Source of the DNA: Rhodococcoides fascians A25f
GTDB lineage: Bacteria; Actinomycetota; Actinomycetes; Mycobacteriales; Mycobacteriaceae
Direction: 5' to 3'
Assembly (NCBI RefSeq): GCF_000760935.2
Contig: NZ_CP049744.1
Coordinates: 248,001-312,000 of the forward strand
Length of the DNA stretch: 64,000 nucleotides
Shown: positions 1 through 64,000 of the stretch, one piece after another
Layout of the letters: each line of letters opens with the position of its first letter
Position numbering within the stretch: the first letter of the stretch is position 1
Program-made: the position numbers and the translations under genes
The notes under the pieces: generated by a model
What the model saw: only the letters and a program-made list of their open reading frames with translations
Databases searched by the model: none
What the model was told of the DNA's origin: nothing

Positions 1-704
1 AAGTTCCCGGAGCATTCGACGTCGGCGCGAAGGCGTACGACCGACTGGTCGGAGCGAACCCCGGCTATCACGAACACCTGCTCAAGTCGGCTCAGCGCCT
101 GCGGATCCCCGATCTCGGTGCGGGCCTGCGTCTGCTCGACATCGGTTGCGGCACGGGTGCATCCACTGCCGCGCTGCTCGAAGCCGCTCCGCATGCGGAG
201 ATCGTCGCTGCCGACGCGTCTGCCGAAATGCTCGAGGTGGCCCGTAGCAAGGACTGGCCGGCGAACGTGACGTTCGTGCACTCGCGTGTCGAGGACCTGG
301 CGGTCAACGGGGTCGACGGCCCGTTCGACGCAATCCTGGCGGCGTATCTCATCAGAAATGTCGACGAACCCGACACCGAGCTCAAATCGCTTCTGTCGCT
401 GCTCCGCCCGGGCTCGACCATCGCATTCCACGAGTACTCGGTACACGATTCGCTGCGAGCCAGGATCTCCTGGAACGTGGTCAGTTGGGGCATCATCATT
501 CCGCTCGGTTGGCTGGCGACGCGCGACGCCACCCTGTACCGGCACCTCTGGCGCAGTGTCGTGACCTTCGACGGTGCCTCTGCCTTCATGCGGCGGATGC
601 AGCGCGCGGGTTACACCGGCGTCGCCAGAGAGACGATGACCGGATGGCAGAACGGTGTGGTGCACACGTTCCTCGGCTCCCGGCCCGCGGAGGAAGAGCG
701 TTGA
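1..704 (+). CDS. crtT: Class I SAM-dependent methyltransferase, CrtT-like (5' end outside window)
   Basis: The reading frame is open from position 3 to the TGA at 702-704, so the N-terminus lies upstream. The visible 233 residues carry a SAM-binding motif I (DIGCGTGAST, about residues 45-54 of the visible part), an acidic loop (AADASAEML) and a post-I region (FDAILAAYLIRN), which define a Rossmann-fold methyltransferase of the UbiE/menaquinone type. Its stop overlaps the TTG start of crtU (TTGA), so the two are translationally coupled. Actinobacterial crt clusters carry such a gene (crtT) beside crtU. That placement suggests a carotenoid or isoprenoid substrate, but the substrate is inferred, not visible. 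Confidence 0.8.
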   Translation, partial: VPGAFDVGAKAYDRLVGANPGYHEHLLKSAQRLRIPDLGAGLRLLDIGCGTGASTAALLEAAPHAEIVAADASAEMLEVARSKDWPANVTFVHSRVEDLAVNGVDGPFDAILAAYLIRNVDEPDTELKSLLSLLRPGSTIAFHEYSVHDSLRARISWNVVSWGIIIPLGWLATRDATLYRHLWRSVVTFDGASAFMRRMQRAGYTGVARETMTGWQNGVVHTFLGSRPAEEER

Positions 705-2218
705 CCGATTCCAAGAAGGTCACCCATGCTGCGCCGCAGGGGTATTCCGATGCCGGCCAGTTGGCCGACGTTCCACATGTGGTGGTGGTCGGCGGCGGTA
801 TCGCCGGACTGAGCGCCGCAACCGCCCTGGCCGAGCGCGGCGTGAAGGTGCACGTGGTCGAGCGCGAGAGCTACCTCGGCGGCCGCGTCGGCGGGTGGGA
901 CACGACGCTCGAGGACGGCTCGCCCGCGACCATGAGCCGCGGCTTTCACGCATTCTTCCGTCAGTACTACAACCTCCGAAACCTGTTGCGCCGCACAGAT
1001 CCAGGGTTGGCTCGGTTGCGTCCGGTGGACGATTACCCGCTGATCGACGGCGACGGCCGAATCGACGGATTCAAGGGGCTACCGGATACGCCGCCGCTCA
1101 ACGCGTTCGCGTTCGTCAAGCGCAGTCCGACGTTCCGGTGGAAAGACCTCACCGACCTCAACGGCATCGCGGCACTGCCGCTGATGACGGTGAGCGTGCC
1201 CAAGACTTTCGACGAGCTGGACACCACTCCGGCCGCAGAGTTTTTGCGCAACATCAACTTTCCCGAGGCAGCGCGGCATCTGGCATTCGGGGTGTTCTCG
1301 CGTAGCTTCTTCGCCGATCCCGAGAAGATGTCTGCCGCCGAGCTGGCGATGATGTTCCACATCTACTTCCTGGGTTCTTCCGAGGGCCTGATCTTCGACG
1401 TTCCATGCGACGCGTACCCACAGGCGCTGTGGAATCCGTTGGGTGAGTACCTCACCGGGCTCGGTGTCGAGATCAGAACGTCGACACCGTGTGGCGAGAT
1501 CACCCGCGGCGGACTGCGTAAGTTCCGCGTCGATGCCGGCGGAATCATCGATGCCGACGCGGTGGTCCTCGCCACCGACATCGCAGGATTGCAGCGAGTG
1601 CTCGCGCAGTCACCCGAACTCGGGACGTCCGCGTGGCGGGAACAGATTGCCGCGCTGCAGAACACACCGCCGTTCCTGGTGCACCGGGTGTGGCTGAGCA
1701 AACCGGTCAACGCAGATCGCCCCGCCTTCATCGGCACCGGGGGCATGCCGCCGATCGACAACATCAGTGTGCTCGAACGGTTCGAGGACGAGGCCGCGCA
1801 GTGGGCTGCCCGCACCGGCGGCTCCGTCGTCGAACTGCACGCCTACGCTGCCGAGGAATCCGAGGAAGTCACCCGCGCGCAGTTGATGGATCGGATGCAC
1901 GAGATCTATCCGGAAACGGCTGCGGCAGAAGTGATTGCCGAGCGGTCCGAATGGCGAGACGACTGCCCCATGTTCGGACTCGGAGCGTTCGCCGAGCGGC
2001 CTACGGTCCGCACCCCCGAACCTGCGCTGGTCCTCGCCGGCGACGGCATCCGCATCGATCTGCCGGTAGCGTTGATGGAGCGCGCAGCCACCACAGGGTT
2101 GCAGGCTGCCAACACCCTTCTGTCGAGCTGGGGTATCGCGGGACATGACATCGAAACAGTGCCCACGAGTGGAAGATTCAAGATGTTCGACGCCATCGAA
2201 AAGCTCATGAATCGGTGA
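701..2218 (+). CDS. crtU: Isorenieratene synthase-type carotenoid desaturase/methyltransferase
   Basis: A 505-residue FAD-dependent oxidoreductase. A dinucleotide-binding motif (VVVVGGGIAGLSAA) lies at about residues 29-42, followed by ERESYLGGRVGGW and the CrtU-typical block MSRGFHAFFRQYYNLR. The C-terminal FAD contact is LAGDGIRID. Known CrtU enzymes turn beta-ionone rings of beta-carotene into aromatic chi rings (isorenieratene). The TTG start at 701 overlaps the stop of the upstream methyltransferase by four bases. It is preferred to the upstream in-frame ATG at 485, which would run far into that gene. The downstream acetyltransferase overlaps the stop, so three genes form one transcription unit. 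Confidence 0.87.
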   Translation: MTDSKKVTHAAPQGYSDAGQLADVPHVVVVGGGIAGLSAATALAERGVKVHVVERESYLGGRVGGWDTTLEDGSPATMSRGFHAFFRQYYNLRNLLRRTDPGLARLRPVDDYPLIDGDGRIDGFKGLPDTPPLNAFAFVKRSPTFRWKDLTDLNGIAALPLMTVSVPKTFDELDTTPAAEFLRNINFPEAARHLAFGVFSRSFFADPEKMSAAELAMMFHIYFLGSSEGLIFDVPCDAYPQALWNPLGEYLTGLGVEIRTSTPCGEITRGGLRKFRVDAGGIIDADAVVLATDIAGLQRVLAQSPELGTSAWREQIAALQNTPPFLVHRVWLSKPVNADRPAFIGTGGMPPIDNISVLERFEDEAAQWAARTGGSVVELHAYAAEESEEVTRAQLMDRMHEIYPETAAAEVIAERSEWRDDCPMFGLGAFAERPTVRTPEPALVLAGDGIRIDLPVALMERAATTGLQAANTLLSSWGIAGHDIETVPTSGRFKMFDAIEKLMNR

Positions 2219-2682
2219 CGTCGGAGATGCGGATCGAGGTCGACGATCTGTCGCGTCCGGAAGTCCGTGCACTGCTCACCGAGCATCTCACGGACATGCA
2301 CGCCACCTCGCCTGCCGAGAGTGTGCATGCCCTCGATCTGTCCGGACTGAGCCGATCGGACGTCAGCGTATGGACGGTATGGGATGTGAACACGCTCTGG
2401 GGCATTGCAGCGCTGAAGGAACTCAACCCTGAGCACGGCGAGTTGAAGTCGATGCGCACGTCGGCGGAGGCGCGGGGACGCGGAGTGGCGTCGAGTCTGC
2501 TCGTGCACGTGCTCGACGATGCGCGTCGTCGCGGGTACGTGCGGGTGAGCCTGGAAACGGGAACCCAGGACTATTTCGCTGCCGCCCGCAGGCTGTATGT
2601 GCGCCACGGATTCGTCGAGTGCCCGCCCTTCGCGGACTATGTGCTGGATCCGTCGAGCACGTTCTACTCGTTGTCGCTGTAG
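2215..2682 (+). CDS. GNAT family N-acetyltransferase
   Basis: A 155-residue GNAT protein starting with GTG that overlaps the crtU stop (GTGA). An ATG four codons later (2227) is an alternative start. The acetyl-CoA binding motif A is visible as RGRGVASSLLVHVLDDARRRG at about residues 84-104, followed by VSLETG and the C-terminal YVRHGF motif. This layout is typical of small-molecule or amino-group acetyltransferases such as PhnO/YhbS-like enzymes. Its coupling to crtU is positional, and nothing in the sequence points to a carotenoid substrate. A strong hairpin terminator follows 15 bases after the stop. Confidence 0.82.
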   Translation: MTSEMRIEVDDLSRPEVRALLTEHLTDMHATSPAESVHALDLSGLSRSDVSVWTVWDVNTLWGIAALKELNPEHGELKSMRTSAEARGRGVASSLLVHVLDDARRRGYVRVSLETGTQDYFAAARRLYVRHGFVECPPFADYVLDPSSTFYSLSL

Positions 2683-2697
2683 GGGTTCGGGCGACTA

Positions 2698-2727
2698 GGG
2701 CCGGCACCGAGTGTTCGGTGCCGGCCC
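2698..2727 (+). terminator. Intrinsic terminator after the crtT-crtU-GNAT unit
   Basis: A perfect 13-bp stem (GGGCCGGCACCGA pairing with TCGGTGCCGGCCC) around a GTGT loop begins 15 bases after the GNAT stop. It is followed by a short C/T-rich tail rather than a long U run, as is common in actinobacteria. It can also serve the opposing small gene. Confidence 0.8.
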
Positions 2728-2733
2728 CTCTCG

Positions 2734-2913
2734 TCACGCTGCTTGCTGAGTGTGCGGGTACAGATCGTCATCGAGGGGCTCGGCTCGACACTGATCGAGC
2801 ACATCAGCCGTCGAGCATTCCCTCATGCTCGTCTCGACGCCCACCACCGTGCGCCACCAGTGCTCACGATCGGTCGATTCCGCCCACACCACTGCATCGG
2901 ATTCCATGCGCAT
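2734..2913 (-). CDS. Small hypothetical protein (59 residues)
   Basis: The ATG at 2913 is preceded by a GGGGGTG purine run, and a GTG at 2922 is an alternative. The frame encodes about 59 residues, acidic and tryptophan-rich (AVVWAEST, EHWWRTVVGVE), with no membrane segment or recognised domain. It lies 32 bases downstream of the hsp20 stop on the same strand, so it could be co-transcribed with it. I do not recognise the family. It is supported only by codon pattern, ribosome-binding site and position. Confidence 0.4.
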   Translation of the reverse strand: MRMESDAVVWAESTDREHWWRTVVGVETSMRECSTADVLDQCRAEPLDDDLYPHTQQAA

Positions 2914-2945
2914 CACCCCCACTGCCGTGTCGTGGTCGGTTCGAT

Positions 2946-3395
2946 TCAGGCCGGCTCGTGTTCGATGGACTTCTGCTCGCCGGTCGACTCGGTGCGAGCG
3001 ATGTCGATCTTTCGAGGTTTCGCACGCTCTGCGAGCGGAATCGTCACCGACAGAACGCCGTTGTCGTAGGACGCGGCGATACGCTCGGTGTCGACGCCAT
3101 CACCGAGTGAAACCTGGCGACGGTAGGTTCCGGCGAAGCGCTCCGAGGAAATCCACTGCACACCCGAGCTTTCCGGTACCGAACGATGGGCGGTGAGCGT
3201 CAAGGTGCCGCGATCGACGTCGACGTCGATAGATCCGGGGTCGATGCCTGGCAGATCGGCACTGAGTACGTAGTGATCATCGACCTTGTACAGATCCATC
3301 GGCATGAATCGTGGGGCGCGGTCCGAACCGGAAGAGACACCCAGCATCGCCGAGGCCAGTGAATCGACGTCACGGAACGGATCGAATCGAAGCAC
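2946..3395 (-). CDS. Hsp20/alpha-crystallin small heat-shock protein
   Basis: A small heat-shock chaperone of 149 residues. The alpha-crystallin domain is clear: DLYKVDDHYVLSADLPGID, then VDRGTLTLTAHR, and the C-terminal signature NGVLSVTIPLAE with the I-x-I/V-like tail region. Such proteins hold unfolding proteins as oligomers for ATP-dependent chaperones. I place the start at GTG 3395 (MLRFDPFRDV), 8-9 bases after an AGGAGG box. The upstream GTG at 3404 abuts that box and is unlikely. The promoter region contains a CIRCE operator, so HrcA control is expected. Confidence 0.9.
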   Translation of the reverse strand: MLRFDPFRDVDSLASAMLGVSSGSDRAPRFMPMDLYKVDDHYVLSADLPGIDPGSIDVDVDRGTLTLTAHRSVPESSGVQWISSERFAGTYRRQVSLGDGVDTERIAASYDNGVLSVTIPLAERAKPRKIDIARTESTGEQKSIEHEPA

Positions 3396-3465
3396 AGCAA
3401 CCACCTCCTGTACGCAGATGCGCTCACCCCTGTGGCGAGTCGCTCTTGACTGTGCAGAACAGAAA

Positions 3466-3492
3466 TTAGCACTCTCATGTGGCGAGTGCCAA
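3466..3492 (-). promoter_or_regulatory. CIRCE operator and promoter of the hsp20 gene
   Basis: The sequence TTAGCACTC-N9-GAGTGCCAA matches the CIRCE consensus (TTAGCACTC-N9-GAGTGCTAA) at all but one position, about 70 bases upstream of the hsp20 start. CIRCE is the binding site of the HrcA repressor, normally found before groE or dnaK operons. Read on the minus strand, TTGGCA (-35) and TAATTT (-10) sit at opposite ends of the operator with an 18-base spacing, so bound HrcA would block the promoter. Confidence 0.85.
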
Positions 3493-3580
3493 GAGTCTTG
3501 GGACAGTTTCTTGGGAAATTTTCAGCACCAATAGTGCTGCGGCGCAGCAGAGGTCGAGTTCCTACACGGCGTCGCCAACG

Positions 3581-3598
3581 CTTAGCTCTTGCGCTAAG
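3581..3598 (+). promoter_or_regulatory. Candidate operator of the ArsR/SRPBCC pair
   Basis: An inverted repeat, CTTAGC-N6-GCTAAG, ends 24 bases before the ATG of the ArsR-type regulator. ArsR repressors bind short dyads overlapping their own promoters, so this is a plausible autoregulatory site. Assignment rests on position and symmetry only. Confidence 0.45.
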
Positions 3599-3622
3599 TA
3601 TCAGATCTGGATAGTGTGCCGT

Positions 3623-3967
3623 ATGGCTCAGTATTCGATTGTTCTCGACGACGTGTTCCAGGCGCTGGCCGACCCGACCCGCCGGGCCGTGTTGAGCCGG
3701 TTGGGGTCCGGTCCGGCCACGGTGGGCGAACTTGCCGAACCGTTCGACATGACCCTGCCGTCGTTCATGAAACACATTCACCTGCTCGAGCGCAGTGGCT
3801 GGATAAGCACGCGCAAGGTCGGTCGAGTGCGCGCATGCACGATCGAACGAGCCAACTTGGACGTCGCCGGTCACTGGCTACAAGAGCAGCGGGCCGTCTG
3901 GGAATCCCGCACCGATCGCCTCGAACACTTCGTCACCGGCACCTCGAAAGAAAGTGAAGCGCAATGA
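3623..3967 (+). CDS. ArsR-family winged-helix transcriptional regulator
   Basis: A 114-residue regulator with the hallmark ArsR N-terminus (VFQALADPTRRAVLSRL) and a winged helix-turn-helix (ATVGELAEPFDMTLPSFMKHIHLLERSGWI). No metal-binding cysteine pair is seen, so it belongs to the non-metal subgroup usually paired with an AHSA1/SRPBCC protein. The ATG at 3623 is used because it begins the conserved domain. Earlier in-frame codons fall in the dyad-containing promoter region. The gene overlaps the next by ATGA, so both are made together and the regulator probably controls the pair. Confidence 0.88.
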   Translation: MAQYSIVLDDVFQALADPTRRAVLSRLGSGPATVGELAEPFDMTLPSFMKHIHLLERSGWISTRKVGRVRACTIERANLDVAGHWLQEQRAVWESRTDRLEHFVTGTSKESEAQ

Positions 3968-4452
3968 CATCGATCGATCCTGCTCTTGACCTGACCATCT
4001 CCCGCGTCATCAAGGCTCCGCGCGCCGCCGTGTGGGACGCATGGACGGACCCGTCGAAATTCGAGAAGTGGTGGATTCCGGCGCCCGCGCTGTGCCGCGT
4101 CGATGCCTGGGATCCGAAGCCCGGTGGCGCATTCCGCACACTGATCAGCGAATCCGGCGGACCATACGAGCCTCACATCGACGGTTGTTTCCTCGCCGTC
4201 GACGACGGTGAGCGCATCGTGTTCACGAATTCACTCGTCGAGGGATGGCGGCCCGCACCGCAGTTGTTCATGACCGCGGTGATCACGTTCGCCGATCATC
4301 CCGACGGGACGGATTACCGCGCCCACGTGATGCACCGCAACGAAGAGGATCGAAAGATGCACGAGGACTACGGGTTCTACGACGGTTGGGGAACCGTCAT
4401 CGGTCAACTGGCCGAGTTTGTCGAGGGTCAGGTGGTCAAAGATCCCACGTAG
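3964..4452 (+). CDS. SRPBCC/AHSA1-domain protein
   Basis: A 162-residue START-like protein: ISRVIKAPRAAVWDAWTDPSKFEKWWIP near the N-terminus, GGAFRTLISE in the middle and a C-terminal helix ending GWGTVIGQLAEFVEG. The fold is a hydrophobic-ligand pocket. Members beside ArsR regulators are usually annotated only as activator-of-Hsp90-like or polyketide-cyclase-like, and no reaction can be assigned. It is coupled to the regulator by a four-base overlap. Its last 17 bases overlap the 3' end of the convergent VOC gene. Confidence 0.85.
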   Translation: MTSIDPALDLTISRVIKAPRAAVWDAWTDPSKFEKWWIPAPALCRVDAWDPKPGGAFRTLISESGGPYEPHIDGCFLAVDDGERIVFTNSLVEGWRPAPQLFMTAVITFADHPDGTDYRAHVMHRNEEDRKMHEDYGFYDGWGTVIGQLAEFVEGQVVKDPT

Positions 4453-4840
4453 TGCGGAAGCCCGGTTCGGCTGAGCGGTCGACCAGTTCGATGTTCGCTC
4501 CGATGCTGTCGATCCGGTGATAGCTGAACGGCCGGCCGAGTGGGCAGGCGTCGAACACGGTTTGTCCGACGCCGTCCAGGGCCGTGCGGTCCAAGTCCAT
4601 GTTGTCGGACCAGAACCCGAGGTGGTGGAATCGCGGGCCCGTTGTGGAGTCCCATGGGCTACCGGGTGGTCCCTCGATCAGCTCGAAATGCGGAGCGGCG
4701 ACGGAGAATACGATGCGATACGTCCACTCGCCCAGCGTGCCTGTACGAGGCGCTCGCCACCGTGCGTCGGTCGTCGCCGACAGGTCCGACATCGCCGCGT
4801 CGAGATCCTGCACGGCGAAGCACACGTGGTAGAGCTGCAC
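4436..4840 (-). CDS. VOC (glyoxalase/bleomycin-resistance fold) family protein
   Basis: A 134-residue vicinal-oxygen-chelate protein. The opening LYHVCFAVQDLDAAMSDL and the later FHHLGFWSDNMD form the two beta-alpha-beta-beta-beta halves, with metal-ligand-like His and Glu (FELIEGPPGSPW, NIELVD). The GTG start at 4840 follows the TGA of the upstream Rieske gene with no gap, so the two are one unit. VOC proteins include lactoylglutathione lyases, dioxygenases and epimerases. Which one applies cannot be read from the sequence. Confidence 0.8.
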   Translation of the reverse strand: MQLYHVCFAVQDLDAAMSDLSATTDARWRAPRTGTLGEWTYRIVFSVAAPHFELIEGPPGSPWDSTTGPRFHHLGFWSDNMDLDRTALDGVGQTVFDACPLGRPFSYHRIDSIGANIELVDRSAEPGFRTTWDL

Positions 4841-5860
4841 TCAGGCCCGGCCTGTCGAGCGCAGTTCGTAGCGGCGTTCGGCGTAGTCGAGATCGTCCTT
4901 CCACAGGCGTGCGGCGGTGAAGTTCATCGCCGGTCGCAGCAGCCCGGATACCTTGCGCGCCATCTGGAATCCCGGGCGATCGGAGCTGGCGATCGTGGCT
5001 TCGATGACGGCGGTGCGCGGCGTGCCGTCGGCTGCTGGGGCCAGTGGCGTCGCATGCGTTTCGACGACGCTGCCCGCACCTTCACCGTCGAGGATGCGCA
5101 TGACGATGGTGCGGGGACCGGGGCAGACGAACTCGGCCCGTACCGGAACTCCGACGCCGCGGCTGACTCGGAAGGTCACGTCGACGAGGAAGCGATCGTC
5201 CTCGTCGGGCACGTCGATCTCGGTGGGCGCGCTGACCACCTTCAGTCTCGCGAACGAGTACGGGTGGAACCACGCGCCGTGCCAAGGATCGAGGCGATTG
5301 GCGATGATGTCGTCGGGCTCGCACTTGCCGACAAGGGTGACCACGCCGGCGATTGCGGTCGAGGCGGGCGGGCGGATCGGGACCACGGGGACGGGCGTCG
5401 GCTCCTCCCCGCCGACCTCGTCGAGCCGCACCCACACCAGAACTCCATCGTCGAATGCGGGAACCGGACGCCAACCCGGCTTGCCCTTCGGGCCGAGCGC
5501 CAGACCGTGCCAGCGACAGACCAGCGCGTCGCACTCGATCTTCGCGGTGTCCAGCGCCGCACCGAGATGCGGACACGCGCCGGGACCGATGTGTACTTTG
5601 CCTGCCGAGTCACGCCAGGCAACCAGTTCGGTCGTGCCCACATAACGACCGAACGGCTTGTCGGCCTTGATGTCGCGACTGGCGGCGAACACGAACCAGT
5701 TGCCCGAGGTCCGCGTCTTTGCGCGCTTGAGAGCGGACTCGATGACCTGGGGATTCGCGCCTTTCCAGGTGGGCTCCTGCTTGGCCCACGACTCCGACGG
5801 CAACGGCTGCAGAGGCATCGTCTTCGGCCACCGTCGTCGTACTGCATCCAGCGCGGTCAT
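4841..5860 (-). CDS. Rieske [2Fe-2S] protein of the DUF5914 family
   Basis: A 339-residue protein with a Rieske centre in its first half: CPHLG and, about 18 residues on, CRWHG give the two Cys and two His ligands of the 2Fe-2S cluster. The rest matches the DUF5914 type (DPWHGAWFHPYSF, then a beta-rich C-terminal half), possibly an oxygenase-like ligand domain. The family is commonly found in actinobacterial aromatic-carotenoid clusters. Here it lies 2.6 kb from crtU on the opposite strand, so a role in carotenoid ring oxidation is plausible but inferred. The ATG at 5860 with a GGGAGC box is preferred over TTG 5872. Confidence 0.75.
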   Translation of the reverse strand: MTALDAVRRRWPKTMPLQPLPSESWAKQEPTWKGANPQVIESALKRAKTRTSGNWFVFAASRDIKADKPFGRYVGTTELVAWRDSAGKVHIGPGACPHLGAALDTAKIECDALVCRWHGLALGPKGKPGWRPVPAFDDGVLVWVRLDEVGGEEPTPVPVVPIRPPASTAIAGVVTLVGKCEPDDIIANRLDPWHGAWFHPYSFARLKVVSAPTEIDVPDEDDRFLVDVTFRVSRGVGVPVRAEFVCPGPRTIVMRILDGEGAGSVVETHATPLAPAADGTPRTAVIEATIASSDRPGFQMARKVSGLLRPAMNFTAARLWKDDLDYAERRYELRSTGRA

Positions 5861-5904
5861 TGCTGCTCCCAAAGTCGACAGTCGTTTTCCCGTGTTCCTC
5901 TTCC

Positions 5905-5980
5905 ATTGTTCCCGTTCCTCGGTACTCGATGTGACATCTGGTGGCCTTTTCGGGGGTCAATGTCACATCGAGTGGACTTG
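5905..5980 (+). repeat. 76-bp palindromic intergenic repeat, copy 1
   Basis: Contains a perfect 14-bp inverted repeat (ACTCGATGTGACAT at 5924-5937 and ATGTCACATCGAGT at 5960-5973) around a 22-base loop. Each arm also includes a near-palindromic GATGTGACATC core. It differs from copy 2 at about four of 76 positions. It may be a dispersed REP/MITE-like element or a paired regulatory site. Confidence 0.75.
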
Positions 5981-6226
5981 AGGCGTCGGTGAACGGGGAG
6001 GAAGGCGGCTGTTCGAGTGGACTGCTGTCAGTGTCCACAATTTGGCTCAAGGAGCGGTATTCCGTGGTTGCAGGTGAATAGTGGACGCTCAGGTCAGTTG
6101 GCTCGAGGTATCGATCACCTAGCGAAGCCGTGTGTCGATGGCACCCAGGAGGGGAGATCGCTAATGCGGCGCAATCGGTTGGTTGCCGTGTCGGGAGTGC
6201 ACGAAAGGTTCGGTGGCTTGGTCGCA

Positions 6227-6302
6227 ATTGTTCCCGTTCCGCTGCACTCGATGTGACATCTGGTGGCCTTTTCGCGGGTCAATGTCACATCGAGTGGACT
6301 TG
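6227..6302 (+). repeat. 76-bp palindromic intergenic repeat, copy 2
   Basis: Direct repeat of 5905-5980 in the same orientation, 322 bases downstream, with arms at 6246-6259 and 6282-6295. The arms are identical to copy 1, and differences fall in the flank (five-base segment before the left arm) and at one loop base. Conservation of the arms favours a structural or binding role. Confidence 0.75.
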
Positions 6303-6368
6303 GGTGCGGTGTCGGGGAGCGCGCGGGACGGATTCGGATTCGTTGTGGATGTGGTTCGGATGTGGATG

Positions 6369-6680
6369 TCAGTTGACGCCGATCCAGCGCAGCCCCGCAG
6401 TGGTTGCTGCTGCGGCGATCACGATGACGACGAAGGGTGCTTTTCGCCAGGCGAGTATGCCCGCGACGGTGACGCCGATCGGGGCCGCGAAGCCCGCGAA
6501 TTCCTTGCCCACGAGCAGGGAGGAGGTGGCGACCAACGCGACGAACACGACGGCAACGGACGTGTTCATGACCCTGTCGATGCGCGGCGAGATGGTGATG
6601 CGCGTGCGCAGTGCCGGCCCAGCGATGCGTAGCGCGTAGGTGCCGACGACCAGGGCAATCAGCGGGATCGTGAGGTTCAT
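6369..6680 (-). CDS. azlD: AzlD-family branched-chain amino acid exporter subunit
   Basis: A 103-residue hydrophobic protein with about four membrane helices (LTIPLIALVVGTYALRIAGPAL, VMNTSVAVVFVALVATSSLL, FAGFAAPIGVTVAGILAW, FVVIVIAAAATTAGLRW). Size and pattern match AzlD/YgaH, the small subunit that works with AzlC to export branched-chain amino acids or analogues such as azaleucine. It begins at the ATG at 6680, overlapping the stop of azlC by four bases. The real frame does not extend upstream into azlC. Confidence 0.87.
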   Translation of the reverse strand: MNLTIPLIALVVGTYALRIAGPALRTRITISPRIDRVMNTSVAVVFVALVATSSLLVGKEFAGFAAPIGVTVAGILAWRKAPFVVIVIAAAATTAGLRWIGVN

Positions 6681-7375
6681 GCGGGTTCCTTCTGGGTGCC
6701 AGGAGCAGTGGAGAGCATGGCCGGAACGACGGCGATCAACGAGAGGAGCACCGGGAGTCCACTGGGCAGGAACATCGAGGCGACCAGGGCGATCACTGCG
6801 CCGACGAGGGCGGCATTGCGGGTAGCTCGGTCTCGGAGGGCAGGCATGATCAGTCCCAGCAGGATGGCCGGGAACGCCGCATCGAGTCCGAGCGCGGCCG
6901 TATCGGTGATCGCGCCACCGGCGAGGGTGCCGATCACGACCCCGATGTTCCAGGTGACGAACAGTCCGATTCCGCACAGCCAGAACGCTGTTCGACGGCC
7001 GCCCTCGTCCTTTTCTGCGACGGTGAAGGCGACTGCCTCGTCGGTGATCAGGTGGGTGCCCAGCAGTCTCTTCAGCGGTGACACGTTCTCGAACACAGCT
7101 CCGATGGAGAAGCCGAGCGGAACCAGTCGGGTGTTGGCGAGCAACGCGCTGGCCACTGCGGCGACGGGATTACCGCCGACGGCCAGTATGCCGACGAAGA
7201 TGAATTGTGAGGAGCCCGCGAAGACCACCAGTGACATCACCACCGGTAGCCACAGCGGCAGGTCGGCGGCCACGGAGATCGCACCGAACGAGGCTCCGAC
7301 GAGGGCATCGGCCAGACAGACCAACGCGATGTCGCGGATGTTGACCCCCTGCAGGGTTCGCCATGTCGAACGCAT
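6677..7375 (-). CDS. azlC: AzlC-family branched-chain amino acid exporter
   Basis: A 232-residue membrane protein with about six helices. AzlC/YgaZ features are visible: FGAISVAADLPLWLPVVMSLVVFAGSSQF near the N-terminus, the LLANTRLVPLGFSIG segment and the THLITDEAVAF motif. It forms the large subunit of an AzlCD exporter in the cytoplasmic membrane. I start it at ATG 7375. Its promoter must lie in the 66 bases shared with the divergent XRE-cupin regulator, which is the common partner of azlCD in bacteria. Confidence 0.88.
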   Translation of the reverse strand: MRSTWRTLQGVNIRDIALVCLADALVGASFGAISVAADLPLWLPVVMSLVVFAGSSQFIFVGILAVGGNPVAAVASALLANTRLVPLGFSIGAVFENVSPLKRLLGTHLITDEAVAFTVAEKDEGGRRTAFWLCGIGLFVTWNIGVVIGTLAGGAITDTAALGLDAAFPAILLGLIMPALRDRATRNAALVGAVIALVASMFLPSGLPVLLSLIAVVPAMLSTAPGTQKEPA

Positions 7376-7441
7376 GATCGTTATAGTGGACGATGTTAGA
7401 GTGTTCGTCAAATCAAACGTACGTACCGATGGAGTGAACGA
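7376..7441. promoter_or_regulatory. Divergent promoter region azlC / XRE-cupin regulator
   Basis: Only 66 bases separate the two divergent starts. On the minus strand TTGACG and, 20 bases on, TATAAC lie just before the azlC ATG, which would give an almost leaderless transcript. The AT-rich centre is the likely operator of the regulator. I see no perfect dyad longer than eight bases. Confidence 0.45.
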
Positions 7442-7999
7442 ATGGCGGATGCCGGTCCACCGATAGCAGCTATCGCTGCAGCCCTCCAGCAGGAACGACG
7501 ACGCGTCGGCCTCTCTCTGGCCGAGGTGGCTCGCCGTGCCGGTATTGCGAAGTCGACTCTGTCGCAACTGGAATCGGGAACCGGTAACCCGAGTCTCGAA
7601 ACGCTCTGGGCGCTCAGCGTCACATTGGGCGTGCCGTTCTCCAGGCTGGTCGAGCCCGCGAAGCAGTCGGTCCGCCTGATTCGAGCAGGAGAGGGGCCGA
7701 GATTCGCGTCGGACAGGGCGGACTACACGGCAACGCTGCTGGCGTCGTCACCGCCGAACGCGCGACGGGACATCTATCTGATCAGCGCGGACGTCGGCGA
7801 GCCGAGGCGCTCGGACCCGCACTCGCCGAATGTCGTCGAGCATGTGGTGCTCAGCGCAGGACGAGCGATGGTGGGGCCGACGGGGGAGGCCGTCGAACTG
7901 GTACCGGGCGACTATGTCGCCTACCCGGGCGATGTGCCGCACATCTTCGAGGCGCTGGAGCCGAACACCATGGCGGTGATGATCACCGAACACAGCTGA
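7442..7999 (+). CDS. XRE-family regulator with C-terminal cupin domain
   Basis: A 185-residue regulator. An XRE helix-turn-helix occupies about residues 9-65 (RRRVGLSLAEVARRAGIAKSTLSQLESGTGNPSLETLW), and a cupin_2 beta-barrel follows (HVVLSAGRAMVGPTGE...LVPGDYVAYPGDVPHIFEAL, residues about 130-175). Regulators of this design sense small molecules through the cupin. Next to azlCD they usually control the exporter, probably in response to amino acids. It is transcribed divergently from azlC and stands alone downstream. Confidence 0.88.
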   Translation: MADAGPPIAAIAAALQQERRRVGLSLAEVARRAGIAKSTLSQLESGTGNPSLETLWALSVTLGVPFSRLVEPAKQSVRLIRAGEGPRFASDRADYTATLLASSPPNARRDIYLISADVGEPRRSDPHSPNVVEHVVLSAGRAMVGPTGEAVELVPGDYVAYPGDVPHIFEALEPNTMAVMITEHS

Positions 8000-8166
8000 C
8001 GTGCGGGGAATAGTCGGCGACGGCACCTCGTTGGACTCTTTCGACGGCGTTCGCTTGGCAAGCCCCGGGCCTCACCCCATTTGTCGCTACGAGCGACCAC
8101 TCGCCGAGAGGCGTTTGCAGCGGACGTCGTCCCTACTTTTGTCCGTGTAGCGAAGGGACGAGATTC

Positions 8167-8994
8167 ATGGCACCCAAAACGTGGTTCATCACCGGTACAT
8201 CCAAGGGATTCGGTCGCGAGTGGGCGATCGCAGCCCTCGAACGTGGCGACCGGGTCGCAGCCACTGCTCGCAACACCGACACTCTGAAGGATCTCGTGGA
8301 GCAGTACGGCGACGCGATCCTGCCGATCGAGCTCGACGTCAACGATCGCGCGGCCGACTTCGCGGCCGTGCAGCAGGCCTACGACAAGTTCGGCTCACTT
8401 GACATCGTCATCAACAACGCCGGCTACGGTCAGTTCGGCATGATCGAGGAGATCTCCGAGGAGGACACCCGCGCGCAGATCGAGACCAACGTCTTCGGAG
8501 CGCTGTGGGTCACGCAGGCGGCGCTGCCGTTCATGCGTGAGCAGGGGAGTGGCCACATCTTTCAGGTGTCGTCCATCGGCGGAATCTCCGCATTCCCGAA
8601 TGTCGGTGCGTACCACGCCTCCAAGTGGGCCCTCGAGGGATTCAGTCAGGCTTTGGCCCAGGAGGTCGAAGACTTCGGTATCCACGTGACGCTGATCGAG
8701 CCGGGTGGGTTCTCCACAGACTGGTCCGGCCCGTCTGCCAAGAAGTCCACCGACATCGCCGCGTACGACCCGATTCGGGAAAAGGCCGCGAAGCTGCGCA
8801 GTGCCCGGCAGGCAACTCCCGGTGATCCGAGCGCAACACGGTCGGCACTGCTCAAGGTGATCGACGCCGAAAAGCCGCCACTGCGAGTCTTTTTCGGCGA
8901 TGCACCGCTGCAAATCGCGACGAAGGACTACGAGTCGCGACTGGCCAACTGGCGCGAATGGCAGCCTGTGGCCGTCGAGGCGCACGGAGGCTGA
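8167..8994 (+). CDS. Short-chain dehydrogenase/reductase
   Basis: A 275-residue classical SDR. The NAD(P) motif GTSKGFG is at residues 9-15, NNAG at about residue 82, the catalytic Ser in VSSIGG near residue 138, and the YHASK pair (Tyr, Lys) at about residues 151-155. The Arg in ATARNTDT after beta-2 suggests NADP(H) preference. The substrate is unknown. A ribosome-binding site (AAGGGACGAG) precedes the ATG. The gene is flanked by a terminator hairpin shared with the convergent response-regulator gene and has no obvious operon partner. Confidence 0.88.
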   Translation: MAPKTWFITGTSKGFGREWAIAALERGDRVAATARNTDTLKDLVEQYGDAILPIELDVNDRAADFAAVQQAYDKFGSLDIVINNAGYGQFGMIEEISEEDTRAQIETNVFGALWVTQAALPFMREQGSGHIFQVSSIGGISAFPNVGAYHASKWALEGFSQALAQEVEDFGIHVTLIEPGGFSTDWSGPSAKKSTDIAAYDPIREKAAKLRSARQATPGDPSATRSALLKVIDAEKPPLRVFFGDAPLQIATKDYESRLANWREWQPVAVEAHGG

Positions 8995-9011
8995 GCTTCG
9001 GCGGACCTGAA

Positions 9012-9067
9012 GGTTCACGATCGCATCCGATCGGCGGCTTCTCGCGCATCGAGATCGATCGTGAACC
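9012..9067. terminator. Hairpin between convergent SDR and response-regulator genes
   Basis: A perfect 12-bp stem (GGTTCACGATCG with CGATCGTGAACC) encloses a 32-base loop that can fold further. It lies 17 bases after the SDR stop and 11 bases after the stop of the opposing gene, as expected of a bidirectional terminator. Confidence 0.6.
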
Positions 9068-9078
9068 ACCGGGTGCGT

Positions 9079-9687
9079 CTACAGCCACCCGTTTTCGCGT
9101 GCGGACTTTATGGCCTCGAGTCGACTGGTCGAGCCCAGCTTGGTGATGGTGCTCGAGAGGTAGTTGCGTACGGTACCGGGACTCAGAAACAGCCGTTCGC
9201 CGATCTGTTTGGTGGACAGGCCCTGGTCGACGAGCCTCAACACATCGAGTTCGCGCTCTTTCAGTGGATTCGGCCCCGCCCGCAACGCCTCCGCAGCCAG
9301 GGCCGGATCGATGACGGTGTGTTTCGAGAACACCGCCTTGATGCCGGCAAAAAGGTGCACCGCGTCCGTGCTCTTGAGGAGATACCCATTCGCTCCAGCG
9401 GCCAAGGCATCGTGCACATGTCCGCTGCCGGGGAGCGCGGTCAGTAGCAGCACTGGGGTGCGATCATTCATTGCTCGAAGGGCGGCGGTGGCCTGGATGC
9501 CTGTCATCCCGGGCATGTCGATGTCCATCAGGACGAGGTCCGGGCGCAGGCGAGATACGGCATCGCATACTTCGTCTCCACGCGACACTCGACCGACCAC
9601 TTCTACGTCCGGGTCGGTGGACAGCAACACCTCGAATGCATCGGCGAGCAGTGCGACATCCTCGGCGAGCAACACTGTGATTGTCAT
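9079..9687 (-). CDS. NarL/LuxR-family response regulator
   Basis: A 202-residue response regulator. The receiver domain has the acidic pair (LLAEDVALL), the phospho-acceptor Asp in LVLMDIDMPG (about residue 55), the Thr in LLLTALPGSG and the Lys in GYLLKSTDA. The C-terminal LuxR helix-turn-helix is LKERELDVLRLVDQGLSTKQIGERLFLSPGTVRNYLSS. It overlaps the upstream histidine kinase gene by four bases, and both follow the ABC transporter genes. The arrangement suggests a DesK/DesR- or LiaRS-like system controlling its own exporter. Confidence 0.92.
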   Translation of the reverse strand: MTITVLLAEDVALLADAFEVLLSTDPDVEVVGRVSRGDEVCDAVSRLRPDLVLMDIDMPGMTGIQATAALRAMNDRTPVLLLTALPGSGHVHDALAAGANGYLLKSTDAVHLFAGIKAVFSKHTVIDPALAAEALRAGPNPLKERELDVLRLVDQGLSTKQIGERLFLSPGTVRNYLSSTITKLGSTSRLEAIKSARENGWL

Positions 9688-10838
9688 ACGTCTGCCTTTG
9701 CCCGCGGGATGGTGGCCACGACTCGAAACTCGGTACCCGCTACCGTCTTACCGGCTGTGAATCTGCCTCCGACGTTTTCCACCTGACGGGTCAGTGCAGC
9801 GATCCCGGTTCCCGTACCTGCGTCGGTCTCCTCACGTGTGACGCCGTCGTTGGTGAACTCGAAGACGTCGCAGTCCTTCTCAGCGGTGACTCGAACGGTG
9901 CACCTGCGTGGGTGAGCATGCTTGAGCATGTTGGTGGACGATTCGCGTACGACCGCGGCGAAGATGCGGTCCACGTCGCTGCCCGGCGGCGCTTCCACCG
10001 AGGTAAGGCAGTCGATGCCCAGCCGGGCACACATCGCTTCGACGGCTGCCAGCTCCGACACGAAGTCGTCGAGGATGGGTCCGCTGGTAATCCTCCTCAG
10101 ATCGGCCTGACCACTGTTGAGGACCTCGTGCACATGCCCGAGCTGCTCGCGGGCCTTCTCCGGCTGATTCTCGAACATCTGCAGTGCAGCCTGATTGCGT
10201 AGCTGCGCGGTCACCAGAGTTCGGCCGATGACGTCATGCAAATCCCGCGAAATCCTATGTCGCTCAGCATCGACGAGCAGCCTGGCAACCTGTTCACGAG
10301 ACGCCCGCAAAGCGTCGAGTGCCAGTGCAAGCTCGGTGAGTACGATCAGCACCACAGTCGTACACGTGTTGAACAACGTGATTCCGAACGCCTCTAGGGG
10401 CTCAGCGCGGTCCACGCCGACAGTGACAACGGTCGCAATGACGAACACACCGCCGACGACGGCTGGTGCCCAGCGCCCACGTACCAAGGTCGCCGCGATC
10501 GCCACCGACATCGCGCTCATCTCCCAGACCTCGGAAAGCGGGACGAGGACGATGCCGAGCGGAATGGCGATCCATGCCGCCACCGTCAGCCGTGAATCGA
10601 CGCGTCCCAGTACCGACATGCGTTGTGCCAGCACCAGGATCACCGCAATGAAGACGACCATCGCTGCGGCCAGGAGAGCAAGCCCGTATCCGATGCTTTC
10701 CCGGTGATCGAACACCGTTGTCAGTGAAATGAACGTGAACAGCGCGACGACGAACCAACTCGCAATGAACGCGACCAACGCGCTGGGGAACCGCTCGTTG
10801 CGTCGGGCATCGGTTTTCTGCGTGGTCACTGCTGTCAC
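9684..10838 (-). CDS. HisKA_3-type sensor histidine kinase
   Basis: A membrane sensor kinase of about 384 residues. Five to six hydrophobic helices fill the first 170 residues, with no sizeable extracellular loop, so it probably senses within the membrane. The DesK-type phospho-acceptor box is ERHRISRDLHDVIGRTL, and the ATPase part has the N box (VVRESSTNMLKHAH), then FEFTNDG and GTGTGIAAL. The GTG at 10838 follows GGAG by three bases, and GTG 10829 is an alternative. Further upstream codons run towards the permease stop. Confidence 0.88.
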   Translation of the reverse strand: MTAVTTQKTDARRNERFPSALVAFIASWFVVALFTFISLTTVFDHRESIGYGLALLAAAMVVFIAVILVLAQRMSVLGRVDSRLTVAAWIAIPLGIVLVPLSEVWEMSAMSVAIAATLVRGRWAPAVVGGVFVIATVVTVGVDRAEPLEAFGITLFNTCTTVVLIVLTELALALDALRASREQVARLLVDAERHRISRDLHDVIGRTLVTAQLRNQAALQMFENQPEKAREQLGHVHEVLNSGQADLRRITSGPILDDFVSELAAVEAMCARLGIDCLTSVEAPPGSDVDRIFAAVVRESSTNMLKHAHPRRCTVRVTAEKDCDVFEFTNDGVTREETDAGTGTGIAALTRQVENVGGRFTAGKTVAGTEFRVVATIPRAKADV

Positions 10839-10902
10839 TTTCTCCGGTGAGGAACCCACACTATCGACGACGCCTCCGCGCTGGGCAACCGTGACCTGTA
10901 TG

Positions 10903-11685
10903 TCACTGGCGGCCGGTCGCCCCAGCGAATCGTCGGACGGCGGCGAAGGAGAATCCGAAGAACCAGGCTGCGACGTTGATGAGGGCACCTGCGAGCGAGG
11001 CGTGAGATCCGTCGAGGTTGTAGCCGTCGGTCAGCGCGTAGCGGGCCAACGTCGCCACACCGTAAAGCGGTGTCACCTGTGCGACGGCGAGCATGCCGCC
11101 AGAAAGCGGGATGAAGATGTTGCCGAGGAAGGCGAGGCCGGTCATGACGACGCCAGGAACGTGGGTGACGACCTCGGGTGGCAGCAGCATCCCCAGCACA
11201 AGGCCGAGGGCGGAGAAGATGGCAGATCCGATCCAGGCCACGACGAGGCCGGTGATCCACACGATCGCGTCGGCGCGGGCTCCGGTGAGTGCTCCGAGGA
11301 TGCCGACCACGATGACCGGGATGGCCGCGTACACCTGGCAGGCGATGATGCGCGATGCGACGTAGCCGCCGGCACCCAAGGGCGACAGGCGAATTGTCCG
11401 CAGCCAGCCGTTGGCCTTCTCGTTCGAGATGCCCGCGGCCCGCGAGATGGTGCCGATCGACGCACCGTAGACGGCGATTCCGATCATCATCCAGGTCTGA
11501 AAGTTGCCGTGCGGCAGATCGACTCCGGCGCTGGGCTCGACGACGCGGAACAGGGCGAGGTAGAGCACGGCGGGCAGCGCGACGGTGAAGATCAGATTCT
11601 GTGGGGTGATCTGCCTGCGGATGTCGTGCAGTACGAACGTGGGGTGTAGTCCGCGGCGGGGGCGTAGTGATGTCGTAGTGGTCAT
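10903..11685 (-). CDS. ABC-2 type exporter permease
   Basis: A 260-residue membrane protein with six predicted helices and the ABC2 layout: an N-terminal cytoplasmic arm (RRGLHPTFVLHDIRRQ), the GNFQTWMMIGIAVYGASIGTISRAAGISNEKANGWLRTIRLSPLG coupling region, and the PLSGGMLAVAQVTPLYGVATLARYAL motif near the C-terminus. It is the membrane half of an exporter for a drug, peptide or lipid and lies nine bases downstream of its ATPase. The two-component genes follow 64 bases later on the same strand, so all four probably share transcripts. Confidence 0.9.
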   Translation of the reverse strand: MTTTTSLRPRRGLHPTFVLHDIRRQITPQNLIFTVALPAVLYLALFRVVEPSAGVDLPHGNFQTWMMIGIAVYGASIGTISRAAGISNEKANGWLRTIRLSPLGAGGYVASRIIACQVYAAIPVIVVGILGALTGARADAIVWITGLVVAWIGSAIFSALGLVLGMLLPPEVVTHVPGVVMTGLAFLGNIFIPLSGGMLAVAQVTPLYGVATLARYALTDGYNLDGSHASLAGALINVAAWFFGFSFAAVRRFAGATGRQ

Positions 11686-11694
11686 CGGATGTCC

Positions 11695-12642
11695 TCAGTT
11701 CTGGTGAGTGCGGTCGGTCAGCGCCGAGAATGCTTCGTCGAGTGAGGCCGACACGATCGCGATATCGGTCGCGGAGGTCGACGTGCTCAGTGCGCGCACC
11801 ACGGGGTCGGTATCGGTGCACACGAAGCGGAACCGGCCGTTGGCGAGTTCCTGCAGTCGCGAGCCGGTTTGCGCTGCAACGAATTCGGCCTCGGAGCGTG
11901 GCAGGTTGGCGTCGACGGTCCGATTGGAGACGGTGGCCTTGATCTGGGCCACCGTGCCGTCGGCGACGAGGGCACCGTCGACGATGACGACGATTCGATC
12001 GGCGAAGTCCTGTGCCTCTTCGAGGTAGTGGGTTGCGAACATGACGGTCGTGCCGTTGGCTGCCTGCGCGCGAATCGCCTGCCAGAAGTGCTTGCGCGCA
12101 GTGACATCCATGCCGGCGGTCGGCTCGTCGAGCAGTAGTAGCTCGGGGTTGGAGAGCAATGCGAGGGCGAACCGCACCTTCTGCTGTTCGCCACCAGAGC
12201 ATTTCGATACGCGTCGATTCACCAGTTCACCGAGCCCGGCGCGGGTGATCGCGGCGGCAGGATCGGCCCCGATGTACAGCGAGCCCATCATCGCGACCAG
12301 TGCGCCGACAGTGACGTCCGGCAACAGTCCACCGGACTGCAGTACCGCTGCGCTGCGTCCTGTCGACGCGGCGGTCAGCGGATCGGTGCCGAGCACCTCG
12401 ATGGTGCCGCCGTCCGGTTCGGTGAGTCCGAGGATCATGTCGATCGTCGTGCTCTTGCCTGCGCCGTTCGGCCCGAGAAACGCCACAACCTGCCCGCGGG
12501 GAATCGAGAGGTTCAACTCGCGAACGGCGCGGAACTTCGAGCCCGTGGAGTCGCTGAACGACTTGTGGACACCGGTGGCGTGTACCGCGAATGCTGTCTC
12601 GGTACCCACCGCCTCGGTGCGAGTCGAATTCTGCGTGATCAT
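11695..12642 (-). CDS. ABC exporter ATP-binding protein (DrrA-like)
   Basis: A 315-residue ATPase. Walker A is GPNGAGKST, the Q-loop lies in VLQSGGLLP, the signature is CSGGEQQ (Cys replaces the usual Leu), Walker B is LLLLDEPTAGMD and the H-loop is FATHYLEEA. A C-terminal extension of about 90 residues is typical of DrrA/CcmA-type exporters. With the next gene it forms a two-subunit exporter. The promoter should lie in the 279 bases upstream, where tandem TGTCACGT motifs and a dyad occur. Confidence 0.9.
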   Translation of the reverse strand: MITQNSTRTEAVGTETAFAVHATGVHKSFSDSTGSKFRAVRELNLSIPRGQVVAFLGPNGAGKSTTIDMILGLTEPDGGTIEVLGTDPLTAASTGRSAAVLQSGGLLPDVTVGALVAMMGSLYIGADPAAAITRAGLGELVNRRVSKCSGGEQQKVRFALALLSNPELLLLDEPTAGMDVTARKHFWQAIRAQAANGTTVMFATHYLEEAQDFADRIVVIVDGALVADGTVAQIKATVSNRTVDANLPRSEAEFVAAQTGSRLQELANGRFRFVCTDTDPVVRALSTSTSATDIAIVSASLDEAFSALTDRTHQN

Positions 12643-12780
12643 GTGTGTTCCCTTCGCTCTTTCGTCTGTGGATCTTCAGCCGTGTTCCTCGGCGACACAT
12701 CAGACTCTCCACCTAGAAGAAAGCGCAGGTCAACGCCAATTGCCAGGTCGTTTCGGCCGTCATGGCGAACTGCTGACATC

Positions 12781-12877
12781 TGTCACGTGCAACTACGGAC
12801 CAGGTGTCACGTAAGTGCCCCGATGCAGGGATTCACGCCCCTCGTGGGGATTCACACCGCCTAGAGCGGGCGTGAAT
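12781..12877. promoter_or_regulatory. Repeats upstream of the ABC exporter operon
   Basis: Two direct TGTCACGT octamers (12781-12788 and 12805-12812, 24 bases apart) are followed by an inverted repeat, ATTCACGCCC (12831-12840) and GGGCGTGAAT (12868-12877). The first could be a response-regulator tandem site for the exporter operon. The second may be an operator or terminator-like element near the divergent acetyltransferase. Function is inferred from symmetry and place only. Confidence 0.35.
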
Positions 12878-12921
12878 GACGATGAAGGGCGTGGATTGGG
12901 TAGTGGACTTATCGTGGCGTG

Positions 12922-13452
12922 ATGGAAATCGGATTCGCCGCGGGTTCGTATACGGTCCGTGAGGTCGATGGCGGAGACACCACCGAGCGGTTCCTGGCCG
13001 TGTTCAACAGCAACCCCGAGTTCCTCGACGCGAGTACGTTGCACACCGGTGTCACCGTCTTCACCGAGGTGGATGTCGAGAAATTTCTCTGGCACAACAC
13101 GGTCATGGAGAACTCTCACTGCCTGGTGATTCGTGCATCAGAACGAATCGTGGGCGTGATGACGTTGCTGGTTCCGCATCCCCGCGAAGGCCAACCGTGG
13201 GTGGGGAGTCTGATCGTCGACGGGGAACTAGAGCATGAGCGTGTGGCGAATCCGGTGCTGGCGGAGCTCGAGCGCATTCTTGTGGCACAGGGGTGGACCC
13301 ATGTGTTCGTGGGTCCGATGGTGAGCATGGTCGAGAGCATCGGATGGTGGCGTTCACTCGGCTATCTGCCGGTCGAACGGCGACTGGACAACGACAAACG
13401 CAAAGTCGAGGTCCACAGAAAAGCGTTGCGGTCTATCAGTTCTCCGGAGTGA
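12922..13452 (+). CDS. GNAT-like N-acetyltransferase
   Basis: A protein of about 176 residues with a GNAT-type layout: SHCLVIRASERIVGVMTLLVPHPREGQPWVGSLIVDGELEHERVANPVLAELERIL covers the beta-4/beta-5 region and helix 3, and MVESIGWWRSLGYLPVERRL is the C-terminal motif. The pyrophosphate loop (Q/RxxGxG) is poorly conserved, so activity is less certain than for the other GNATs here. The ATG at 12922 directly follows a GTG at 12919. The 3' end overlaps the opposing 128-residue protein gene by 17 bases. Confidence 0.65.
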   Translation: MEIGFAAGSYTVREVDGGDTTERFLAVFNSNPEFLDASTLHTGVTVFTEVDVEKFLWHNTVMENSHCLVIRASERIVGVMTLLVPHPREGQPWVGSLIVDGELEHERVANPVLAELERILVAQGWTHVFVGPMVSMVESIGWWRSLGYLPVERRLDNDKRKVEVHRKALRSISSPE

Positions 13453-13822
13453 GCGCCGTGATGTTCGACGACGTCCGATCATCGGTGTCGGCCGTCTCGT
13501 CGAAGTAGCGACGAAAGAGCATCCGCATCGATTCGATGACGTCGATGTGCTGCTGAAGAATCACGTCGAGAGACCGATCGGTGCCGGTGGCTTTCGCGAG
13601 GAACTTGTCACGCAACGCCTGTGCGGACGGCAAGTCACCCCAAGAAGTGACCACGGCCAGCTTTGTCGCGTCGATCTTCATCTTGTCGAGATGCTCGAGG
13701 TAGGTGACGCAAGCGGCGTCGCATTTCGCGGCCACATCGGCTGGAATGGTGATCATGCCGGCTTCCGCTTGGGCGTTGAGGCCCTGCCAGTGGGCGATGA
13801 GGTTCGGATGGGCGTCGGTCAT
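13436..13822 (-). CDS. Small helical protein of unknown function, module copy 1
   Basis: A 128-residue soluble protein, mostly helical by pattern, with no signal peptide. Conserved points are ITIPADVAAKCDAACVTYLEHL (two Cys four residues apart), TGTDRSLDVILQQH and IESMRMLFRRYFDE, then an acidic tail. It is closely related to the protein at 17829-18215, with identical length. It lies 26 bases downstream of a DUF3558 lipoprotein gene. I do not recognise a characterised family and there is no WXG motif. The constant pairing suggests the two proteins act together, perhaps across the membrane. Confidence 0.8.
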   Translation of the reverse strand: MTDAHPNLIAHWQGLNAQAEAGMITIPADVAAKCDAACVTYLEHLDKMKIDATKLAVVTSWGDLPSAQALRDKFLAKATGTDRSLDVILQQHIDVIESMRMLFRRYFDETADTDDRTSSNITALTPEN

Positions 13823-13848
13823 AGTCTGAACATCCTCGGATCGCAGGT

Positions 13849-14400
13849 CTAGTTGGGTAGCTCGGAATCGAGGCTGGCGGTGAGTTCGCTGAGTTCAGTG
13901 CAAGGGTCGTACGGTACGAGATCGACCAATGCGCTCGTGTTCAGTGTCGTCATGATCAGTTCGGCCCCAACAGTGAAGGCAGCGCCGCAATTGAAGGACG
14001 CGTCGGCACCGACCTGCTGATACTGAGTGGCGTCGCGTGTTCCCACTCGAACGGACCGGAGTCGGTCGAACTTGCTCGGATCGTCGATGTAGTCGATATC
14101 TTCCAATCCGACGAATATCGAGAAGTAGTACTTGCTATCCGATGGCTGGCTCTCCCATCCACAGATCTTGAATCCGTTTTGATCGCGTCCGAACACTCCC
14201 GACTCCTTCGTCTCCACGTTCAATCCCGCTCGCTCGATGGCCTCGTCGGGGATGGAGCAGGGATCCCATGGCGTAGTGGGGGCCGCGACGGTGCTGCTGG
14301 TCTGGACCCCGGGTGACGGCTGCCCTGCAGTGGCACCTGAGCAGCCAGTGAGCAGCACAAGCGCCACTGCTGCCGGTACCGATCGACGTGCTCCACGCAT
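13849..14400 (-). CDS. DUF3558 lipoprotein, module copy 1
   Basis: A 183-residue lipoprotein. The signal peptide ends in the lipobox LLTGC (Cys20), and a Ser/Thr-rich linker follows. The DUF3558 domain begins with TPWDPCSIPDEAIERAGLN and contains paired cysteines (WDPC, KICGWE, FNCG, YDPC). DUF3558 proteins are exported, lipid-anchored proteins of mycolata with unknown function. The start at ATG 14400 gives a standard short n-region with two Arg. The same gene order and spacing recur at 18242-18793. Confidence 0.87.
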   Translation of the reverse strand: MRGARRSVPAAVALVLLTGCSGATAGQPSPGVQTSSTVAAPTTPWDPCSIPDEAIERAGLNVETKESGVFGRDQNGFKICGWESQPSDSKYYFSIFVGLEDIDYIDDPSKFDRLRSVRVGTRDATQYQQVGADASFNCGAAFTVGAELIMTTLNTSALVDLVPYDPCTELSELTASLDSELPN

Positions 14401-14650
14401 TGCCTCACCTGTTCTCGCGAAAGTCCCATCTGCTTGGACGCAGGCCAGCTGTTTTCGGTTCCCGGGACGGGCCAGGTACCAGCTACGCGCCTGATGCTGG
14501 GATTGCCGGTTTATTTCACGATCCGGGGCGTGGATCGAGGGGCCGGCCATCGTAGGCACATCGCTCGTCGCAGTTGGTAGGGCAGACCCCCGAATATTGT
14601 GTAGTGCGTGCGGCACTGTGCCGCGTCGACGAAACAGATTCAATTACTGC

Positions 14651-15370
14651 ATGATTCGAGATGACGCACCGGCGGTCCGGCTCGACGATGTCCGGAAGGT
14701 GCACGGCGAGGGCCATCGTGCAGTCACAGCTCTCGACGGAGTGTCGATGGACTTCGCGAGGGGTAGTTTCACTGCGATCATGGGACCCTCGGGCTCGGGT
14801 AAGTCGACGCTGCTGCACTGCGCAGCAGGTCTGGATCGTCCGACCAGTGGCATCGTCACGATTGCGGGCACCGACATCGCCCAACTCAACGAGAAGGCGC
14901 GCACCGAATTGCGTCGCCGCCGGGTGGGATTCGTATTTCAGGCGTTCAATCTGGTGAATTCGTTGACCGCAGCGCAAAACATCGAGTTACCAGCACGATT
15001 CGCTGGGTCTCGTATTCCGGCGAGTGAAGTGACGGCGGCGTTGGCGGCAGTGGGGCTCGAGGATCGCGCGTTCCATCGTCCTGCCGAATTGTCGGGCGGT
15101 CAGCAGCAACGAGTTGCCCTGGCGCGGGCCCTCATCACCCGGCCGGACGTTCTCTTCGCGGACGAACCGACCGGTGCCCTGGACTCGCGCTCATCGAAAG
15201 ATGTTCTGTCGCTGATGCGCACGTTCGTCGACGATCACCAGCAGACCACTCTGATGGTCACGCACGACCCACTTGCCGCTTCTTACGCCGACGTAGCAAT
15301 CTTTCTCAAGACGGGCTCATCGTCGATTCCTTGGAGATCGAACGGGAGCGACCGGACATTGCGGCCGTGA
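14651..15370 (+). CDS. MacB/LolD-type ABC ATPase with a 3' frameshift
   Basis: A 239-residue ATPase as read. Walker A is GPSGSGKST, Q-loop FVFQAFNLVNSLTA, signature LSGGQQQR, Walker B VLFADEPTGALD and H-loop MVTHDP. After SYADVAIF the frame turns to an unrelated tail and stops at 15368. From about 15311 a second frame reads QDGLIVDSLEIERER and then an ordinary family C-terminus ending AARMAGLDG, with its stop at 15400-15402 overlapping the permease start as ATGA. One base appears to be missing near 15300-15312. All catalytic motifs precede the shift, so some activity may remain. A sequencing error is possible. Confidence 0.82.
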   Translation: MIRDDAPAVRLDDVRKVHGEGHRAVTALDGVSMDFARGSFTAIMGPSGSGKSTLLHCAAGLDRPTSGIVTIAGTDIAQLNEKARTELRRRRVGFVFQAFNLVNSLTAAQNIELPARFAGSRIPASEVTAALAAVGLEDRAFHRPAELSGGQQQRVALARALITRPDVLFADEPTGALDSRSSKDVLSLMRTFVDDHQQTTLMVTHDPLAASYADVAIFLKTGSSSIPWRSNGSDRTLRP

Positions 15371-15398
15371 TTGCCGCTCGCATGGCCGGACTGGACGG

Positions 15399-17798
15399 AT
15401 GATGCTGGCATCGGCGAACCTTCGCACTCATTGGAGAAGCTTTCTGGCAACACTGCTGGCCACGACGTTCGGGGTTGCCCTGATGAGCGCGACGCTCATC
15501 ATCTACGACTCCGCACGACCGGTGGTTCAGCCGCGGCTGGAGGGTGCGGCGCTACTCGCATTGCCCGCGCAGGCCGTGAACGAGTTCGGCAACACGGCGG
15601 ACTTCATTCCCTGGAGTGCAGAGCGGGCTCGGCAGGTTGCCGCCGATCTCGGTGCCGTGCCCGGAGTGGAGGCAGTCGTCACCGATAGGTCTTTCTATGC
15701 CCAGCCGTTCATCGACGGTGCACCGGTCGAGGACGAGAGAGCGCAGGACGCTGGACACGGTTGGGCAAGTGCGCAATTGACACCCCTTCGGTTGACATCG
15801 GGGGCTGCACCGACGAACCCCGACCAGATTGTTGTCTCCGATTCACTGGGTCTCGCGGTAGGCGACACGGTCTCGGTCAATCTCGCCGCGGGGCTCGAGA
15901 ACTTCGCGGTGGCGGGAACGCAGGACGGGCCAGGGCTCTATTTCGCTGACGAACGTGCCGCGCAGCTGGACCCCGGTGTACGCGCTATAGGCGTCGTAGC
16001 GACGCCCGATGGGCGGTTGGACGATCTCGAGACAAGGGTCGAAGAAAAGCTGGGTGACGGGGGACGAGTGGCCACTGGCACCGATCGCGCAGCGCTGGAG
16101 CCCGAGTTCGTCTCGCACCGGCGGAATCTGGGCACTCAGCTGATCGTCGCGATGGCCACCATCGGCCTGTTCACGACCGTCTTCGTTGTGGGATCGACAT
16201 TCGCCCTCGCGACATCCGAACGCCGACGGGAGATCGCCCTGCTGCGAACCATCGGTGCTGCCACGGGACAAGTACGACGCTTGGTGCTCGGAGAGGCCGC
16301 GGTCATCGGCCTCGTGGGTGGTCTCGTCGGTGCAGGCCTCGGCATCGCAGCGTCACCTGCGCTGCGAATGTTGCTGCTGAAACTCGACGTTCAACCGCCG
16401 GAGTTGCAGGTTCGGATATCGGCGTGGCCTCTACTGGTGGCGGTGAGCATCGGCATCACCGTGGCGTTGATCGGTGCCTGGATGCCCGCTCGATCGGCCG
16501 CCACAGTGGATCCCATCGAGGCCCTTCTCGATGCCGCCGTCGAACGACGTCCCATGACGACGCTGCGCTGGCTCATCGGGCTTGCCTCGCTCATCGGTGG
16601 TCTGGGTGCGACGGTGTCGACAGCAACAGCGGCTACCGACAGCAGAGTGAATACCGCGGTCGCTGCGGCCATGCTGCTGATCCTGGCTGCGGCGCTACTT
16701 GCGCCGATCGTGATCGGGCCGATCGCCGGCGTCGTGACTCGGCCGTTCACACGGCGCTCTCGATCGGCGGCATCGATGCTGGTCAGAGCGGAGCTAATGA
16801 CGGGGTCACGCCGTGCGGCCGCTACCGTGGCTCCGGTGATTGCCGCCGTCGGCTTCGCGGTGCTGCTGAGCGGAATGGTGCAGACGATGGCCGTGGCGTA
16901 TCCGGCCGAGCAGACCGAGCAGTTGCGCGGACTGGCAGCCGTGACCCCCGATGGAACCGGGGGTCTGAGCGATCAGGTGGTAGCCGAAACAGCGGCGGGT
17001 CCGGTAGGAACAACTGCCGGACTACCGTCACGCGTATTCGTTCCTGGACCTGACGGCACCGTGACCGTCGTCGACGCCGTCGGCAGCCTCGATGAACGGT
17101 GCGCCGCACCGGGGCGGGCAGTGCTGGACGAGGCAACAGCGAGTCTGTTCGATGTGCGGGCCGGCGAGGAGATGTCGGTGACCTTCGCAGACGGTCGTTC
17201 CGAGAGCGTGGTGGTGTCGCAGGTGCTCCCGCTCGACCCCGCGCGTGGTGCATTCGTGCTGCCGCGCGCACTGGTACGCGATCATGATCCGTCGGCATTG
17301 ACCGAGGTCGTGTTCGTTCCGGAAGACATGGCACCGACACACTTGACCGCAGGTGCGAGGGTCGAAGACGCACACAGTTTCGCGTTGCAGGACTACATGG
17401 TCGACGCGCGCCTCACCAATTGGCTTGCGGCCGTGCTCATCACAATGGGCGTCGGGTACAGCGGTCTCGCGGTGGCAAACAGCACGGCTATATCGGCGTA
17501 CCGACGCAAGGACGATATTTCCGTCCTGAGAGCGTCCGGTGGAACCGACCGGCAACTGCTGACGAAGGCCGTCGGCGAGACTGGTGTGATTGTTCTGATC
17601 GGCTCTGCGCTCGGGGTGATGGTCACCGTGCCTCCACTGCTGGCGATGGCGGCCGGCTTGTCTCAGGTGACCGAAACCGTAGTGGGCCTGCAGATGTCGT
17701 GGTCGACGGTGCTGTGGGTGGTCTCGGGATGTTGGGCTCTGGCGACGACGGCAACCGTGCTGGTGACCCGACGGGGACTACGGGTACGGACCGGATAG
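15399..17798 (+). CDS. FtsX/MacB-family ABC transporter permease
   Basis: A 799-residue permease with the duplicated FtsX architecture: an N-terminal helix, a large extracellular domain, three helices (about residues 245-365) with the typical ERRREIALLRTIGAATGQVRRLVLGEA coupling motif, a central linker pair of helices, a second extracellular domain, and three final helices with AYRRKDDISVLRASGGTDRQLL. Such permeases move lipids or peptides, or sense antimicrobial peptides, with a MacB-like ATPase. It starts at the ATGA that overlaps the restored stop of the ATPase gene, which supports original coupling of the two. Confidence 0.9.
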   Translation: MMLASANLRTHWRSFLATLLATTFGVALMSATLIIYDSARPVVQPRLEGAALLALPAQAVNEFGNTADFIPWSAERARQVAADLGAVPGVEAVVTDRSFYAQPFIDGAPVEDERAQDAGHGWASAQLTPLRLTSGAAPTNPDQIVVSDSLGLAVGDTVSVNLAAGLENFAVAGTQDGPGLYFADERAAQLDPGVRAIGVVATPDGRLDDLETRVEEKLGDGGRVATGTDRAALEPEFVSHRRNLGTQLIVAMATIGLFTTVFVVGSTFALATSERRREIALLRTIGAATGQVRRLVLGEAAVIGLVGGLVGAGLGIAASPALRMLLLKLDVQPPELQVRISAWPLLVAVSIGITVALIGAWMPARSAATVDPIEALLDAAVERRPMTTLRWLIGLASLIGGLGATVSTATAATDSRVNTAVAAAMLLILAAALLAPIVIGPIAGVVTRPFTRRSRSAASMLVRAELMTGSRRAAATVAPVIAAVGFAVLLSGMVQTMAVAYPAEQTEQLRGLAAVTPDGTGGLSDQVVAETAAGPVGTTAGLPSRVFVPGPDGTVTVVDAVGSLDERCAAPGRAVLDEATASLFDVRAGEEMSVTFADGRSESVVVSQVLPLDPARGAFVLPRALVRDHDPSALTEVVFVPEDMAPTHLTAGARVEDAHSFALQDYMVDARLTNWLAAVLITMGVGYSGLAVANSTAISAYRRKDDISVLRASGGTDRQLLTKAVGETGVIVLIGSALGVMVTVPPLLAMAAGLSQVTETVVGLQMSWSTVLWVVSGCWALATTATVLVTRRGLRVRTG

Positions 17799-17828
17799 CC
17801 GTGGGCAACCGAGAATGTATGTGCGCAT

Positions 17829-18215
17829 TCAGTTTTCTGGAGCGAGTGCAGTGATGTTCGCGGATGTCCGGTCATCGGTAGCCTCGGTCTCGTCGAAATA
17901 GCGACGAAAGAGCATCCGCATGGATTCGATGACCTCGACGTGCTGTTGAAGAATGATGTCGAGAGACCGATCGGTGCCGGTGGCGAGACGCATGAATTTG
18001 CCTTGCAAATCCTGGGCGGATTTGAAGTCGCCCCAGTCTTGGAATTCGCCCAGCTGGGTCGCCTGTGCGTGCATCTTTTGAAGGTGAGCGAGGTAGGTGA
18101 CACAGGCTGCGTCGCATTTCGCGGCGACATCGGCGGGAATGGTGATCGTGCCGGCGTCGGCTTGGGCGTTCAGGTCTTGCCAATGTGCGATGAGGTTCGG
18201 CTGGGCGTCGGTCAC
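17829..18215 (-). CDS. Small helical protein of unknown function, module copy 2
   Basis: A 128-residue protein, the same length as the copy at 13436-13822 and largely identical at both ends (AHWQ-LNAQA, IPADVAAKCDAACVTYL, IESMRMLFRRYFDET, ITAL-PEN), with divergence mainly in residues about 45-75. It starts with GTG at 18215. The pair of Cys spaced by four residues is conserved. It follows the second DUF3558 gene after 26 bases, exactly as in copy 1. Confidence 0.8.
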   Translation of the reverse strand: MTDAQPNLIAHWQDLNAQADAGTITIPADVAAKCDAACVTYLAHLQKMHAQATQLGEFQDWGDFKSAQDLQGKFMRLATGTDRSLDIILQQHVEVIESMRMLFRRYFDETEATDDRTSANITALAPEN

Positions 18216-18241
18216 AGTCTCGGCATCCTTCGATCGAAGAT

Positions 18242-18793
18242 CTAGCTGGGAAATTCGGAATCGAGCTTTGTGACCGTGGAGTTGAGCTCCGTGCACGGGT
18301 CGTACGCCGGTTTGCGGACGAGTGCGCCAGTGATCCAAGTTGCTCTTATCAATTCCGGTCCGGCGGTGAACGCGACACCGCAGTTGCGCGTCGAATCGGC
18401 ATTGACCTGCTGATACTGGATGGCGTTGCGAGTGCCCACTCGAACGGGCTGGAGTCGATCGAAAGTACTCGGTTCGTCGATGTAGTCGATGCTTTCGAGC
18501 CCGACGAAGATCGAGAAGTAGTACACACCGGTTGGTGCCTGGTTCTCCCAACCACAAATCTTGAATCCGTATTGATCGCGTCCGAAGATTCCCGACTCCT
18601 TCGTCTCCACGTTCAATCCCGCTCGCTCGATTGCCTCGTCGGGGATGGTGCAGGGATCCCATGGCGTAGTTGGTGCCGCGACGGTGGTGCTGGTTTCCAC
18701 CCGCGGCGTCGATTCCCCTTCGGTAGTGCTCGAGCAGCCCGCGATCAGCAGAAGTGTCGCCATCATCGGGATCCATCGACGTGCCCTGCGCAT
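18242..18793 (-). CDS. DUF3558 lipoprotein, module copy 2
   Basis: A 183-residue lipoprotein with lipobox LIAGC (Cys20) and the DUF3558 core TPWDPCTIPDEAIERAGLN, VETKESGIFGRDQYGFKICGWE and SIFVGLESIDYID. Length and gene spacing equal those of copy 1 at 13849-14400. The middle of the domain is nearly identical, and the region after about residue 130 has diverged. The two modules lie in the same orientation on either side of the MacB-like transporter genes, so they arose by tandem duplication with intervening sequence or by two insertions. Confidence 0.87.
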   Translation of the reverse strand: MRRARRWIPMMATLLLIAGCSSTTEGESTPRVETSTTVAAPTTPWDPCTIPDEAIERAGLNVETKESGIFGRDQYGFKICGWENQAPTGVYYFSIFVGLESIDYIDEPSTFDRLQPVRVGTRNAIQYQQVNADSTRNCGVAFTAGPELIRATWITGALVRKPAYDPCTELNSTVTKLDSEFPS

Positions 18794-19048
18794 TGCTCTT
18801 GTCCGTTCCTCGAGAACACCTACGTTCTTGGACGCGGCGGGGCTCGTGATGGTTCCACTACCTTCGCTTCGAACCTGGGCGATCAGAATCGCAATCCACC
18901 GGCGGGTAGTCGCGCGCGGTGGACGATAGTGAACCATCAGGTGCGGCCACAGATCTCCGATGTCATGGGCGCACTCGAATCGATCCTTCCGTGACGGTCC
19001 CGCGGGCAACGCGCTGACAGATCGGCGTCGATTTGGCATGGTGGAGGG

Positions 19049-19210
19049 ATGCAGCGGCGCGTGGGCGAGAGTTGGTCCGCGGGACCGGTCTCAGGGGTAA
19101 CCCCTGGGTACATCACGAAAATCGAGCACTGCGTCCGAAGCAGCTCTGCACGCTCCGCGTGCTCGCCTGCTCCGAGGACGAAAGATTTCGGTCGCCCCGC
19201 GTCGTTGCAT
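19049..19210 (+). ncRNA. Candidate retron msr-msd RNA
   Basis: This 162-base segment has the layout of a retron RNA gene. Its ends are complementary over 19 pairs (19049-19068 with 19192-19210), with two G-U pairs and one bulged T, like the a1/a2 arms. Inside are two short hairpins (GGTCC-GCG-GGACC at 19074-19086; CAGGGG-TAA-CCCCTG at 19092-19106), as in msr. After a single-stranded stretch comes a 49-base hairpin at 19132-19180 (CGTCC, AGCAG and GCACGC pairing with GCGTGC, CTGCT and GGACG), resembling msd. The RNA ends 47 bases before a retron-type reverse transcriptase. The branching G cannot be fixed from sequence alone. Confidence 0.72.
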
Positions 19211-19233
19211 GTCACAGCCTTGCATGTCACAGC
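19205..19233 (+). repeat. 14-bp tandem direct repeat at the end of the retron RNA
   Basis: TTGCATGTCACAGC occurs twice (19205-19218 and 19220-19233) with one base between. The first copy supplies the outer part of the a2 arm (TGCAT), and the second could pair with the same a1 bases. This gives two alternative ends to the outer stem. Confidence 0.8.
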
Positions 19234-19257
19234 GCTGCACCCGATCGGTAGCCGCCT

Positions 19258-20520
19258 GTGACCGAACGCGAATTGACCCCACGGGCGGCCGCGACTTTGG
19301 CGCGGTTGGCCGCCGAGGCCGAGTGGACGCGGTCGGGGCTCGAGGTTGCGTTCGCACGTTTCATGCCCGAAAGAGCCTCGTGGCTCGCAGACCGAATCAT
19401 CAATCTGTATTCCAGCCCGCCTTTCGACGAGGCATCGATTTTCGTTCTGCTACGCGATCTTCCGTTCATCCCGGAACCCTCCGTGTCCTCGCAGCGACCG
19501 AAGACGAGCTCCGGCTTCAAGCCCTGGCGATTCGAGGTACCACGGTACGAAACGACCGGTCAGCTTGCACGGTCTCTCGACCTGACGATCTCCGAAATGG
19601 AATGGTTCGCTGACCTGCAGGGCAGGCTACGTACTGCGCCGTTCCCGTTGCAGCACTATCGATCTGCACGACTCGACAAACGTCAGGGCATTCGATTGCT
19701 GGAAGTGCCGAAACCGCGCCTGCGTGAGATACAGCGAAAGATACTGCGCCGCATACTCGATCGAATTCCAGCTCACCCGGCTGCGCACGGGTTCAGGAAG
19801 GCCCGCAGCCCGCGTACCTTCGCGATGCCGCATTCCGAACGCGACGTGGTGATCTCGGTGGATCTCCGACGCTTCTTTCCGTCCATCGGGTTCGATCGCG
19901 TGGTCGCGATCTTCGAGGCGGTCGGTTATCCCAGGAAGGTCGCGGCGAATCTCGCCGCGCTGTGCACCACGGTGACCCCGGCCCGCGAATTGGTCGGCGT
20001 GGACCGTCCCACTTCGGCGCGGCTTCGCGCCACCCACTTGCCGCAGGGCGCGCCCACGTCACCCGCGTTGGCGAATCTGGCTGCGCGACAGCTCGATATC
20101 CGGGCCGCAGGCCTGGCCCGGTCCGTCGGCGCTCGCTACAGCCGATACGCCGACGATCTGGCGTTCTCCGGTGGTGCAGACATCGACGTGGACAGACTGC
20201 TGTGGCTGATTTCGCAGATTGCACACGACGAAGGCTTCACGATTCATCCCGACAAGACCAGGGTTCGACGCGCTCATCAGCGACAACAGCTGACCGGGCT
20301 CGTCGTCAACTCGTGGCCGGCAGTACCCCGAGAGGAATACGACAATCTCAGGGCACTGCTGCACAACTGCATCAGCACCGGACCAGCTGAGCAGAACCTG
20401 CATGACCACAACGACTTTCGAGCACACGTCTACGGACGTATCGCCCGGATCGGCGAGACGAACGAGACGCGTCGCGCAAAGTTATTATCCATGGCGTCTG
20501 GGGTCCGATGGTTCGAGTAG
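19258..20520 (+). CDS. Retron-type reverse transcriptase
   Basis: A 420-residue RNA-directed DNA polymerase. About 110 N-terminal residues of unknown role precede the RT domain. RT motifs are visible in order: EVPKPRLREIQRKIL and AAHGFRKARS (RT1-2), VVISVDLRRFFPSIGFDRV with Asp202 (RT3), LPQGAPTSPALANL at 262-275 (RT4), RYADDLAFSG with Asp299/Asp300 (RT5), and GFTIHPDKT (RT6). LTGLVVN at 345-351 is the place of the retron VTG motif. There is no maturase or HNH domain, which argues against a group II intron. It starts with GTG at 19258, just after the structured RNA, so both are probably on one transcript. Confidence 0.9.
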   Translation: MTERELTPRAAATLARLAAEAEWTRSGLEVAFARFMPERASWLADRIINLYSSPPFDEASIFVLLRDLPFIPEPSVSSQRPKTSSGFKPWRFEVPRYETTGQLARSLDLTISEMEWFADLQGRLRTAPFPLQHYRSARLDKRQGIRLLEVPKPRLREIQRKILRRILDRIPAHPAAHGFRKARSPRTFAMPHSERDVVISVDLRRFFPSIGFDRVVAIFEAVGYPRKVAANLAALCTTVTPARELVGVDRPTSARLRATHLPQGAPTSPALANLAARQLDIRAAGLARSVGARYSRYADDLAFSGGADIDVDRLLWLISQIAHDEGFTIHPDKTRVRRAHQRQQLTGLVVNSWPAVPREEYDNLRALLHNCISTGPAEQNLHDHNDFRAHVYGRIARIGETNETRRAKLLSMASGVRWFE

Positions 20521-20570
20521 CGCGAATGGGGTAGGCGACTCCGAACCACTCATTCCTCCGAGGAGCCGCT

Positions 20571-20846
20571 ATGAACGACCTGACCTTCACCATCGGACGC
20601 GAGGAGTTGGTGATCCGTCAGCGATGGGAAGTAGTCAGCATCATCAACGACATCCTCGTTGCGGTCTGGTTCATCATCGGCAGCATCCTGTTCTTCCACG
20701 AGAGCACCACCGTGGCCGGCACGTGGTTGTTCCTCCTCGGAAGTATCGAACTGCTCATCCGGCCGATGATCCGCCTCGCCCGGCGCGTGCATCTCACCAG
20801 GATCGGGCGCGGCCAGTCGGCCGCGGACAGCGACGAGGACTACTGA
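20571..20846 (+). CDS. YrhK-like membrane protein with two helices
   Basis: A 91-residue protein with a YrhK-type domain: IRQRWEVVSIINDILVAVWFIIGSILFF, then WLFLLGSIELLIRPMIRLARR. The two hydrophobic stretches form a helical hairpin, with a charged acidic tail. A clear GAGGAG box precedes the ATG. It begins 50 bases after the reverse transcriptase stop on the same strand. YrhK-like proteins are widespread and of unknown function, so it may be unrelated. However, some retrons use small two-helix membrane proteins as effectors, and this gene is in the right place. Confidence 0.8.
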   Translation: MNDLTFTIGREELVIRQRWEVVSIINDILVAVWFIIGSILFFHESTTVAGTWLFLLGSIELLIRPMIRLARRVHLTRIGRGQSAADSDEDY

Positions 20847-20864
20847 CCGCAGGCCCGATACGCC

Positions 20865-22997
20865 TCAGAGGGCTCGCACCCGCAGCAGAACCCCGGTCTG
20901 CGGGAACAGCACCGGAAGAGCCACGCCCGCCTGCGCCAGCATCGACCCCGACAGCTCGACTGTCCCGCCGTCGGCGATCCAGGGTGGAAGTTCGATGCCG
21001 TTGCCCAGGTCGCTGAGCTCCCGCACGAACTCGACGCGGTACCGAACATGTGGATCCAGACCCGGGAGTCGGACGCGATCGGTACGGTCCTCGGGCGAGG
21101 TATCCATCCGCACTACCGAGTATGCGGCCTCCGACAGATCCGCCGCCACGACTCCGTGTACCCAGACACTCGGGTCGGGATGGTCGGCGCGCACAACATC
21201 GCCGGAGTGCAACAGCCCGCGCAATTCCTTGTACAGCCCGGTCCACGTCGTCAGGTACTCGTGGTCCTCGGACGACAGTTCGGTGACGTCCATCTCCAGC
21301 CCTGCGTGGCCGAACAGTGATGTCAGGCAACGGAACTGGAGAGTGGACCATCGGCCCGACGTATGCGCGATCTGCGGACCGACATGCGAGCCGATCAACT
21401 CCGGCGGCAACAACTGCGTCGTCCACCGTTGCAAGCGTTGACGTTCGAGCGGATCGTTGGTGTCCGACGCCCAGACGCGGTCGGTGTGTTCAAGTACCTC
21501 CAGATCGATGCGGGCACCGCCCGATGCACAGGACTCGAACTCGACCTGTGGATGGCGGGATCGCAAGGCGTCGAGCAATCGATAGAACGCCGAGGTCTGT
21601 GCGTGCACCGCAGCGCGACCGTCGGAATCGACCGCCAGCATCAGGTCCCGGTTGTGGTCCCACTTCACGTAGTCCGGCCGCTCGTTGGTCAACACCGCAT
21701 CGATGGCCGAGAGGAGATAGTCGAATACGTCGTCACGGGTCAGGTCCAGTACGTGCTGATGACGCCATTCGAGGGGAATGCGGTCCGGCGCTGCGAGCAG
21801 CCAATCGGGATGTGCCCGAGCCATATCGGAGTCCAGGTTGACCATCTCGGGCTCGAACCACAGGCCGGGGCTCATCCCGAGCGTTCGGACGTGATCGAAG
21901 AGCGGGGCCAGGCCATCGGGCCAGACCCCCTCGTCCACCTGCCAGTCACCGAGACCGGCTCGATCGTCACGTCGGTGGCGGAACCAACCGTCGTCGAGCA
22001 CAAATCGCTCGACTCCCACGCGCGCGGCGACATCGGCGATACCGCGAAGCCGGGTGAGATCGTGGTCGAAGTAGACGCCTTCCCACACGTTGAGCACCAC
22101 CGGCCGCGGCGACGAGGGATGCGCCGGACGGGAGCGCATCCAGCGGTGCAGCGAGTGCGCCGAACCGTCAAGTCCAACAGCCGAATAAACGAAATGTACC
22201 CACGGCGTCGAGTAGGTCTCGCCGGTCTGCAACACCACCTCACCGGGCGCGAGTAGTTCACCACCGCCCAGAACGCCCGAGGCCTGACCGGCCCGCTCGG
22301 GAAGCCGCTCGGCCAGGTGCAGGTGATCCCCGCTCCACGCGACGTGGGCACCCCACACCTCGCCGCTGCGGAAGCCGAAGCCCTCGCTGCCTGCGGTGAG
22401 AACCAGGGTGGCGTCGTGCCCCGTTCGTCCGCGGCGCGACGCGCGCACCACCGCACCGTGGTCGAACCGTCGACGCTGCGGAGTGCGCTCGCGGCAATGA
22501 CGGCCCGTCAGATCGAGGAGTTCTGTTGCGGTGTCCGGCAACGGCATCAGGGTCACAACGCCGTCGACGGTCAGGGGTCCACCGTTCACGTTCTGGATAC
22601 CCTGACGAACGCGCAGTGATCCGCCGACCTCGAGGGACAACTCGATCGACCACGAAATGCCCAGCTCGCTATCGGAAGCGGCCACAGTGCAACCGAATTC
22701 GGTCGCGGAGATCGTCACTTCAGCCCAGCGCGGGTATTGCACCGAACCGTCACGATGCATCGCCAGAGCCGGGGTGCCCTGCCAGGCGTCGTCGCCGCCG
22801 GGTGCGAGGGTGAGCCACCGCGGCACATCCACACTCGAGTGCGGAACCGCCGGTATTGCTGCCCTGCGTAGTTCGGCGAGGTCGTGTTCGGTGAGCTCAC
22901 CGAGATCGGAGCCCCAGTGCAGCACGGCGGGAACGGCGGTGGACGACGGTCCGAGGATCACCATGACGCCGTCGCGGCGCAGGACGGTGAAGCTCAC
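20865..22997 (-). CDS. Alpha-galactosidase, glycoside hydrolase family 36
   Basis: A 710-residue GH36 enzyme hydrolysing terminal alpha-galactosides such as melibiose or raffinose. An N-terminal beta-sandwich precedes the barrel. The nucleophile Asp447 lies in YVKWDHNRD and the acid/base Asp512 in ASDTNDPLERQ. Other family blocks are FVLDDGWF, PGLWFEPEMV and FESCASGGARIDLEV. There is no signal peptide, so it acts in the cytoplasm on imported sugar. It overlaps the upstream permease gene by four bases and is the last gene of the uptake operon. Confidence 0.92.
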   Translation of the reverse strand: MSFTVLRRDGVMVILGPSSTAVPAVLHWGSDLGELTEHDLAELRRAAIPAVPHSSVDVPRWLTLAPGGDDAWQGTPALAMHRDGSVQYPRWAEVTISATEFGCTVAASDSELGISWSIELSLEVGGSLRVRQGIQNVNGGPLTVDGVVTLMPLPDTATELLDLTGRHCRERTPQRRRFDHGAVVRASRRGRTGHDATLVLTAGSEGFGFRSGEVWGAHVAWSGDHLHLAERLPERAGQASGVLGGGELLAPGEVVLQTGETYSTPWVHFVYSAVGLDGSAHSLHRWMRSRPAHPSSPRPVVLNVWEGVYFDHDLTRLRGIADVAARVGVERFVLDDGWFRHRRDDRAGLGDWQVDEGVWPDGLAPLFDHVRTLGMSPGLWFEPEMVNLDSDMARAHPDWLLAAPDRIPLEWRHQHVLDLTRDDVFDYLLSAIDAVLTNERPDYVKWDHNRDLMLAVDSDGRAAVHAQTSAFYRLLDALRSRHPQVEFESCASGGARIDLEVLEHTDRVWASDTNDPLERQRLQRWTTQLLPPELIGSHVGPQIAHTSGRWSTLQFRCLTSLFGHAGLEMDVTELSSEDHEYLTTWTGLYKELRGLLHSGDVVRADHPDPSVWVHGVVAADLSEAAYSVVRMDTSPEDRTDRVRLPGLDPHVRYRVEFVRELSDLGNGIELPPWIADGGTVELSGSMLAQAGVALPVLFPQTGVLLRVRAL

Positions 22998-23923
22998 TTG
23001 TTGGCACCCATCGTCAGACCGGACACGAAATGGCGTTGCAGCGCAATGAAAACCAGCACCGTCGGCAGCGCCACCAGTACCGAGCCCGCCGCGAGCAGGT
23101 TGGTGTCGGTGAAGAAGCTGCCCTGCAGATTCTGCAGCGCCGTTGTCACCGGAAGCTTGTCACCGCTGACCATCAGGGCCAGGGCCCAGAAGAAGTCGTT
23201 GTAGATCCACGTCACCATGAGGGTGGCGAGTGCGGCCAGCGCGGGCCGGCACAGCGGCATGACGACCTGCCAGTACTGCCGGAACAAGCCTGCGCCGTCG
23301 ACGGTCGCGGCCTCGAGCAGTTCGTACGGCACGGTTTTCATGTAGTTGCTGAGCACGAAGACGCAGAAGCCCGTCTGGAAGGCGACGTGCACGATGATCA
23401 GGCCCCAGTAGCTGTCGTACAGCGAGCCCGAGGAACTCATCCAGTACGGAACCGGAATTGCGTTGTACAGCCGGAACAAAGGGGTCAGCAGGGTCTGCTG
23501 CGGCAGCAGGTTGCCGGCGATGAACACCGCCAGCATGAAGATGTTGAACTTCCAGCTGAAGCGCGCCAGGATGAACGCCGCCATCGAGCCGAAGAAGAGG
23601 ATGAGCAGCACCGACGGAACGGTGATGATCATCGAGTTGAGGAAGTAGTGCGGGATGCCGCCGATCTGCCACGAGTCGATGTAGTTGTCGAACGTGAAGC
23701 CGCCCACCGACAGGTACCCGTTGAGCAGCACGTAGTCGTAGTCGCGGAACGAGTTGTACACCGCCCACACCAGTGGGAACAGCCAGGCCAGCGCCATGAC
23801 CGTCAGCAGCACGTAGATCGCGATCTGTGCGGTGCCCGCGCGTCGACGATTGGCGACGGCGGCCCGGTTGCGGGTCAGTGGATCGCGCTCGGGAGGTGCT
23901 GTGCGCGTGAGTGAAGTGGTCAT
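22994..23923 (-). CDS. Carbohydrate ABC transporter permease, MalG-type
   Basis: A 309-residue inner-membrane permease with six helices. The EAA motif that docks the ATPase is ELLEAATVDGAGLFRQYWQVVMPLCRPAL. The N-terminal 30 residues are cytoplasmic and Arg-rich. It pairs with the MalF-type gene immediately upstream (stop and start overlap as TGATG) to form the channel for a galactoside. The cognate ATPase is probably the MsmK/UgpC-type gene at 31553, as none lies in this operon. Confidence 0.92.
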   Translation of the reverse strand: MTTSLTRTAPPERDPLTRNRAAVANRRRAGTAQIAIYVLLTVMALAWLFPLVWAVYNSFRDYDYVLLNGYLSVGGFTFDNYIDSWQIGGIPHYFLNSMIITVPSVLLILFFGSMAAFILARFSWKFNIFMLAVFIAGNLLPQQTLLTPLFRLYNAIPVPYWMSSSGSLYDSYWGLIIVHVAFQTGFCVFVLSNYMKTVPYELLEAATVDGAGLFRQYWQVVMPLCRPALAALATLMVTWIYNDFFWALALMVSGDKLPVTTALQNLQGSFFTDTNLLAAGSVLVALPTVLVFIALQRHFVSGLTMGANK

Positions 23924-24822
23924 CAGTCTTTGCTCCGAAGAACGATGGCGAGGTACAGGGCGATGAAGATGAGCGAGATGCCGAGCATGATGGTGGCCAG
24001 TGCCGAACCGAATCCGATCCGGCTCGCCTCACCGACGACGTTCGCCGTCACGAGAGCCGAGATCAGCTCGAGTCCGTTGCGGCCCTTGTTGATCACCCAC
24101 ACGAGGTCGAAAGCGCGTAGCGCCTCGATGACGGTGATGACGATGATCAGCAGGTTGGTGTTCTTCATCAGCGGGAAGATGACGCTGAAGAACGTGCGAA
24201 TCGGCCCGGCACCGTCCATCACCGCAGCCTCGCGGACGGACGGGTCGATGGCCTTGAGGCCGGCCAAGTACAACAGCATGATGTAGCCGGTGTGACGCCA
24301 CCCTGCCGCGACCATGACGGCCCAGATGTTGATGTCCGGATCGCCGAGCCAGTCGACGTCCGTGCCGAGCAGGCTGTTGAGGACGCCGCCCTCGGTGGAG
24401 TAGATGAGCTGCCAGATGAATCCGATGAGGGCCATCGACAGCACCACGGGGATGTAGAAGATGCTCTGGTAGAGCCGAGATCCCTTGAGATTCTTGTCCA
24501 GCAGAATTGCGAGCAGGATACCGATGACGGTGGGGACGAGGAACAGGAAGACGAGCCACAGCACGTTGTTCTGCAGTGCTTGCTGGAACGGTGGATACGC
24601 CTGGACCGCGTCGACGTAGTTCTGAGTACCGATCCACTCGATACTCGACGTGCCGCCGATTCCGTCCCAGCGTGCGAACGAGAGGATCACCGTGAACACG
24701 GTGGGAATCCAGACGAGACCGATGACGATCATCGCGGGAACGCCCAGCATCATTGCGATGGTCCACTTCTCGCGAACACTGCGCCGAATCTTCGGCGACT
24801 TGACCCGTTCGGGTGCGGTCAT
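23923..24822 (-). CDS. Carbohydrate ABC transporter permease, MalF-type
   Basis: A 299-residue permease with six helices and the EAA motif SVREAAVMDGAGPIRTFFSVIFPLMKN. The start is placed at ATG 24822 (MTAPERVKSPKIRRS), giving a short basic cytoplasmic arm before helix 1. The open frame extends further upstream without coding character. It follows the binding-protein gene by 58 bases and overlaps the MalG-type gene by one base. Together they should import a galactose-containing oligosaccharide. Confidence 0.92.
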   Translation of the reverse strand: MTAPERVKSPKIRRSVREKWTIAMMLGVPAMIVIGLVWIPTVFTVILSFARWDGIGGTSSIEWIGTQNYVDAVQAYPPFQQALQNNVLWLVFLFLVPTVIGILLAILLDKNLKGSRLYQSIFYIPVVLSMALIGFIWQLIYSTEGGVLNSLLGTDVDWLGDPDINIWAVMVAAGWRHTGYIMLLYLAGLKAIDPSVREAAVMDGAGPIRTFFSVIFPLMKNTNLLIIVITVIEALRAFDLVWVINKGRNGLELISALVTANVVGEASRIGFGSALATIMLGISLIFIALYLAIVLRSKD

Positions 24823-24880
24823 GGCATTACCTGATCTCGAGGTCGAGTGAATGATGGGGGTCGAATCACACTGCGCACGA

Positions 24881-26176
24881 TCATGTTCCGAACACCGCCG
24901 ACTTCTGGCGCTCGATGCTGCGGACCAATCCGTCGACATCGTTCGGGTTGCCGATGAACTGTTGCAGAGCCGGGATCATGACGATGGACGCGAAGTCGGG
25001 TCGCGTGTCGCGGTCGAAGAACTGAGTGATGGATCCGGCGTTCTGCACGAGGTCTGCCGATTTACGCACCAGTGCAGGGAAATCCGACAGGTCGGCATCA
25101 CGGTGTGCGGGGATGGCCTGCGGATCCTGCTTCGCATAGGCCACTGCAGGCTCGGGTCCGGTGAGGAAGGTCAGGAGCTTCTCGGCAGCGGGACGGTTGC
25201 GCGGGTCGGCGCGCATCATGAAGCCATCCATCGGTGCCTCGACCGCGGAACTGCCGATGGCGGAGTCGAGTTCGGGGAAGGGGAAGAAGTCCAGATCGTC
25301 CCGCTCGGCCCCGGCGGGGAAGCTCTGTGCGACGAACATGCCGGCGACCAGGGACCCGACGCTCTTGTTGAGCAACGCCGTCTGCGCATCGGCGATCTTG
25401 CGGCCCAACGGCTGCGGTTGATGGAACGGCAAGAGCTCGCGCCAGGTGTCGAACACCGTGCGGACGCGGTTGTCGGTCCAGCTGACATCACCGGCCAACA
25501 GGGTGCGGTGGAAGTCGACACCGTTGAGGCGCAGGTTCAAATAGTCGAACGTCCCCATCGGTGGCCAGCCGTCACGGGCACCGAAGCCGATCGGGGTGAT
25601 GTTGTCGGCCTGCATCTGCTTGTTCAGCGCGACCCACTGGTCGTAGGTCTTGGGCGGTTCGTATCCGCGCTCGGCCCACAGGCTCGGCCGGTAGAACACT
25701 GCCCAGGGGTAGTAGAAGAACGGAATCAGATATTGGTTGCCGTCGGATCCGGTCGAGTTCTCCTTGAAGCTGTCGCTGTATCCGCCGCCGTTGCTCGCCC
25801 ACACATTCGAGACGTCCTCCACCAGACCCTTGTCTGCGAAGTACTTCATTCGGTAGCCGCCCATCCAGGTGAACACGTCGTCCGGCGTCCCCTGGAGGTA
25901 GTTGTTGACGTTCTCCTGGAACGACGTCGAATCGACGGTGTTGACGCGGATGTCGCCACCGGTCTGTTGCCGATACATGGCAACGAAGTCCTCGACTCCG
26001 ACCTTGGAGTTCTTGTCCGACAGCCGCGAGCCGAGCGTGACCGTGTTGGGATCGAGACTGCTCGAGCACGACGACAGCACGCCACCGGCGGTCACTGCGC
26101 CGGCGGCAACGAGCGCTGACCTGAGGAAGTCGCGCCGAGACGGCTGCCACGTACGCGGCCACTCGTGTGGGTTCAT
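24881..26176 (-). CDS. Extracellular sugar-binding lipoprotein, Tat-exported
   Basis: A 431-residue solute-binding protein (bacterial family 1). The N-terminus has a twin-arginine motif (SRRDFLRSALV) and a lipobox (VLSSC, Cys37), so it is folded before export and lipid-anchored. The periplasmic-binding fold is seen in EDFVAMYRQQTGGDIRVNTVD, DDVFTWMGGYRMKYFADKGLVEDVS and MQADNITPIGFGARDGWPP. It captures the substrate for the two permeases downstream. The locus enzymes point to alpha- and beta-galactosides, but specificity is inferred from neighbours. Confidence 0.92.
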   Translation of the reverse strand: MNPHEWPRTWQPSRRDFLRSALVAAGAVTAGGVLSSCSSSLDPNTVTLGSRLSDKNSKVGVEDFVAMYRQQTGGDIRVNTVDSTSFQENVNNYLQGTPDDVFTWMGGYRMKYFADKGLVEDVSNVWASNGGGYSDSFKENSTGSDGNQYLIPFFYYPWAVFYRPSLWAERGYEPPKTYDQWVALNKQMQADNITPIGFGARDGWPPMGTFDYLNLRLNGVDFHRTLLAGDVSWTDNRVRTVFDTWRELLPFHQPQPLGRKIADAQTALLNKSVGSLVAGMFVAQSFPAGAERDDLDFFPFPELDSAIGSSAVEAPMDGFMMRADPRNRPAAEKLLTFLTGPEPAVAYAKQDPQAIPAHRDADLSDFPALVRKSADLVQNAGSITQFFDRDTRPDFASIVMIPALQQFIGNPNDVDGLVRSIERQKSAVFGT

Positions 26177-26387
26177 GAGAATCCTTCGCCGGAAAATGTC
26201 GATAACGATCAGAAACGAACATCAACGATGTTCAACGATGTGCGTTTACTGACCGTTCGGGGTGATGCAGGTTACAGAAACATGACTCGGCAGCGTCTGT
26301 CAAGCTCTAGATGGTCCCTTCACCTGCGCCAGTGGGAAAATGTTCATTCATGTTGACATCTGAGAGCCGCTCGTTCATATTGTGAGC
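26177..26387. promoter_or_regulatory. Divergent control region of the galactoside locus
   Basis: This 211-base region drives the uptake operon leftwards and the GH42-galK operon rightwards. A perfect dyad, GAACATC-AAC-GATGTTC (26217-26233), is followed by another AACGATG. Near the rightward start, ATGTTCA and ATGTTGA occur in tandem (about 26340-26357). The shared ATGTTCA-like half-site suggests binding by one regulator, most likely the DeoR-family protein encoded at 28421. Confidence 0.55.
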
Positions 26388-28421
26388 ATGGACACAGCGC
26401 GACGCAGCACCTGGCCGACCCAGGGAATTTCTTTCGGGGGCGATTACAACCCCGAGCAGTGGCCCGAGGACGTGTGGCATCGCGACGTCGAGCTGATGCA
26501 CGAGGCCGGTGTCGACTTCGTGACCGTCGGTGTCTTCTCCTGGGCGCGCCTCCAGCCGACCGCGACGACGTGGGACTTCGAGTGGCTCGATCGGGTCATG
26601 GACCTGATGCACCAGGGCGAGATTCGGGTCGATCTGGCCACGGCTACCGCGTCGCCCCCACCCTGGTTGGCCACGGCCTACCCGCAGATGCGTCCGGTCG
26701 ACGATCGCGGCTACCGGTACGCCATCGGAAGTCGTCAGACGTGGAGCCCCAGTTCCGCTGTGTACCGCGAACATTCACTCGCGCTGGTCGAGAAGATGGC
26801 GCACCGCTACGGTGAGCACCCCGCGCTGGCGATGTGGCATGTCTCCAACGAACTCGGCTGCCACAACGCCCTGTGCTACTCCGACGACAGTGCCTACGCG
26901 TTCCGGGAATGGCTCAGCGCCAGGTACATCGACCTCGAGACCCTCAACACCGCCTGGGGCACCGACTTCTGGAGCCAGCGCTACAGCGACTGGGACGAGA
27001 TCGTTCCTCCATCGGTGAGCACCACGTTCGGCAACCCGACCCACCAGCTCGACTGGCGACGCTTCTGCTCCGACGCACTGCTCGAGCAGTACCGCGCCGA
27101 GAAGGCCGTGCTGAATAGCATCACCCCCGAGATTCCCGTGACCACTAACTTCATGGTGGGTATGGGACAGGGCCCCGCGCTCGCCGGCAACATGGACTAC
27201 GCGTCGTGGGCCCCCGAGCAGGACATCGTCTCCACCGACCACTACCTCGTCGGACCCGAAACAGGCGACGCCGCAGCACATCACAAGCTCTCGTTCTCGG
27301 CCGACCTCACCCGTGGCGTGGCCGGCCGTCGACCATGGTTGTTGATGGAGCACTCCACCAGCGCCGTCAACTGGCAGCACATCAACCGCGCCAAAGTTCC
27401 CGGCGAGATGATGCGTAACTCGCTGGCGCACATGGCTCGCGGAGCAGACGGTATCGCCTACTTCCAGTTCCGTGCCTCCAAGGCGGGTGCGGAGAAGTTC
27501 CATTCGGCTCTGGTTCCCCACGCCGGTGAGGACTCCGCCCGCTGGCGCGAGGTCGTCGAGCTCGGCGCGGCTCTGCGTCGCATGGCCCCGGTGGCAGGCA
27601 GCACCGTCGATGCTCGGGTTGCCGTGCTCTTCGACTGGGCCTCGCAGTGGGCGTGCGAGCAGGAGGGCCATCCGTCGATGGCGATGCAGCCCATGGAGAT
27701 TGCTCGACGCGCACATCGCGGATTCACTTCCGCGGGCGTGACCTGCGACGTCGTCCCGTCGTCGACGGACCTGAGCGATTACGACGTGATCGTGGTTCCG
27801 GCTCTCTATCTGTGCAGCGACGAGACCGCGGCGCGGATAGCCGACGCCGCAGAAGCAGGTGCGCAGGTGCTCGTCACTGCTTTCTCGGGAATTGCCGACG
27901 AGGACGATCACGTGCGACTCGGCGGCTACCCGGGTGCCTTCCGCGAGCTGCTCGGCGTCCGAGTCGAGGAGTTCTTTCCGCTCGCCGAGGGCGAGACCCT
28001 GACTCTCGACAACGAGACCCTCGGGGAGATCTGGAGCGAATACCTCACTGCGTCCGAGGATGTCGACGTACTCGCGCGGCACACCCAGGGCCACTTGCGC
28101 GGAGTTCCCGCGCTGACCACGCGCGCAGTCGGCTCCGGTGCCGCCTGGTACGCGGCCACCGTCCCCGACGCGGCGGGCTGGGCCACGCTGGCCGACAAGC
28201 TCTGCGCTGCAGCAGAAATCGATACCCGACGCGACCTCGGAGACGATGTGGAGATCGTGCGACGATCGGCAGGGGAGCAGTCCTGGCTCTTCGTACTCAA
28301 CCACGGGAGCGACAAGGTCAGCGTGCCGGCCACAGGTACCGACCTGGTCAGTGGGGCACAGGTCGACGGTGAGCTGATCGTGGCCGCAGGCGGTAGCGCA
28401 GTGATCGCCGAGACCCGCTGA
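26388..28421 (+). CDS. Beta-galactosidase, glycoside hydrolase family 42
   Basis: A 677-residue GH42 enzyme releasing galactose from beta-galactosides. The family opening FGGDYNPEQWPEDVW is at residues 18-32, the acid/base Glu155 in MWHVSNELGCH, and the nucleophile Glu321 in WLLMEHSTSAVNWQ. The trimerisation-like second domain and a C-terminal beta domain complete the fold. There is no signal peptide, so it acts in the cytoplasm. ATG 26388 is preferred over GTG 26382. It is the first gene of a five-gene operon, and its stop overlaps the regulator start (TGATG). Confidence 0.93.
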   Translation: MDTARRSTWPTQGISFGGDYNPEQWPEDVWHRDVELMHEAGVDFVTVGVFSWARLQPTATTWDFEWLDRVMDLMHQGEIRVDLATATASPPPWLATAYPQMRPVDDRGYRYAIGSRQTWSPSSAVYREHSLALVEKMAHRYGEHPALAMWHVSNELGCHNALCYSDDSAYAFREWLSARYIDLETLNTAWGTDFWSQRYSDWDEIVPPSVSTTFGNPTHQLDWRRFCSDALLEQYRAEKAVLNSITPEIPVTTNFMVGMGQGPALAGNMDYASWAPEQDIVSTDHYLVGPETGDAAAHHKLSFSADLTRGVAGRRPWLLMEHSTSAVNWQHINRAKVPGEMMRNSLAHMARGADGIAYFQFRASKAGAEKFHSALVPHAGEDSARWREVVELGAALRRMAPVAGSTVDARVAVLFDWASQWACEQEGHPSMAMQPMEIARRAHRGFTSAGVTCDVVPSSTDLSDYDVIVVPALYLCSDETAARIADAAEAGAQVLVTAFSGIADEDDHVRLGGYPGAFRELLGVRVEEFFPLAEGETLTLDNETLGEIWSEYLTASEDVDVLARHTQGHLRGVPALTTRAVGSGAAWYAATVPDAAGWATLADKLCAAAEIDTRRDLGDDVEIVRRSAGEQSWLFVLNHGSDKVSVPATGTDLVSGAQVDGELIVAAGGSAVIAETR

Positions 28422-29236
28422 TGCTCGCCCATCAGCGTCAGCAGAAGATCCTCGACCAGGTGACGGCCTCGGGCGCAGTCAAGGTCGCCGATCTGGGTGC
28501 AGCGCTGTCGGTGTCGGACATGACCATTCGACGCGACATCAACGAACTCGTCGCCCGGGGTCTGGTCGAGCGAGTACACGGCGGCGTCACCCTCCCCCGA
28601 TCGGCGAGTGTGTTCGAGCCGGGGTTCTCGGCCAAGTCCGAACTCGATCGCGACGCCAAGGCCGCAATTGCGAAAGCCGCTGCGCGTTTCGTGCGGCCGG
28701 GAACATCGATCGGTATCTCTGGCGGCACTACAACGCACGCGCTGGCCGAGGAACTGCTCGACGTCCCGGACATCACCGTCGTCACCAATTCTCTTCCCGT
28801 TGCCGACCTGTTTCACACCGGTGGCCGGACGGATCAAACCGTGTTGCTCACCGGCGGGGAACGCACACCCTCCTACGCGTTGGTCGGGCCGCTCACGGTC
28901 AGTGCACTGCAGAGCATCCACCTGGACATGCTGTTCCTCGGGACGCACGGGGTAGACATCGAATCGGGGCTCACCTGCCCCAATCTCATGGAGGCACAGA
29001 CCAATCAGGCGCTGGTGGCGTCGTCCCGCCGCGTCATCGTGCTGGCCGACCACACCAAGTGGGGTGTCCGTGCGCTCGCCAACACCATTCCGCTCTCTCG
29101 CGTCGACGTGTTCGTCACCGATGCCGGACTCGACTCCGGCGTACAGGACGCGTTGTCCGAGGTGGTAGACGACGTGGTGATCGCCGGAGGCCCTGTCGAC
29201 ACGAACGAGGAACGAGTACTCGATGACCGCGCATGA
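28421..29236 (+). CDS. DeoR/GlpR-family transcriptional regulator
   Basis: A 271-residue regulator. The DeoR helix-turn-helix is at residues 5-58 (RQQKILDQVTASGAVKVADLGAALSVSDMTIRRDINEL, then GLVERVHGG). The effector domain follows with GISGGTTTHALAEEL and LADHTKWGVRA, the phospho-sugar-binding pattern of this family. A sugar phosphate such as galactose-1-phosphate would fit its place between beta-galactosidase and galT, but the ligand is inferred. It probably represses both divergent operons through the dyads at 26217-26360. It overlaps galT by 14 bases. Confidence 0.9.
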   Translation: MLAHQRQQKILDQVTASGAVKVADLGAALSVSDMTIRRDINELVARGLVERVHGGVTLPRSASVFEPGFSAKSELDRDAKAAIAKAAARFVRPGTSIGISGGTTTHALAEELLDVPDITVVTNSLPVADLFHTGGRTDQTVLLTGGERTPSYALVGPLTVSALQSIHLDMLFLGTHGVDIESGLTCPNLMEAQTNQALVASSRRVIVLADHTKWGVRALANTIPLSRVDVFVTDAGLDSGVQDALSEVVDDVVIAGGPVDTNEERVLDDRA

Positions 29237-30368
29237 CGCCACGACGCACGCACTGCGCAAGACGTCGACCACTCTGGCCGATGGTCGAGAGCTGATCTAT
29301 TACGACGACACCGAGCCCTACGTCTCCGGTGGAGCCACCCGCGACCTGGTCGACACCCGCGCGCTCTCGCCGTCGATGTCGCAGTCGCAGATGCGATTCG
29401 ACGTTCTCACCGGCGAATGGATCGTCATCGCCGCTCAGCGGATGGACCGGACGTTCTTGCCGCCGGCCGACGCGTCGCCGCTGGCACCGAGCCGACCGGA
29501 CCGGCCGGCGACGGAGATCCCGGCTGCGGATTACGACGTGGTCGTGTTCGAGAACCGATTCCCGTCACTGTCGGAAACTGCTGCACAGCAGACACTTCCG
29601 ACAGAGGTGGACGGTGAGGCACTGTGGCCACTCGCGCCCGGCACCGGTCGCTGCGAGGTGATCTGTTTCGCCAGCGATCCCGACGCTTCCTTCGTCTCGC
29701 TGGAGCTCTCTCGGGTCCGCACCATCATCGACGTCTGGGCCGACCGCACCGCTGCGCTCTCCGCGGTCCCCGGCGTGCAGCAGGTCTTCTGTTTCGAGAA
29801 CCGCGGCAAGGAAATAGGCGTCACGCTGACGCACCCGCACGGTCAGATCTACGCATACCCCTACCTCCCGCCCCGGACCGATGCGCTGATGCGACAGTCT
29901 CGCAAGCACTTCGAGAGCACCGGACGAGTACTGCTGGCCGATGTCCTCGCTGCCGAACTGCGTTCGGGTCGACGCATCGTCGTCGACGCCGAGCATTGGG
30001 TCGCCTACGTGCCGGCGGCGTCGCGGTGGCCGGTCGAGGTTCACCTCGCCCCTCGTCGCGATGTGGCGGACCTCGCCGAGTTGAACGACGCAGAGCGTGA
30101 CGAACTTGCCGGGGTCTACCGAGACCTGCTGCGCGGAGTCGATGCGTTCTTCGAGGGCGTCGACGAGGTGCCGTACATCTCGGCGTGGCACCAAGCCCCC
30201 GTGGGAGCTGGCCGCGAACTGGGACGACTGCACCTGCAACTGTTTTCGATGATGCGCTCACCGGGTCGGATGAAGTTCCTGGCCGGATCCGAATCGGCGA
30301 TGGGCGCGTGGGTCAACGACACTACGCCGGAACGGATCGCCGATCGTTTGCGCGAGGTACTCGGATGA
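29223..30368 (+). CDS. galT: Galactose-1-phosphate uridylyltransferase
   Basis: A 381-residue GalT of the Leloir pathway, exchanging UMP between UDP-glucose and galactose-1-phosphate. The active-site motif is LTHPHGQIYAYPY with the nucleophile His206 (HPH, 204-206). FENRGKEIG and HLQLFSMMRSPGRMKFLAGSE are further family blocks. The usual Zn-binding CxxC of E. coli GalT is absent, as in many actinobacterial enzymes. ATG 29223 lies within the end of the regulator gene. The stop overlaps galK by four bases. Confidence 0.93.
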   Translation: MTAHDATTHALRKTSTTLADGRELIYYDDTEPYVSGGATRDLVDTRALSPSMSQSQMRFDVLTGEWIVIAAQRMDRTFLPPADASPLAPSRPDRPATEIPAADYDVVVFENRFPSLSETAAQQTLPTEVDGEALWPLAPGTGRCEVICFASDPDASFVSLELSRVRTIIDVWADRTAALSAVPGVQQVFCFENRGKEIGVTLTHPHGQIYAYPYLPPRTDALMRQSRKHFESTGRVLLADVLAAELRSGRRIVVDAEHWVAYVPAASRWPVEVHLAPRRDVADLAELNDAERDELAGVYRDLLRGVDAFFEGVDEVPYISAWHQAPVGAGRELGRLHLQLFSMMRSPGRMKFLAGSESAMGAWVNDTTPERIADRLREVLG

Positions 30369-31531
30369 AGTGGCTCGATGTCGTCGGCGAGGAAGATCTC
30401 GCCGACGGGGCCGCAGCGCTGTTTCGTAGCGCGTTCGGCGGTGAACCCGATGGCGTCTGGATCGCCCCGGGGCGGGTCAACCTCATCGGCGAGCACGTCG
30501 ATTATGCAGGCGGGCTCGTGTTGCCGTTCGCGCTGCCCTACGCCACCGCGGTCGCGGTACGTCGCCGCGAGGACACGGTGATGCGCGCCGTATCGACGCA
30601 CACCGACGAGTCGTGGACGGGTGATCTCGCGGAAATCGGCCCGGGCACACCGTCGGGGTGGGCCGCGTACGTGGCGGGCGTGGCCTGGGCGCTGCAGGAG
30701 CACGGAATAGGCGGAGTCGATGTTGCCGTGCACTCTTCGGTGCCGGTGGGTTCGGGCCTGTCGAGTTCGGCAGCCCTCGAGTGCTCGTTCGCTCTGGCGC
30801 TCAGTGAGCTTTTCGATCTGCAGGTCGATCGAAACATCCTGATAGACGCCAGCATTCGATCCGAGAACGAGATCGCCGGTGCGTCGACGGGCGGCATGGA
30901 TCAGAACATCGCGATGTCGGCTCGGCCGGGACACGCGCTGTTGCTCGATTGTCTCGACGGGTCGACGCGTCAGATCCCCCTCGATCTCGATGCGTCGGGA
31001 ACCAGGCTGCTGGTGATCGACACCAACGCACCGCACCGGCTGGTCGACGGCCAGTACGGAGCGCGTCGGAAGTCGCTCGACACCGCATACGCCGAATTGG
31101 GGGTCACGACGCTGCGCGGCCTCGATCTCGAGCAGACCGCCTCGCGCCTCGTCGACGACACTCTGCTCTCCCGAGTTCGCCACGTCATCAGTGAGATCGG
31201 GCGGGTGGAGCAGGCAGCCGAGTTACTCGATCGCGGTGCCGCAGGCTCCGAACTCGGTGAGTTGATGACGGCCTCGCACGTATCGTTGCGAGACGATTAC
31301 GAGGTCAGCTCTCCGGAACTCGACAGTGCCGTGGACGCAGCGCTTCGCGCAGGTGCGCATGGGGCTCGCATGACCGGCGGAGGATTCGGCGGATCGGCCA
31401 TTGCCCTGGTGCCGTCGGACATCGTCGACGCCGTGGTGGTCGAGATCGACTCCAGTGCAGCACGAGCCGGACTGCCACAGCCCACATTTCTCCGCGCCGA
31501 GCCCGCCGGCTCCGCGCATCGATTCTTCTAA
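30365..31531 (+). CDS. galK: Galactokinase
   Basis: A 388-residue GHMP kinase phosphorylating galactose at C1. The galactokinase signature GRVNLIGEHVDYAGGLVLP is at about residues 37-55, the ATP-binding loop VPVGSGLSSSAALE at about 126-139, and the C-terminal GHMP motif ARMTGGGFGGSAIAL at about 337-351. It is coupled to galT by an ATGA overlap. No galE lies in the window, so the UDP-galactose epimerase must be encoded elsewhere. Confidence 0.94.
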   Translation: MKWLDVVGEEDLADGAAALFRSAFGGEPDGVWIAPGRVNLIGEHVDYAGGLVLPFALPYATAVAVRRREDTVMRAVSTHTDESWTGDLAEIGPGTPSGWAAYVAGVAWALQEHGIGGVDVAVHSSVPVGSGLSSSAALECSFALALSELFDLQVDRNILIDASIRSENEIAGASTGGMDQNIAMSARPGHALLLDCLDGSTRQIPLDLDASGTRLLVIDTNAPHRLVDGQYGARRKSLDTAYAELGVTTLRGLDLEQTASRLVDDTLLSRVRHVISEIGRVEQAAELLDRGAAGSELGELMTASHVSLRDDYEVSSPELDSAVDAALRAGAHGARMTGGGFGGSAIALVPSDIVDAVVVEIDSSAARAGLPQPTFLRAEPAGSAHRFF

Positions 31532-31552
31532 CCTCTACAAAGGAGCACTCCC

Positions 31553-32644
31553 ATGGCACAGGTCACCTACGAAGGAGCGACCAAGCTGTATCCGGGATCG
31601 GACGTTGCAGCGGTCGAATCGTTGGATCTCGCTATCGAGGACGGCGAATTCCTCGTTCTCGTCGGTCCTTCCGGCTGCGGAAAGTCCACCTCGCTGCGCA
31701 TGCTCGCCGGGCTGGAGGACGTCGACTACGGTGCCATCAAGATCGGTGACCGCGACGTCACTTCATTGGCACCCAAGGAACGTGACATCGCGATGGTGTT
31801 TCAGAACTACGCGCTGTACCCGCACATGACCGTCGCGAAGAACATGGGCTTCGCGTTGCAGATCGCCGGTATGGACAAGGCAGAGGTGGGCCGACGCGTC
31901 GAGGAAGCGGCGAAGATTCTGGACCTGACCGACTACCTCGGCCGTAAACCCAAGGCGCTCTCCGGTGGTCAGCGTCAGCGTGTTGCGATGGGCCGTGCGA
32001 TCGTGCGGAACCCGCAGGTGTTCCTCATGGACGAGCCGCTGTCGAACCTCGACGCCAAGCTTCGCGTCCAAACCCGTACGCAGATCTCCCTGCTGCAGCG
32101 CAGGCTCGGCACCACCACGGTGTATGTCACCCACGATCAGGTCGAGGCCATGACCATGGGCGATCGGGTGGCGATCATGAAAGCCGGTGTGCTGCAACAG
32201 TGCGCCAGCCCGAAGGAGCTCTACGAGCGTCCGGTCAATGCGTTCGTTGCCGGCTTCATCGGCTCGCCCGCGATGAACCTGTTCGAGGTGGACGTTGTCG
32301 CCGGTGCCGCGAGAATCGGATCGCTGACGGTGCCCATCGAGCGATCGATTGCCGACCGCATCGACGGCAGCCGCGTGACGATGGGCGTGCGACCGGAAGC
32401 GTGGACGCTGTCCGATTCCGGTACCGACATCGTCGTCGACGTTGTCGAGGAACTCGGTGCAGATGCCTACATCTACGGCCGCACCGTCGAGGACGCGTCG
32501 AATCTCGGCACGCTGGGGGCGCAGATCATCGCCCGGATCCCCGACATCGCGACGCCCTCTCAGGGAGACGTCATTCGAATCGCCCCGCGCGCCGAGACGG
32601 TGCACTACTTCTCGACGAAGACGGGATTGAATCTGCGCCCCTGA
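31553..32644 (+). CDS. Sugar ABC transporter ATPase (MsmK/UgpC-type)
   Basis: A 363-residue import ATPase. Walker A is GPSGCGKST, Q-loop VFQNYALYPHMTV, signature LSGGQRQR, Walker B VFLMDEPLSNLDAKLR and H-loop YVTHDQVEAMT. The C-terminal TOBE/regulatory domain (GVRPEAWTLSDSG) is typical of MalK-like subunits, which often serve several sugar importers. It follows galK by 21 bases with a good ribosome-binding site (AAAGGAG) and is the likely energiser of the permeases at 22994-24822. Confidence 0.93.
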   Translation: MAQVTYEGATKLYPGSDVAAVESLDLAIEDGEFLVLVGPSGCGKSTSLRMLAGLEDVDYGAIKIGDRDVTSLAPKERDIAMVFQNYALYPHMTVAKNMGFALQIAGMDKAEVGRRVEEAAKILDLTDYLGRKPKALSGGQRQRVAMGRAIVRNPQVFLMDEPLSNLDAKLRVQTRTQISLLQRRLGTTTVYVTHDQVEAMTMGDRVAIMKAGVLQQCASPKELYERPVNAFVAGFIGSPAMNLFEVDVVAGAARIGSLTVPIERSIADRIDGSRVTMGVRPEAWTLSDSGTDIVVDVVEELGADAYIYGRTVEDASNLGTLGAQIIARIPDIATPSQGDVIRIAPRAETVHYFSTKTGLNLRP

Positions 32645-32679
32645 GCTGGTGCACTGATCAAAAACGGAGGCGGGTATCT

Positions 32680-33183
32680 GTGCCGGTTCACTCGACACTG
32701 GCCGCTCCGACGGTCGACCTGCGCGAGCCGTGGCTGGATGCCCACAACGAGTGGGGGCCGGGCTTTCACGAGGACGGGTTCGGATTGACGGCCGCCGATG
32801 ATGTCTGCAGCGTCGAGGGTTTCTCGGACTGGATCGATCGGCTTCGGAGCGACGCGGGATGTACGTACCGGTGGATCGTGGAAGGCGAACGCGTATTGGG
32901 CGGCGTCGCACTCAGACACGACAGCCACGAGCTCGCCGACCGTCTCGGGCACATCGGCTACGGGGTTCGACCGTCCGAACGAGGTCGGGGAGTCGCCTCT
33001 CGGGCAGTACGCGAGGTGCTGAGGCTCGCCGCAGACGTGGGCATGACCCGAGTGACGGCGGTATGCGAGGTGGGCAACGCGGCCTCGATAGCGACCCTGA
33101 AGCGTGTCGGAGGTGAACGTGTCGACTGCACCGGGTCGGCGGTTCGCTTCCAGATTCCTGTGCACCCGATTTTCTGCGCTTGA
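32680..33183 (+). CDS. GNAT family N-acetyltransferase
   Basis: A 167-residue acetyltransferase. GYGVRPSERGRGVASRAVREVLRLAADVG carries the acetyl-CoA loop (about residues 97-110), and VTAVCEVGNAASIATLKRVGGE is the C-terminal half of the fold. It resembles the RimJ/YhhY-type enzymes acting on protein or small-molecule amines. The GTG at 32680 follows a GGAGG box at good distance. It lies 35 bases after the sugar ATPase and may be an accidental rider of that operon. The next gene has its own promoter starting at this stop codon. Confidence 0.82.
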   Translation: MPVHSTLAAPTVDLREPWLDAHNEWGPGFHEDGFGLTAADDVCSVEGFSDWIDRLRSDAGCTYRWIVEGERVLGGVALRHDSHELADRLGHIGYGVRPSERGRGVASRAVREVLRLAADVGMTRVTAVCEVGNAASIATLKRVGGERVDCTGSAVRFQIPVHPIFCA

Positions 33184-33210
33184 CCCTCACACTGTGTGAG
33201 ACGAGATTCT
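33180..33210 (+). promoter_or_regulatory. MerR-type promoter with dyad in the spacer
   Basis: TTGACC (-35, 33180-33185) and GATTCT (-10, 33205-33210) are 19 bases apart. The spacer contains the perfect dyad CTCACA-CTG-TGTGAG (33186-33200). The long spacer with a centred dyad is the hallmark of MerR-controlled promoters, and the next gene encodes a MerR protein, so autoregulation is likely. Confidence 0.7.
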
Positions 33211-33219
33211 CGGAGGGTC

Positions 33220-34050
33220 ATGTTCAGCATTGGAGAGTTCGCATCTATCGGCCGGGTGTCGGTTCGCATGCTTCGGCATTACGACGAGATCGGGTTGTTG
33301 ACGCCGGCACGGGTGGATTCGTTCACCGGATACCGCTCGTACGACGGCTCGCAGTTCGAGGTTCTGGGACGCATTCTCATGTTCAAGGACCTCGGGTTCC
33401 GGCTCGACGAGGTGACGCAGATCGTGCATGGCCAGGTCGATGGTGACCGTCTACGCGAGATGCTTGCCGCGAAGCGCGATGACGTCGTGCGTCGACTCGA
33501 TCTCGACGCCGCTCGGCTGCGTCGCATCGATGCGCGGCTCTCCCACACCGAAGGGATTTCGATGATCACCGTGGACACCAAGTCGTTGCCTGCCACTCGC
33601 ATCGCTGCCGTCACGGAGACCGCCGCGGGGTTCGGTCCGCAGAACATCGGCCCGGTCATCGGTCCGATGTATGCCCGACTCGCTCAGACGCTCGCCGGGC
33701 ACGGCGTGACGTTCGGCCCCTCGTCGATCGCCATGTACGAAGCCGTCGACGACGGAGACGGCACGGGCATCACCGTGCACGCCGCGTTCGAGGTGGGGCC
33801 CGAGGTCGTGGCCGGCGAGGGATACGAGGTACGGGAACTGCCGCCGGTCGATCTGGCTGCCACGACCGTGCATCACGGGTCGATGGCCACGATCGGTGAA
33901 ACGTGGGAGCAGTTGATGGCGTGGATCGAGGCCAACGGCTACGAGCTCTCAGGCGTCTGCCGGGAGTTCTACCTGGTGTCGGAGCCGCAGCCGCAGGAGA
34001 ACTGGGTTACCGAACTCCAGCAGCCGGTGGTCCGACGTCAGGACGCCTGA
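33220..34050 (+). CDS. MerR-family regulator with GyrI-like effector domain
   Basis: A 276-residue BmrR-like regulator. The MerR DNA-binding domain is residues 1-70 (FSIGEFASIGRVSVRMLRHYDEIGLLTPARVDSFTGYRSYDGSQ), a coiled linker follows, and the GyrI-like/AraC effector domain occupies about residues 118-270, with CREFYLVSEPQPQENWVTELQQPV at its end. Such domains bind cationic or amphipathic drugs. No transporter gene is adjacent, so it may act mainly on itself or elsewhere. The ATG at 33220 follows GGAGG and the MerR-type promoter. Confidence 0.9.
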   Translation: MFSIGEFASIGRVSVRMLRHYDEIGLLTPARVDSFTGYRSYDGSQFEVLGRILMFKDLGFRLDEVTQIVHGQVDGDRLREMLAAKRDDVVRRLDLDAARLRRIDARLSHTEGISMITVDTKSLPATRIAAVTETAAGFGPQNIGPVIGPMYARLAQTLAGHGVTFGPSSIAMYEAVDDGDGTGITVHAAFEVGPEVVAGEGYEVRELPPVDLAATTVHHGSMATIGETWEQLMAWIEANGYELSGVCREFYLVSEPQPQENWVTELQQPVVRRQDA

Positions 34051-34220
34051 GCGAGCTCGACGAGTGCGGTGCACTGGCAGCCGCCGGTGACTTCTTCGCA
34101 CTCGAGCACTAGGAAGTGACGGACGTACTCGAGGTCCACGCAGTCCGGCTCCGTGCACTCCGCACCGCCGACCGCATGGATCACGAGTGTGCCGTGGCAA
34201 GTATCGAAGCTGGTGGACAC
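34038..34220 (-). CDS. Small cysteine-rich hypothetical protein
   Basis: A 60-residue protein starting with GTG at 34220 behind an AAGGG box. It has six cysteines (TCHG, AECTEPDC, LECEE, GGCQC) in a pattern that could bind a metal or form disulfides, and no signal peptide. The end overlaps the MerR gene by 13 bases in convergent orientation. I do not recognise a named family. The regular Cys spacing and ribosome-binding site support it as a real gene. Confidence 0.55.
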   Translation of the reverse strand: MSTSFDTCHGTLVIHAVGGAECTEPDCVDLEYVRHFLVLECEEVTGGCQCTALVELAQAS

Positions 34221-34258
34221 GCGAATTCCCTTCTGTCGTTTTTCCTACATCCTTGATA

Positions 34259-34891
34259 TCACCGGGCTCCGACAAGTTCGGGAGAAGACCAGCGTGTTCG
34301 ACGCCTGAGCTGGGTGAGTGCCACGACCGTCACGGCCGGAATCCAGGCGTATCCCAGAGCCGTCCGGATGGCAGTGTGGTCGCCCAACCATGCGCCGACA
34401 CTCACCAACGCGGTGGCCCAGACCCCGGCTGCGACGAGACTGATCACCGCGTATTCACGCCGTCGCAGGGTGGTTGCAGCGACGAGTCGAGGGGCGATGG
34501 TGCGGATGCCTCCAACGAGGTGGCCTGCGGCCGCCACCGTGCGTGGTCGTGCTTGTGCCGACGCAGTCACTCCGAGGACCACCCGGGTCAGCGTGCGCGG
34601 CAACGCGGATTCGATGCGGCCCGACCCGAGAATCGTCTTGCTGCGGCGACTGCGCCAGAGCGCCCACTGGGCTCCCGTGCTCGACGCCAACGCCGCAGTG
34701 GCGACGGCGGGAAACCACGGTACGACGCCTATCGATGTCAGTACTCCCAGCGTGATCGGCACACTGTTCCCGGGCGTGAAAAGACCGAGCAGAGAGCCGG
34801 ATTCGAAGGCCAGCAGCACTACGACACCTGCGAGGACGACCCAGACCGGCACGGCCGAGAGTCGATCGACGTCGAATAGGTTGAAGTTCAT
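34259..34891 (-). CDS. DedA-family membrane protein
   Basis: A 210-residue membrane protein with about five hydrophobic segments. The DedA/SNARE-associated pattern includes FESGSLLGLFTPGNSVPITLGVL near the N-terminus and AGHLVGGIRTIAPRLVAATTLRRREYAV, which carries the conserved G-x-x-R-x-x-R/P-like element. DedA proteins support membrane homeostasis, and some flip phospholipids or undecaprenyl phosphate. The ATG at 34891 (MNFNLFDV) is preferred. An upstream TTG/GTG-type extension lacks coding character. Confidence 0.78.
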   Translation of the reverse strand: MNFNLFDVDRLSAVPVWVVLAGVVVLLAFESGSLLGLFTPGNSVPITLGVLTSIGVVPWFPAVATAALASSTGAQWALWRSRRSKTILGSGRIESALPRTLTRVVLGVTASAQARPRTVAAAGHLVGGIRTIAPRLVAATTLRRREYAVISLVAAGVWATALVSVGAWLGDHTAIRTALGYAWIPAVTVVALTQLRRRTRWSSPELVGAR

Positions 34892-35026
34892 ACCCGTCGA
34901 ATATTCTCGCCAGCCGATAGGGAAACACCACGGTCGTCCCACCGATCGATGGTAGTGCGCGCCCTACCATGAGCCGTGGGTTCACAGTGGGGACAAGTCG
35001 ACAAGCGCCCACTTAGGCTGATCCGC

Positions 35027-36301
35027 ATGAACGAGGCACTACCGATTCCCCTGAATCCGCTCAGGGCCTGGATATCTCCGAACTGGTGGCTGGCGCTGGG
35101 CTCGCTGCTCGCGTCGATGCTGGCCGGCCTCGGCGGCTGGATGATCCTGGGCTTGCTGGTGCTCGCTGTCTGCGCACTCCCGTTTGCGCTGAGCGGAGTG
35201 CTGGTCTTCGCGCTGACGATAGTGGTGCTTCGATGGATGGATATCGCCGCTAGAGCCGGAATCGGTTTCACGAGCGGTATCGCCATCGCGGGACCGACGG
35301 TGATCGTCTATCCCACCAGCTGGCGCAAGCTCGTCTGGTGCGTCCGTGACGTCGGACTGTGGAAGTCGTTGTGTTACTGGCTTGCTCGCATTCCGGTCTC
35401 GGCTGTCCTGGTGTTCCTGCTGCCCGCGCTCTTTCTGGTTCTCCCCGTTCTCGCAGCGGCACCGTTCGCGTGGATCGTGACGAACCCGGTCGGTAATCAG
35501 CTCGAAATCGGTGATCGGGTGGGCTTCCCGCTCGTCGCGCTGGTCGGCGTCGCTGCTCTGGCCACTTTCGTCGCGGGACTGCCGTTGCTGGTGACCGGCT
35601 TGGCGAGACTCGACTGGTGGAGTGCCGCAGCGCTTCTCGGACAGTCCGAATCGAGTAGGAGAGTGGACGAGCTGACGGTGAGCCGGGCACGGGTCGTCGA
35701 CGCCGCAGATGCCGAGCGCCGCCGCATCGAACGCGATCTGCACGACGGGGCCCAACAGCGCCTGGTCTCGGTGGCGATGTCGCTGGGGCAGGCGAAGTCG
35801 CGCGTCTCCGCGGACGACGATGCGGTGCTGAAGGAATTGCTGGACGACGCTCACCGGGAAGCCAAGAATGCGATCGGCGAGATCCGAACCCTCACCCGTG
35901 GTCTGCATCCGCCGATCCTGACCGACCGAGGACTCGATGCGGCACTGTCGTCGGTCGCGGCCCTGTGTTCGGTGCCGGTGACGATCGAGGTGGACCCGGC
36001 CCTGTCCGGGCCGCAACGCCCGGACGCCACCGCCGAAGCGACCGTCTATTTCGTCGTCTCGGAGGCCCTGACCAATGTCAGCAAACACGCAAGCGCCGGC
36101 CGCGTTCGAGTCGACGTCACGAGGAGTGGGTCCGCTGTGCATGTGAAGGTGGTCGACGACGGTTGCGGTGGTGCGCATATCGCTCCGAACGGAGGCTTGG
36201 CCGGTCTCGCGGATCGGCTCAGCGGAATCGACGGCACGTTGTCGGTCAGCTCACCGACCGGCGGCCCGACAAGTCTGGAGGTGACCATCCCGTGCGAGTG
36301 A
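35027..36301 (+). CDS. NarL-type sensor histidine kinase
   Basis: A 424-residue sensor kinase. Four to five membrane helices lie in residues 1-205 in two groups (putative sensor domain), followed by the HisKA_3 box DAERRRIERDLHDGAQQRLVSVAMSLGQAKS and the HATPase part with VSEALTNVSKHA, VDDGCGGA and GGLAGLADRL. The ATG at 35027 is chosen because upstream in-frame codons lie in the intergenic region. It overlaps the response-regulator gene by ten bases. The three-gene unit ends with a DUF4097 protein, a combination often linked to envelope stress sensing. Confidence 0.9.
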   Translation: MNEALPIPLNPLRAWISPNWWLALGSLLASMLAGLGGWMILGLLVLAVCALPFALSGVLVFALTIVVLRWMDIAARAGIGFTSGIAIAGPTVIVYPTSWRKLVWCVRDVGLWKSLCYWLARIPVSAVLVFLLPALFLVLPVLAAAPFAWIVTNPVGNQLEIGDRVGFPLVALVGVAALATFVAGLPLLVTGLARLDWWSAAALLGQSESSRRVDELTVSRARVVDAADAERRRIERDLHDGAQQRLVSVAMSLGQAKSRVSADDDAVLKELLDDAHREAKNAIGEIRTLTRGLHPPILTDRGLDAALSSVAALCSVPVTIEVDPALSGPQRPDATAEATVYFVVSEALTNVSKHASAGRVRVDVTRSGSAVHVKVVDDGCGGAHIAPNGGLAGLADRLSGIDGTLSVSSPTGGPTSLEVTIPCE

Positions 36302-36948
36302 TCATCGCCGACGATTCGGTTCTGCTGCGAGAGGGTGTTGCTCGACTGCTGACCGACACTGGAGCCGACGTGATCGGCAAGGTGGGCGATGCGTCGGAGC
36401 TACTCGCGTCGATGTCTGCTGCCGACCCGCTCCCCGACGTGTGCGTGATCGATGTACGGATGCCGCCCACCTTTCTGGACGAAGGTCTGCGCGCAGCGTT
36501 GGTCATTCGCCAACGATGGCCCGCCGTAGGTGTTCTCGTGCTCTCGCAGTACGTGGAGGAACGCTACGCGGCCGAGCTGATCCGGCAGAGTACCGACGGC
36601 GTCGGGTACCTGTTGAAAGATCGTGTCGCCGATGTGGACGACTTCGCCGACGCCGTACGCACGGTTGCAGACGGCGGTACCGTCATCGATCCCGAGGTGG
36701 TGCAGCAGATTCTGGCTCGCGCACCGCGATCGGATCCTCTCGATTCGTTGACGCCGAGGGAGCGAGAAGTGTTGACGGCCATGGCCGAAGGTAAGTCCAA
36801 TGCCGGCATCGCGGCCGCGCTGGTGGTCGGTCAGGCAGCCGTCGAGAAGCACATCGGAAACATCTTCGCCAAGCTCGGTCTGCTCGGAGACAGCGCTGAT
36901 CATCGCCGCGTCATGGCCGTTCTACGATACCTGGGAGCTATTCGATGA
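36292..36948 (+). CDS. NarL/LuxR-family response regulator
   Basis: A 218-residue regulator. Receiver features are IIADDSVLLREGV, the phospho-Asp in VCVIDVRMPP (about residue 55) and GYLLKDRVAD. The LuxR helix-turn-helix is LTPREREVLTAMAEGKSNAGIAAALVVGQAAVEKHIGNIFAKLGL. GTG 36292 is ten bases after a GGAGG box within the kinase gene. It overlaps the next gene as ATGA. It is the obvious partner of the kinase at 35027. Confidence 0.92.
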   Translation: MRVIIADDSVLLREGVARLLTDTGADVIGKVGDASELLASMSAADPLPDVCVIDVRMPPTFLDEGLRAALVIRQRWPAVGVLVLSQYVEERYAAELIRQSTDGVGYLLKDRVADVDDFADAVRTVADGGTVIDPEVVQQILARAPRSDPLDSLTPREREVLTAMAEGKSNAGIAAALVVGQAAVEKHIGNIFAKLGLLGDSADHRRVMAVLRYLGAIR

Positions 36949-37718
36949 AGAAAGTGTTGTGGCGCAACATCGTTGCCGTGTCGGTTGCCGTGGTGGTCGT
37001 GGGCACCGCAGGTGCAGCTACGACGGCAGCGATCGCATACGGCTTCACCACGCCGAAGATGCAGTCTTTCGACTACACCGAAGACCATGCCGTGTCCGGG
37101 AACAATCTCGCGTTCACGACGAGGTATGCACATGTGACGGTGTCGATGAGCCCCGATTCCGAGGTGCACGTACGGGCCGACGGGTCCTACCGGGGAGATA
37201 TCCCGACGGTCGATATCAGTGACGACGGATCGAAGATCGCGGTGGAATGTTCGCACCGAAATCGGGGCAGTTGCGATGTCGATGTCGAGCTTCGGATTCC
37301 CGCCGGGTCGGTGCTCGATATCAACGGGATGGCGGGCGATGTCGTTCTCTCCAACGTGGATGCGCAGACATCGGTGACAACTGCCTCCGGGGCGGTGATC
37401 GCTCGTGGCTCCGCAGGAACCCTGGATGTGACCACGCGATTCGGTGACGTGGACATCAGCGATGCGGCTGTGTCTGCGATCGAGGTCGACACGACATTCG
37501 GTCAGGTCGTTCTGGACTCGCGAGTTCCACCCGATTCGGTACTCGTGCAGAACACGATGGGAGACAGCACGATCCAGCTACCGGCGGCCGAATTCTACGA
37601 CGTCGATGCGTCGTCGGAGAAGGGGGACGTCGAGACCGACGTCATCGACGATCCGAGTTCGCGGCGATCGGTGTCGATCACCAGCGAGGAAGGCCAGATC
37701 TCGGTGCAGCGTAGGTAG
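36945..37718 (+). CDS. DUF4097-type beta-repeat envelope protein
   Basis: A 257-residue protein with one N-terminal membrane helix (IVAVSVAVVVVGTAGAATTAAIAY) that may be a signal anchor, and a DUF4097 domain of short beta-strand repeats (DVVLSNVDAQTSVTTASGAVIARGSAGTLDVTTRFGDVDIS). Such right-handed beta structures are predicted outside the membrane. Function is unknown. It is translationally coupled to the response regulator, and members are often targets or modulators of the adjacent two-component system. Confidence 0.85.
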   Translation: MKKVLWRNIVAVSVAVVVVGTAGAATTAAIAYGFTTPKMQSFDYTEDHAVSGNNLAFTTRYAHVTVSMSPDSEVHVRADGSYRGDIPTVDISDDGSKIAVECSHRNRGSCDVDVELRIPAGSVLDINGMAGDVVLSNVDAQTSVTTASGAVIARGSAGTLDVTTRFGDVDISDAAVSAIEVDTTFGQVVLDSRVPPDSVLVQNTMGDSTIQLPAAEFYDVDASSEKGDVETDVIDDPSSRRSVSITSEEGQISVQRR

Positions 37719-37730
37719 TTCCGGTCAACG

Positions 37731-37772
37731 ACTGCTGTTCGATCACTGCTGTTCGATGACTGCCGTTCAATG
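37731..37772 (+). repeat. Triplicated 14-bp tandem repeat
   Basis: ACTGCTGTTCGATC, ACTGCTGTTCGATG and ACTGCCGTTCAATG follow each other without gaps (37731-37744, 37745-37758, 37759-37772). The array lies between convergent genes and includes the stop codon of the photolyase-like gene. Period and position suggest replication slippage, with no recognised function. Confidence 0.8.
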
Positions 37773-38987
37773 ACTCCGACGCCATGCGCTGAACGAACGG
37801 ACCGAGGATGTGGTGGGACGCGTCAGCCAGGGCCACGGATGCAACTCGACCGGCGCGATGGCGTCGGCGATGCGGGAAAAGCCGGGAACGGGCGCCCAGG
37901 TGGCGGCCAGCGACCGCCCGGAGAGCTCGTCGGAGACTCGGCCGCGACGCACCTCCAACGGCCGGGTCGACGCGATCTCGCCGAGCGTTTCGGCGAGGAA
38001 GACCAACCGTTTCCCGGACAGTCTCAGCTTTCGCAGCAGTGGTTCGTCGAACACGAAGACGGCAGGTCGATCGGGGTCGGCCGCCATGGCGGGGTCTGCG
38101 GTGCCGAGCGATTCGGCTGTCAGCCAGACCTGTTCTGCACCATCGCCTTCCACGTGAGCCGGACCTGCGGGTACCGGTCCCTTGTCGAGATCGGGGCCGT
38201 CGACCGCCGGTCCGAGATCGTCGTCGGGCCAATTCTCGATAGGACACGCGTCTTTCAGTGCACAATTGCGGCACAGGGAGGGCGCACGCTTGTTCACCTG
38301 CCATCGACTGAAGCCGTAGACCTTTCCACTTCCGGTGCCGACGGTCCACTGCCAGCCGAGGCGGTTCGCGGCGCGAGAGCCGTCGAGCAGATGCGCGAAC
38401 ATCTCGTCCTCACCGTCGCGCCACGTCGCTCCGGCGCGCACTGCCCACTGGGAGGCCAACCACATGCGAGTTTGGTTGACCAGCCAACCGTCCTCGTGCA
38501 ATTCACCCAGCACCGAAGACATGCAGTTCATCTCCTCGGGCCAGGGCTGCGCCGTCCAGCCCTGCGGACGCGGTTGCTCACGGCGTAGCGAACGACCCAG
38601 ATCGGTGCCGACTCGTGCGTAGAGATGGCGGGCATACTCCTGCCACATGAGCTCGTCGCGGTACCGGGCACGGTCGCGTGGGGGAGCGTCGGCGACCGCG
38701 TCCCAGACTTCTCGTAGCGTCAGCAGTCCGTGGCGAATGTACGGCGACATGCGGCTTGCGCCGCGGCGATTCACCGGGAGAACGGTGCTGCGGTCGCGGG
38801 CGTAGCCGGTGATGTCCAGCCCGGCCAGTGCGACGTCGGCAGCCGACTGCCCACCGCGAATGGCGCCGGCGGCAACCCCGTCCGATCCCTCGCGCGTCAG
38901 ATCACCCAGATGCTCGGCAACCCAGGCGACGACGTCGTCGGTGGCGGCACCGTCGGTGATGGACGGGGGAGGGGGCAGCTCGGGCAT
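37767..38987 (-). CDS. Photolyase/cryptochrome-like flavoprotein with apparently permuted domains
   Basis: A 406-residue protein. Residues about 45-255 match the FAD-binding helical domain of photolyases: GASRMSPYIRHGLLTLREVW, ARYRDELMWQEYARHLY, MNCMSSVLGELHEDGWLVNQTRMWLASQWAVRAG and NRLGWQWTVGTGSGKVYGFSRWQVNK. Then comes a Cys cluster (LCRNCALKDACPI). The C-terminal third (VWLTAESLGTADPAMAADPDRPAVFVFDEPLLRKLRLSGKRLVFLAETL) resembles the alpha/beta antenna domain normally at the N-terminus. The order therefore looks inverted. Light-driven DNA repair is likely but not certain. It is 42 bases downstream of fmdB on the same strand. Confidence 0.75.
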   Translation of the reverse strand: MPELPPPPSITDGAATDDVVAWVAEHLGDLTREGSDGVAAGAIRGGQSAADVALAGLDITGYARDRSTVLPVNRRGASRMSPYIRHGLLTLREVWDAVADAPPRDRARYRDELMWQEYARHLYARVGTDLGRSLRREQPRPQGWTAQPWPEEMNCMSSVLGELHEDGWLVNQTRMWLASQWAVRAGATWRDGEDEMFAHLLDGSRAANRLGWQWTVGTGSGKVYGFSRWQVNKRAPSLCRNCALKDACPIENWPDDDLGPAVDGPDLDKGPVPAGPAHVEGDGAEQVWLTAESLGTADPAMAADPDRPAVFVFDEPLLRKLRLSGKRLVFLAETLGEIASTRPLEVRRGRVSDELSGRSLAATWAPVPGFSRIADAIAPVELHPWPWLTRPTTSSVRSFSAWRRSH

Positions 38988-39029
38988 GCCGTCGGACTTC
39001 CCCGTCGGTCCGGAAGGGAAACGCAGCTG

Positions 39030-39317
39030 TCAGGGGCGGGGCAGGCGACGGTGGAGCGGGTTCGATGTCGTCCTGGTTGCGGATCGGCCCGCGCCCGGCA
39101 GAGACGAGACGACGGCAGGCGTGTCCGCCGTGGCGCGTGAGGCGTCGTGTGCCTTCATCGCAGTGCTGTTTCCTCTGCCGAGGGCCGGAGAAGAGATCTG
39201 TCGTGCAGCTGCCTCGCCACAGTCCGGGCACGGCACCTCGCCGGGAACGCCGGCCATGGCGAATCGCTGCTCGACGGGTGCGCAACGCTGTGCGCAGCGG
39301 AAGCTGTAGGTGGGCAC
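39030..39317 (-). CDS. fmdB: FmdB-family zinc-ribbon protein
   Basis: A 95-residue protein starting PTYSFRCAQRCAPVEQRFAM with CPDCG about 30 residues in. The two Cys pairs form the FmdB zinc ribbon, although the first pair is spaced C-x3-C rather than the usual C-x2-C. The remainder is a low-complexity basic tail. FmdB proteins are putative regulators first described beside the formamidase gene fmdA, which here is divergent at 39458. GTG 39317 is chosen because it gives the canonical MPTYSF-type start. Confidence 0.85.
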   Translation of the reverse strand: MPTYSFRCAQRCAPVEQRFAMAGVPGEVPCPDCGEAAARQISSPALGRGNSTAMKAHDASRATADTPAVVSSLPGAGRSATRTTSNPLHRRLPRP

Positions 39318-39457
39318 GCATCCGAGAGTAGCGCGAGGTGCCGAATCAGTGGCGTTCCGGCGCAACGTCATACAAGATTTACACGGTATACCGGGCCGGA
39401 TACTTCACGACGGTGCAATGATCGAGGGAGGAGAATCCGCGCAACCGGAGGTGCCTC

Positions 39458-40711
39458 GTGCCCGAACTGCTGTTTCCGCTCGACTCGACGAAGAGCTTCA
39501 CCGAACAGGAGATCGTCGGCCACAACCGATGGCATCCCGATATCCCGGCGGCGGTTACGGTCAAACCCGGCACGTCCTTTCGAGCGCATTGTCGCGAATG
39601 GTTCGACGGTGCCATCCACAACGACGACTCGGCCGAGGACATCCTGAATGCGCCGCTCAACAACGTGCACACGCTGTCCGGGCCGTTCCATATCGAAGGA
39701 GCCGAGCCCGGTGATCTGTTGATCGTCGATATTCTCGACGTCGGACCGATCCCGCAGGAGGATTCGGGTCCGCTGGCCGGCCAGGGCTGGGGCTACACGG
39801 GTATCTTCGCCAAGGAGAACGGCGGCGGGTTCCTCACCGATCGATTCCCCGACGCGTACAAGGCGATCTGGGATTTTTCCGGGCAGACCACCACATCTCG
39901 CCACGTACCGCACGTGAAGTACACGGGAATCACCCACCCAGGGCTGATGGGGACCGCGCCGTCGGCTGCTCTTCTGGCCAAGTGGAACGCCCGTGAAGGT
40001 GCCCTGATCGCCACGGACCCTCATCGTGTCCCGCCACTGGCGCTGGCTCCCGAACTCGACGGTGCGATCCTCGGTTCCCTGAGCGGTGACGAATTCTCCC
40101 GTGTTGCAGGTGAAGCCGCGCGGACGGCACCGCCCCGAGAGAACGGCGGAAATCAGGACATCAAGAACCTCACCAAGGGCACCCGCGTCTTCTATCCGGT
40201 GTTCGTGCCGGGGGCGAAGTTGTCGTTCGGAGACTTGCACTTCTCGCAGGGAGACGGGGAGATCACGTTCTGCGGAGCCATCGAAATGGGTGGTTTCATG
40301 GACCTGCACGTCGACCTGATCAAGGGTGGTATGGAGACCTACGGGGTGAGCGAAAATGCGATCTTCATGCCCGGCAACACCGCACCGCAGTACTCGGAAT
40401 GGATTGCCTTCTCGGGCATTTCGGTGACCGTCGACGGTGAACAGAAGTATCTGGACTCCGACCTGTCGTACCAGAACGCATGTATGCATGCGATCGACTA
40501 CCTCACCAAGTTCGGCTACAGCCCCGAGCAGGCGTACCTGCTGCTGGGTTCGGCCCCGATCGAAGGACGCCTGTCCGGGGTGGTGGATATCCCCAATTCC
40601 TGTGCCACCGTGTATATCCCCACAGCGATCTTCGATTTCCCAATAGCGCCCTCGGCCAGCGGGCCGTTCCAAATCGACCCGGGAATGGGAGCGCCGAGAG
40701 CACAATTCTGA
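39458..40711 (+). CDS. fmdA: Formamidase (acetamidase/formamidase family)
   Basis: A 417-residue cytoplasmic amidase that hydrolyses formamide to formate and ammonia. It is typical in size and opening (LDSTKSFTEQEIVGHNRWHPDIP), with the family blocks GPFHIEGAEPGDLLIVDILDVG, HPGLMGTAPS, NGGNQDIKNLTKGTRVFYPVFVPGAKLSFGDLHFSQGDGEITFCGAIEMGG and LLGSAPIEGRLSGVVDIPN. The GTG at 39458 follows a CCGGAGG box. The 140 bases to the divergent fmdB hold the shared promoter region. Confidence 0.93.
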   Translation: MPELLFPLDSTKSFTEQEIVGHNRWHPDIPAAVTVKPGTSFRAHCREWFDGAIHNDDSAEDILNAPLNNVHTLSGPFHIEGAEPGDLLIVDILDVGPIPQEDSGPLAGQGWGYTGIFAKENGGGFLTDRFPDAYKAIWDFSGQTTTSRHVPHVKYTGITHPGLMGTAPSAALLAKWNAREGALIATDPHRVPPLALAPELDGAILGSLSGDEFSRVAGEAARTAPPRENGGNQDIKNLTKGTRVFYPVFVPGAKLSFGDLHFSQGDGEITFCGAIEMGGFMDLHVDLIKGGMETYGVSENAIFMPGNTAPQYSEWIAFSGISVTVDGEQKYLDSDLSYQNACMHAIDYLTKFGYSPEQAYLLLGSAPIEGRLSGVVDIPNSCATVYIPTAIFDFPIAPSASGPFQIDPGMGAPRAQF

Positions 40712-40733
40712 CGCAGTGTCGGTGGTCCGGTGG

Positions 40734-41330
40734 CTAGTGCTTCTCGTCGTAGGCCGCAGTGATGATCTGGCTGACGCGGACCGGCTGGGATTCGATGTCG
40801 GTGAGCGTGAGGACATCCGCGACGGTCTCTGCTCTGCCTCCGAGATAGGCGCAGGGGAAGTCGAAGTGCTGAGCCACGCACCACGCGTGGTCGGCGGGCC
40901 ACCACAGGTTCGGCGGCAGTCCCTCGAACGTGTCGGTTGCTCGCGAGACCGGTCCCCTCAGCAGGAAATAGTTGTAACCGGCGATGTTCGCGGTCGGTGC
41001 CGTACCGCGAACATCGTCGAGAGCGGTGTTGCCTTCCCAGACGGCGAACCAGCAGTCGTTCGGTGTTGTCGTATTTCGAGTGAGTACCTCGATGATGGAC
41101 ATCAGCTGAACATGCCAGGCTACAACGGGTTTCGCCGGCATCGTACGGTGTGGCATGCCGCTGCGAGCGGGATACAGAACGCGGGCATAGGCTTCGAACA
41201 CAGTGGGGACCAGCGAGCCCACGGTCGTCGTGGAGGCGATGTTCAGGTTGTCGCGCACCCACAGGGCCTCCGAGACATTCTGTTGCAGATCGTCGTCCGA
41301 CCATTCCGGCCTGTGGGTGCTCGATGCCAT
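40734..41330 (-). CDS. Conserved hypothetical protein
   Basis: A 198-residue soluble protein. It contains tryptophan-rich blocks (NDCWFAVWEG, YNYFLLRGPVS, LPPNLWWPADHAWCVAQHFDF) ending in AYLGG, a pattern I associate with actinobacterial hypothetical proteins of unknown role. No catalytic motif, signal peptide or membrane helix is seen. The start at ATG 41330 (MASSTHRPEW) is preferred because the upstream extension reads into the intergenic region. It is 61 bases downstream of the aldo/keto reductase gene on the same strand. Confidence 0.7.
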   Translation of the reverse strand: MASSTHRPEWSDDDLQQNVSEALWVRDNLNIASTTTVGSLVPTVFEAYARVLYPARSGMPHRTMPAKPVVAWHVQLMSIIEVLTRNTTTPNDCWFAVWEGNTALDDVRGTAPTANIAGYNYFLLRGPVSRATDTFEGLPPNLWWPADHAWCVAQHFDFPCAYLGGRAETVADVLTLTDIESQPVRVSQIITAAYDEKH

Positions 41331-41391
41331 GGACCTGACGCTACCGATATTCGGTGTGGTCGAGTCGACCCATTTCACACGCGAGAAGAGG

Positions 41392-42258
41392 CTAGGACGC
41401 AATCTGTGCGGCGGCGTCCAATTGCCCGATCTCGGAGCTGTCGAGAATCAGTTGCGACGCAGCGATATTCGTGAGTAGGTGAGCAATGCTCGATGTTCCC
41501 GGTAGCGGAACAACCCTCGCCTCGGTCTCATTGCCACGATGATGAACCCATGCCAACGCGATCTGACCGGGTGTCACGCCTCTGTTCGACGCTATCTCTG
41601 CGAGGGTGTCGACCAGGGGCGTGTTGTCCGAGCCGGTCAGGCTGCCGTGGCCGAGCGGTGAATGTGCGACGAGGGTGATGTCGAGATCCGCGAGAACGGG
41701 TAGTAACGATTCGACCTCACGGTGGGCGAGCGACCATTGCTGTTGCACAACGGCAATGGGATGTATTACGTGGGCGCGTCGAATGTCGTCGACGGTGACG
41801 TTCGACAGACCGAGGTGGCGGATTTTGCCTGCCTGCTTCAGTTCCGCCATCGCGGTGACGGTCTCCTCGATCGGGGTGTCGTCGCTGCGGTGGTGAAGGT
41901 AGTAGATGTCGAGGTGGTCGACGCCGAGTCGCCCGAGCGTCCCCTCGATCGCAGTGTGGACGGTCTGCGGATCTGCTCTCACCGACCAGTCGTCGAACCG
42001 TCCCGACTGGCCCCAGTAGACACCGAACTTGCTGCAGAGCGTCACCTGCTCACGATGCGACCCCAAGGCGCGACCAACAAGTTCTTCGTTGCCATACATT
42101 TCGGCGGTATCGAGCAACGTCACGCCGGCCTCGACGGCAGTCCGGACCAAGGCACCGGGGTCTCGGTCCGGATCGCCCCAACCGGCGTCCTTCAGGCGCA
42201 TCAAGCCCAGGCCCTGAATCGGTGGGATGTCCCTTGTCCACGGCGTCGTGTCGGTCAT
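41392..42258 (-). CDS. Aldo/keto reductase
   Basis: A 288-residue NADPH-dependent oxidoreductase with a TIM barrel. The catalytic tetrad is visible: Asp and Tyr in TLLDTAEMYGNEELVG, Lys in LCSKFGVYW, and His in DIYYLHHRSDD. The cofactor end has VAHSPLGHGSLTG and PGTSSIAHLLTNI. The start is ATG 42258 (MTDTTPWTRDIP). The longer frame has no coding bias. The substrate is not predictable. Confidence 0.9.
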   Translation of the reverse strand: MTDTTPWTRDIPPIQGLGLMRLKDAGWGDPDRDPGALVRTAVEAGVTLLDTAEMYGNEELVGRALGSHREQVTLCSKFGVYWGQSGRFDDWSVRADPQTVHTAIEGTLGRLGVDHLDIYYLHHRSDDTPIEETVTAMAELKQAGKIRHLGLSNVTVDDIRRAHVIHPIAVVQQQWSLAHREVESLLPVLADLDITLVAHSPLGHGSLTGSDNTPLVDTLAEIASNRGVTPGQIALAWVHHRGNETEARVVPLPGTSSIAHLLTNIAASQLILDSSEIGQLDAAAQIAS

Positions 42259-42407
42259 GAGCCAGACGGTACTGCCTCGATGCCGCTGTGAACGGTGCCC
42301 GCAGCCAGATTGAGGAACCAGCATCCCAGAGGAAGTCGCAACCCTCTTCACCGCCTGCTCGCACTGGCGTTCGAAAACTTGTCGGTGGGTCGCGATAGAT
42401 TCTGTTC

Positions 42408-44165
42408 ATGCTTTCGGGGGACGGCGGATCTGGGGTGGACGGCATCGAGACGGTGCCGCCTCCCCCTGTCGTGTCCGATCCCGAGTTGTCGGTGTTGGTG
42501 GACCGCGTCGAGTCCGCGGTCGCCGAATTGGCCGCGCAGGCGTCGGTGTCGTGGACGAACGCCGACCGACGCGCGGTGATCCAACGCATGGAAACACTCA
42601 CCCGATCCGTGACGGCCTATTCGTACACCTGGCTCAACGAGTTGATCGATCAGCGCGGCCTAGATGTGTATCCGGGGTCGGTGCCGTGCTCGGTGGCGTG
42701 GATGCTGCGGATCACCCCACGAACCGCCGGGGCGCGAGTGCGACTGGCCGCGGAGTTGGGCGATCGGACGGCATTGTCCGGTGAGGTTCTCCCGCCGTTG
42801 CTGCCGCATACCGCGGAAGCGTTGAGGGCGGGGTTGCTCGATGCCAAGCATGTGCAGATGATCCGCGAATTCTTCAAGCACTTGCCGGCCAGTGTGGATC
42901 CGCAGACCCGCGATCTCGCCGAGCAGCAGTTGGTGGGGTACGCCTCGACCCGGCGGCCCGACGATTTCGCGCCGTTGGTGGCGCACCTGGACTCGATCCT
43001 CAACCCCGACGGTGATTACGACGAGGACGAGGACGGTAAGCCCAGGCCACGCAAACGACGCGATGCGTTCTTCTATCTCGGTGAGCAGGGTGCCGACGGG
43101 ATGTCGGAAGGAAACTTCTGTGTCGATTCCGAACTGCGGGCTTATCTCGAGGCTTTGTTCTCGAAAGCTGCGAAACCGGGCGTGAACAATCCGGCCGACC
43201 CGACATCGGTCGTCCACGACGACGAGAACGGCAGTGCCACAGCGCCGAAGCACGAGCCGACCACCCACGAAGCAGACTCCAGCGATGCAGGCCTGTGGGA
43301 TGAGACGAACAGCGACAGTGACGACGATTGCGGCATTGGTGTCGACTGTCGTTGTGGAACAACGCACGACGGCACAGCGGCACCCAAGGACGCAACGGCA
43401 CCCAAGGACGCTGCGGCACCCAAGGACGCTGCTGACCCGGACGGCATAACCGATACCGAGGGCGCACCGGACACCGCTACGCGGGATGCTGCCGCTGCGC
43501 GGGATACGCGTACCCAGAACGAACGCCGTCACGACGCCCTGAAGATGGCACTGCGGCACACACTCGCCTCCGGGACCCTCGGCACCCACCGAGGCCTGCC
43601 CGTCACCGCGATCGTCACCATGACCCTGAAAGATCTCGACGCCGGTTGTGGTTACGCGATGACCGGCACCGGATCCCGCGTGTCCATCCGCGATGCGATC
43701 CGTATGGCTTCCCACGCCCACCACTACCTGACCATCTTCGACGACGACGGCCGAGCCCTGTACCTGGGCCGGTCCAAACGGATCGCCTCCGCCGACCAAC
43801 GCATCGTCCTCATCGCCCGCGACCGCGGCTGCAGCTTCCCCTCCTGCACCCGCCCGGCGACCTGGTGCCAGGCCCATCACGTCGACGACTGGACCGACGG
43901 CGGACCCACCGACATCGACGCCCTCACCTTCGGCTGCGACATGCACCACGCACTCGTCGGCACCGGACCAGGAAAGTGGGCGACCACCAAAACCACAGCA
44001 GGACATCGATATCCGGGCCGCACCCTATGGCACCCACCCACAGGAATGGACCCCAAGCGCCGCGGGCTGATCAATCACGCACACCACCCCGAAGAAGTCC
44101 TCTACCCACCCGACCACCACGACACCGGCGACACCGGCGACGAGGAACCACGACAACCCGCATGA
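42408..44165 (+). CDS. DUF222 / 13E12-repeat protein with HNH endonuclease domain
   Basis: A 585-residue protein. The DUF222 domain spans about residues 20-260 (SVLVDRVESAVAELAAQ, TPRTAGARVRLAAELGDR, AEALRAGLLDAKHVQMIREFF). A variable Ala/Pro/Asp/Thr-rich linker with 18-bp tandem repeats follows (about 265-380), and a C-terminal HNH domain (DRGCSFPSCTRPATWCQAHHVDDWTDGGPTDIDALTFGCDMHHALV) has two Cys pairs and the His residues. The family is related to the REP13E12 elements of mycobacteria and is often multicopy and mobile. Whether it cuts DNA is untested. Two small genes follow. Confidence 0.88.
   Translation: MLSGDGGSGVDGIETVPPPPVVSDPELSVLVDRVESAVAELAAQASVSWTNADRRAVIQRMETLTRSVTAYSYTWLNELIDQRGLDVYPGSVPCSVAWMLRITPRTAGARVRLAAELGDRTALSGEVLPPLLPHTAEALRAGLLDAKHVQMIREFFKHLPASVDPQTRDLAEQQLVGYASTRRPDDFAPLVAHLDSILNPDGDYDEDEDGKPRPRKRRDAFFYLGEQGADGMSEGNFCVDSELRAYLEALFSKAAKPGVNNPADPTSVVHDDENGSATAPKHEPTTHEADSSDAGLWDETNSDSDDDCGIGVDCRCGTTHDGTAAPKDATAPKDAAAPKDAADPDGITDTEGAPDTATRDAAAARDTRTQNERRHDALKMALRHTLASGTLGTHRGLPVTAIVTMTLKDLDAGCGYAMTGTGSRVSIRDAIRMASHAHHYLTIFDDDGRALYLGRSKRIASADQRIVLIARDRGCSFPSCTRPATWCQAHHVDDWTDGGPTDIDALTFGCDMHHALVGTGPGKWATTKTTAGHRYPGRTLWHPPTGMDPKRRGLINHAHHPEEVLYPPDHHDTGDTGDEEPRQPA
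43377..43430 (+). repeat. Three 18-bp tandem repeats inside the DUF222-HNH gene
   Basis: Three copies of an 18-bp unit built on GGCACCCAAGGACGC (43377-43394, 43395-43412, 43413-43430) encode A/T-A/P-P-K-D-A repeats in the linker. The copies differ at one or two bases, which suggests recent slippage in a flexible spacer. Confidence 0.85.
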
Positions 44166-44321
44166 CGACCCACACCAGCACCACGGCACAGCTCTGTCTG
44201 TCGTCGGTACATGGCGGCCCCTCGGCGACGGCCGTGTAGACGGATTCACCTACATCGAAGGCGACATCGTCGGCGGCACCCCACGCCGGTAACCAACCAC
44301 CGCCTGAGAGGACCGCCCTTT

Positions 44322-44651
44322 GTGCCTGCACAAGCATGGGCCACTCTGATCGTCGGCGTCCTCGCAGTCGTCGGCGTCGCCCTGACAGTCCGCCAACGCA
44401 CCGTGGCCGACAAACGCGCCCAAGCCTGGCAACGAATCACATGGTGTCTCGAACGCACCACCAGCGCCGACCCCGCCGAGGCCGAACTCGGGTGGGACAT
44501 CTACGCCTCCGTCACCGACTCGCCGCTCATCACCACAACCGAACAAGACGTCCTCGTCGCCGTCGCCGACCGATCCGCCCGACGTGCACTGGCGGAACCC
44601 GACGAAACCGAGGACACTGACAACCAGAACGAGCAGGAGGACCCACGATGA
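44322..44651 (+). CDS. Small membrane-anchored hypothetical protein
   Basis: A 109-residue protein starting with GTG at 44322 after a GAGAGGA box. One N-terminal helix (WATLIVGVLAVVGVALTV) is followed by a soluble part with WQRITWCLERTTSADPAEAELGWDIYASVTDSPLITTTEQDVLVAVADR and an acidic tail. I do not recognise the family. It overlaps the next small gene by ATGA. Both sit between the DUF222-HNH gene and a strong terminator, as a probable operon. Confidence 0.65.
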   Translation: MPAQAWATLIVGVLAVVGVALTVRQRTVADKRAQAWQRITWCLERTTSADPAEAELGWDIYASVTDSPLITTTEQDVLVAVADRSARRALAEPDETEDTDNQNEQEDPR

Positions 44652-44821
44652 CCACCGCAGAGGCCCGCAAGACCTGGACCCCAAACGAACGGCGCAGTGT
44701 CGCCGCCGCAGCAGCCCGCGCCTCGATCGCGCTTCGCGAACGTACCGGCCGCGAGGTACCGCAATGGCTCCGTGACACCGCCGAAGGGCGCCCGACCACC
44801 CCACCCGCCGAGCTGGCCTGA
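44648..44821 (+). CDS. Small basic hypothetical protein (57 residues)
   Basis: ATG 44648 overlaps the stop of the preceding gene (ATGA), and the TGA is at 44819-44821. The product is mostly helical, with TWTPNERRSVAAAAARASIALRERTG followed by a conserved-looking VPQWLRDTAEG. No domain is recognised. Tight coupling to the upstream gene and a terminator 26 bases downstream support it. Small pairs like this accompany integrated elements, but I see no integrase here. Confidence 0.6.
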   Translation: MTTAEARKTWTPNERRSVAAAAARASIALRERTGREVPQWLRDTAEGRPTTPPAELA

Positions 44822-44847
44822 CGCAGACACCAGCAGCAGAACCCGAC

Positions 44848-44882
44848 AAGGCCCGCACCCCGACACACCGGGGGCGGGCCTT
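44848..44882 (+). terminator. Terminator after the DUF222-HNH downstream genes
   Basis: AAGGCCCGC-A-CCCCG pairs with CGGGG-G-CGGGCCTT across a six-base ACACAC loop. The stem is about 15 bp with one internal mismatch and is followed by TCTCC. It ends the unit containing the two small genes. Confidence 0.8.
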
Positions 44883-45084
44883 CTCCGTTGCCCAGGGACG
44901 GACCAGCGGTGCGCGGAGGACTGGGCCACCCTGCGGGCGTACACGATTCGAGCTCCGTTGCCCTGCACCCCGTCGGTGCCGATCGCAGCGATCAGGTCGC
45001 GCAATTCCGCGTCGGACGCCGCCCGCACAGGTCAAGCCCGAAAATTAATAGAGCTCCCGAGTCGTTACTGCGTACGGTAAGCGG

Positions 45085-45441
45085 ATGATGGTTCTAGAGA
45101 GCAGGACTGCGGTGTTGTCGCCGCCGGTCTTCTTCGTCTGGAAGGCGCTCATGCGCCCAGATGTGCATCCGAAGAATCAGGGGTTCGCCTGGCCGGTGAT
45201 GTTCGAGGATCAGCCGCTACCTCGCATCGTCGAGAGCAGCGAGTTCGACCGCGTTGTCTGGAGCTCTCCGTGGCCGAGTCTCCCCGACATCCTGTTGCAG
45301 TTCGACCTGACACCAGAAACTCGTCTGCGCTGGACGCTGTTGGCCCACACGCCGACGCCCGATCAGCACACGGTCGAGTGGCTACGCGACCAAGTGAGCC
45401 ATCTGGTGAACATCGACCTGCGCAACGCGACTGGATATTGA
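45085..45441 (+). CDS. Probable SRPBCC-like small protein
   Basis: A 118-residue protein starting at an ATG-ATG pair (45085/45088). LSPPVFFVWKALMRPD, IVESSEFDRVVWSSPWPSLPDILLQFDL and TRLRWTLLAHTPTPDQ match the beta-strand/helix order of START/SRPBCC ligand-binding proteins, but the domain is short and divergent. No operon partner is seen. It ends four bases before the stop of the convergent PLDc_N-type gene. Confidence 0.6.
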   Translation: MMVLESRTAVLSPPVFFVWKALMRPDVHPKNQGFAWPVMFEDQPLPRIVESSEFDRVVWSSPWPSLPDILLQFDLTPETRLRWTLLAHTPTPDQHTVEWLRDQVSHLVNIDLRNATGY

Positions 45442-45445
45442 ACTG

Positions 45446-45643
45446 TCATCGATTGCCGCCGTTCGGCCCGTAGGGATAGCGCTTACCGACGGCGAACCAC
45501 AGGATCGGCCCGACGATCGGCAGAATCAACGCGACGAATGCCCACGGCAGCGCGGCCACAAGCCCCGTGCTGGGGTCACGGAGGATCGAGGCAAGTGCCA
45601 TGGCGTACAAAGCGATTGCAATCGCGGCACCGGCAGAAACCAT
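45446..45643 (-). CDS. PLDc_N-type small membrane protein
   Basis: A 65-residue protein with two helices (AGAAIAIALYAMALASIL and LVAALPWAFVALILPIVGPILWFAVG) and the terminal motif GKRYPYGPNGG. Spacing and motif match the phospholipase-D N-terminal-like family (membrane anchor without catalytic domain), which is common and uncharacterised in actinobacteria. It starts with ATG 45643, 15 bases after the stop of the siderophore-binding gene, so it may be transcribed with it. Confidence 0.75.
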   Translation of the reverse strand: MVSAGAAIAIALYAMALASILRDPSTGLVAALPWAFVALILPIVGPILWFAVGKRYPYGPNGGNR

Positions 45644-45658
45644 GGCTCCTAAGGTAGC

Positions 45659-46615
45659 TCAATCCGCGTTGCGGACAACCTCGATCAGCCTGTTCGCGAA
45701 ACTGGTTGCGGTGATGACCAATCCGTTGTTCAGCTGTGGGTCCAGTACCGCACTGCGACCCGCGGCGACGGCGGGGAGGTTCTGCCATGCGGCGATTCCG
45801 TCGATCTGGGTTGGGTCGGTGGTCTGGTGGAAGATGAACTCCGCATCCGCGATCTGGTTCAGATTCTCGACCGACAGGCGGTAGTTCCCCTCCTCGTCTT
45901 CGGGATTGTTCTGCAGCACAGTGAATCCCATATCCGTGGCGACCGCGTTGCCGAGGTAGTTGGTCCACACGATGACGTATCCCTTGGCAACCGGTTCGCT
46001 GGTGATGAGGGCGATTCTGCGACCGTCCGTGACCGCGGCCGCGTCGTCGATGGTCCGCTGGTACTCGTCCAGACGCGGCTGCACAGTGTCGAGTAGACCG
46101 ATGGCCGAGAACTGGTCGACGGTGTACCGCTCGAAATCCGGCTCGTTGACTTCGACGGGAAGAACCGGCGCAATTTTGGTGAGCTGGTCGTTTCCGTACC
46201 AGTCGAGTCGCCATCCGTTGGCACGCATCACGATGAGGTCAGGTGACAGCGCCGCGATCTCCTCTGCCGTCGGACCGTCGGGTCCACCTATGACCTGGGT
46301 CTGCGCGTCGAGCAATCCCTCGAACTGTCCCGCGGGACGCGCGCCGGGCTGAAAGGTGTTGCCGGTAGCAATGATGGGATATCCGGCCAGCAGAGCGAAT
46401 TCGAGATCTCCCCGTCCCTCCATCACGACCACGCGGGTGGGGCGCGCGGGAACGGTGACATCGAATCCGTCGCCCGTCATCCGCACTGCCTGCGAGGTCG
46501 CGGCCGCCGCGTCCTGGCCCCGAGGCGAGCAGGCGGTAGCGAGTGCAACCGCCCCGGCAGCCAGGAAGAACCCACGGCGGTCGAGCATTGCGGACGACAA
46601 AATTCGAGAGGGCAT
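45659..46615 (-). CDS. Iron-siderophore ABC transporter binding lipoprotein
   Basis: A 318-residue FecB/FepB-type binding protein. The N-terminus has a Tat-like RRGFFLAAG and a lipobox ATAC. The mature part shows the bilobed helical-backbone fold: PTRVVVMEGRGDLEFALLAGY, GPTAEEIAALSPDLIVMRANG and the final QLNNGLVITATSFANRLIEVV. No permease or ATPase is adjacent, so it must work with a transporter encoded elsewhere. An iron box lies exactly at the start region. ATG 46588 is an alternative start within the leader. Confidence 0.87.
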   Translation of the reverse strand: MPSRILSSAMLDRRGFFLAAGAVALATACSPRGQDAAAATSQAVRMTGDGFDVTVPARPTRVVVMEGRGDLEFALLAGYPIIATGNTFQPGARPAGQFEGLLDAQTQVIGGPDGPTAEEIAALSPDLIVMRANGWRLDWYGNDQLTKIAPVLPVEVNEPDFERYTVDQFSAIGLLDTVQPRLDEYQRTIDDAAAVTDGRRIALITSEPVAKGYVIVWTNYLGNAVATDMGFTVLQNNPEDEEGNYRLSVENLNQIADAEFIFHQTTDPTQIDGIAAWQNLPAVAAGRSAVLDPQLNNGLVITATSFANRLIEVVRNAD

Positions 46616-46633
46616 TGGGATAGGCTACCCTTT
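46615..46633 (-). promoter_or_regulatory. IdeR/DtxR-type iron box
   Basis: This 19-base site matches the IdeR/DtxR consensus TTAGGTTAGGCTAACCTAA at 14 positions, including the central TAGGCTA core. It abuts the start of the siderophore-binding lipoprotein gene, so iron-loaded IdeR should repress it. The closeness implies a nearly leaderless transcript or use of the ATG at 46588. Confidence 0.7.
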
Positions 46634-46645
46634 GTTTTGATGGCC

Positions 46646-47131
46646 CTAAAACCGTCCCCTGTCGACGTGCTCGTCCCGCTCATGCACGAGTTCGTAGCGA
46701 GCCAGCCACAATCCCTGCAGAACCTGCTGGTTCTCGGTGTGCACGAAGCCGAACGACTCGTAGAGTCTGCGCGCCGGTGCATTGTCTCGCCCGGTAGCCT
46801 CCTGTATACGTTGTCCCGCAATCGATTCGATAACCACCATGACCAATGCTCGTCCGATTCCCTGGCGATGTGCGTGTGGTGCCACCACCAGGCGGTCGAT
46901 CTCCGACCCGGACCACGCTGCGGCACCGAGGATTTCGTCACCCTGCCGCGCAACGAGCCAGTGGACCTGTGCAGCACACAGATCGTTCACCGACTCGTGC
47001 AGCAGCGGGATGCGGTCGTCGCCGATCAGTCTCGCTTCGACTGCATACGAACTCTTCTGCACCGCGAGGATCTGCTCGGCGACGCCCAGATCGGCCGTAG
47101 GGTCGACGCGAACGATCTCAATAGCGGCCAC
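46646..47131 (-). CDS. GNAT family N-acetyltransferase
   Basis: A 161-residue acetyltransferase. IDRLVVAPHAHRQGIGRALVMVVIE holds the acetyl-CoA loop (about residues 80-104), and DNAPARRLYESFGFVHTENQQ is the C-terminal motif common to RimI-like enzymes. It starts with GTG 47131 inside the end of the aldo/keto reductase gene (14-base overlap), so the two are coupled. The substrate is unknown. Confidence 0.87.
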   Translation of the reverse strand: MAAIEIVRVDPTADLGVAEQILAVQKSSYAVEARLIGDDRIPLLHESVNDLCAAQVHWLVARQGDEILGAAAWSGSEIDRLVVAPHAHRQGIGRALVMVVIESIAGQRIQEATGRDNAPARRLYESFGFVHTENQQVLQGLWLARYELVHERDEHVDRGRF

Positions 47132-48092
47132 CGGCGGGAGCCGGCAGAGCGTCGAGTGTGGCCAGGTGGTCCGGGCTCAAGGTGAGCGAGGCTGCGCCCG
47201 CGTTCTCGTCCAGACGCGAGGTGCGTCGAGTGCCGGGAATCGGGACCACGTGCTCACCCTGCGCCAGAACCCACGCCAAGGCCACCTGCGCCGGCGTCGC
47301 ACCGAGCTCGTCGGCGACGGCTGCGATGGCGTCGACGATCACGAGGTTCGCGTCGAGGTTGTCCTGGCTGAAACGCGGCAGGCGAGCACGGAAATCGTCT
47401 GCGGCGGGCACTGTTCCGCGGAAGTTGCCGGTCAGGAAGCCGCGGCCAAGTGGTGAGAACGGCACGAATGCCGCACCGTTGTCTTGCGTCCACTTCAGCG
47501 ACGTGGCGAGGTGATCGCGCGTCCACAGGGACAATTCCGACTGCACAGCAGAAATCGGATGCACCTGCTGGGCCCGATCGAGCTGCTCGACGCTGAACTC
47601 TGAGACACCGAGCGCCCGAACCTTTCCGGCGTGCACGGCCTCGGCCATCGCGCCGATGCTGTCCTCTACGTCGACTTCGGGATCCGGACGGTGGAGGTAG
47701 TACAGATCGATGTGGTCGACGCCCAAGCGGCGGAGTGAATCGTCGATTGCCGAACGCAGGTGATCCGGCTTGCCGTTGGGGCCCGAAATGACCGGCTCTC
47801 CGGCGTCGCCGACGTGGGAGACGAGACCACCCTTGGTCGCGAGTATCACCTCGTCGCGTCGGCTACCGATCGCCTTGCCGACGACTTCCTCGTTGGTGAA
47901 CGGTCCGTACACATCGGCCGTGTCGATGAAACTCACACCCAGGTCCAAGGCGTGCCCGATGACGCGGTCGGGGGTCTCCGTCCGGTCGTCGGCCTTGTAT
48001 GCCCAGGTCATTCCCATGCAGCCCAGGCCGATGGCGCCCACCTCGGGGCCGTCGTTCCAGAGAGTTCGGGTCGGTATGGTGCGTGCGCTCAT
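47118..48092 (-). CDS. Aldo/keto reductase
   Basis: A 324-residue enzyme of the YajO/Tas-like AKR group. GLGCMGMTWAY opens the barrel, Asp and Tyr are in SFIDTADVYGPFTNEE, Lys in ILATKGGL and His in DLYYLHRPDPEVDVED, giving the catalytic tetrad. FSPLGRGFLTGNF and VPIPGTRRTSRLDENAGA bind NADPH. The gene is divergent from the aminotransferase gene with 64 bases between. It is not closely similar to the AKR at 41392. Confidence 0.92.
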   Translation of the reverse strand: MSARTIPTRTLWNDGPEVGAIGLGCMGMTWAYKADDRTETPDRVIGHALDLGVSFIDTADVYGPFTNEEVVGKAIGSRRDEVILATKGGLVSHVGDAGEPVISGPNGKPDHLRSAIDDSLRRLGVDHIDLYYLHRPDPEVDVEDSIGAMAEAVHAGKVRALGVSEFSVEQLDRAQQVHPISAVQSELSLWTRDHLATSLKWTQDNGAAFVPFSPLGRGFLTGNFRGTVPAADDFRARLPRFSQDNLDANLVIVDAIAAVADELGATPAQVALAWVLAQGEHVVPIPGTRRTSRLDENAGAASLTLSPDHLATLDALPAPAGGRY

Positions 48093-48156
48093 GTACTCGA
48101 CACTACGACGGGAAAACCGTTGTCGCTCGTACTTGCCCCACGACTAGCATCACCGC

Positions 48157-49068
48157 ATGGCTCTTCCGCACTCGAAGGTGTATTTCGGCGATCGCTTGGT
48201 GGACGCACAGGACGCAACGCTCGGGGTTGCTACCTCGGCCGTTCTCTACGGGCTCAGTGTCTACACGGTGTTCCCGGTCCAGGTGGACGGTGAAGGGCGT
48301 ACCGCTTTCCGGTTGCTCGATCACTATCAGCGACTCGTCGAATCCTGCAAGATCATCGGCATCGACACGTTTGCCTCGCAGTGGACGTTCGAGCGATTCG
48401 TACAGGCGACGCGGGACGTGGTTGCCGCCAACGCTCCGACGGCCGAGGTCTACGTTCGAGCTACCGTCCACGTCGACGAGTCGATCCCCGGAACGCGGGT
48501 GCGTGGCCTGCACACCACGGTGTCCATCTTCCTGTACGACGCCAATCCCATTGTCCCGCAGGACGGGATGCGATTGAAGACGAGTGTGTGGCGGCGTATC
48601 CCGGACAACGCCATTCCGTCCCGCGCCAAAGTGAACGGAGCGTACGTCAATTCCGTTCTGGCGAAACAGGATGCGATCGACAGTGGTTTCGACGACTGCA
48701 TCTTTCTCGACATCAACGGCCACGTCTGTGAACTGAGTGCCGCGAACATTTTCCTCGTGCGGAACGGAGTGCTCGTCACCCCCGACGTCACCAGCGACAT
48801 TCTCGACGGTATCAACCGGCGAACCATCCTGACGTTGGCGCGCGAAGAAGGACTGACGGTCCAGGAGCGAACCGTCGACCTCACCGAGCTGTACATCGCC
48901 GACGAAGTCTTCGTCTGTGGCACCTCGGCGGGAGTTGCCCCGGTGTACGAAATCGACGGTCGTGCAGTCGGATCGAAGGAAAGCGGGCCAGTGACGCTGA
49001 CTCTCCGTAAGCGTCACCAGGCCGCGCTCACCAGCGACGAGGTACACGGTTGGGTGAGTGTGCTGTAG
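48157..49068 (+). CDS. Class IV PLP-dependent aminotransferase (IlvE/DAAT-like)
   Basis: A 303-residue fold-type IV enzyme. The PLP lysine lies in SRAKVNGAYVNSVLAKQ, a Glu-containing cofactor segment is GHVCELSAANIFLVRNGVLVTP, and phosphate contacts are in ILDGINRRTILTLA and CGTSAGVAPVYEIDG. The family includes branched-chain aminotransferase, D-amino acid aminotransferase and aminodeoxychorismate lyase. Overall length and the C-terminal blocks favour the IlvE type, but the substrate is uncertain. It stands alone and ends three bases before the convergent serine hydrolase gene. Confidence 0.88.
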   Translation: MALPHSKVYFGDRLVDAQDATLGVATSAVLYGLSVYTVFPVQVDGEGRTAFRLLDHYQRLVESCKIIGIDTFASQWTFERFVQATRDVVAANAPTAEVYVRATVHVDESIPGTRVRGLHTTVSIFLYDANPIVPQDGMRLKTSVWRRIPDNAIPSRAKVNGAYVNSVLAKQDAIDSGFDDCIFLDINGHVCELSAANIFLVRNGVLVTPDVTSDILDGINRRTILTLAREEGLTVQERTVDLTELYIADEVFVCGTSAGVAPVYEIDGRAVGSKESGPVTLTLRKRHQAALTSDEVHGWVSVL

Positions 49069-49071
49069 CCG

Positions 49072-50220
49072 CTACGCGGGGCAGGTCGACTCGAGTCCGG
49101 CAATGAGCGCGGTGCTGGCGTACTCGATCAGGGGATCGGTCGCAGGGTCAGGTGCCGCGGAGGTCCACGACAGTGCGACTTGGCGCTGCCCGTTCGGGCT
49201 CGCGAACGCGAGTGTGCTGTAGCCGAAGCCATTGCCGCGCTGGCCGAACACGAGCTCGCCCGATCCCGGGTTGCACGCGTCGCCGCCCAGCAGCAGGCCG
49301 AGTCCATAGGTGGACGGTGTTATTACCTGCATCTCGTCGATCAGATTCTGCGGGATCAAAGTGCCGTCGAACAGTGCTCGGAAGAAGGTATTCATGTCGC
49401 CGACGGTCGAGACCACGGCGGCACCCGAGGACCAGATGCTCGCGTCGAAATCGGTGACGTCGGTGTAGGTTCCGTTCTCGAGCGTGTAACCGTGCAGGGC
49501 ATTGTCGGCGATGGCCGCGTCGGTGGGGTAAGTCGTGTCGGCCATCTCCAGGGGATCGAAGATCCTGTCCTGCAACGACTGTCCGATGGACTTGCCGTCC
49601 AGGTCGGCGATGATCTGTCCGAGCAGGACGTAGTTGGTGCCCGTGTAGCTGAACTCCTGGCCGGGCTCGCTCGTCCAGGGCATGGCCAGGGCTCGAGTGA
49701 TCAACTCGTCGTCGGTGACGGCATCGTTCGCGCGGGCCGCAATCTGCTCCGCAGAGTCGAATCCGGTGAAGTAGTCCGGAACGCCACTGGTGTGATCGAG
49801 CAACTGACGGACGGTGACCGGCTTGGGCAGCAGGCCGGGTAGCAGCTCGTCTACCGGCTGGTCGAGCTCGAGCTTCCCCTCGTCCACGAGCTGGAGCACC
49901 ACTGCGGCAACCATTGCCTTGGTGACGCTGGCGATACGGACGGGGTCGTCGGCTGACGCAGCCTCGGTGCCATCGCGCTCGACGAGGCCGGCGGCTCCCG
50001 ACCACGAATTCTCGCCGTCGCGTACCTGCGCAACAGCGGCAACGGATCCGGCGTCGACCAGGGCGTCCAACGCTGCCTGGACGTCGTCGGTTCTGATGGT
50101 TCCGCTCGAGGGCGTGGTGGTGGTCGCTTCGACGGCAGAGGGCTCGTCGGACGATGTGCACCCACTGACCAGCAGAGATGTCGACACGGTGAGGGCGGCG
50201 AGGATTCGTAGCTTGCTCAT
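49072..50220 (-). CDS. Beta-lactamase-fold serine hydrolase lipoprotein
   Basis: A 382-residue class C-like serine hydrolase. The signal peptide ends in a lipobox (LVSGC, Cys21). The catalytic SxxK is in IASVTKAMVAAVV, the YxN tyrosine in FSYTGTNYVLLGQI, and the third motif region is GQRGNGFGYSTLAF (HxG-type replaced by RGNG). Members are D-alanyl-D-alanine carboxypeptidases, esterases or peptidases as often as beta-lactamases. It would act outside the membrane. It has its own promoter region. Confidence 0.88.
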   Translation of the reverse strand: MSKLRILAALTVSTSLLVSGCTSSDEPSAVEATTTTPSSGTIRTDDVQAALDALVDAGSVAAVAQVRDGENSWSGAAGLVERDGTEAASADDPVRIASVTKAMVAAVVLQLVDEGKLELDQPVDELLPGLLPKPVTVRQLLDHTSGVPDYFTGFDSAEQIAARANDAVTDDELITRALAMPWTSEPGQEFSYTGTNYVLLGQIIADLDGKSIGQSLQDRIFDPLEMADTTYPTDAAIADNALHGYTLENGTYTDVTDFDASIWSSGAAVVSTVGDMNTFFRALFDGTLIPQNLIDEMQVITPSTYGLGLLLGGDACNPGSGELVFGQRGNGFGYSTLAFASPNGQRQVALSWTSAAPDPATDPLIEYASTALIAGLESTCPA

Positions 50221-50266
50221 GTCTTCGACGCTATCGTCGTTCAGCGAAGGATTTCAGTGTCAAATG

Positions 50267-51484
50267 TCAGTGATTCTCCCTGTCCGGGATGGTGGGCAGC
50301 AGAGCGCGAGAGCGAATATCGCGTTTCACGGCTTCGATGAACACGTCCATGTCCAGTACGGTTTTCGCGTTCAGCGCGCTGTACGACACTGCAACGGAAT
50401 TGCTGTCGACCTCGCGATCACCGATGACCGCGATGTACGGGTCGCGATGAAGTCGCGCATTCCGAATACGTCCGCCCAGTGAACCCTCCTCGAGAATCTG
50501 GGCGCGAACCGATGCATCGTGCAGTCGGGCGACCAGGGCCCGCGCCGCCCGCGACTGCGAACTACCCACGCAGATGACGGCCACCTGCCTCGGAGCGAGC
50601 CACGGCGGCATTCGACCGGCATGACGGTCTATCAGCATGGCGGTCAGTCGTTCCATCGACCCGAGAACACCACGGTGAATCATCACCGGTCGGTGCTTCT
50701 CACCGTCGGATCCGGTGTATTCGAGGCCGAACCGCTCCGGTTGATTGAAATCGATCTGCACGGTCGACACAGTCTCCTGATGACCAGCGACCTGTACATC
50801 TATCTTCGGCCCGTAGAAGGCGGCATCTCCCTCCCCGATGGTGAACTCGCGATCACCCAGTGCCGCGCGTAGCTGACCTTCGGCGGCACTCCACTGCGCG
50901 GTGTCACCCAGGTAGCGTCCAGTCCCACCCCGAACCGAGAGCCTGAACGAGGGGGCGAGTCCCAGTACGCGGTAACACCTTTCGATGGAGTCGAGAGCCA
51001 GTCGGACTTCCTCTCCAACCTGATCGGGGGTGCAGAACACATGCGCGTCGTCGAGGGAGATCTGCCGTACTCGGGTCAATCCGCCCAGCACACCGGAGAG
51101 TTCACTTCGGAACATCGATCCCAGTTCCGATACGCGAAACGGTAGGTCGCGGAAGCTGCGCCCACGGGCATCGAACACTTGGGTGTGGTGTGGGCAATTG
51201 GCCGGTCGCAGAACGAATTCCTCACCGCCGATACGCATCGGGGGGAACATATCGGCCGAGAATTTGTCCCAGTGGCCCGACCTGTCGAACAGCGAGCGTT
51301 TCGCCAGGACCGGTGTGTACACGCCGAGGCAGCCTGAGCGCGCTGCTTCCTCGGCTGCCAGTTTCTCGAGTTCCGCTCTGATGATTGCGCCGTCTGGGAG
51401 CCAGACGGGTAGACCGGCACCGATGGCCGGGCTGGTTGCAAAGAGATCCAACTCGCGACCGAGCGGGCTGTGGTCGGACTTCAT
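50267..51484 (-). CDS. Short threonyl-tRNA synthetase paralogue lacking TGS and editing domains
   Basis: A 405-residue class II synthetase. It holds only the ThrRS catalytic core and the anticodon-binding domain. The N-terminal TGS and editing domains (about 240 residues in standard ThrRS) are missing, and ATG 51484 begins just before the core (GRELDLFATSPAIGAGLPVWLPDG). Zinc ligands are kept: Cys in RPANCPHHTQVF, His in LDDAHVFC and His in IHRGVLGSMERL. Motif 2 is FRSELSGVLGGLTRVRQ. It should charge tRNA-Thr without proofreading. A Thr-codon leader and attenuator precede it. Such extra copies can protect against ThrRS inhibitors. Confidence 0.9.
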   Translation of the reverse strand: MKSDHSPLGRELDLFATSPAIGAGLPVWLPDGAIIRAELEKLAAEEAARSGCLGVYTPVLAKRSLFDRSGHWDKFSADMFPPMRIGGEEFVLRPANCPHHTQVFDARGRSFRDLPFRVSELGSMFRSELSGVLGGLTRVRQISLDDAHVFCTPDQVGEEVRLALDSIERCYRVLGLAPSFRLSVRGGTGRYLGDTAQWSAAEGQLRAALGDREFTIGEGDAAFYGPKIDVQVAGHQETVSTVQIDFNQPERFGLEYTGSDGEKHRPVMIHRGVLGSMERLTAMLIDRHAGRMPPWLAPRQVAVICVGSSQSRAARALVARLHDASVRAQILEEGSLGGRIRNARLHRDPYIAVIGDREVDSNSVAVSYSALNAKTVLDMDVFIEAVKRDIRSRALLPTIPDRENH

Positions 51485-51533
51485 GGGTACTCCACTTCTG
51501 CTGTGGCCCAGAAGAAGTGCCCAGATACGCGAA

Positions 51534-51558
51534 AACCCCGGGAACAACTCCCGGGGTT
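51534..51558 (-). terminator. Attenuator terminator before the short thrS gene
   Basis: A perfect 10-bp stem (AACCCCGGGA / TCCCGGGGTT) with a five-base loop, read on the minus strand, is followed by four Ts counting the stem end. It lies 50 bases upstream of the synthetase start and downstream of the leader peptide stop. Confidence 0.8.
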
Positions 51559-51582
51559 CGTCGAAACAGGGGCGGTGCAGGC

Positions 51583-51639
51583 CTACTTCGGACGCCGGAA
51601 GAAAACCGGCGTCGTCGTCAGTGGCTGCGGGTGCATCAT
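51583..51639 (-). CDS. Threonine-rich leader peptide of the thrS attenuator
   Basis: An 18-codon frame (MMHPQPLTTTPVFFRRPK, then TAG) with two ATGs at its start (51639 and 51636) and no Shine-Dalgarno sequence. The -10 box ends seven bases before it, as in leaderless mRNAs. Three consecutive ACG codons make it a sensor of charged tRNA-Thr. It shows no similarity to a functional protein, and its role would be ribosome position only. Confidence 0.7.
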   Translation of the reverse strand: MMHPQPLTTTPVFFRRPK

Positions 51640-51681
51640 GGCGACGACAGTACAAGCGTCCGCGACGGCTGGCAAGAGCCG

Positions 51682-52050
51682 TCAGCGATCGACCTGGCAG
51701 AAGCGGAGGTTGTTCGAGAACGGGTCTATGACCGTCATGGTCGGACCGCCCGGCCCGTCGTGGTCGATTCCCGGTCGACTGCGTGGGTGGTTCTTCTGCA
51801 CGAGTTCGGCATTGAACGACACGACGTCCGCGATCGGTATCCAGACGGACGATCCCGGTGTGCCGTCGCCGTAGTGCTGGGACAGATCCAGGATGCACTC
51901 TCCGCGTGAAATACGAATGTACAGCGGCAGATCCGGCTCGAATCGATGCTCCCATTCGACCGAAAAGCCCAGATAGTCCAGATAGAACGCACGCGCTTCG
52001 ACGTCGTCGAAGATGCGGAGAATCGGGACTGCCGAGCCGAAAGCCTTCAT
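51682..52050 (-). CDS. VOC family protein, bleomycin-resistance-like
   Basis: A 122-residue VOC protein (SAVPILRIFDDVEARAFYLDYLGFSVEWEHRFEPDLPLYIRISRGECILDLSQHYGDGTPGSSVWI, then MTVIDPFSNNLRFCQ). It matches the bleomycin-resistance/glyoxalase superfamily type often annotated as glyoxalase superfamily protein. Bleomycin-type binding proteins sequester the drug as dimers, but resistance is inferred from similarity only. It ends just before the promoter of the Thr leader, and the TetR gene lies upstream on the same strand. Confidence 0.82.
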   Translation of the reverse strand: MKAFGSAVPILRIFDDVEARAFYLDYLGFSVEWEHRFEPDLPLYIRISRGECILDLSQHYGDGTPGSSVWIPIADVVSFNAELVQKNHPRSRPGIDHDGPGGPTMTVIDPFSNNLRFCQVDR

Positions 52051-52095
52051 GACATCGAGTGTGGCATGTCCAGCGCTGCCCGCACCAGGGTTGCG

Positions 52096-53599
<1,504 letters not shown>

Positions 53600-53607
53600 C
53601 AGCACTA

Positions 53608-53635
53608 CGGCGGCAGGCATTACGGCCTGCCGCCG
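53608..53635. terminator. Bidirectional terminator between hydrolase and rraA
   Basis: A perfect 11-bp stem (CGGCGGCAGGC / GCCTGCCGCCG) with an ATTACG loop lies between the two convergent stops, nine bases from each. Confidence 0.85.
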
Positions 53636-53644
53636 AGTGGGCTG

Positions 53645-54124
53645 CTAGACCGCGACGACGCCGTCGTGGTCGCTGTAGACGATCTCGCCCGGGTTGAACG
53701 TGACGCCGCCGAAGCTGACCGGCACGTTCTTCTCACCCGAGCCGGTCTGCGTGCTCTTGCGCGGGTTGGTCCCCAGCGCCTTGACGCCGATCTCGAGTGT
53801 GCGCAGGATCGCGGAGTCGCGCACCGCACCGTTGACGATGACACCCGCCCAGCCGTTGGTGACTCCGCGGCCGGCGATGATGTCGCCGACGAGGGCGGTG
53901 TGAACACTCGCATCGCCGTCGACCACCAGGACGCCACCGTTGCCGGGCTCGCTGAGCGTCTGCTTGACCAGCAAGTTGTCCTGGAAGCAGCGGATGGTGG
54001 TAATCGGTCCCGCGAACTCGGTGTGCTTGCCGAACTGGATGAACTGGGTGTCGCAGCTGCGGATCTCGGGACCGATCTCGTCGGCCAGATCAGCTGTTGC
54101 CTTGAATTCCACAGGTGAAGTCAT
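53645..54124 (-). CDS. rraA: RraA-like protein (RNase E regulator / oxaloacetate decarboxylase fold)
   Basis: A 159-residue RraA family protein. Core blocks are [63 protein letters not shown] and [47 protein letters not shown]. The G-x-x-R-D motif (GAVRDSA) that binds metal in the aldolase/decarboxylase members is present. RraA inhibits RNase E in E. coli, while many homologues are HMG/oxaloacetate aldolases. Which activity applies here is open. Confidence 0.92.
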
Positions 54125-54148
54125 GCGGCACAGACTATCGCTCGCTCA

Positions 54149-54532
54149 TCAGCCCCGGCCGTGACGCCGTTCGTAGTCGTCGCGAGTGCGATCGACGCGG
54201 CTCTGCGCTTTGGCGTTGATCAGTTGCGGGTCGAGGCCGTGAATCAGCAGGCGATGCCGCCGATAGACGTTCATCAGGGCAATCGAGAAGTACACCAGCG
54301 GGATGAACAGCAGCGACATCATCGCGAGCGACATCCACAGCGGACCCGGAATCAGCAGGAACAGCAGCAGTAACGGAATGATCGGCACGATGAATCGGGC
54401 GATGTAGCGGACCTGGGCGCCGTTGCCCACGAGATCCTTGCGAACCCAGTCCTGCATCGACTCGGGCAGCGTGCGTCCGAACGAATAGCCCAGAAACTGC
54501 AGCGGTGTGGGCGTCGTGCGTTCGGTGGTCAT
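54149..54532 (-). CDS. DUF5313 family membrane protein
   Basis: A 127-residue protein. The N-terminal cytoplasmic part carries PTPLQFLGYSFGRTLPESMQDWVRKDLVGNGAQVRYIARFIVP. Two membrane helices follow (FIVPIIPLLLLFLLIPGPLW and SLAMMSLLFIPLVYFSIAL), then a charged tail (RVDRTRDDYERRHGRG). The pattern corresponds to DUF5313, restricted to mycolata-type actinobacteria and of unknown function. It lies 24 bases upstream of rraA on the same strand. Confidence 0.75.
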   Translation of the reverse strand: MTTERTTPTPLQFLGYSFGRTLPESMQDWVRKDLVGNGAQVRYIARFIVPIIPLLLLFLLIPGPLWMSLAMMSLLFIPLVYFSIALMNVYRRHRLLIHGLDPQLINAKAQSRVDRTRDDYERRHGRG

Positions 54533-54645
54533 CGCGCAATGCTAGTCCCGTCTTCGTTGGTAGATCTCACCGTTGACTGCGGTTCATCTCATATGTGACG
54601 ATAACGTCAGTTGAGTCGGAGGCGTCGACAAGAAGGACTTCCACT

Positions 54646-55704
54646 GTGATCGATCGCAGAACCCTGCTGGGCACCCTCAGTGCCGCGACGATCTCCGGGG
54701 TTGCCCTCTCGACCTTGACCTCCGCTACGACACTGACCTCCGCTACGGCATCGGCTTCCACCGGCCCGGCCGCAGCCGGGGTGATCGACGTCCATTCGCA
54801 CATGGTTCCCGACTTCTACCTGCGCGAAGCCCTCGCGTCGGGCATCGCATTTCCCGACGGCATGCCGAAGTGGCCGAGCTGGTCGGTGGGCGAACACCTG
54901 CAGATGATGGACGGCTGCGGCATCGACAGAGCGATCCTGTCCGTCTCGTCGCCCGGAGTGCATTTCGGCGACGACGGCAAGGCGGCCGACCTTGCCCGAC
55001 GCGTCAACGACTTCGGGGCCGGTGTTGTCGCGAGTCAACGCCGACTCGGATTCTTTGCGTCGCTGCCGCTCCCGAACGTCGTCGACTCGACGGTCGAGGC
55101 AATTCGTGCGCTCGATCAGCTCGGTGCCGACGGAGTGACGGTGATGTCGAACGCCGGCGGGATGTACCTGGGCAACGCCGTGCTGACGCCACTGCTCGCG
55201 GCATTGGATGCGCGATCGGCAGTCGTGTTCGTGCATCCGACCTCGCCGCCGAATTCCGCTGCCGTGTCTCTCGGGCGCCCGGCACCGATGATCGAATTCC
55301 TTTTCGACACAGCGCGAACCGTCGTCGACCTGATTCTGCTGGGTGTGGTCGACCGATTCCCGAACATCCATTGGGTGTTCACGCACGGCGGCGGAGTACT
55401 GCCGCTACTGGCGGACAGGGTCGACTTCTTCAGGACGCAGATCGGCCTGGGGACGCCGACGACGCCGGATGTACTGCAGCGCTTGTGGTTCGACCTCGCC
55501 GGTACGCCGGTCCCGCGGCAGCTGCCCGCGCTGTTGTCCACCGTCGGACCCGATCGGCTGGTGTACGGCAGCGATTACTGCTTCACGCCGATCACCGGCG
55601 TGCAGGAGCAATTGCGATCACTCGACGCCGGTGCTGCGAACGGCGGACTCGAGAACTGGCGCGCGGCCACATCCGTCAACGCCCGCCGACTGCTGAAACT
55701 CTGA
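54646..55704 (+). CDS. Tat-exported amidohydrolase (ACMSD/amidohydrolase_2 type)
   Basis: A 352-residue amidohydrolase. A Tat-like leader (IDRRTLLGTLSAATISGVAL) with a small TSAT repeat precedes the barrel. Metal ligands are HSHMVP after strand 1, FVHPTSPP, FTHGGGVLPLL and the Asp in LVYGSDYCFTP. The group includes decarboxylases and hydrolases of aromatic or lactone substrates. GTG 54646 is preferred as start because it places the twin-Arg near the N-terminus and has an AAGGA box. GTG 54595 would add 17 residues. Exact function is unknown. Confidence 0.85.
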   Translation: MIDRRTLLGTLSAATISGVALSTLTSATTLTSATASASTGPAAAGVIDVHSHMVPDFYLREALASGIAFPDGMPKWPSWSVGEHLQMMDGCGIDRAILSVSSPGVHFGDDGKAADLARRVNDFGAGVVASQRRLGFFASLPLPNVVDSTVEAIRALDQLGADGVTVMSNAGGMYLGNAVLTPLLAALDARSAVVFVHPTSPPNSAAVSLGRPAPMIEFLFDTARTVVDLILLGVVDRFPNIHWVFTHGGGVLPLLADRVDFFRTQIGLGTPTTPDVLQRLWFDLAGTPVPRQLPALLSTVGPDRLVYGSDYCFTPITGVQEQLRSLDAGAANGGLENWRAATSVNARRLLKL

Positions 55705-55721
55705 TCCGAAGGAGGCGGGTA

Positions 55722-56021
55722 ATGCCGATGAAAGCGCAAGCACTGCAACCGATCTCCGAACAGTGGGATTGGCAGATGAATGCTGCCTGCCGCTCGATGC
55801 CGGTCTCGATGTTCTACCCGCCCCTGGGGCTGCGGGGATACTCGTTGAGAAACCTGGAGCGACAGGCCAAGCTCGTGTGCGATCGATGCCCCGTGATCGC
55901 GCGCTGTCTGCAACATGCACTCGATACGGACGAAAGGCATGGAGTCTGGGGTGGATCGACCGCACACGAGCGGTCCGCGATGGCCCGCGTCAACCCTGAC
56001 GGGCGGCGTTCGCGACAATGA
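55722..56021 (+). CDS. WhiB-family iron-sulfur transcription factor
   Basis: A 99-residue WhiB-like protein. Four cysteines for a 4Fe-4S cluster are present (NAACRSM, then VCDRCPVIARC), followed by the GVWGG turn and a basic tail (RVNPDGRRSR). Wbl proteins bind sigma-factor region 4 and respond to redox or NO. Between the first Cys and the CxxC the loop FYPPLGLRGYSLRNLERQAKLV is longer and more basic than usual, which hints at a divergent subclass. GGAGG precedes the ATG. The 3' end overlaps the opposing TipAS gene by 32 bases. Confidence 0.88.
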   Translation: MPMKAQALQPISEQWDWQMNAACRSMPVSMFYPPLGLRGYSLRNLERQAKLVCDRCPVIARCLQHALDTDERHGVWGGSTAHERSAMARVNPDGRRSRQ

Positions 56022-56784
56022 CGTCTCGAAGGTACTGCGCAAGTCCAGCGGCAATATCGTTGTAGTGCTTGGCAAATCGCTCGTCGGCGATGTACATCTC
56101 CGCCAGGTTCACCTGCATCTCGTAACCGCAGTCGTAGTACCGCTCGATGGAAGCCCGATGCCGTTCGGCCAGTTCCCCGGCCTCGGCGGAATCCGGCGAC
56201 ACACCCCGCTGCATGGCGGCAGCGAGATCCGCTTCCAGTAGGTCCGTCTCTTCCTTGACGGCCTTCCAATCGTCCTTGGTGAACGACGCCGTTCGCTGCT
56301 GCGACTGCTTCCACTCGTCGGTCTCGCCCCAACGCTGCTCGGCCTCCTCGGCGTACTCCTCGCCGGGCCAGTTGTCTCCGAAAATCTCGCGCTGCTCCTC
56401 GGGAGTCAGTTGCATACCCATCTTCTTCGCCTCCATCATCTTGTCCACGGCCGCAGCCATTGCGTGCAAGTGATCGATCCGCTCGTTCAACAACTCTCGC
56501 TGCCGACGCAGATGCGCCATGGCATCCACCGCCGGATCGTCGAGCAACGCTGCAATGACCTCGAGCGGAAACCCGAGTTCGCGGTAGGTCAGTACCTGAT
56601 GCAGCCGTTCGACATCGGCCGACGAATACGTCCGATAGCCCTTGGGGGTTCTCCCCGACGGCACCACCAACGCGATCTCGTCGTAGTGATGCAGCGTCCT
56701 GACGCTGACACCCACCAACTTCGAGACCGCGCCGACCTGCATGCCTGCCGAACCGTTCGCGGACGAATCACTCACGAAGGACAC
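55990..56784 (-). CDS. MerR-family regulator with TipAS effector domain
   Basis: A 264-residue regulator. The MerR domain (VGAVSKLVGVSVRTLHHYDEIALVVPSGRTPKGYRTYSSADVERLHQVLTYRELGF) is joined by a long helix to a TipAS domain (about residues 140-262: WKAVKEETDLLEADLAAAMQRGVSPDSAEAGELAERHRASIERYYDCGYEMQVNLAEMYIADERFAKHYN). TipAS domains trap thiopeptide or other multidrug ligands. GTG 56784 follows a GGGAGG box inside a MerR-type promoter. The 3' end overlaps whiB. Confidence 0.92.
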   Translation of the reverse strand: MSFVSDSSANGSAGMQVGAVSKLVGVSVRTLHHYDEIALVVPSGRTPKGYRTYSSADVERLHQVLTYRELGFPLEVIAALLDDPAVDAMAHLRRQRELLNERIDHLHAMAAAVDKMMEAKKMGMQLTPEEQREIFGDNWPGEEYAEEAEQRWGETDEWKQSQQRTASFTKDDWKAVKEETDLLEADLAAAMQRGVSPDSAEAGELAERHRASIERYYDCGYEMQVNLAEMYIADERFAKHYNDIAAGLAQYLRDVIVANAARQG

Positions 56785-56791
56785 TGTGCTG

Positions 56792-56813
56792 CCTCCCGTG
56801 ACGTGAGGGTCAA
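56792..56813 (-). promoter_or_regulatory. MerR-type promoter/operator of the TipAS regulator
   Basis: On the minus strand TTGACC (56813-56808) is followed at once by CCTC-N9-GAGG-type symmetry (56808-56792), close to the dyads of TipA-controlled promoters. The -10 and the ribosome-binding site overlap its right side, so leader length is minimal. Confidence 0.5.
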
Positions 56814-56831
56814 GCCTCCGATGACCGATCT

Positions 56832-58037
56832 CTAGCGAATCACACGTTCGCAGCCGGAGGTCGGCACGCCGGCCAGACGTTGCGCGAGCCAATCGTATGC
56901 GCCGGGACGGCCGTTGGACTGGGCGAGTGTGTGGTCTCCCGGGACCTCTTCGAGATGGACCGAAGCGCCTGCGGCGCACCATTGGTCCTGCACGGCCTCG
57001 GCACCTTCCTTGGGGATGAGGAAGTCCTGCAGGCCCTGGTAGATGTACACCGGCGCGTCCGGCTTCTTCTGGCCCATCCGGTTTTCCTCGACGACGGCCT
57101 TGGTGATCGGGTGCTCGAAGACATCAGGGACGCTGGAGAGGTTTCGCTGATCCAACAGCAGTAGTCCCGTGTAGGACAACACATCTACGCATTGATCCTT
57201 CTGCGCCAGAGCCAGTCGCTTGCCGTTGTCGTTGGCGAGCTGCCGCATCTCGGGGTACTCCCGGGACAGTCCGATTGTCGCCGCCGTGAACAAGCCCGAT
57301 CCGATCTGACCGTTCAACGACGTCTGCAGAATCTTGTAGTCGGTCGGCGGACCACCGAACGCGACGCCGGCGATGTTCAACTCCGGAGCATATTCGGGAG
57401 CCAACTGCGCTGCCCAACCCGAGGCGATGGCACCGCCGGAGTAGCCGGTGATGCCGATCGGTGCATCCGCGCCCACTCCTGCGCTCTGGGAGGCGCGCAG
57501 CCCGTCGAGCACGGTGTGTCCTGAGACGAGACCGGCCGAGTAGGCCTGCCGGGGGCCCTGATAGTCGGTGACGACCACGGTGTAGCCGCGATCGAGCAGA
57601 ATCCGTACCTGATCGATCTCCTTGTTGTTGCCCCGCGGGAGGGTGTACGACGGCGCGCACTTGTTTCCGAGCGAGTCCGTTGCCTCGTTGTACGCGATGA
57701 CGGGCCGGTCACCGCCTCCGGTCCACGGTGCGTCGGGAGTCAGCACCGTCGTCGCCGCCGCGATGGGCTGGTTCTTGGAGTCGGTCGAGCGGAAGAGCAA
57801 CTGCACCGACGACGCCCCGGGCGTCACCGCGACATCACGGCGGTTGAGCACTGCCCCCGGCTGGAGATTCTCGTATCCGGCAGGCGGATCGAACCATGGA
57901 TCACCGAGTGAGGTGGGGAGATACGCATCGGGATCGCTCGGCGGTGAGATGAAGTCCTGAAGTGGATCTGCTTGAGCCGACCCTGCGAACGACAGCATCA
58001 ATGCTGCAGCTCCGGCCAAAACGAATGCCTTGCGCAT
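56832..58037 (-). CDS. Secreted lipase (LIP family)
   Basis: A 401-residue exported lipase. A Sec signal (MRKAFVLAGAAALMLSFAGSAQA) is cleaved after ALA-like AQA. The alpha/beta-hydrolase nucleophile lies in GITGYSGGAIAS, the acid in YQGLQDFLIP and the His in EVPGDHTLAQ. The opening DPLQDFISPPSDPDAYLPTSLGDPWFDPPAGYENLQPGAVL is characteristic of LIP-type lipases of Rhodococcus, Mycobacterium and Candida. It acts outside the cell on triglycerides or esters. The upstream TipAS regulator is on the same strand but downstream in order. Confidence 0.9.
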   Translation of the reverse strand: MRKAFVLAGAAALMLSFAGSAQADPLQDFISPPSDPDAYLPTSLGDPWFDPPAGYENLQPGAVLNRRDVAVTPGASSVQLLFRSTDSKNQPIAAATTVLTPDAPWTGGGDRPVIAYNEATDSLGNKCAPSYTLPRGNNKEIDQVRILLDRGYTVVVTDYQGPRQAYSAGLVSGHTVLDGLRASQSAGVGADAPIGITGYSGGAIASGWAAQLAPEYAPELNIAGVAFGGPPTDYKILQTSLNGQIGSGLFTAATIGLSREYPEMRQLANDNGKRLALAQKDQCVDVLSYTGLLLLDQRNLSSVPDVFEHPITKAVVEENRMGQKKPDAPVYIYQGLQDFLIPKEGAEAVQDQWCAAGASVHLEEVPGDHTLAQSNGRPGAYDWLAQRLAGVPTSGCERVIR

Positions 58038-58192
58038 GTATTTCCCACCCCAGTAGCTCCGTACGCCCCGACGTCCGGTAGACCACTGCCCATCGTGCCA
58101 CAGGATAGGCCGACTTCGACCCTGTGAACTGAGCCGAAGACCAGGTAGGTTGTCTGTTACTCCGAACACTACTCACCAGTAGGGACATCGAA

Positions 58193-59746
58193 ATGCCTGC
58201 ACCGTCCGCCTCGACCTTCTCTCGGCTCGCTGATCTCATCGCCATTCCCGACGCCGAATCGCGGCCGACGAAAACCATCACCGAGGTGTTCACCGGCAAG
58301 GAGCTGGCGACCATCCCGGTCGGTACCGCTGCTGATGCGACGGCAGCGATTGCACGCGCACGCACAGCGCAGGCGGCATGGGCCAAGCGCCCGGTGTCCG
58401 AGCGTGCGGAGATCTTCCACCGGTACCGAGACCTCGTGCTCGCCCACCGCAACGAGCTGATGGACATGGCGCAGGCCGAGACCGGCAAGTCCCGCGCCGC
58501 GGCTCTCGAGGAAGTTCTCGACATTGCGATGACCTCGCGGCACTACGCGCGCACCGCCGCGAAGCTGCTGGCACCCAAGAAGGTCACCGGAATGCTGCCG
58601 GTGCTGACCAAGACGCGAGTTCGATACCAGCCCAAGGGAATCGTCGGGATCATCTCCCCATGGAACTACCCAATGACCCTCGCAGTGTCCGACGCCATTC
58701 CGGCTCTGCTGGCCGGCAACGGAGTGGTACTCAAGCCCGACAGTCAGACGCCGTACTGCGCCCTCGCCTGTGTCGAACTGCTCTACAAGGCAGGCCTTCC
58801 CCGCGACCTGTTCGCCGTGGTGCCGGGTCCGGGTTCGGTGGTGGGAACCGCATTGGTGGAGAACACCGAGTACGTCATGTTCACCGGCTCCACCGCCACG
58901 GGTCAGCTGCTGGCCGAGCAGGCGGGACGTCGTCTCATCGGGTTCTCTGCCGAGCTCGGCGGAAAGAACGCGATGATCGTGGCCAAGGGGGCCAACCTTC
59001 GGGAGGTGTCCGACGCGGCCGTCCGCGCCTGCTTCTCCAACTCCGGTCAGCTCTGTATCTCCATCGAACGTATCTACGTCGAGAAGTCGATCGCCGCAGA
59101 GTTCACCGAGAAGTTCGGTCAGCGGGTGCGCAACATGACCCTCGGAGCCGACTACGAATTCGGCGTCGAAATGGGAAGCCTCATCTCCGAGGACCAGATC
59201 AAGACCGTCTCGTCTCACGTCGACGACGCAAAGGTCAAGGGCGCGACCGTGATCGCAGGCGGCAAGGCTCGCCCCGACATCGGCCCGCTGTTCTACGAGC
59301 CGACGCTACTGGCGAACGTCACCGAGGACATGGAGTGCGCGGCAACCGAAACCTTCGGCCCGCTGGTGTCGATCTACCCCGTCACCGACGTCGACGAGGC
59401 GATCGAGAAGGCCAACGACACCGAGTACGGACTCAACGCCAGCGTGTGGGCCAAGACCAAGGCGCAGGGCGAAGCCATTGCGGCGCGGCTGCATTCGGGC
59501 ACCGTCAACGTCGACGAGGGCTACGCGCCGACGTGGGGAACCACCGGTGCGCCGATGGGCGGCATGGGCGTGTCCGGCATGGGTCGCAGACACGGCACCG
59601 AGGGCCTGCTCAAGTACACGGAATCGCAGACGATCGCCACGACGCGTCTGCTCAATCTCGGCGGACCGCGCGGACTTCCGCCGAAGTTGTGGGCGAAGAT
59701 CATGCCGCCGTTCGTCAAGGCGCTGAAGTACATCCCGGGTCGGTAG
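58193..59746 (+). CDS. gabD2: Succinate-semialdehyde dehydrogenase (NADP+)
   Basis: A 517-residue aldehyde dehydrogenase of the GabD2 type. NAD(P) binding is in IISPWNYPMTLAVSD and FTGSTATGQLLAEQAG, the general base Glu in GFSAELGGKNAMIV, and the nucleophile Cys in FSNSGQLCISIERIYV. It oxidises succinate semialdehyde to succinate, linking GABA or 2-oxoglutarate breakdown to the TCA cycle, as in mycobacteria. The extended C-terminus (LGGPRGLPPKLWAKIMPPFVKALKYIPGR) is typical of GabD2. It is divergent from the lipase and has no operon partner. Confidence 0.9.
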   Translation: MPAPSASTFSRLADLIAIPDAESRPTKTITEVFTGKELATIPVGTAADATAAIARARTAQAAWAKRPVSERAEIFHRYRDLVLAHRNELMDMAQAETGKSRAAALEEVLDIAMTSRHYARTAAKLLAPKKVTGMLPVLTKTRVRYQPKGIVGIISPWNYPMTLAVSDAIPALLAGNGVVLKPDSQTPYCALACVELLYKAGLPRDLFAVVPGPGSVVGTALVENTEYVMFTGSTATGQLLAEQAGRRLIGFSAELGGKNAMIVAKGANLREVSDAAVRACFSNSGQLCISIERIYVEKSIAAEFTEKFGQRVRNMTLGADYEFGVEMGSLISEDQIKTVSSHVDDAKVKGATVIAGGKARPDIGPLFYEPTLLANVTEDMECAATETFGPLVSIYPVTDVDEAIEKANDTEYGLNASVWAKTKAQGEAIAARLHSGTVNVDEGYAPTWGTTGAPMGGMGVSGMGRRHGTEGLLKYTESQTIATTRLLNLGGPRGLPPKLWAKIMPPFVKALKYIPGR

Positions 59747-59778
59747 ACAGGACACGCAACCTCGACGACGAGGCGGTT

Positions 59779-61179
59779 CTACGTCTTTCGTAGGACCGAG
59801 ATGCTCAGGGCCCTGCTGTAGATCGAGTCGGTGTCGATCGAGTCGGCATCGACTCGATCGAACATCGGCCACGACTGCAGATCGATTCCCTCGTCGTCGA
59901 GTGCAGTCGTGGGTATGTCCCACAAGATGTTTCCGGTTCTGACGTCGATGCCTCGTAGTACCTCGGGGCCGAAAAGAGTGGCGACGTCGCCGTCCAGTGC
60001 GCCGACCTCGGCGAATCCGCCGGACTCGCGACTCCACAACGTGGCTCCGGTGTCGAGGTCGATTGCGGATTCGGTGGCCGTGTCGTTGTTGCGGAGCAGC
60101 GCCACCGAACCCGCGACGGCGTAGGCGAGCCCGTTCGTTTCCAGGAATCGCGCGGCGGGTTCGGAGATGTCTGCTGGAACAGCCCAGACCAGACCGTCGT
60201 TGGTCCACACCGGATCGGGCATCGACGGTCGGTATCCGCCGGTGCCGAGCAGTATTGGTGTCGACTCGGCCGGAGAATCGAACGACGGTTGCTGCAGGGT
60301 GACGGAATCCGTTGCAGCGACGGCGGATCCATCGGCATCGACGACCTCCGAGCCCGTGACCGTGCTGGGGTCGGAGCAGTCGGTCCGTACCACCCGAACG
60401 TTGCCGTCGAGCGAGGCAGTGCCGGACCGAGCGCAGTCGGGAGCTGTTCTGGACCAGAGGTTGTCGCCGGTGTCGAGGTCGAAAGCGAACAGGCCCTGAT
60501 CGTCGTCGAACAGTCCGATTCCGCTCTCCGTGTGCAGCGTGGAGGCGTAAAGCGACTGCGCCGAATCGAACTGCACCGACCAGTCTGCGTCGAGAGCGTC
60601 CGCGGTGCCGCGCGACACTGTTGGCTCGGCCTTATCCGCCGCATGCGAGGTGTAGACGTGGCCGCCGGACGTCGTCAGATTCGTGATGGGGAATGCCGCG
60701 TCCCGAGTGGTCGACTCTCCGGATTCGCCGTCGACAGTGAGGATTTCGGAGCCCGAGCCGTCGTTGCCGCGAAAGCAGACGACGTGGCCGTCGACGAATT
60801 CCCTGCCGCAACCCACGATGTCGTCTGCGGGAACACGCCAGCGCACCGCCCCGTCGGCGATGTCGAGACCCACCAGGGCGGCGTCGAGGTACTCTCGTCC
60901 GTCCGGACGGCCGACGAGGGTGACAACCGTCGACCCGTCGGTGATGGAACCGGATTTCGTCGAGTCGGTCTCGCTGCCTCGCACGGGATCGCGGAATTGT
61001 CCGTCCGACACGTCGAGGTCCGAGGGCGACAGGGTCCAGCCCAGACCGGGTGCCGCGCCGGTGGCACCGTCGACCGGTGTGCCGGCCGGAGGCGGCTGTT
61101 TCTCGGCCGCGCACGCCCCGCAGGCGATGGCTGCTGCCAGGAGCACCGCGGCGGCGGACAACTGGGAACGACGTGTCAT
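59779..61179 (-). CDS. PQQ-like beta-propeller lipoprotein
   Basis: A 466-residue envelope protein. The signal peptide ends at a lipobox-like ACGAC (Cys22 or Cys25). The mature part repeats short beta-propeller elements (GLDIADGAVRWRVPADD, AFDLDTGDNLWSRTAPDC, IDLDTGATLWSRESGG, GIDVRTGNILWDIPT), each with the W-docking pattern of PQQ-like/BamB domains. No PQQ ligand residues are evident. A scaffold or sensor role outside the membrane is likely. It has no clear operon partner. The upstream gene (MFS) ends in a terminator. Confidence 0.85.
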   Translation of the reverse strand: MTRRSQLSAAAVLLAAAIACGACAAEKQPPPAGTPVDGATGAAPGLGWTLSPSDLDVSDGQFRDPVRGSETDSTKSGSITDGSTVVTLVGRPDGREYLDAALVGLDIADGAVRWRVPADDIVGCGREFVDGHVVCFRGNDGSGSEILTVDGESGESTTRDAAFPITNLTTSGGHVYTSHAADKAEPTVSRGTADALDADWSVQFDSAQSLYASTLHTESGIGLFDDDQGLFAFDLDTGDNLWSRTAPDCARSGTASLDGNVRVVRTDCSDPSTVTGSEVVDADGSAVAATDSVTLQQPSFDSPAESTPILLGTGGYRPSMPDPVWTNDGLVWAVPADISEPAARFLETNGLAYAVAGSVALLRNNDTATESAIDLDTGATLWSRESGGFAEVGALDGDVATLFGPEVLRGIDVRTGNILWDIPTTALDDEGIDLQSWPMFDRVDADSIDTDSIYSRALSISVLRKT

Positions 61180-61236
61180 GGAAGGTGCTCCCGGGAAAAA
61201 GGTGGGCGGTCTGTTCCGTCAGCATAGAGAACGAAA

Positions 61237-61268
61237 ATTCCCCGCACTCCTGACGGGGTGCGGGGAAT
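61237..61268 (-). terminator. Terminator of the MarR-MFS operon
   Basis: A perfect 11-bp stem (ATTCCCCGCAC / GTGCGGGGAAT) with a ten-base loop lies 18 bases after the MFS stop. On the minus strand it is followed by TTTTCG. Confidence 0.85.
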
Positions 61269-61285
61269 TCTTCGTCGTGCTGGGC

Positions 61286-63301
61286 CTAGTTGACGCTGTG
61301 GCCGTTCAGTCCGGCATTCGCGTAGTGATTGCGGCTGTCGGGAATGTGGTTGTCTCCCAACACCCGAGCGATCTGCTCCTCGCTGAGTCCGAGGCGGCGA
61401 AGCCGCTCGCACACTGCGTCGAAGTCGATCATCTTCGCATCGAGTTCCTGTTGCAGTGCAACAACTTCGGCGCGAATGGTCTCGGCCTCGTCGAGTGCGG
61501 CCAACGTGTCCTTGGGCTCGGGCAACAGCAGGGCGAGCAGTCGATCACGTGCGTCGGTGCTCAGACCCTCGAAGGGGCGCTGCCCCGGCTGGGCCTCGTG
61601 CCGACCCTCGATGCGGCGACTCTCGATGCGTCGATCGGCTTCGTACTCTGTCTCGTAGTCGGTCGAGACGTACTCCTGAGTTGCACCGAAGGACGGGATC
61701 TCGGCGAACTGATCCTTCGACTCGTCCACCGGTCCTGTTGCGGGAGTCGAGGCAATGTCGATCGTCTGGCGCAGTGGACGATTCGGAATGAAGATCACTG
61801 CGATCAGCGTGACGATCGCAACGAAGCCGGCGATCATGAAGATGCGTCCGGTCGCATCACCGTAGGCGGTGCGGATGACGCTGAGGATCGGTGCGGGCAG
61901 TGACGTCAGATCGAGTGATCCGCCGCCGCTGGCCGAGCTGTCCACGCCGAGCTGAGCCAGACCGGACGCCGACTTCTCGGCCACTCGGGTAGCCAGCAGG
62001 GAGCCGAGAACCGAGACGCCGATCGCGCCGCCGAAGGTACGGAAGAAGGCAACCGTCGACGATGCTGCACCGACGTTCTGCACGCTGACCGTGTTCTGCA
62101 CTGCGAGAACGAGATTCTGCATCAACATGCCGGTACCCAGGCCGACGATGGTGATGAAGATGCCGACAGTGACCAGGCTGGTGGCGTGATCGATCGTGCC
62201 CAGGAGCAGGAATCCGACGACCAGCAGAACGGAACCGGTGACGATGAACGGCTTCCACTTTCCGAACTTGGTGATGAGCTGACCCGAGCCGACGGAGGCG
62301 ACGAGCATGCCGAACACCAGTGGGATCGAGAGCAATCCGGCTTCGGTGGGGGTGTAGCCGCGAGCGGTCTGGAAGTACTGGCCGAGGAAGGTGGTGGCTC
62401 CGAAGAGGCCGACACCGACGGCGATGGACGCGACGATGGCCAGGCCGGTGGTGCGCTCGGTGACGATCTTGAGCGGGATGATCGGCGACTTGTGCCGAGC
62501 CTCGACGATGATCGTCAGGACGAGCAGCAGAACTCCGCCGCCGACCAGGTATGCGGTCTCACGGGAGATCCAGTCGTAGTAGTCCGCCTTGCCTGCGAAC
62601 GAAACCCACACGAGGAGAACGGAAACGCCTGCGGTCAGCAGCAGTGCGCCGAGCCAGTCGATGGAGACGTTGTCCTTGCGGACGGTCTTGATGTGCAGTG
62701 TCTTCTGCAGCAGGCCGAGGGCGATGACAGCGAGCGGCACGCAGACGAAGAAGCACCAGCGCCAGCCGAGGGGGCTGTCCACGATGACGCCGCCCAGGAT
62801 GGGGCCACCGGACATCGACACGGCCATGACAGCGCCGGTGTAACCCGAGTAGCGACCGCGATCACGCGGGGAGACGATGGTGCCGATGATGGCGATGACG
62901 AGTGCCGTCAAACCGCCCATGCCGATGCCCTGCACCACACGCGCGGCGAGCAGCAGCGGAACGTTGTGCGCGAAGCCGGCGATCAGCGAGCCGGCGACGA
63001 AGATGACGATCGCGCTCTGAACCAGGACCTTCTTGTTGAACAGGTCGGCGAGCTTGCCCCAGATGGGCGTCGACGCGGCGTTGGCCAGCAGTGCGGTGGT
63101 GATGACCCAGGCGTACGCGGTCTGCGAGCCCTTCAGGTCACCGATGATGGTCGGGAGTGCGGTCGAAACGATGGTGGTGCTCAGCAGCGCGGTGAACAGC
63201 GCGGCCAGCAGACCGGTGAGGGCTTCGAGGATCTGGCGATGCGACATTGCATCGGGATCGGCGACTGCCTGATTGGGCGGATTCTCCGCTGCTGTGGTCA
63301 T
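61286..63301 (-). CDS. MFS drug exporter, DHA2 family (14 helices), with long cytoplasmic tail
   Basis: A 671-residue exporter of the EmrB/QacA type. Fourteen helices fill residues about 30-530. Motif A (KLADLFNKKVLV), motif C (GGPILGGVIVDSPLGWRWCFFVCVPL) and the DHA2 pattern are clear. The last 130 residues form a charged soluble tail (YETEYEADRRIESRRIEGR, then a coiled coil DEAETIRAEVVALQQELDAKMIDFDAVCERLRRLGLSEEQIARVLGD), which is unusual for the family. It is three bases downstream of the MarR gene, the expected repressor. Confidence 0.92.
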   Translation of the reverse strand: MTTAAENPPNQAVADPDAMSHRQILEALTGLLAALFTALLSTTIVSTALPTIIGDLKGSQTAYAWVITTALLANAASTPIWGKLADLFNKKVLVQSAIVIFVAGSLIAGFAHNVPLLLAARVVQGIGMGGLTALVIAIIGTIVSPRDRGRYSGYTGAVMAVSMSGGPILGGVIVDSPLGWRWCFFVCVPLAVIALGLLQKTLHIKTVRKDNVSIDWLGALLLTAGVSVLLVWVSFAGKADYYDWISRETAYLVGGGVLLLVLTIIVEARHKSPIIPLKIVTERTTGLAIVASIAVGVGLFGATTFLGQYFQTARGYTPTEAGLLSIPLVFGMLVASVGSGQLITKFGKWKPFIVTGSVLLVVGFLLLGTIDHATSLVTVGIFITIVGLGTGMLMQNLVLAVQNTVSVQNVGAASSTVAFFRTFGGAIGVSVLGSLLATRVAEKSASGLAQLGVDSSASGGGSLDLTSLPAPILSVIRTAYGDATGRIFMIAGFVAIVTLIAVIFIPNRPLRQTIDIASTPATGPVDESKDQFAEIPSFGATQEYVSTDYETEYEADRRIESRRIEGRHEAQPGQRPFEGLSTDARDRLLALLLPEPKDTLAALDEAETIRAEVVALQQELDAKMIDFDAVCERLRRLGLSEEQIARVLGDNHIPDSRNHYANAGLNGHSVN

Positions 63302-63304
63302 GTC

Positions 63305-63790
63305 TTATCTCGCAATCAATTCAATGCGGGCCACGTCCTGGTGCTGGGCGTGGGCGTCTTCGGTGAACGTGTCGTTGAGCTTGCGGATGGAATCGAGGGC
63401 ATCGAGTGCCTCGGTTTCACTCCACTCGCTCAACATCTCTGCCAGGCGTCGTGCTCGCCTGTCCCAAATCTGTTTCAGTCGAGCCTGACCTTCGTCCGAC
63501 ACGCAGACCCGGGACGCCCTTCGGTCGTCCGGATCGGGATGCCGATCGATGTAGCCGAGGTCGACGAGGTCCGCGATCTGCCGGCTGAGGGCGGACTGGC
63601 TGACGCAGAGCCTGCTGGCGAGGTCGGTCTGTCTGCATTCACCTTCGGTCGCCAGGATGGCCAGAACTCCGGTCAGCGCCTGCGGCAACGGTGAATCCTC
63701 GACTCCGGTGGTCACGGCCCGCTTCAGCGTGCGCCCGAAGAGGAAAACCTCTTCGACCAGCGACTCCGCCGTCGTGGATTGAACTGCCAT
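63305..63790 (-). CDS. MarR-family transcriptional regulator
   Basis: A 161-residue regulator. The winged helix is at about residues 40-105 (ALTGVLAILATEGECRQTDLASRLCVSQSALSRQIADLVDLGYIDRHPDPDDRRASRVCVSDEGQARL) with the MarR signature DPDDRRA. It is the first gene of a two-gene operon with the MFS exporter, so it probably represses the pair and is released by an exporter substrate. ATG 63790 is used. Confidence 0.93.
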   Translation of the reverse strand: MAVQSTTAESLVEEVFLFGRTLKRAVTTGVEDSPLPQALTGVLAILATEGECRQTDLASRLCVSQSALSRQIADLVDLGYIDRHPDPDDRRASRVCVSDEGQARLKQIWDRRARRLAEMLSEWSETEALDALDSIRKLNDTFTEDAHAQHQDVARIELIAR

Positions 63791-63870
63791 GAGTACTCCA
63801 ACACTGAGTTCGATTTACTTGCTGTCTGCAACCATATATATACATACATGCGCTAAGCAAATAATATTCC
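63791..63870 (-). promoter_or_regulatory. AT-rich promoter region of the MarR-MFS operon
   Basis: In a GC-rich genome this 80-base segment is strikingly AT-rich, with a run of alternating TA steps (63835-63842). On the minus strand TTGCTT and a TATATA-like -10 can be aligned about 17 bases apart. The arms TTGCT (63819-63823) and AGCAA (63856-63860) flank the core and may be part of a MarR operator. Confidence 0.5.
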
Positions 63871-63924
63871 TGTCTGGTGAATCACAGTGACGGGTCTGCT
63901 GGGGCTCGGGGAGATCCACACGGG

Positions 63925-63994
63925 GGATCAGCTCCCCGGATATGGATTTGTGCCTCCGATTGCGGGCACAAATCCGAAACTGGGGAGCCGATCC
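63925..63994. other. Nested inverted repeats at the window edge
   Basis: An outer pair (GGATCAGCTCCCC at 63925-63937; GGGGAGCCGATCC at 63982-63994, one mismatch) encloses an inner perfect pair (GGATTTGTGCC at 63944-63954; GGCACAAATCC at 63965-63975). The whole can fold into one long stem with a ten-base loop. It could be a terminator of a gene outside the window, a structured RNA, or an intergenic repeat. Confidence 0.6.
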
Positions 63995-64000
63995 GCGGTC

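Follow-up and report, generated by a model that had tools for sequence, protein, structure and literature searches.

We have characterised a retron of an untyped family in Rhodococcoides fascians A25f, lying in the window, the 64,000-nt stretch of DNA that was analysed. The locus, which pairs a structured RNA of 162 nt with a downstream reverse transcriptase (RT) gene, is assigned to an untyped family of retrons because its RNA is conserved, its RT groups with retron RTs, and this RT fits PADLOC labels that carry no type. A preliminary description of the same DNA had read the locus as a retron, a reading supported by the RNA at homologous loci and by the place of the RT among retron RTs. The best explanation, in which we have good confidence, is a solitary retron of this untyped family. 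The family has one well-defined RNA, which can be traced through seven phyla and has come close to fixation in a culturable genus. The parts of the locus, numbered by position in the window, are as follows.

19014..19042, + strand: promoter-like site, CTGACA and, 17 nt after it, CATGGT (19037-19042)
19049..19068, + strand: a1, the 5' arm of the closing stem, from fold, alignment and covariation
19069, + strand: predicted priming (branch) guanosine, with presumed chemistry; 44 of 46 aligned RNAs have G here
19072..19088, + strand: msr hairpin 1, 95.3% of cells paired, both-side changes in three of six pairs
19090..19108, + strand: msr hairpin 2, CTCAGGGG-UAA-CCCCUGGG, 100% paired and recovered in 26 non-actinobacterial RNAs
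19115..19191, + strand: presumed cDNA template with an approximate 5' limit, placed by analogy with retron biochemistry
19136..19174, + strand: conserved core of the msd hairpin, two helices 97.8% and 100% paired, recovered in 26 non-actinobacterial RNAs
19192..19210, + strand: a2, the 3' arm of the closing stem, from fold, alignment and covariation
19258..20520, + strand: retron-type RT of 420 amino acids with a GTG start, a YADD motif and an N-terminal four-helix domain predicted at about residues 8-66
20571..20846, directly after the RT: YrhK-like gene, separate from the retron, recognised as an ORF with a Pfam match

An RNA of 162 bases with paired ends, two short hairpins and one long hairpin had been described at 19049-19210, and it was found there as described. 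The element had been taken to extend from 19049 to 20846; its start stands, whereas its end does not, since the RT stop codon at 20520 closes the retron. The YrhK-like gene beyond this point was considered as an effector or other part of the system and rejected. Among 70 relatives' loci, only 7 have it after the RT, and of the 11 loci with the alpha-galactosidase neighbour, 6 lack it; it was therefore placed outside the system. Across 46 RNAs, hairpin 2 and a2 are separated by 75-91 nt, with a median of 80.

The arrangement CTGACA-17 nt-CATGGT occurs once in the window, but 27 of 100 shuffled windows contain it at least once, which makes it weak when taken alone, and a generic sigma-70 scan of the window called no site. 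A hexamer of the form [CT]ANNNT begins 13-20 nt upstream of a1 at 57 of 69 loci, as compared with a mean of 10.3 and a maximum of 19 after shuffling. Based on this hexamer, the RNA is probably transcribed from a promoter of its own, with its 5' end at a1.

The minimum free energy of the RNA at 19049-19210 was -90.2 kcal/mol, versus -72.3 +/- 4.25 for shuffled sequences (z -4.2), and none of 200 shuffles was as stable. Upstream RNAs of 32 loci, drawn from 44 loci whose both ends were located by a simple motif search, were aligned and yielded a structure of 41 pairs, 21 of which display both-side (compensatory) changes. Paired cells amounted to 96.3% in this alignment, versus 85.9% when shuffled and 34.8-43.4% when the partner was slid by 1-3 columns; this degree of pairing among homologues removes chance as an explanation of the fold. 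When an alignment of 46 RNAs across phyla was fitted to the structure, both-side changes were seen in 38 of 41 pairs. RNAalifold was also applied to a plain MAFFT alignment of 26 non-actinobacterial RNA stretches picked by the first covariance model (R1), and recovered hairpin 2 and the msd hairpin with both-side changes in 14 of 21 pairs; the closing stem was not recovered in this unfitted alignment. RNA identity to the window copy was 0.69-0.92 in eight loci, versus 0.29-0.45 for the 200 bp upstream. The presumed cDNA, folded as DNA, was not more stable than its shuffles (z -0.96), and the structural case therefore rests on the RNA. Among the 4227 models of Rfam 15, none matched the window RNA at its gathering score; three matches below threshold appeared at E<=10.

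The base that follows the a1 stem, at which priming would be expected, is G in 44 of the 46 RNAs, a count that concerns position only; its commonest contexts are AGA (18 RNAs) and AGC (15 RNAs). A section of PMC6868368 gives it as a retron rule that the priming guanosine lies where a1 ends on its inner side, within an AGC-like context. The position of this G in the family agrees with the rule as worded in that section.

Of 70 relatives' loci, 69 gave the full RNA upstream of the RT with covariance model R1, among them 37 of the 38 outside the model. The sole miss, L034 in genome G020, has its RNA approximately 10.5 kb away from a truncated RT. In 201 whole genomes, R1 detected the RNA in 66, a lower bound because the filters were strict, with one copy in each and an RT match in every one; the RNA adjoins the RT match in all of these except G020. 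RT matches were present in 89 of the 201 genomes, some of them weak, fragmentary or belonging to other kinds of RT. A scan of GTDB species genomes returned at least 577 RT relatives, and the best 80 were kept as a set of named loci. Going by record title, these best 80 are distributed among Actinomycetota (33), Pseudomonadota (22), Planctomycetota (9), Acidobacteriota (8), Myxococcota (6), Gemmatimonadota (1) and Verrucomicrobiota (1). A second covariance model, constructed from the 46 RNAs, identified the RNA at 78 of these 80 named loci from seven phyla, and at 48 of the 50 outside its own locus ids, some of these 50 being kin of, or the same record as, rows in the model. RNA elements are visible by eye at one of the two missed loci (L106), and at the other (L124) the upstream part lies past the contig end, with the match beginning at base 153 and query residue 101. 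At E<=1, the second model was silent at its controls, with hits at 0 of 86 loci carrying other retron-type RTs (80 viral-contig RT loci and six loci, representing five genes, with other myxobacterial RTs). The preliminary description had singled out homologous upstream regions as the place to look, and the paired ends and long hairpin recur there in the 69 of 70 and 78 of 80 loci given above. At the scale of the phylum, the family is rare and patchy: of 396 Actinomycetota genomes, 4 have it at E<=1e-40.

RVT_1 is the only Pfam domain of the RT, and the Pfam search gave no maturase domain. Residues Y297, D299 and D300 of the YADD motif are invariant across 25 RTs. Region X reads FAMPH, in which the A and H of NAXXH are kept and the N is replaced; Ec48 and Mx65 likewise do not have this N, according to a section of PMC6868368. 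Region Y begins with LTG instead of VTG, and with LAG, VAG and others in relatives, while I or L at the first place of VTG is reported for 26% of retron-like RTs in a part of PMC4244168. Both motifs occur only as variants, a point against the preferred reading, as are the scores of the NCBIfam retron models, which lie below their cut-offs. The RT had been described as having YADD, LTG at the VTG position and no maturase domain, which is correct on all three points. Of the PADLOC models, RT_other (575 bits) and RT_outgroup (551 bits) fit best, followed by RT_XIII (320 bits), with "other", "outgroup" and "type XIII" being used throughout as PADLOC labels only. The first two span almost the whole RT (residues 3-418 and 10-418, respectively), and were also the best fit for all five further members tested, from Burkholderia, a planctomycete, Nocardioides, Amycolatopsis and Myxococcus. 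In the source annotation, RTs of the family are called "reverse transcriptase family protein" or similar; those that the source name assigns to R. erythropolis have 55-56% identity to the window RT.

Comparison of the RT with PDB sequences using phmmer gave retron RTs as the best matches, Ec86 being first (E 1.4e-32). The RT was modelled with AlphaFold2 from 25 sequences (pLDDT 88.6, pTM 0.66), and in a Foldseek search of the PDB the first 18 matches to this model were retron RTs, with Ec86 best and group II introns after them; this result is stated as a ranking only, because rmsd values were large and TM-scores by query length were about 0.5 or less. A quick IQ-TREE phylogeny was constructed from 93 rows, comprising 62 of the family, three myxobacterial type XIII RTs and 28 of 67 distinct viral-contig RTs. 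In this tree, which holds no group II intron rows and has many flagged long branches in its viral part, the family lies on one side of a branch with SH-aLRT 99 and type XIII adjoins it. Groups within the family largely follow taxonomy, as seen for Burkholderiaceae, Oxalobacteraceae, Myxococcota and the actinobacterial families. Phylogenetic placement of the RT had been proposed earlier as a further check, and tree, sequence and fold all group it with retron RTs.

The flanks of 150 loci, about 1.5-8 kb in length, were clustered in a search for a linked or fused effector, and no neighbour was found at a constant place beyond the synteny of a lineage. The clade of the window shares a DUF3558 lipoprotein and the alpha-galactosidase, other Rhodococcus have an XRE-type regulator upstream, and a third group has thiolase and VanW genes, so that the insertion site varies within the genus among at least three neighbourhoods. 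Genes for dnaE2, a SpoU methylase and folD are neighbours at 20, 11 and 10 loci, respectively, a synteny of Williamsia, Gordonia, Amycolatopsis, Kibdelosporangium, Kutzneria and relatives, with one folD locus (L137) being from a planctomycete. The 20 loci with dnaE2 within about 8 kb upstream are all Mycobacteriales or Pseudonocardiaceae going by name, one of them (L076) being titled Kitasatospora but matching Williamsia. In four loci the dnaE2 stop codon is only 11-26 nt from a1, and the retron sits directly behind dnaE2 in several Mycobacteriales genera. By eye, a -10-like hexamer precedes a1 in three of these four closest loci (L039, L045 and L047, not L040), and the adjacency may therefore be a matter of history alone. 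A TNT-domain gene of Pseudonocardiaceae was rejected as a partner, being confined to its lineage and on the opposite strand.

Within 3 kb of the RT, 88 neighbour clusters have at least two loci, and 15 of these reach two or three phyla, mostly through one locus per further phylum and with varying sides and strands. These 15 clusters were identified in part; the largest has seven loci in three phyla, on both sides and both strands. Only one pair occupies an equivalent position close downstream in two phyla, and it encodes a PLP-dependent decarboxylase (L090 and L113). Same-strand genes directly downstream of the RT, taken from 10 loci of different lineages, encode ordinary and differing proteins in the 8 of 10 cases with a Pfam name: a FecR-like protein, the two PLP decarboxylases, a subtilase, a GFO/IDH oxidoreductase, an M28 peptidase, a phosphoglucomutase and a flavin monooxygenase, with two having no Pfam match. 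PADLOC called only the subtilase among these ten, via a generic model. Among nine window neighbours it gave only generic cross-hits, by an ABC-transporter ATPase (best mad3, 107 bits) and a permease, the nature of both ORFs being judged by eye.

Identity of the RT to the window copy correlates with that of RpoB (Spearman 0.91, n=66 genomes), both inside the genus (0.91, n=28) and outside it (0.72, n=38), with all distances taken to one reference and with varying coverage of the RT match. Fragments, weak matches outside the family and genomes for which no RpoB value was entered were left out of this set. Among the 37 genomes of the genus, the window's own included, an RT match is present in 33 and the RNA in 32; G026, G027, G029 and G031 are examples of congeners that lack the retron. 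The RT match of G031 is a remnant between conserved flanks common to L015 and L016, and the RT copies of G003 and G020 look broken; the existence of such broken or lost copies means that the retron is dispensable. Insertion sites are shared within lineages, and the median dN/dS was 0.099 (0.060-0.160) for 91 pairs of 14 close loci. At the level of sequence comparison, RNA and RT are shown to be inherited together and held by selection, and descent of the retron looks vertical with the species rather than by hopping. Most known retron defence systems move between species. The best plasmid relatives of the RT, from Tsukamurella, Dietzia and Burkholderia, have identities of 52.5%, 50% and 48%, while phage-record relatives reach 32% or less among the 20 matches listed and viral-contig relatives 39% or less (37% for the best-scoring). 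The few plasmid relatives and the patchiness at phylum scale are as defence systems would show.

By analogy with known retrons, the RT would bind the RNA of about 162 nt and prime from the 2'-OH of G19069. Copying would start at G19191 and proceed upwards through the msd hairpin, giving a DNA of about 60-80 nt, and the branched RNA-DNA molecule (the predicted msDNA) would stay bound to the RT. We infer, less firmly than these steps, that the RT-msDNA particle most probably functions with no toxin encoded in cis, because no constant linked partner was found and the retron follows the species. A role of this particle in the cell is our tentative suggestion. The absence of a constant linked gene, the apparently vertical descent and the near fixation speak against a mobile defence cassette of the ordinary kind. 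An anti-phage role had been implied at the outset and is not borne out by what was found, namely no constant neighbour gene, generic PADLOC cross-hits only, and descent that looks vertical.

Somewhat more doubtful than a role in the cell is anti-phage defence by a tripartite retron with its effector gene at another genomic site, the RT-msDNA acting as sensor or antitoxin and the toxin being freed on infection. Such a mechanism is reported for other retrons in PMC12548924 and PMC8867640, a solitary locus is compatible with a partner at a distance, and both the phylum-scale patchiness and the plasmid-borne location of some relatives are in its favor. It accords less well with a retron present in nearly all of one genus (RT matches in 33 of 37 genomes), with RT identity that follows RpoB identity, or with the lack of any constant neighbour and the purely generic PADLOC cross-hits of the nine window neighbours. 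A one-gene retron, in which the N-terminal domain of the RT would itself be the effector or output, is improbable. The AlphaFold2 model predicts a four-helix domain at residues 8-66, confidently modelled as separate from the RT proper by a loose linker (72-86), and the domain is recognisable in the Myxococcota and Nocardioides members. Comparison of members found it weak in Burkholderia L099 and not recognisable in L107, L096 and L115, and it is missing from the open frame of Amycolatopsis L057-L059, which starts 200-225 nt downstream of aligned residue 1, the RNA filling that place. No relative of note is known for it by fold or by sequence, its best match in the PDB being a designed repeat protein. 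A selfish or neutral retroelement with no host function, to which the several broken copies and the shifts of site within the genus would be suited, is slightly less probable again, given a dN/dS of about 0.10, RNA pairs kept by compensation and a single RNA copy in each of 66 genomes. Another RT system (a group II intron, DGR or DRT) is very improbable, as the weak matches to TIGR04416 (59 bits, cut-off 300) and to the Drt2 and Drt3a models are exceeded by the NCBIfam retron models (best 160 bits, itself below the cut-off of 235), the RNA layout is specific to retrons, and retron RTs lead the structure matches.

A solitary retron thus stays the preferred reading. That it belongs to a set of resident, phylum-spanning retrons with a housekeeping job, perhaps in the DNA-damage response, instead of to the defence cassettes is a speculative and rather unlikely extension. 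The basis offered for the DNA-damage idea is the position of dnaE2 directly upstream in several Mycobacteriales genera; dnaE2 encodes the error-prone polymerase of SOS mutagenesis.

To our knowledge, the retrons of known role are toxin-linked phage defences. Ec86 (Eco1), the top PDB match of the window RT by sequence and by fold, has the order a1, msr, msd, a2 and RT, as does the window locus. Ec86 has an effector (title of 7v9x), whereas the window family was found to have no constant partner gene. Among typed RTs, PADLOC type XIII is the nearest model (320 bits) and the adjoining tree branch, but the window RT fits RT_other and RT_outgroup better (575 and 551 bits). RT_XIII takes L240 (485 amino acids), L238 (426 amino acids) and L241 in a Myxococcus genome that also carries a member of the window family, L231. 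From their RT lengths, we take L240 and L238 to be Mx162-like and Mx65-like, respectively. The window RNA model gave no match at the six myxobacterial loci with other RTs (L237-L242, five genes). Myxobacterial retrons are likewise very common in a clade, with a different RT family and RNA; unlike them, the window family is found mainly in Actinomycetota, with relatives in six further phyla. Vertical inheritance of myxobacterial retrons and msDNA in 27 of 28 strains (citing Rice and Lampson 1995) are both reported in a section of PMC6868368, which also mentions putative retrons in Actinobacteria, the genome paper of R. ruber Chol-4 being one source.

The RT clade has very likely been encountered already in RT surveys, and a literature search of partial coverage recognised no description of the RNA upstream of RTs of the RT_other/RT_outgroup kind. 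The PADLOC labels RT_other and RT_outgroup cover the window RT with no type, effector or function attached. PADLOC includes msr-msd covariance models, as stated in a part of PMC9252829, and the RNA model presented here offers an annotation route for RTs that are now labelled only "other". A section of a review (PMC8867640) notes that some retrons have no effector linked to them and may serve the cell in other ways. With an RNA that spans seven phyla and is near fixation in a culturable genus, the role of effector-less retrons is therefore testable here, and the lack of a constant partner together with descent that follows the species makes this locus a good place to ask what solitary retrons do.

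The ABC transporter 5' of the retron is framed in the window by two DUF3558-type lipoprotein-like genes:

13849-14643, DUF3558-type lipoprotein-like gene, its likeness to the second gene judged by eye
18242-19039, DUF3558-type lipoprotein-like gene, the only one of the pair scored by Pfam

A gene for a YrhK-like small protein (window 20571-20846) is found directly 3' of the RT gene in 7 of the 70 relatives' loci, all belonging to the window's clade. Within the RNA itself, three congeners (L006, L007 and L012) carry an insert of ~33 nt that separates the two msr hairpins.

Other lineages have different genes behind the retron. Pseudonocardiaceae loci (L080, L082, L097 and L119, among others) carry a 3' gene, mostly on the opposite strand, that forms a single cluster of 10 loci, and the L080 member contains a TNT domain. 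A PLP-dependent decarboxylase gene directly follows the RT gene in two loci, which may be a coincidence:

L090:9386-10849, same strand as the RT, PLP-dependent decarboxylase gene, Nocardioides
L113:9197-11047, same strand as the RT, PLP-dependent decarboxylase gene, Burkholderia

Some copies are broken or lost. The msr-msd of genome G020 (L246, G020:C69:114000-130000) lies ~10.5 kb away from a truncated RT, and an MFS transporter, an FAD oxidase, a peptidase and other genes occupy the interval. Genome G031 has lost its retron secondarily, since the RT of its locus (L259, G031:C30:11000-18500) is reduced, around 3772-3949, to two short pieces that sit between flanks common to the relatives' loci L015 and L016.

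Hardly anything separates the locus labelled Kitasatospora arboriphila (L076) from one in Williamsia (99.6% in DnaE2), and the assembly that holds L076 is therefore probably contaminated or misnamed.

At least four retron-type RT genes occur in the Myxococcus qinghaiensis genome (G201, source of locus L128): one is of the window family, and three fit type XIII, the PADLOC label of the typed RT model nearest to the window's own RT.
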